Below, one piece after another: positions 1 to 13,917 of a stretch of 13,917 nt of DNA. Under the pieces are notes generated by a model. The model was not told where the DNA came from, searched no databases, and saw only the letters and a list, made by a program, of their open reading frames with translations. This DNA is from Sulfurovum sp. Its GTDB lineage: Bacteria; Campylobacterota; Campylobacteria; Campylobacterales; Sulfurovaceae. Position numbers and translations under genes: made by a program. The first letter of the stretch is position 1. Each line of letters begins with the position of its first letter. The stretch lies in contig JAPHUJ010000272.1 of the NCBI GenBank assembly GCA_026193735.1, forward strand, positions 1 through 13,917, in the 5' to 3' direction.

Positions 1-212
1 ATAAGCGGATGGTTTGGTTTTAGACTAGGTGTTGTTACTTCCAAGTCACTTGTCTCCGGATCAAAAAAAGCTGATGGGAGTATGCGATTGTCCGCTTCAT
101 CTGTGTACGCTTCTTTGACATTGTCATCAAAGAAAGTACATCCTCCGCCTAATTTGTTCGCTATGGCTTTGGTAGTGAGTCCGTAACCGAAGAGTGTAGG
201 TTTTGTTTGCAT
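1..212 (-). CDS. murD: UDP-N-acetylmuramoyl-L-alanine--D-glutamate ligase, N-terminal part (cut by window edge)
   Basis: MurD is the cytoplasmic ATP-dependent ligase that adds D-glutamate to UDP-MurNAc-L-Ala in peptidoglycan precursor synthesis. Only the first 70 or so codons are here, read leftward from ATG at 212-210. The translation starts MQTKPTLFGYGLTTKAIANK, continues through a CTFFDD stretch and later reads VTTPSLKPNHPLI. The early glycine-rich LFGYG...TTKAIA turn, the FDD and the 'TTPS..P.HPLI' segment are how I recognise the short N-terminal domain of campylobacterial MurD. The ATP-binding and ligase domains lie outside the window. The start is one base past the mraY stop (TAA at 216-214), and no clear ribosome binding site precedes it, so translation is probably coupled to mraY. 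Family call is from sequence pattern plus position next to mraY. Confidence 0.85.
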   Translation of the reverse strand, partial: MQTKPTLFGYGLTTKAIANKLGGGCTFFDDNVKEAYTDEADNRILPSAFFDPETSDLEVTTPSLKPNHPL

Positions 213-213
213 T

Positions 214-1272
214 TTATCTGAACTTAAAGGAGATGAGTGCAAGTACATTTGAGATAAATGCGATCATCCAAAAACGTACGATGATCTTATTTTCTGCCCA
301 TTTTTTGAGTTCAAAATGGTGATGTATGGGAGCCATAAGAAAGACACGTTTCCCACGTAGTTTAAAACTTCCTACTTGCAGTATGACGGAGACAGTTTCT
401 ATCACAAAAATGAGACCTATAAGGATAAGCAGTATCTCACTTTTCCCCAAGATGGCAAGATAGGCTAAAAAACCACCGATGGCAAGGCTACCAGTGTCCC
501 CCATAAAAATCTCTGCAGGGTAACAATTGTACCATAGGAAACCAAGTAACCCACCTATGAGTGCAGAGGCGAGTATCATGACTTCACCCACACCTTTGAT
601 ATTTGGCACAAGAAGATATTGGCTAAAGATAGCATGACCTGTCACATAGATGATAAGTCCCAAGGTGACCAATGAGATAATAGATGGTACCGTTGCAAGC
701 CCATCAAGCCCATCGGTAAGATTGACTGCATTGGTTGTGGCTAAAAATACAAGTACCCAAAATGGAATGGCTGCATACCCTAAGTCGAAAAGGGGTGTTT
801 TGAGAAAAGGTACATAAAATTCTGTCGGGAAGCCTGCGTAGACCAGCATCCCGGTTGCAAGTACTGCGATGAAAGCCTGTAATCCCATTTTACCTCTAGG
901 TGTCAGTCCTTCCAGATTATCCGCGGCAAGTACTTTCCCCAGATCATCTTTAAATCCGACTAAGCCAAAACCAGTGAGTACGATAAGTCCACCAAGTATG
1001 TAGAGGTTGGATAAATTTACAGTAAGTACAGCAGCAAATAGTGTAGAAAGTAAAAATATTGCACCACCCATAGTTGGCGTATGACGTTTCCCTTCATGTG
1101 CAGGAACATATTTACTGATGGGTTGTTTTGCATTTTTTGAGATAGCCCAAGAAAGATATTTTGGCATGATAAAGAGTGTCAGCACAAAAGCGATAAAAAA
1201 TGCGACACCTGCACGCACTGAAATGTATCCGAAAAGATTAATATCTAAGAGTTGGGAGAGTTCATATAGCAT
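214..1272 (-). CDS. mraY: Phospho-N-acetylmuramoyl-pentapeptide-transferase (lipid I synthase)
   Basis: MraY is an integral inner-membrane enzyme that transfers phospho-MurNAc-pentapeptide from UDP to undecaprenyl phosphate, giving lipid I. The protein is 352 aa from ATG 1272, a usual length, with about ten hydrophobic segments. Family signatures are plain: RHTPTMGG (residues 63-70), the FKDD aspartate pair (D109, D110), [10 protein letters not shown] with D187, MGDTGSLA with D259, and the APIHHHFEL histidine motif (H317-H319). An upstream in-frame TTG at 1278 would add two residues; ATG 1272 fits better because homologues begin with a similar M-L/Y-Y-x-L sequence. It forms a leftward pair with murD and is divergent from gpmI. 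The spacer from 1279 to about 1380 is very AT-rich and probably holds its promoter, which I could not pin down. Confidence 0.97.
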
Positions 1273-1367
1273 GGGCAACTTTCGTTTAAATTTTTCAATT
1301 AAAGAATTAAGAAAGTTTATTTTACTATTATTTCAATAAAAAAGAATAATTACTAACTTTAATTGTG

Positions 1368-1481
1368 TATAAACCTAAAATGTGTCTAGTCGTATGAGCC
1401 AACTGCTGAAGTTATCGCAGTGTATAGCTTTAGCAGGGCTCTCTGACAACGTAGCTTTATGGACTTTGCTCAAAAAGCGTT
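1368..1481 (+). promoter_or_regulatory. Candidate promoter and structured RNA leader upstream of gpmI
   Basis: A TATAAA at 1368-1373 could serve as -10, placing a start near 1380. Downstream is a region noticeably less AT-rich than the spacer around it that folds strongly. GAGCC (1396-1400) pairs with GGCTC (1437-1441), and after an AA bulge CTGCTGAAG (1403-1411) pairs with CTTTAGCAG (1428-1436), including one G-U pair, giving a 14-bp stem with a 16-nt loop. A second stem pairs AAC and GCTTT (1448-1450, 1454-1458) with AAAGC and GTT (1474-1481). The G-U pair would become a C-A mismatch in RNA from the other strand, which favours rightward transcription. I do not recognise a known RNA family. 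It could be a gpmI leader or an independent small RNA. Confidence 0.45.
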
Positions 1482-1506
1482 CTAAGTAATGGAAAAGAGA
1501 TAAAAT

Positions 1507-2988
1507 ATGAAACAGCAAAAAACAATTTTAATTATTACCGATGGCATAGGATATAAACCGGACAGTACATGTAATGCATTTAAAGATGCTGTAAAACCTA
1601 CTTATGATATGCTTTTTGAAACAGCACCTAGAGCGCTTATTTCTACACATGGTTTAAGTGTAGGTTTGCCTGAAGGACAGATGGGAAACTCTGAAGTCGG
1701 ACATATGACGATAGGATCCGGGCGTATTTTGTATCAGGATCTGGTGAAAGTTTCTTTGGCACTTGAAGATGGTAGTATTGAAGAAAATAAAGTTTTGAAT
1801 GATACCTTGTCTAAAAGTGACCGTGTGCATTTGATAGGTCTGCTTAGTGACGGTGGTGTACATTCGCACATAGAACACACTATTGGTTTTGCAAAGCTTG
1901 CAAAAAGTAGAGGGAAAAGAGTTTTTTTACATTTGATCACAGACGGTAGGGATGTAAGTCCTACATCAGCTAAAACATATGTGGCTCAAATAGAAGAGAT
2001 ATGTGACAAGAGTATTTCTATCGCAACCATAGGCGGGCGTTTTTTTACGATGGACAGAGATAACCGTTGGGAAAGAGTGGAAAAGGGATATCGTGCCATC
2101 GCTGAGGCTAAACCTTCTACTTTACTTAGCCCTGAAGCGTATGTTGATGAGAGTTATGCAAAAAAAGAGACGGATGAGTTTATAGAACCTGTTGCGTTTG
2201 CAAATTATGCAGGGTTGGAAGAGGATGATGTTGTCATTTTGACTAATTTCCGGTCAGACAGGGTTAGGGAGATCACCGCAGCTTTAGGGGATGAGCATTT
2301 TGATGAGTTTGCATGCAAATTTACACCACTTAATATCGCTACGATGACAAAGTATGATGCAAGTTTCCCTTATCCGATACTTTTTCCTAAAGAAGCCCCA
2401 AAACATACTTTGGCTGAAGTGATAAGTGATGCAGGACTAAGACAACTTCATACGGCAGAAACCGAAAAGTATGCGCATGTGACTTTCTTTATGAATGGTG
2501 GTATAGAAGAGCCTATGATAGGAGAGAGCAGGGTGCTCATTCCAAGTCCTGATGTGAGAACATATGATATGAAACCGGAGATGTCTGCGCCCCAGGTTGG
2601 TGAAGCTGTACGTACGGCGATGGATGAGTCCTACGATTTCATCGTAGTAAACTTTGCCAATGGAGATATGGTAGGACATACGGGGAACTATAAGGCAGCA
2701 TGCTTAGCGGTGAATGCAGTCGATACGGAACTTGGGCTCATACTAAACAAAGCAAAAGAAGACGGATATGCTGTAGTTCTTACTTCTGATCATGGAAACT
2801 GTGAAGAGATGTGTGATATGAATGGGCGTATTTTGACAAATCACACAGTAGGAGAAGTATGGTGTTTTGTGATAGCTGAAGGTGTAGAAGAACTCAAAAG
2901 AGGGTGTGGATTAAATAACGTTGCACCTACAGTACTTAAACTGATGGGACTGGAGATACCTGAGGAAATGGATGAAGCGATCATATAA
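1507..2988 (+). CDS. gpmI: 2,3-bisphosphoglycerate-independent phosphoglycerate mutase
   Basis: A cytoplasmic glycolysis/gluconeogenesis enzyme that interconverts 3- and 2-phosphoglycerate using two metal ions (usually manganese) and a phosphoserine intermediate. The protein is 493 aa, close to the usual 490-515. Visible motifs are the N-terminal ITDGIGY with metal ligand D12, the nucleophile S62 in [16 protein letters not shown] (around 116-121), [12 protein letters not shown] (145-155), [41 protein letters not shown] and [10 protein letters not shown]. Together these cover both the phosphatase-like and phosphotransferase domains, so it looks intact. The ATG is preceded by GGAAAAGAG at 1491-1499. 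It is divergent from mraY and followed after 72 bp by an unknown gene. Confidence 0.97.
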
Positions 2989-3060
2989 GTTTAATGTTAC
3001 TGATTTGAGAGTATGATAAGAGAAATAAATATTTTCTCGTAGAAAGAAAGGAATAGATAA

Positions 3061-3399
3061 ATGAACAGAGCAATTACGAAATCTGTAGCAATTTTATTTG
3101 CACAAATTATCAAAATGGACAATAGAGATGTAGAAAAATCAGTTCCTCTTTTTTGTAAAATTATGGGAGAAAATTTTGAGGGTACTCATGAACAGGTAAA
3201 GGAATTGCTCTATAAAATTATGGATGAAGAATATGATCTGGATGAACATATTGAAATTATCAATAAAGCATTATGTGAGGACCAGCTTTCAAAATATCAT
3301 TTTTTAGAGCAATTGAATCATATTATTTATTCTGATACTATCACTCCAAAGGATTACGAATATTTTGAAAATATTAAAAATAAACTCTTTTCATGTTAG
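3061..3399 (+). CDS. Uncharacterised 112-aa acidic helical protein (weakly TerB-like)
   Basis: I do not recognise this protein with confidence. It is 112 aa, rich in Asp, Glu, Ile and Lys, predicted mostly helical, with no signal peptide, membrane segment or cysteine pair. The second half (about 40-110) has a pattern of acidic helices with 'DEHIEIINKAL' and later 'YHFLEQLNHIIYSD' followed by 'TPKDYEYFENIK'. That faintly resembles TerB-like helical bundles, where aspartates sit between helices; this is a guess. ATG 3061 has a good ribosome binding site, AAAGGAA at 3047-3053. The gene sits between gpmI and fabG in the same direction, with 54 bp to fabG, and its AT content matches its surroundings. 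A short inverted repeat (GAGAAA 3020-3025 with TTTCTC 3033-3038) lies just upstream. Confidence 0.75.
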   Translation: MNRAITKSVAILFAQIIKMDNRDVEKSVPLFCKIMGENFEGTHEQVKELLYKIMDEEYDLDEHIEIINKALCEDQLSKYHFLEQLNHIIYSDTITPKDYEYFENIKNKLFSC

Positions 3400-3453
3400 C
3401 TTCTAAAGACCTACATGTTACAATCATTGAATTAAAATTTAAAAAGGGTAAAG

Positions 3454-4197
3454 ATGGTATTTTCGGGTAATAATGTTCTGGTCACTGGTGCAAGCAGAGG
3501 GATAGGTGCAGAGATAGCGAAAAGTCTCGCTGCTTTTGGTTTGAAAGTATGGGTTAATTATCGTTCAGGAGAGGCTGAAGCGAATGCTGTGAAAGCAGAG
3601 ATAGAAGCAGCAGGCGGAAAAGCAGAAGTGATCGGTTTTGATGTAAGTGATGAAGAAGCATTTGTAGCAGCGATGAAAAATATCGTTGAAGCAGACGGGG
3701 AACTGGCTTACTTGGTGAATAATGCAGGTATCACGAAAGACAAATTGGCAATGCGTATGAAAGCAGATGAGTTTATGGATGTTATTAACGCAAATTTAAA
3801 ATCAACATTTATAGGATGCCGTGAAGCGATAAAAGTGATGGGTAAAAAACGTTTTGGCTCTGTGGTGAACATCGCTTCAATCGTAGGTGAAACAGGTAAT
3901 GCAGGGCAGACAAACTACGCTGCAAGTAAAGGCGGAACGATAGCGATGACAAAAAGTTTTGCCATTGAAGCAGCACCTAGAAACATCCGTTATAATACGA
4001 TCACACCGGGGTTCATCGCTACGGAGATGACTGATGTACTGAAAGATGAGGTAAAAGATGCGTTCACTTCAAAGATACCAATGGCTAGATTTGGCGAACC
4101 AAAAGAGGTAGCTGAAGCCGTAGCTTTTTTACTCTCTGACCACGCTTCTTACATTACGGGTGAGACTCTTAAAGTCAATGGCGGGATGTTCATGTAA
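3454..4197 (+). CDS. fabG: 3-oxoacyl-[acyl-carrier-protein] reductase
   Basis: FabG performs the NADPH-dependent reduction of 3-oxoacyl-ACP to 3-hydroxyacyl-ACP in type II fatty acid synthesis, in the cytoplasm. The protein is 247 aa, the standard length for this short-chain dehydrogenase. The Rossmann cofactor site TGASRGIG (G12, G16, G18), the NNAG motif (89-92) and the catalytic set N114, S142, Y155, K159 are all visible. The C-terminal 'SDHASYITGETLKVNGGM' is typical of FabG rather than other short-chain reductases. ATG 3454 follows an A-rich AAAAAGGG site at 3441-3448. In related bacteria I recall fabG lying close to acpP and fabF, which here lie 8.7 kb away on the far side of the accessory block, supporting the fatty-acid role. 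Confidence 0.95.
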   Translation: MVFSGNNVLVTGASRGIGAEIAKSLAAFGLKVWVNYRSGEAEANAVKAEIEAAGGKAEVIGFDVSDEEAFVAAMKNIVEADGELAYLVNNAGITKDKLAMRMKADEFMDVINANLKSTFIGCREAIKVMGKKRFGSVVNIASIVGETGNAGQTNYAASKGGTIAMTKSFAIEAAPRNIRYNTITPGFIATEMTDVLKDEVKDAFTSKIPMARFGEPKEVAEAVAFLLSDHASYITGETLKVNGGMFM

Positions 4198-4207
4198 CTT
4201 TTAAAGT

Positions 4208-4230
4208 AGCTTTTTTTCTGAAGCTTCTTT
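4208..4230 (+). terminator. Weak candidate intrinsic terminator after fabG
   Basis: AGCTT (4208-4212) pairs with AAGCT (4221-4225) around an 8-nt T-rich loop and is followed by TCTTTT. It lies in the 32-bp gap between the convergent ends of fabG and the leftward membrane-protein gene. The stem is only 5 bp, so efficiency would be low; placement is the main support. Confidence 0.3.
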
Positions 4231-4886
4231 TAACGAAAAGTTTTCTTTAATAAATACCACAAAAAAAGTCCAGCGGCAGCTATGATGAAACCTATCATAA
4301 GCATGTCGCTGTATGCGATGAGTACCTTTTCAAAATTCTTGATCAAATAGATCCACAGTATAATAGCAACGAGTGTACTGCACAGTACAACAGACAGAGT
4401 CACACGATGTTGCAAACCGATCAAAAAACCTACAAAACTTCCCACTACAGGACCTGTCATGGCAAAAGGTGTCAATACAAATAAAATGAGGCCAATAACA
4501 CCATAACGTTTAATGAGAGGTTCATATTTGTGTGCATTCTTTTGAGAACGTTCCAAGTACTGAGTGAGCGGTGGGTAAGAGACGAAGTCAAGTTTGTTCC
4601 AACTCAATACAAAAAGAGGATATAAAACGAGTACCATAATGGATTCGATAAAAAAATTGAAGGCTACAAGAAAAGTAGTATCCATTTGTGCCGATACGCC
4701 GATAGAGAGCCCTGCCATTCGTCCAAATATGACGTTAGTGGCAGTAATACTGAGTACTTCTTGAAGATAGTCTGGAAAAAAAAGAGCGCAAAGTAATACA
4801 AGTATGAAATAACACCCCAACATTATGAGTCCTAAAAGTAAGATTTGACCCTCTTTCTGTTTTAAAAATGCATTGTTGATTTTCAA
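4230..4886 (-). CDS. COG2426-type 'small multidrug export' family membrane protein
   Basis: A 218-aa integral inner-membrane protein with about five hydrophobic segments (roughly 15-37, 75-98, 128-158, 162-183, 190-213). The segment around 128-158 reads 'YGVIGLILFVLTPFAMTGPVVGSFVGF', here split only for description: a glycine, then FVLTPFAMTGP, then VGSFVGF. A Pro-(x)n-TG-Pro re-entrant-like motif followed by small residues is typical of COG2426/Sm_multidrug_ex proteins. The family name is historical; transport substrate is unproven. The start is TTG at 4886-4884, with AGAAGG about 8 nt upstream on the minus strand; no ATG or GTG is better placed. It is divergent from RR1 across a 112-bp spacer with a 22-bp palindrome, and convergent with fabG. 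Confidence 0.7.
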   Translation of the reverse strand: MKINNAFLKQKEGQILLLGLIMLGCYFILVLLCALFFPDYLQEVLSITATNVIFGRMAGLSIGVSAQMDTTFLVAFNFFIESIMVLVLYPLFVLSWNKLDFVSYPPLTQYLERSQKNAHKYEPLIKRYGVIGLILFVLTPFAMTGPVVGSFVGFLIGLQHRVTLSVVLCSTLVAIILWIYLIKNFEKVLIAYSDMLMIGFIIAAAGLFLWYLLKKTFR

Positions 4887-4925
4887 AAGTTTACCTTCTA
4901 TTTAATATATGGAATATAAAGTATA

Positions 4926-4967
4926 ACATGATATTGTCGTATCATGTAAATAATTTTGAGGTATAAT
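4926..4967 (+). promoter_or_regulatory. RR1 promoter with 22-bp palindromic operator candidate
   Basis: ACATGATA (4926-4933) and TATCATGT (4940-4947) form a perfect inverted repeat with a 6-bp spacer. A consensus -10, TATAAT, is at 4962-4967, so the right arm covers the expected -35 zone for RR1. On the minus strand TATACT (4925-4920) abuts the left arm and could be the -10 of the divergent membrane-protein gene. A dimeric regulator here could control both directions. It does not resemble the 11-bp tandem repeats found further right. Confidence 0.55.
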
Positions 4968-4998
4968 AATCGATAAAATAGTAAAAAGAGGTAAAGTA

Positions 4999-5652
4999 TT
5001 GGCACGGATACTTGTATTAGAAGATGACAAACTATTCAATGAAACTCTTGAAGATTTTTTAGAAGAAGAGGGGCATATTATACAGTGTGCGTTAGACCCT
5101 TATACTGCACTTGATCTAACCTATGAAAATGTCTTTGATCTGTACCTTTTTGATGTAAATTTACCCTATGAAAATGGATTTGAACTTTTACAGAAGTTAC
5201 GTCAAAGTGGGGATGAAACACCATGTATATTTATCACGTCCAGAGAAGATAAAGCATCGTTGAAAGAGGGGTTTGAAAATGGAGGGGATGATTATATTTA
5301 TAAACCTGTAGATCTGGATGAACTTTTTTTACGTATGCAAGCAGTGCTACGCAGACAGGTACGTAGTCAGATCGTACAGATAGATAGGTATCAGTTTGAT
5401 ATCTTGGCAAAGACACTTTATCAAAATGATAAAGCCCTGGACTTAAGCATTAAAGGGAGTGAACTCCTTTTAGTACTTTTGGAAGGACGGGGAAGAGTGG
5501 TTCCCCTAGATCAAATAAAAGAACGCCTTTGGAGTTCTGCTGAGGAAGCGAGTGACGGAGCATTGAGGGTTTACATCGCTCAACTGAAAAAATATTTCCC
5601 TACGAATATCCACAATGTACGTGGTGTAGGATACCAATTGAGTATAAAATGA
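4999..5652 (+). CDS. OmpR/PhoB-family response regulator (RR1)
   Basis: A cytoplasmic two-component transcription regulator of 217 aa. The receiver domain (about 1-115) has the acidic pair D9/D10, phospho-acceptor D52 in LFDVNLPYENGF, T80 in FITS and K102 in YIYKP. The C-terminal winged-helix domain (about 125-217) ends with RVYIAQLKKYF and VRGVGYQL, the hallmark of OmpR-type DNA binders. The start is TTG 4999, preceded by AAAGAGG at 4985-4991; no other start gives the complete receiver. Its partner kinase HK1 lies 126 bp downstream. It is a paralogue of RR2 (shared NGF..LQ.LR.SG.ETP.IFITS), suggesting tandem duplication. Its target and signal are not shown by the sequence. Confidence 0.92.
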   Translation: MARILVLEDDKLFNETLEDFLEEEGHIIQCALDPYTALDLTYENVFDLYLFDVNLPYENGFELLQKLRQSGDETPCIFITSREDKASLKEGFENGGDDYIYKPVDLDELFLRMQAVLRRQVRSQIVQIDRYQFDILAKTLYQNDKALDLSIKGSELLLVLLEGRGRVVPLDQIKERLWSSAEEASDGALRVYIAQLKKYFPTNIHNVRGVGYQLSIK

Positions 5653-5750
5653 CAAGAATCATAAGTGTTCAAATTCAATGTATAAAGTCACAAAATTATT
5701 TGTGTAAAATTCAGTACAAGAGAGGAACTTCTAGGCTAAAGTCTGATGCA

Positions 5751-5773
5751 ATCCTTTCATTTAGTGAAAGGAT
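5751..5773 (+). promoter_or_regulatory. Hairpin sequestering the HK1 ribosome binding site
   Basis: ATCCTTTCA (5751-5759) and TGAAAGGAT (5765-5773) are perfectly complementary around the 5-nt loop TTTAG. The right arm contains the AAAGGA ribosome binding site (5767-5772) of the HK1 start at 5779. Folding of the mRNA should therefore reduce kinase translation unless the hairpin is opened by heat, a protein, or a ribosome moving through from the in-frame ATG at 5746. Confidence 0.6.
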
Positions 5774-5778
5774 GTAAA

Positions 5779-6624
5779 ATGCTGAGTCGTAAAAAAGAGA
5801 TAATCTTTGCCACAGTTATCTATTTTGTAACAATGTTTACTTTGCTTACTGCAGTGTACCGTTTTTTAGAGACTTGGAAGTCCAATGATCTTAACTTTTT
5901 TATAGCAGGTGCTTTGGTTTTACTTGTGGCAATTGGATGGGGGTACGTTCTTTCTACGCTTATTTTTGCACCTAAAAAACAGATGGAAGATACACTTACT
6001 TCTCTAACAAATGACATTATTCATGAGCTTAACATTCCTCTTTCTACCATAAAAGCAAATACGGCAATGTTAAAAAAAACGATGGAAGATGAAAAGTCTT
6101 TAAAACGTCTTAAACGCATAGAGGATGCCAGTGTGAGACTTAAAAAACTGTATGATGAGCTGGTCTATAGTATTCATAAAGAAATGCATACCATAGAAAA
6201 GGAGCTTTTTGATATACAAGCCTTGGTGGAAGAACGAGTAGAAGTATTTAAAGAACAGAAACGAAATCCGTTTGAACTTATATTAGAACCTTATAAGATA
6301 GAAGCAGACAAGATAGGTTTTGAACAGATGTTTGATAACCTTGTTTCCAATGCCATGAAGTATTCACCTAAAGATACACCTATTCGTGTGACACTGAATA
6401 ATCATATATTAAGTGTGGAAGATGAAGGTGTAGGTATGGGTACAACAGAACTTTTACGTGTACATGAACGATATTATCAGGCAGATGATAAAAAAGATGG
6501 AAAGGGGTTAGGACTTGCTTTGGTCAAAGCATATTGTGATGAAGCAGGGTTAGAAATTCATATCAAGTCTCAAAAAGGTGTAGGTACAAGGCTGAGTTTA
6601 AATCTATCAAAGGTTCATGTTTGA
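5779..6624 (+). CDS. Membrane sensor histidine kinase lacking a periplasmic sensor domain (HK1)
   Basis: A 281-aa inner-membrane kinase expected to phosphorylate RR1. Two membrane segments (about 7-28 and 39-62) are joined by only about ten residues, so there is no room for a periplasmic sensor domain; the signal is probably sensed in the membrane or through a partner. The HisKA motif IIHELNIPLSTIKA holds H82, and the ATPase domain shows N-box FDNLVSNAMKYS, G1 DEGVGMG, F-box RYYQAD and G2 GKGLGLALVKAY. An in-frame ATG at 5746 would add 11 residues but lacks a placed ribosome binding site, whereas ATG 5779 has AAAGGA 6 nt upstream; I chose 5779. Paralogous to HK2 in the catalytic half. It probably shares the transcript of RR1. 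Confidence 0.88.
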   Translation: MLSRKKEIIFATVIYFVTMFTLLTAVYRFLETWKSNDLNFFIAGALVLLVAIGWGYVLSTLIFAPKKQMEDTLTSLTNDIIHELNIPLSTIKANTAMLKKTMEDEKSLKRLKRIEDASVRLKKLYDELVYSIHKEMHTIEKELFDIQALVEERVEVFKEQKRNPFELILEPYKIEADKIGFEQMFDNLVSNAMKYSPKDTPIRVTLNNHILSVEDEGVGMGTTELLRVHERYYQADDKKDGKGLGLALVKAYCDEAGLEIHIKSQKGVGTRLSLNLSKVHV

Positions 6625-6643
6625 AACAGACTTTAGGGTGTGA

Positions 6644-6675
6644 TTCACGTTTTATTCATTTTAGCATACTACTAT
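6644..6675 (+). promoter_or_regulatory. Tandem 11-bp response-regulator box and -10 for the RR2 operon
   Basis: TTCAC (6644-6648) and TTCAT (6655-6659) start 11 bp apart, each preceded by A. A TACTAT hexamer, 4/6 to the -10 consensus, begins at 6670, 15 bp after the start of the second copy, the same offset as at three other sites in this window. Transcription would start near 6682, before the leader ORF. A short inverted repeat, ACTAC (6668-6672) with GTAGT (6682-6686), overlaps the expected start. This is the weakest of the five boxes in base match. Confidence 0.45.
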
Positions 6676-6701
6676 AGGATTGTAGTAAAAAAGGATTATT
6701 T

Positions 6702-6785
6702 ATGAAATTTAAAATGATATTATTTACTTTGGAAGGGTGGAACAAAGTAGAGGTCCTGTCCTGGCACGTAAAGATGAATAAATGA
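6702..6785 (+). CDS. 27-codon leader ORF overlapping the RR2 start (ATGA)
   Basis: ATG 6702 has AAGGA at 6691-6695 with ideal spacing. The ORF encodes a 27-residue basic peptide that begins MKFKMILFTLEGWNK and ends WHVKMNK; its TGA (6783-6785) overlaps the RR2 ATG (6782-6784). RR2 has only a poor site of its own (AAAGATGA), so a ribosome finishing this ORF probably re-initiates on RR2. It would be the first reading frame on the transcript from the 6670 promoter. I see no known family. It may work by being translated rather than through its product; chance cannot be excluded at this length. Confidence 0.5.
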   Translation: MKFKMILFTLEGWNKVEVLSWHVKMNK

Positions 6786-7450
6786 TAGCAACTATTTTAC
6801 TTCTTGAAGATGACCAGCAGCTTAGCGATACCGTTAAGCAGTTTTTAGAATATCATGGATATGGGGTGCTTTGTGCTTATGATGGAGAACAGGCACAAAA
6901 CATTGCTTATGAAAAACATATAGACTTGATGCTTCTTGATGTTAAGGTACCCCATCAAAATGGTTTTGACTTTTTACAAATCTTGCGTCACAGTGGCGTG
7001 GAAACACCAGCGATCTTCATTACTTCTTTAAACAGTGTGGAAGATGTCACGCGCGGATTTGATAGTGGATGTGATGATTATATACGTAAACCTTTTGCAC
7101 TTAAAGAACTTCTTGTCAGGGTAGAAGCATTACTGAAGCGTCGTTACGGGACATACGATGAAAAGATAGATTTAGGGGAAGGGTTATTGTTTGATATTAA
7201 AGAAACACTTCTGACTAAAAATAACCAAAGAGTAGCGATTAAAACAAAAGAAGCAAAACTCCTTTCTCTTTTTTTAGAATACCCCAATGAACTGTTAACG
7301 TATGATAAAATATTTGAACGTTTATGGAATTATGAAGAGGAACCAAGTGCCGGCAGTTTGAGGTCTTATGTAAAAACGGTACGTTCTTTTCTGGGCAAAG
7401 ACAATGTAGAAACCATTAAAAATGTTGGATATAGATTTGTTAAAGAGTGA
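6782..7450 (+). CDS. OmpR/PhoB-family response regulator (RR2), likely master of the copper-uptake regulon
   Basis: A 222-aa response regulator. The receiver domain (about 1-118) has D10/D11, phospho-acceptor D53 in LLDVKVPHQNGF, T81 in FITS and K103 in YIRKP. The winged-helix domain (about 130-222) carries 'IKTKEAKLLSLFLEYPNELLTYDKIFERLW', described here as the TKEAKLL and YDKIFERLW helices, then SLRSYVKTVRSFL and IKNVGYRFV. The start overlaps the leader ORF stop, and its 3' end overlaps HK2 by 29 nt, so the three reading frames are likely coupled. A tandem 11-bp box lies upstream of its own operon and upstream of DUF2202, tonB and the receptor; I infer that RR2 binds these and activates itself. 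RR1 cannot be ruled out as the binder. Confidence 0.92.
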   Translation: MIATILLLEDDQQLSDTVKQFLEYHGYGVLCAYDGEQAQNIAYEKHIDLMLLDVKVPHQNGFDFLQILRHSGVETPAIFITSLNSVEDVTRGFDSGCDDYIRKPFALKELLVRVEALLKRRYGTYDEKIDLGEGLLFDIKETLLTKNNQRVAIKTKEAKLLSLFLEYPNELLTYDKIFERLWNYEEEPSAGSLRSYVKTVRSFLGKDNVETIKNVGYRFVKE

Positions 7451-8600
7451 AAAGAAGAGTCTGATCCGTTTTTTATTGATCTATTTGGGATCTACCTTTT
7501 TACTTTTTTCTGTCGCTGCATGGATATTTTATACTTCTCAAAAGCATTATCTGATTGACCAGCAAAGAGAGGCGCTTAAGTATCAAGCCCAAACGATAAC
7601 ACAAGAATTAAGAACACTGCATACAACCTATGATAAATCAACACTTATATACCCAGTACATCCGTTGATAGATTCAGCGATTTATGATTTAGATAAACAG
7701 TATATATTCGGAACACAGAAGGAGACAAATCTTTTAGATGAAAAATACTATATGGCCGATGAGAACATACTCTATTCATTAAGTCAAGTTGAGCCATATT
7801 ATATGGGCGCTGCATATTTGCTTGTCAGTAAAAACTTAGATAAAGAACCCATTCTGGAACTTCAAAAAAATATAGGATTATTTCTCTTAGGGGCAGGGGT
7901 ATTTTTTACGATTTTAGGATGGTTCTTAGGTAGACTTTTTATAGCTCCTATGCGTGATTCGATGGAAAGAATGAATCTTTTTATACAAGATACAACCCAT
8001 GAGCTCAATACACCTATCAGTACGATTTTAACAAACATTGAGATGCTGGAAACATTTGGAAAGTGTGAGGAGAATAAAGAATTGAAACGTATCGAGATAG
8101 CTTCTAAATCCTTAAGCCGTATCTATGATGACTTGACGTATTTAAATTTAAATCATAATTATTACAGACATATCGAGTCTCTCGATATGTCTGATCTACT
8201 TAGAGAAAGAATGGTTTATTTCTCTACGATGGCAGAACATAAAGGGTTAATATTGGAAATCAGTATAGATACTGATATTGTATTGGAGATAGATAAAAAT
8301 GATGCAACGCGCCTTGTTGACAACCTTGTCACCAATGCCATAAAATACAATAAACCCAAAGGGCTTTTGAAAGTCAATTTAACCAAAGCGTTTTTATCTG
8401 TGGGTGATACAGGTATAGGTATACAAAAGAAAGATCTAGACAGTATAGTATGTCGTTTTAAACGAGCCAATAAAAGTGAAGGTGGGTTTGGTATAGGACT
8501 GGATATTGTCAATCAGGTTGTCAATAGTTATGGATTTGTTTTAAATATAAATTCAGAACCAGATAAAGGAACGGAGGTAGTCGTAAAATGGACAAAATAA
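7422..8600 (+). CDS. Sensor histidine kinase with periplasmic domain (HK2)
   Basis: An inner-membrane kinase of 392 aa, partner of RR2. A first membrane segment (about 16-37) is followed by a periplasmic region of about 110 residues (38-148) that I cannot assign to a known sensor fold, then a second segment (about 150-175). HisKA motif DTTHELNTPISTI contains H193; the ATPase domain shows N-box DNLVTNAIKYN, G1 DTGIGI and G2 GGFGIGLDIV. ATG 7422 lies inside RR2 without a clear ribosome binding site; a TTG at 7437 would give a 387-aa form with a weak GGA upstream. Either fits translational coupling to RR2. The tyrosine-rich periplasmic loop (YY at 109-110 and 126-127, several M) is where a metal or redox signal could be sensed; this is inference. 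Its end overlaps the haem-protein gene by 13 nt. Confidence 0.92.
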   Translation: MLDIDLLKSEKKSLIRFLLIYLGSTFLLFSVAAWIFYTSQKHYLIDQQREALKYQAQTITQELRTLHTTYDKSTLIYPVHPLIDSAIYDLDKQYIFGTQKETNLLDEKYYMADENILYSLSQVEPYYMGAAYLLVSKNLDKEPILELQKNIGLFLLGAGVFFTILGWFLGRLFIAPMRDSMERMNLFIQDTTHELNTPISTILTNIEMLETFGKCEENKELKRIEIASKSLSRIYDDLTYLNLNHNYYRHIESLDMSDLLRERMVYFSTMAEHKGLILEISIDTDIVLEIDKNDATRLVDNLVTNAIKYNKPKGLLKVNLTKAFLSVGDTGIGIQKKDLDSIVCRFKRANKSEGGFGIGLDIVNQVVNSYGFVLNINSEPDKGTEVVVKWTK

Positions 8601-8944
8601 TTTTGTTATATTTTCTACTGTATGCAGGGCTCTATGCACAAGAGTCCCAAGGTGAAAAACAACAGTTAGAAAACCAATGTTTACAGTGCCATATGAAACA
8701 TCAAATTCCAAATGAATTGATTTATCAACGGTATCTTATGAAATACAGTACAGCTGATGGTATGGGGAAAGCGATAAAAGAGTATTTGAAACATCCTAAA
8801 AAAGAAAACTCTATTATGCCCCTTCCTTTCTTTTTAAAATTTCCTATGAAAGAAGCATTAGTATTAGATGATGAAAATTTAGAAAAAAATATACGTATGT
8901 TTTTAGATATGTATGATGTAAAAAAGAAGTTGGTCCTCCCTTAA
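8588..8944 (+). CDS. Small periplasmic monohaem c-type cytochrome-like protein
   Basis: A 118-aa protein with an N-terminal signal peptide (about 1-17, ending LYA-Q) and one haem c attachment motif, CLQCH (C31, C34, H35). M77 in SIMPLP is a plausible sixth haem ligand, as cytochromes c often have a Met in an M-P loop; the fold is otherwise not one I recognise. The Met- and Lys-rich mature part ends with helical DDENLEKNIRMFLDMYD. ATG 8588 is preceded by a strong GGAGG at 8573-8577, located inside HK2, and the two genes overlap by 13 nt in different frames. That tight linkage suggests it works with HK2, perhaps as a redox or haem-dependent accessory to sensing, or is simply a member of the regulon. 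Confidence 0.82.
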   Translation: MDKIILLYFLLYAGLYAQESQGEKQQLENQCLQCHMKHQIPNELIYQRYLMKYSTADGMGKAIKEYLKHPKKENSIMPLPFFLKFPMKEALVLDDENLEKNIRMFLDMYDVKKKLVLP

Positions 8945-8959
8945 CTTCACTTAGGACAA

Positions 8960-8992
8960 GTTCACGATCGGTTCACACTAAATTATTATAAT
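8960..8992 (+). promoter_or_regulatory. Tandem 11-bp response-regulator box and -10 for the DUF2202 gene
   Basis: Two exact GTTCAC copies (8960-8965 and 8971-8976) are 11 bp apart; the second continues as TTCACACT, one mismatch from the TTAACACT seen at 9747 and 10655. A perfect TATAAT occupies 8987-8992, starting 15 bp after TTCAC of the second copy; another TATAAT follows at 8996-9001. No good -35 is present where the box lies, as expected for an activator-dependent promoter. Confidence 0.6.
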
Positions 8993-9026
8993 TATTATAA
9001 TTAAAAATAGTTAGGAGTGTTGGGAT

Positions 9027-9725
9027 ATGAAAAATGGTTTACTAAAAACTTTGATAGCGACAGGTACAGTTTTGGGTGTAATAGGTTGTGGAGGAGGATC
9101 AACGTCTGGAATTCTGTCCGATGTAGAGATCGCTATAGATGAACCTGTTTCCAAATTGTCTCAAGAGCTGATCGATACACTTGCCTATATGGGGAATGAA
9201 GAGAGACTTGCTTATGATGTCTATAATGCCTTGTATACTCAATACGGGACACAGCAATTTACCAATGTCGCAACCAATGGGGAATATCAACATATCACTG
9301 CGGTGCAAGAGCTTATTCAAAAATATAAACTCAATGATGATGTGAATTTTACCAATGTGGTGGACCCATTGGGATACCTAAATACGCCGATAGAGGCAAT
9401 GGATGCGGGAACATATGATATTCCGGCAATACAATATCTTTATTCTTATTTAATGGGTCTTGCAGTAAATGAGACAGAAGCTTTAAAAGTAGGATGTATC
9501 ATTGAAGTGGTAGATGTCTATGATTTGGATCATGATATCGCACTTGCAGAGGCTGAAGGTGCTACAGACATTGTTACAGTATTTAATTTTTTGCGTGATG
9601 GTAGCTATAGCCATTACTGGGCCTTTGACAAAGGGCTTAAAAACAAAGGTATAATGAATGGGTGTTGTTCTTTAGGTGTCGTAGATGGCGTAGATTACTG
9701 CCATTCTGAGTATCCTCAAAAATAA
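9027..9725 (+). CDS. DUF2202 ferritin-like lipoprotein
   Basis: A 232-aa exported lipoprotein: signal peptide with lipobox VIGC (C21) followed by a GGGSTSG linker. Residues about 45-205 match the DUF2202 ferritin-like helical domain: MGNEERLAYDVY (E58/E59), FTNVATNGEYQHITAV (E86, H89), the PLGYL and LYSYLM segments, VGCIIEVVDVYDLD (E160, D163) and SYSHYWAF (H196). The E and E-x-x-H pairs are the expected di-metal ligands of ferritin-like proteins. The C-terminal tail carries a CC pair (213-214) and CH (225-226), which could bind metal. ATG 9027 has AGGAG at 9013-9017. Function is unknown for this family; location between a predicted copper-type sensor system and a TonB receptor suggests periplasmic metal handling or oxidation. 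Confidence 0.9.
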   Translation: MKNGLLKTLIATGTVLGVIGCGGGSTSGILSDVEIAIDEPVSKLSQELIDTLAYMGNEERLAYDVYNALYTQYGTQQFTNVATNGEYQHITAVQELIQKYKLNDDVNFTNVVDPLGYLNTPIEAMDAGTYDIPAIQYLYSYLMGLAVNETEALKVGCIIEVVDVYDLDHDIALAEAEGATDIVTVFNFLRDGSYSHYWAFDKGLKNKGIMNGCCSLGVVDGVDYCHSEYPQK

Positions 9726-9731
9726 TAAGCT

Positions 9732-9778
9732 AAGTGTTAATTTAGCTTAACACTAAATTAACACTTCTGTGACATACT
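9732..9778 (+). promoter_or_regulatory. TTAACACT repeat cluster with 14-bp inverted repeat and orphan promoter
   Basis: TTAACACT occurs at 9747-9754 and 9758-9765, exactly 11 bp apart, and inverted at 9733-9740. The arrangement creates a perfect 14-bp inverted repeat (9732-9745 with 9753-9766, 7-bp spacer). CATACT at 9773-9778, 4/6 to consensus, begins 15 bp after the second direct copy, as at the tonB site; TCTAAT at 9779-9784 is an alternative. The nearest downstream element is not a gene but the hairpin at 9805-9856. The inverted repeat lacks a following T-run, so I read it as an operator rather than a terminator. Confidence 0.55.
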
Positions 9779-9784
9779 TCTAAT

Positions 9785-9864
9785 ACGTCGAAATAACTTA
9801 AGCTCAGAAGTTGTCTTGTATTTATTTATACCCGATCTAAATACAAAGTTCTTCTGCTCTTTTT
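9785..9864 (+). ncRNA. Candidate response-regulator-controlled small RNA ending in an intrinsic terminator
   Basis: CAGAAG (9805-9810) pairs with CTTCTG (9851-9856), and after a small internal loop TTGTATTTA (9816-9824) pairs perfectly with TAAATACAA (9838-9846), leaving a 13-nt loop that contains TACCCGATC. Five T's follow at 9860-9864. This has terminator shape and could end DUF2202 transcripts. Because a separate box and -10 lie just upstream (9747-9778), a transcript of about 75-80 nt from near 9785 is also possible. No ribosome binding site plus ORF is seen inside. The T-run runs into the next response-regulator box at 9863. Boundaries are estimates. Confidence 0.4.
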
Positions 9865-9894
9865 AACATTTCCTTAACGTTTTTCCGTCATAAT
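9863..9894 (+). promoter_or_regulatory. Tandem 11-bp response-regulator box and -10 for tonB
   Basis: TTAAC at 9863-9867 and 9874-9878 are 11 bp apart. CATAAT (9889-9894, 5/6 to consensus) starts 15 bp after the second copy. Transcription would begin about 9901, leaving a leader of only some 15 nt before the tonB ATG at 9916, with no good ribosome binding site in it. Confidence 0.6.
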
Positions 9895-9915
9895 ACATCC
9901 CAAAAAGACCTTCCT

Positions 9916-10641
9916 ATGCTAAAACATCGTCATTTTATCTCTTATTTTAGCACCACACTTATATACCTATTTGGTGTAAGTACGTTTTTTTATCTACAGA
10001 ACCATTATTTTGTTTCATCACGATCAGAAGAAAAAGTTTTTCAAATGTGTATATCGTGCATTAATCCTGAAGTTATAACTCACATAGAACAGGTCGAGCA
10101 GATAGAAGAGATAGAGCAACCCATTGTTAAAGAAGAACCTGTGGTTGAAGAAAAGCCCGTGGTTGAACCTGAAATAATTAAAGAACCGATCGAGATAAAA
10201 GAAGAGGTTGTTCCTGAGCCTATAGTACCAAAGGTCACACCTAAGCCTGTAGTAGAAGAAGTGAAAAAGAAAGCTAAAGTAAAGAAAAAGACTAAAAAGA
10301 AAACAGTTAAAGAAAATAGACCAAGACAAAAAGCTTCCGCAAGAAAAGCACAAATCAGCCCTGCACAAAAAAATCAATTTCTTGCAAATATAAGAGCTAA
10401 AATAAATAAGCATAAGTCTTACCCTAGGATTGCAAAGAAAAGAGGCATGCAAGGTACAGTTAATGTGAAGTTCACCATTTTAAGCTCTGGAAAAGTGGGG
10501 AATATCTCTGTAAGCGGACCAAAGGTATTTCATAGTTCAGCACGAAATGCAGTTCAAAGTGCTTTCCCCGTCGATGCAAAAAATGCGCCTATTTCATTAC
10601 CGAAGAGCATCAATATTATGCTTCGATATCAAATTAGATAA
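9916..10641 (+). CDS. tonB: TonB energy-transducing protein dedicated to the adjacent receptor
   Basis: TonB is an inner-membrane-anchored periplasmic protein that passes proton-motive energy from ExbB/ExbD to outer-membrane receptors. The 241-aa sequence has one N-terminal membrane segment (about 8-28), a Glu/Pro/Val-rich then Lys-rich spacer (about 58-145) able to span the periplasm, and a TonB C-terminal domain (about 165-241) with YPRIAKKRGMQGTVNVKF, GKVGNISV and the final NIMLRYQI strand. A CISC cysteine pair (C45, C48) just outside the membrane is unusual for TonB. No exbB/exbD are in the window, so it must use ones encoded elsewhere. It has its own promoter and box, and the receptor gene follows 60 bp later. 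ATG 9916 is supported by frame and membrane segment, not by a good ribosome binding site. Confidence 0.92.
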   Translation: MLKHRHFISYFSTTLIYLFGVSTFFYLQNHYFVSSRSEEKVFQMCISCINPEVITHIEQVEQIEEIEQPIVKEEPVVEEKPVVEPEIIKEPIEIKEEVVPEPIVPKVTPKPVVEEVKKKAKVKKKTKKKTVKENRPRQKASARKAQISPAQKNQFLANIRAKINKHKSYPRIAKKRGMQGTVNVKFTILSSGKVGNISVSGPKVFHSSARNAVQSAFPVDAKNAPISLPKSINIMLRYQIR

Positions 10642-10643
10642 AT

Positions 10644-10678
10644 TTAATACATAATTAACACTACTACGCCAATATAAT
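10644..10678 (+). promoter_or_regulatory. Tandem 11-bp response-regulator box and -10 for the TonB-dependent receptor
   Basis: TTAAT (10644-10648) and TTAAC (10655-10659) start 11 bp apart; the second is part of a full TTAACACT (10655-10662). A perfect TATAAT is at 10673-10678, 18 bp after the start of the second copy, 3 bp further than in the other four boxes. The receptor start at 10702 has AGGAG at 10691-10695. The box sits immediately after the tonB stop codon. Confidence 0.6.
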
Positions 10679-10701
10679 ACAAATTATTTTAGGAGATTGG
10701 T

Positions 10702-12765
10702 ATGAAAAAGGGAATTTACCTCTCTTTGGCATGTTCATTATTGTTGAATGCTGCCGAAGTAGAGTTGGAAACGATAAATATAGATACAAATGTTGATACA
10801 GAAGTCATAAAAGATGTCAGCGGGGAAGATATCAAATCAGCTGACTTGGGAGAAGCACTGTTCAAACAGTCAGCAAGTGTGTCACTTGTGAGAAGATCTG
10901 GTATTGCGAATGACATTATTCTTAGAGGACAAAAAAAGGACAACATTAATATCACGATAGACGGCGCAAAAGTATATGGTGCATGTCCAAATAGAATGGA
11001 CCCACCAGTTTCTCATGTTTTGACAAATAATGTGGATTATATCGAGATCAATGAAGGTCCATTCAATGTGGAAGATTTTGGTTCGTTAAGCGGAGATGTA
11101 AAGATACATACGATCAAACCAGAAAAAGAGTTTACAGGAGAAGTAAATCTTGGTCTTGGTAGCTGGGGATATCTGAAAGAAGCATTTTCTTTGAGTGGAG
11201 GTACGGATAAAGTAAGATTTTTACTCTCTGGTTCAAACGAAACAAGTGAGCAGTATGAAGATGGTGATGGTAATGATTTTGTAGAACAGATCGCACGTAA
11301 TATTGCAGATGGTACAGCCCCTATGGGTGCACAATATCAGCCTGCATATAGAGATATGGATGCTTATACTAAAAAGACATTGATGGCAAAACTTTTTTGG
11401 GATATTACTGACAATCAAGAGCTAAGATTGAGTTATACGGCTAACCGAAGTGATGATGTACTTTATCCATCTTCTAAAATGGATGCACTCTATGATGATT
11501 CAGATATTTATAATATGGAGTATATTGCTAAAGACTTAGGGACTTATTCTAAAGAATTAAATTTTCAAGTTTATCAATCAGAAGTAGACCATCCTATGTC
11601 GACCAGATACAGAATGATGTCTGATAGTAACAGTTCTGATGGTATTTTTGATTCAAATAAGGCGATGACCCATGCTCTTACCACTAAGATGCAAGGTGCA
11701 AAACTTTCAAACCGTTTTGATGTTGATAATCACGCATTTACTGTAGGGCTAGATTATAGTTTAAGAAACTGGGATGGTGCGTACTATGCAATGGATGGGA
11801 AAACATTCGTTGGTACAAGTATTAATGATGTAGATACAAAAAACTATGCGTTCTTTCTCAAAGATGAGATTAAAATGGATAAATTAACATTGGATCTTGG
11901 GTTGAGATATGATGATACAGAGATCACTACCAAGGATACTTTGCTACCTGCTGCACAACAAGAAAATGACTACAATGAACTTAATGGATATATTTTTGGA
12001 ACATACCATGCAAATGAAACCACTAAGTATTTTGCAGGTTTAGGTAAGTCATCTAGAGTGCCTGATGCAAGAGAACTTTACTTTAGAAAAGTCAATATGA
12101 CTACTATGCCGGCAACACATCCACTTGTAGGCACACCGACTTTGAAAAACACAGTGAATTATGAACTTGATATAGGTGCTGAAAAGAAATATGAAAATGC
12201 AGCCATTAAAGCAAAAGCATTTTATAGTAAATTAGATGATTTCATTGCCTATAATGCCAATAAGACGACTAACGTTTTTGAAAATGTAGATGCAACGATA
12301 TGGGGCTTAGAAGTGAGTGGAACATATATCGCAACAGATACACTTTATTTTGATTATGGGATGTCTTACCAAAGAGGGAAGAAAGAGAATCCTCTAAGTG
12401 GACAAACCGATACTGACATGCCGGAAATCCCACCATTTAAACTTAATGCAGCAGCAAATTATGATTATGATGAGAGTTTGGTACTACGAGCGGAAGTGAT
12501 AGCTTCTGATAAGTGGACAGACTTTGATGCAGATAATGGTGAACAGGAATTAGATGCCTATGCCGTACTTAATCTCAAAGGAACAAAACAATTTGGTAAA
12601 AACTTTGAACTTGTAGTAGGTGTAGATAATGTGTTTGACAAAACATATGCAGTATCAAATACCTATAAAGATTTGACTTTGCTTGCTGATGATCCTGATC
12701 TAAATGTTATGCTCATAAATGAACCTGGACGTTATATTTATACGAACATAAAATATAAATTCTAA
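10702..12765 (+). CDS. TonB-dependent outer-membrane receptor, OprC/NosA-like copper type
   Basis: A 687-aa outer-membrane beta-barrel receptor. It has a signal peptide (about 1-18, ending LLNAA), a TonB-box-like ELETINI soon after, a plug domain (about 35-140: VRRSGIANDIILRG, NINITIDGAKVYG, VDYIEINEGP, GSLSGDV) and a barrel ending in aromatic F (YIYTNIKYKF). In the plug, GACPNRMDPP contains C95 and M99; in an extracellular-loop-like stretch DHPMSTRYRMM contains H297 and M299. In OprC of Pseudomonas the copper site is a CxxxM in the plug plus an HxM in the barrel, so both halves are present here. Further Met/His-rich sequence (MTTMPATHP, 466-474) could guide copper. Family knowledge makes copper the likely cargo; nothing in the sequence alone proves it. 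It is expressed from its own promoter and served by the adjacent TonB. Confidence 0.92.
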   Translation: MKKGIYLSLACSLLLNAAEVELETINIDTNVDTEVIKDVSGEDIKSADLGEALFKQSASVSLVRRSGIANDIILRGQKKDNINITIDGAKVYGACPNRMDPPVSHVLTNNVDYIEINEGPFNVEDFGSLSGDVKIHTIKPEKEFTGEVNLGLGSWGYLKEAFSLSGGTDKVRFLLSGSNETSEQYEDGDGNDFVEQIARNIADGTAPMGAQYQPAYRDMDAYTKKTLMAKLFWDITDNQELRLSYTANRSDDVLYPSSKMDALYDDSDIYNMEYIAKDLGTYSKELNFQVYQSEVDHPMSTRYRMMSDSNSSDGIFDSNKAMTHALTTKMQGAKLSNRFDVDNHAFTVGLDYSLRNWDGAYYAMDGKTFVGTSINDVDTKNYAFFLKDEIKMDKLTLDLGLRYDDTEITTKDTLLPAAQQENDYNELNGYIFGTYHANETTKYFAGLGKSSRVPDARELYFRKVNMTTMPATHPLVGTPTLKNTVNYELDIGAEKKYENAAIKAKAFYSKLDDFIAYNANKTTNVFENVDATIWGLEVSGTYIATDTLYFDYGMSYQRGKKENPLSGQTDTDMPEIPPFKLNAAANYDYDESLVLRAEVIASDKWTDFDADNGEQELDAYAVLNLKGTKQFGKNFELVVGVDNVFDKTYAVSNTYKDLTLLADDPDLNVMLINEPGRYIYTNIKYKF

Positions 12766-12782
12766 TCAGAGAATATGAATTG

Positions 12783-12810
12783 ATACATGGATAAAGACCA
12801 TGTGTTATTT
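12783..12810 (+). terminator. Candidate terminator after the receptor gene
   Basis: ATACATGG (12783-12790) pairs with CCATGTGT (12798-12805), with one G-U, around a 7-nt loop, followed by TATTT. A second small inverted repeat, TGTTATT (12803-12809) and AATAACA (12814-12820), overlaps it. It lies 18 bp after the receptor stop. The T-run is interrupted, so strength is uncertain. Confidence 0.45.
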
Positions 12811-12923
12811 CATAATAACATCTATAATCACCCTAAAAATGTTTTTATAGACTCTTTTCTACCTCTTTTCTCCACACAAACACGGATTTTATTAAAAATA
12901 TAAGCTTTTTATACTTTTTTTGT

Positions 12924-12957
12924 TATAATTAGCAGTATTTTTAACAAACTTAAGGAG
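12924..12957 (+). promoter_or_regulatory. acpP promoter -10 and ribosome binding site
   Basis: A perfect TATAAT at 12924-12929 follows a T-rich tract (TTTTTTTG), a layout typical of vegetative promoters in Campylobacterota, which often lack a clear -35. AAGGAG at 12952-12957 lies 6 nt before the acpP ATG. Predicts strong constitutive expression independent of the accessory block. Confidence 0.65.
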
Positions 12958-12963
12958 TAGTGA

Positions 12964-13191
12964 ATGGCATTATTTGATGATGTAAAAGAAGTAGTAGTAG
13001 AGCAACTAAACGTTAGCCCGGATGAGGTTAAAGAGGATTCTAAATTCGTAGAAGACCTTGGAGCTGATAGTCTTGATGTAGTTGAATTGGTAATGGCGCT
13101 TGAAGAGAAATTCGATATCGAAATTCCTGATGATCAAGCAGAAGCTATTGCAACAGTTGCTGACGCAATTAAATTTATCGAAAACGTATAA
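12964..13191 (+). CDS. acpP: Acyl carrier protein
   Basis: AcpP is the small acidic cytoplasmic carrier that holds growing acyl chains on a 4'-phosphopantetheine arm. At 75 aa it has the normal length, strong acidity, and the prosthetic-group motif [16 protein letters not shown] with S36 as attachment site. Helix I ([12 protein letters not shown]), helix II after the DSL motif and the terminal helix ([13 protein letters not shown]) are all recognisable. It has its own strong promoter and a near-ideal ribosome binding site. fabF follows 90 bp later, separated by a GC-rich hairpin. Confidence 0.98.
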
Positions 13192-13198
13192 GTTGAGT

Positions 13199-13217
13199 TC
13201 CCCTCGGGGGATTTAAT
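13199..13217 (+). terminator. GC-rich hairpin between acpP and fabF (leaky terminator or 3'-end stabiliser)
   Basis: TCCCC (13199-13203) pairs with GGGGA (13207-13211) around a TCG loop and is followed by TTTAATAAA rather than a clean T-run. It starts 8 nt after the acpP stop. In an otherwise AT-rich spacer it stands out. A partial stop here would give abundant short acpP mRNA and less fabF. Confidence 0.5.
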
Positions 13218-13281
13218 AAACTATTTATTAGTATTTTTTGAAGTATTAATATATATTTTACAAAAATGGATAGGAGAGCCA

Positions 13282-13917
13282 GTGAAAAGAGTTGTAGTAA
13301 CAGGTTTGGGGATGATAAATGCCCTAGGACTAGATAAAGAAAGCGCATTTTCTGCGATAATAGATGGAAAATGTGGTATTAGAAATATTGAATCATTTGA
13401 TACAGAAAATCATGCTGTTAATATCGCCGGTGAAATACCAGACTTTGATCCGCTTACTGTGCTTGACGCAAAAGAGGCGAAGAAAGCAGATAGATTTATA
13501 CAGCTTGGCCTCAAAGCTGCTGCCGAAGCTATGAAGGATGCAAACCTTCCAGAAGATGCAGATATGGAAAGATTTGGTGTGGCATCTGCTTCAGGTATAG
13601 GTGGATTGCCAAATATTGAAAAGAACTCAGTGGTATGCGAAAATAAAGGGCCAAGAAGAATTTCTCCATTCTTCATTCCTTCTTCTCTTGTCAATATGCT
13701 TGGTGGATTTATCTCTATTTATCAAGGACTTAAAGGTCCAAACCTTTCCTCTGTAACAGCTTGTGCTGCCGGTACGCATGCTATTGGTGAAGCTGCAAAG
13801 TCTATTATGGTGGGAACTGCAGATAAAATGTTGGTGATCGGGGCTGAGTCAGCGATATGTCCGGTAGGTATCGGTGGATTTGCTGCGATGAAAGCACTTT
13901 CTACTCGCAATGAAGAT
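13282..13917 (+). CDS. fabF: 3-oxoacyl-[acyl-carrier-protein] synthase II, N-terminal part (runs off the window)
   Basis: FabF is the condensing enzyme that elongates acyl-ACP with malonyl-ACP. The first 212 codons are present and remain open to the window edge. The start is GTG 13282 with TAGGAG at 13271-13276; the protein begins with KRVVVTGLGMINALG, the usual KAS II opening. The active-site cysteine is C161 in SVTACAAGTHAIGEA, and GVASASGIGG and RRISPFFIPSSLVNM match the family. The two catalytic histidines lie beyond the window. Together with acpP it restores the fatty-acid gene order interrupted after fabG. Confidence 0.96.
   Translation, partial: MKRVVVTGLGMINALGLDKESAFSAIIDGKCGIRNIESFDTENHAVNIAGEIPDFDPLTVLDAKEAKKADRFIQLGLKAAAEAMKDANLPEDADMERFGVASASGIGGLPNIEKNSVVCENKGPRRISPFFIPSSLVNMLGGFISIYQGLKGPNLSSVTACAAGTHAIGEAAKSIMVGTADKMLVIGAESAICPVGIGGFAAMKALSTRNED

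Follow-up and report, generated by a model that had tools for sequence, protein, structure and literature searches.

Iron is the metal for which sparing RNAs are best known; an RNA of the RyhB type is induced by scarcity and silences an abundant user of the metal. In the small RNA RepG, the terminator loop is the targeting part. On the promoter side, the DccR box is TTCAC-N6-TTCAC. RepG of Helicobacter pylori targets a G-repeat (PMC8295292), and the PHO box consists of two 11-nt direct repeats (PMC4415409). DccRS and PhosRS of Campylobacter jejuni are OmpR-family systems (PMC9449129), and the OprC receptor of Pseudomonas is under the control of CueR (PMC7558416).

Here we describe a block of genes in Sulfurovum that we compare with these systems. 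("The window" is the whole stretch of DNA that was analysed, 13,917 nucleotides.) We lean towards the view that the block belongs to a copper-scarcity regulon, driven by the response regulator RR1 and including a copper-sparing RNA, plus a second, overlapping regulon of the response regulator RR2 on TTCAY boxes.

Tandem boxes and their conservation

An initial annotation of this DNA noted pairs of TTCAC/TTAAC-like pentamers at 6644/6655, 8961/8972, 9747/9758, 9863/9874 and 10644/10655. All ten pentamers are at those places, and two are looser than TTMAC (TTCAT at 6655 and TTAAT at 10644). We call the TTAAC type class A and the TTCAY type class B:

6644..6659, + strand: class B box TTCAC-N6-TTCAT, upstream of RR2 (pattern scan and relatives' upstream regions)
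8961..8976, + strand: class B box TTCAC-N6-TTCAC, upstream of the DUF2202 gene; its second copy starts 15 nt before a TATAAT begins
9747..9762, + strand: class A box TTAAC-N6-TTAAC, proposed box of a small RNA promoter
9773..9778, + strand: CATACT, -10 element for the proposed promoter of the small RNA
9863..9878, + strand: class A box upstream of tonB, overlapping the T-run of the small RNA
9889..9894, + strand: -10 element CATAAT of tonB
10644..10659, + strand: class A box TTAAT-N6-TTAAC, upstream of the receptor gene
10673..10678, + strand: TATAAT, -10 element in the promoter of the receptor gene

The octamer TTAACACT does occur four times, at 9747, 9758 and 10655 on the + strand and inverted at 9740-9733, and the one-mismatch form TTCACACT precedes DUF2202 at 8972. 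Measured from where the second copy starts, the -10 elements (read by eye) begin at 15, 15, 15, 15 and 18 nt, again as originally reported; across relatives, the element is at offset 15 for 58 of 72 TTAAC sites. Within the window, TTMAY-N6-TTMAY matches seven times on the + strand (five intergenic, two within genes) and never on the - strand, and the distance between intergenic pentamer copies is 11 five times and 10, 15, 21 and 26 once each. This agrees with the PhoB/OmpR-type layout that had been suggested, in which tandem 11-bp operator-like boxes lie upstream of the units named there and would replace the -35 element.

A lack of conservation at orthologous loci had been named beforehand as a result that would refute the regulon, and the boxes withstood this test. 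We found the box pair upstream of the receptor in 45 of 46 genomes, of tonB in 24 of 30, of DUF2202 in 11 of 12, and of RR2 in 17 of 37. The relatives' upstream regions have no box at RR1 (0/29), acpP or gpmI, which the initial annotation had also reported as lacking one, nor at fabG. At the receptor, the spacer is N6 in 45 of the 46 genomes, while each of eleven other spacers is found in 0-3 and the reverse strand gives 4; the shuffle expectation is 0.67. Footprint rows were kept if the query match started within the first 6 residues, at over 35% identity. At least 60 nt of upstream sequence was required in the first footprint; of its 39 rows for RR2, one repeats another stretch (L156) and one is an RR3-like gene (L153). 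The counts just given and the class counts below required at least 100 nt, with one row per genome, and RR2 rows needed over 60% identity in these and in the RR2-absence counts.

A genome-wide scan, which had been proposed as a check, gave a split answer. The loose matrix TTMAYN6TTMAC was only weakly enriched (66 matches in the window's own genome versus 46 for the reversed control), but the sharper TTAACAN5TTAAC was enriched, with 36 matches versus 6 in five good relatives. Its 8 matches in the own genome are all intergenic, and one of them reaches into the final bases of a gene. TTCAYN6TTCAY was not enriched in the own genome (46 versus 46). We rejected the loose TTMAY-N6-TTMAC matrix as a genome scan: it is too unspecific, and many of the matches that we inspected lie within genes.

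Two classes of box and their candidate regulators

The regulators in the window and the genes beside them are:

4999..5652, + strand: RR1, OmpR-family response regulator, proposed activator at TTAAC boxes (Pfam Response_reg and Trans_reg_C; own clade)
5746..6624, + strand: HK1, histidine kinase, paired with RR1 on the basis of position (HisKA and HATPase_c)
6782..7450, + strand: RR2, OmpR-family response regulator, proposed regulator at TTCAY boxes including its own (Pfam; distinct clade)
7422..8600, + strand: HK2, histidine kinase, paired with RR2 on the basis of position (Pfam)
8588..8944, + strand: small CxxCH-containing protein, encoded with RR2-HK2 (from its sequence)
9027..9725, + strand: DUF2202 protein (PF09968)

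RR1 and RR2 both have receiver and winged-helix domains (PF00072 and PF00486), and of 60 relatives from the same genus, 57 have a match to RR1 with E ≤ 1.4e-79. The gene for the small CxxCH protein, which matched no Pfam or NCBIfam family, adjoins HK2 in many relatives.

The initial annotation treated the five sites as a single regulon, with RR2 as the activator of DUF2202, tonB, the receptor and its own gene. RR2 does carry a box and sits in the same block, and the 11-bp layout is common to all the boxes. However, the boxes fall into two classes, TTCAY at RR2 and DUF2202 and TTAAC at 9747, tonB and the receptor. Among relatives, both copies are TTAAy in 45 of 46 receptor regions and 22 of 30 tonB regions, and both are TTCAy in 8 of 12 DUF2202 regions. 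The 37 upstream regions of RR2 comprise 16 with a TTCAY pair, 4 with a one-mismatch form, 6 with a TTGAY pair and 11 with neither. Furthermore, of 16 readable genomes that have no RR2 ortholog, 15 still have TTAAC boxes; in the six genomes with a TTGAY-type box at RR2, the receptor box is still TTAAC wherever it could be read (4/4); and the receptor is out of reach in many of the RR2 stretches examined. We consider a single regulon under RR2 to be improbable.

Because the TTAAC boxes outlive RR2, and are unchanged where the RR2 box is TTGAT, RR2 fits the TTCAY class and RR1 fits the TTAAC class best. RR1 is most likely the better candidate for regulating the TTAAC class, judging from this pattern across genomes. 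Of the proposed role of RR2 as activator, the autoregulation survives: the TTCAY pairs before RR2 make it likely that RR2 regulates its own gene.

Another regulator, RR3 (at C146), might bind the TTAAC boxes, alone or together with RR1, and this would leave the RNA and copper parts of our model unchanged. Members of the RR3 clade adjoin OprC-like receptors in the Sulfurimonas-type loci L049, L053 and L097, receptor boxes beside RR3-clade regulators in other genera read TTAACACTnnTGTAAC, and most genomes of the genus have a match at the level of similarity of RR3. On the other hand, genome G040 (99% complete) has RR1, an intact receptor box and a box at DsbD_2 too, and none of the six of its seven Trans_reg_C proteins that could be placed belongs to the RR2 or RR3 clade. 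G051 and G020 also have no close match to RR2 or RR3, but both genomes are incomplete. RR1-HK1 itself adjoins tonB and the receptor in many genomes. Overall we think that a role for RR3 is unlikely, and we retain RR1 as the candidate.

We had expected that G010, where RR1 finds no match with E ≤ 1e-40, would lack a receptor box; its sequence nevertheless has a one-mismatch box, which counts against RR1 as the regulator.

Copper and cytochrome genes behind TTAAC boxes

Downstream of the 9747 site are two genes for uptake:

9916..10641, + strand: tonB (PF03544)
10702..12765, + strand: OprC/NosA-like TonB-dependent receptor, probably for copper (structure match and copper-ligand motifs)

The receptor has a TonB plug (PF07715) and barrel (PF00593), and its closest solved structures are of OprC. 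CxxxM and HxM provide the ligands of the copper site of OprC (PMC8610252). The window's receptor has CxxxM at 95-99 (C95/M99) and HxM at 297-299 (H297/M299), and among 108 distinct receptors, CxxxM is present in 106 and HxM in 108. Because the receptor scores 194.3 bits against TIGR01778, which is below the curated cut-off of 472.45, we call it OprC-like rather than OprC.

TTAAC boxes are also found upstream of NosL (24 of 30 among the loci listed), DsbD_2 (G000, which is the window's own genome, and G003, G028, G040 and G050), ExbB (G003, G028 and probably G034), and ResB (G000 and G003), and several TTAAC sites precede genes with no clear link to copper. The genes behind these boxes appear to share a copper and cytochrome theme, which suggests, by guilt by association, that copper is the signal.

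A predicted small RNA behind the 9747 box

The site at 9747 was originally described as standing before a gene-free hairpin. The hairpin and its T-run are present, but the region looks like a small RNA gene:

9785..9864, + strand: predicted small RNA (about 78 nt), with a hairpin and T-run at its end
9787..9796, + strand: GTCGAAATAA, the stretch proposed to pair with coxI codons 4-7

Rfam covariance models gave no RNA family match; the one match, to SCARNA7 in another part of the window, is a chance one (17.4 bits versus 65). A gene with GTCGAAATAA lies beside tonB in 14 of 78 genus genomes, where RNAs with a changed seed (a variant in G038 and a degenerate copy in G043) were not scored as positive. 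One of the 14, in G046, lacks a visible box (no TTAAC box within 60 nt upstream). The promoter is of the same TTAAC type as those of the uptake genes, and we infer its regulator and signal. For GTCGAAATAASW places elsewhere, the subset that we inspected had no TTAAC pair upstream.

Most copies of the RNA have the hairpin and T-run, which are not clear in G007 and G101 (in G101, there is no clear T-run). The hairpin's stability is modest (z of -1.72), and among the copies compared, 2 of 22 hairpin pairs are compensatory and several are broken. Such modest support for a discrete RNA would also fit a 9747 promoter that yields nothing but a tonB leader, as a long 5' UTR or attenuator, with GTCGAAATAA serving as an element of the promoter or leader and having no target in trans. 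The site is indeed upstream of tonB, and in some genomes a single box stands 97-143 nt before tonB. However, in G000, G003, G006 and G026 the hairpin and T-run come before a second tonB box, and the motif matches coxI in a way that covaries at codon 4, as described below. A mere leader therefore seems to us a minor possibility, and we continue with the small RNA.

Complementarity of the RNA to coxI

In all 12 genomes in which both parts were read, the 5' end of the small RNA, GUCGAAAUAA, is the complement of codons 4-7 in the message of coxI, the gene for subunit I of the aa3 oxidase. Four of the 12 pairs (G101, G105, G107 and G116) were retrieved with the pattern GTCGAAATAASW, which by its nature can reveal only those coxI starts that match. 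The contiguous pairing spans 11-16 pairs. In the window's own genome (G000), the coxI start lies beyond the end of the contig, so the pairing was read in relatives only; the coxI match on its contig C214 sets in at residue 29, where the contig ends, and the model predicts AGT as codon 4 there. Searching with the antisense sequence gave no coxI site for G000 or for G006, which yielded no coxI; these account for both absences.

The bases flanking the core of the RNA track codon 4 of coxI: permuting the partners gave p = 0.0008 across the 12 genomes (G000 and G006, with no readable coxI start, and the variant RNA of G038 were set aside) and p = 0.005 with one clade collapsed, which is the only handling of kinship. 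For seven genomes in which the RNA and coxI were found without requiring the covarying bases or a match, p = 0.0095, or 0.017 when collapsed. The match reaches a length of 13-16 nt by taking in the variable codon 4, and it tracks that codon (ACT, TCT or AGT) among G012, G021 and G059, in which the rest of the RNA is alike. The covarying dinucleotide is mismatched in 2 of the 12 pairs (G007 and G046).

The predicted duplexes range from -15.2 to -22.6 kcal/mol. Across 58 other gene starts in ten RNA-bearing genomes, none was below -13.3 and no run exceeded 8. With a longer stretch of the RNA, at least one of 300 shuffled targets paired more strongly in 3 of the 12 genomes.

We also considered whether the complementarity might be a by-product of the conserved codons for Y-F-D and a short chance seed. 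TAT TTY GAC is found in 18 of 19 readable coxI starts of the genus, with or without the RNA (the distant copy in G028 differs). In the protein-based set, the perfect coxI 10-mer is present in 8 of 8 genomes with the RNA and in 3 of 9 without it (p = 0.009), or 4 of 10 when G104 is added; this comparison omitted G038 and the distant coxI of G028. The bare antisense 10-mer is not enriched in ten genomes (26 places versus 74 for the reversed control). These codons would not account for a match that reaches into codon 4 and follows it, nor for the absence of anything comparable at the 58 other gene starts, so we regard a by-product as rather unlikely and prefer a genuine pairing.

The 10-mer is also found at the start of a RidA-like gene in G003 and G026.

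The presence of the two genes is associated as well: coxI is present in 9 of 10 genomes with the RNA and 11 of 51 without it (p = 8e-5, uncorrected for kinship).

Proposed model

We propose that the block comprises two overlapping regulons. Under copper scarcity, a regulator of the PhoB type (most likely RR1, with HK1 as its signalling kinase) would activate promoters with TTAAC-N6-TTAAC at about -38/-27 before an extended -10 element (TGnnATAmT), with no -35. This would switch on the OprC-like receptor, TonB and ExbB, together with the NosL operons, DsbD_2 and one gene for the assembly of cytochrome c. The 9747 promoter would give rise to the RNA of roughly 78 nt, whose 5' end would pair with the mRNA of the copper-containing aa3 oxidase subunit; translation would be blocked and copper would be spared. 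The TTCAY-N6-TTCAY boxes at RR2 and DUF2202 would belong to RR2, which would regulate itself.

The most specific form of this proposal is that a two-component system for copper scarcity drives uptake along with an RNA, from the same type of promoter, that silences the aa3 oxidase, and that the RNA and codon 4 are co-evolving across Sulfurovum. We hold this to be nearly an even call, tilted slightly towards doubt. If it is true, then codon 4 of coxI should track the RNA in every new genome, and a copper version of metal sparing would connect the supply of copper with which terminal oxidase is chosen, and with copper handling of the NosL type. Near-identical tandem boxes in one block can serve two regulators, which matters for the prediction of regulons from single genomes.

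Comparison with known systems

Like the pho box of PhoB, the boxes are tandem head-to-tail repeats with an 11-nt period upstream of the -10 element. In contrast to CTGTCAT, they read TTAACAC or TTCAYAC, with binding predicted from sequence, and they precede metal and cytochrome genes instead of phosphate genes. DccRS and PhosRS are OmpR-family systems from the same phylum but differ in gene content; the literature that we searched did not yield the sequence of the PhosR or DccR box. The window's receptor resembles OprC/NosA in its best match to a solved structure and its CxxxM-HxM ligands, but it scores 194 bits against a 472-bit cut-off, and its proposed control is by a two-component system, rather than CueR as in Pseudomonas.

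Among the matches listed in the open-access literature, we found no bacterial small RNA of this copper-sparing kind. The proposed RNA resembles RyhB in that it would be induced by scarcity and silence an abundant user of the metal, but the metal would be copper instead of iron, the promoter would answer to a response regulator instead of Fur, the phylum is different, and the proposed target here lies within codons 4-7. With RepG it shares the phylum Campylobacterota, a proposed action in trans, and, in several genomes, a C-rich hairpin loop; in contrast to RepG, the covarying contact is the 5' end of the RNA and not the terminator loop.

Conservation and layout of the boxes

As contig C339, the window belongs to a 1.7 Mb genome (78% complete, 357 contigs), and receptor loci place it in Sulfurovum; a 79%-identical receptor was found in Sulfurovum sp. 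AR. Its genes run mraY, gpmI, small ORF, fabG, membrane protein, RR1, HK1, RR2, HK2, small CxxCH protein, DUF2202, tonB, receptor, acpP, where RR and HK are OmpR-family response regulators and their adjoining histidine kinases, the receptor is OprC/NosA-like and TonB-dependent, and we take mraY, gpmI, fabG and acpP to be what their sequences look like. By eye, HK1 (5746-6624) crosses the membrane twice and exposes only a very short loop outside; it may therefore detect its signal inside the membrane. Elsewhere in this genome, a thioredoxin-RR3-HK3-small-ORF run (C146, L187:3614-6181) is a paralogous mirror of RR2-HK2-CxxCH.

All five 11-bp pairs of the initial annotation are present:

6644, before RR2: TTCAY-N6-TTCAY
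8961, before DUF2202: TTCAY-N6-TTCAY
9747, before a predicted small RNA of about 78 nt: TTAAC-N6-TTAAC
9863, before tonB: TTAAC-N6-TTAAC
10644, before the receptor: TTAAC-N6-TTAAC class, here TTAAT-N6-TTAAC

We fetched the orthologous loci of relatives and sought TTMAY-N6-TTMAY upstream of each gene. The pairs are conserved before the receptor (46/47 loci), tonB (24/31), DUF2202 (12/13) and RR2 (19/39), and, as had been claimed for the window, they are absent before RR1 (0/29), acpP (0/18) and gpmI (0/15). None was found before HK1 (0/2), fabG (0/29), HK2 (0/42) or the CxxCH gene (0/36), and the gene labelled hyp had one in 3/21 loci. With one locus per genome, the counts are 45/46 for the receptor, 24/30 for tonB, 11/12 for DUF2202, 17/37 for RR2 and 0/29 for RR1. 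Before receptors, eleven other spacers gave 0 to 3 matches each and the reverse strand gave 4 (shuffle expectation 0.67).

Of 72 TTAA[CT] pairs that precede tonB or a receptor gene, 58 have a -10 element at an offset of 15 nt from the start of the second copy, and the extended -10 columns hold T in 56 of the 72 and G in 56. Given the N6 spacing, the prevailing offset and the extended -10, the boxes look like an operator plus a promoter that lacks a -35 element. At 9747, an inverted TTAACACT forms a hairpin (9733-9766) overlapping the box; the inverted copy is absent in G003 and G026.

Two classes of box

The initial annotation had read the five boxes as a single RR2 regulon. In relatives, the receptor has TTAAy/TTAAy in 45/46 cases and tonB in 22/30 (plus 2 TTCAy/TTAAy); RR2 has TTCAy/TTCAy in 16/37 (plus 1 hybrid) and DUF2202 in 8/12 (plus 3 hybrids). 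The 37 RR2 upstream regions comprise 16 with TTCAY, 4 with one-mismatch TTCAY, 6 with TTGAY-N6-TTGAY, and 11 with neither, several of which lie, by eye, directly behind a coding stretch. TTGAY pairs occur in 0/283 other upstream regions. The TTGAT-N6-TTGAT box was seen in G015, G050, G049, G002, G008 and G023 (L136, L138-L141, L143); the three of these genomes placed in a tree fall in one RR2 subclade. The receptor promoter is still TTAAC in all four of the six that are readable. Because the RR2 box varies while TTAAC is kept at the receptor, RR2 autoregulation is likely, with its site evolving apart from the receptor's. The self-regulation part of the earlier reading stands as likely, given the TTCAY and TTGAY pairs before RR2, and the single regulon is not supported, as the receptor and tonB boxes are TTAAC.

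Outside the window, in this genome, the gene for a di-haem peroxidase of 640 aa (CCP_MauG; C313, L222:1966) has TTCATACT-N3-TTCATACT 46 nt upstream and is a candidate TTCAY target. One upstream region on C69 (L190:62 and 136) holds both a TTAAC pair and a TTCAT pair; its gene is cut by the contig end.

Which regulator fits the TTAAC boxes

An RR2 ortholog is absent, by best E-value, in 21/60 same-genus relatives. RR2 had also been proposed to activate the TTAAC boxes; their retention in 15/16 readable receptor promoters of RR2-less genomes speaks against this, and the sixteenth (G010) has a one-mismatch box. RR1 has a match in 57/60 relatives at E<=1.4e-79. The case for RR1 is not a simple one: in Sulfurimonas-type loci, where the box is a variant, RR3-clade regulators lie next to receptors. 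On the other side stands G040 (99% complete), with intact receptor and DsbD_2 boxes: six of its seven Trans_reg_C proteins were placed in the tree, RR1 included, and none of these six is in the RR2 or RR3 clade. The 11-bp variant TTAACACTnnTGTAAC lies before receptors of other Campylobacterota (L049, L053, L063, L070, L082, L091, L097), some beside an RR3-clade regulator.

TTAAC sites and copper

Further TTAAC sites in this genome are:

Second TonB receptor: box 45 nt upstream
DsbD_2: box 47 nt upstream
NosL-NosL-FtsX-ABC-...-DsbD_2 run: box 45 nt upstream
ResB-like gene: box 41 nt upstream
C235: site in a gene-free stretch

The C235 site (L188, near 1945-1974) has CATACT at the same offset, no ORF behind it and, by eye, a terminator-like hairpin and T-run; it may mark another small RNA belonging to this regulon.

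In five good genomes, TTAACAN5TTAAC has 36 matches vs 6 for the reversed control, and we read gene content at 30 of the 36. DsbD_2 lies behind sites in G003, G028, G040 and G050 (identified by Pfam in G040; in the other three the opening residues agree), ExbB in G003 and G028 (both above the TIGR02805 cut-off) and in G034 (by opening residues), ResB in G003, NosL in G050, and further TonB receptors elsewhere; several sites precede genes with no clear copper link. NosL matched in 48 genomes, and 24/30 loci obtained have a strict TTAAC pair upstream. The six others include G001, G028, G036 and G047, with NosL directly behind the receptor, and G038, with TTAAC/TTAAT.

The closest solved structures to the window's receptor are of OprC. 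It keeps the CxxxM and HxM motifs (106/108 and 108/108 distinct receptors), which PMC8610252 describes as ligands of the OprC copper site. NosL is, according to PMC7558416, a Cu(I) protein needed at limited copper. Because of the NosL/DsbD_2/ResB-type content, the likeness to OprC and the receptor ligands, copper scarcity is, by inference, the likeliest signal.

A predicted small RNA complementary to coxI

Behind the 9747 box, CATACT is followed by GTCGAAATAA (9787-9796) and then by a hairpin with a T-run, which overlaps the tonB box. The pattern TTAACN18-45GTCGAAATAA matches in 16 genomes: in nine (this one included) with a TTAACAC promoter before tonB, whereas the matches in the remaining seven appear to be due to chance. 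For the reversed control, eight of the nine gave nothing, G059 gave 1 match and genomes of other genera up to 5 each. Among all 78 genus genomes, 14 have the gene (adding G046, G101, G105, G107 and G116); G038 has a variant and G043 a degenerate copy. The hairpins vary in length and sequence, often with a C-rich loop. Six long copies share one consensus fold of 22 pairs, in which 2 changes are compensatory and several pairs are broken, so support for the structure is modest. Rfam has no family match here.

The exact antisense, TTATTTCGAC, occurs at 26 places in ten genomes (reversed control, 74). Nine of these are RNA genes, eight are starts of a single gene, two are RidA-like starts (L334 in G003, L353 in G026; a second target or chance) and seven are others. 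The eight starts, from eight genomes, encode MSK(T/S)YFDETH..., matched over codons 4-7. This gene is coxI, for subunit I of an aa3 oxidase (COX1 PF00115, 504 bits; CtaD/CoxA-like TIGR02891, 621 bits vs 671, truncated query), present in 20/61 genomes, this one included.

In the protein-based set, which leaves out G038 and distant G028, the perfect 10-mer is in 8/8 RNA-bearing genomes with a readable coxI start vs 3/9 RNA-less ones (p=0.009). An extended set gives 12/12 vs 4/10 (p=0.003); it adds G104 and four RNA-bearing genomes whose coxI starts were visible because they match. The pairing extends beyond the 10-mer: codon 4 and the RNA read ACT/AAGTT in G012, TCT/AAGAT in G021, AGT/AACTT in G059 and G030, and TCT/AAGATTTA in G101. 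Contiguous pairs number 13 each in G003, G026, G105, G107, G116, G012, G021, G059 and G030, 11 in G007 and G046, and 16 in G101. When partners are swapped, the total of contiguous pairs drops from 155 to a mean of 141 (p=0.0008; p=0.005 with the G003 clade reduced to one member); the seven genomes found both by the promoter-RNA pattern and by the coxI protein give p=0.0095 when tested alone (0.017 collapsed). Duplexes between coxI and the leading 22 nt of the RNA range from -15.2 to -22.6 kcal/mol; among 58 other gene starts in ten RNA-bearing genomes, the best is -13.3 kcal/mol and the longest run 8. When 36 nt of the RNA are used, one or more of 300 shuffled coxI targets pair more strongly than the real one in G012, G105 and G107. 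Codons 4-7 fall within the ribosome's footprint, so pairing there would most naturally repress coxI.

Proposed circuit

We lean, with moderate confidence, towards the following circuit as a whole. When copper is scarce, HK1-RR1 would activate the TTAAC promoters, for copper import and for an RNA that would silence the aa3 oxidase, and RR2 would run a separate TTCAY circuit of its own. RR1 as the regulator and copper as the signal are its softest parts. Among the best matches in the open-access literature we found no bacterial copper-sparing small RNA; the firmest new parts of the proposal are the two-class split and the pairing of the RNA with coxI.
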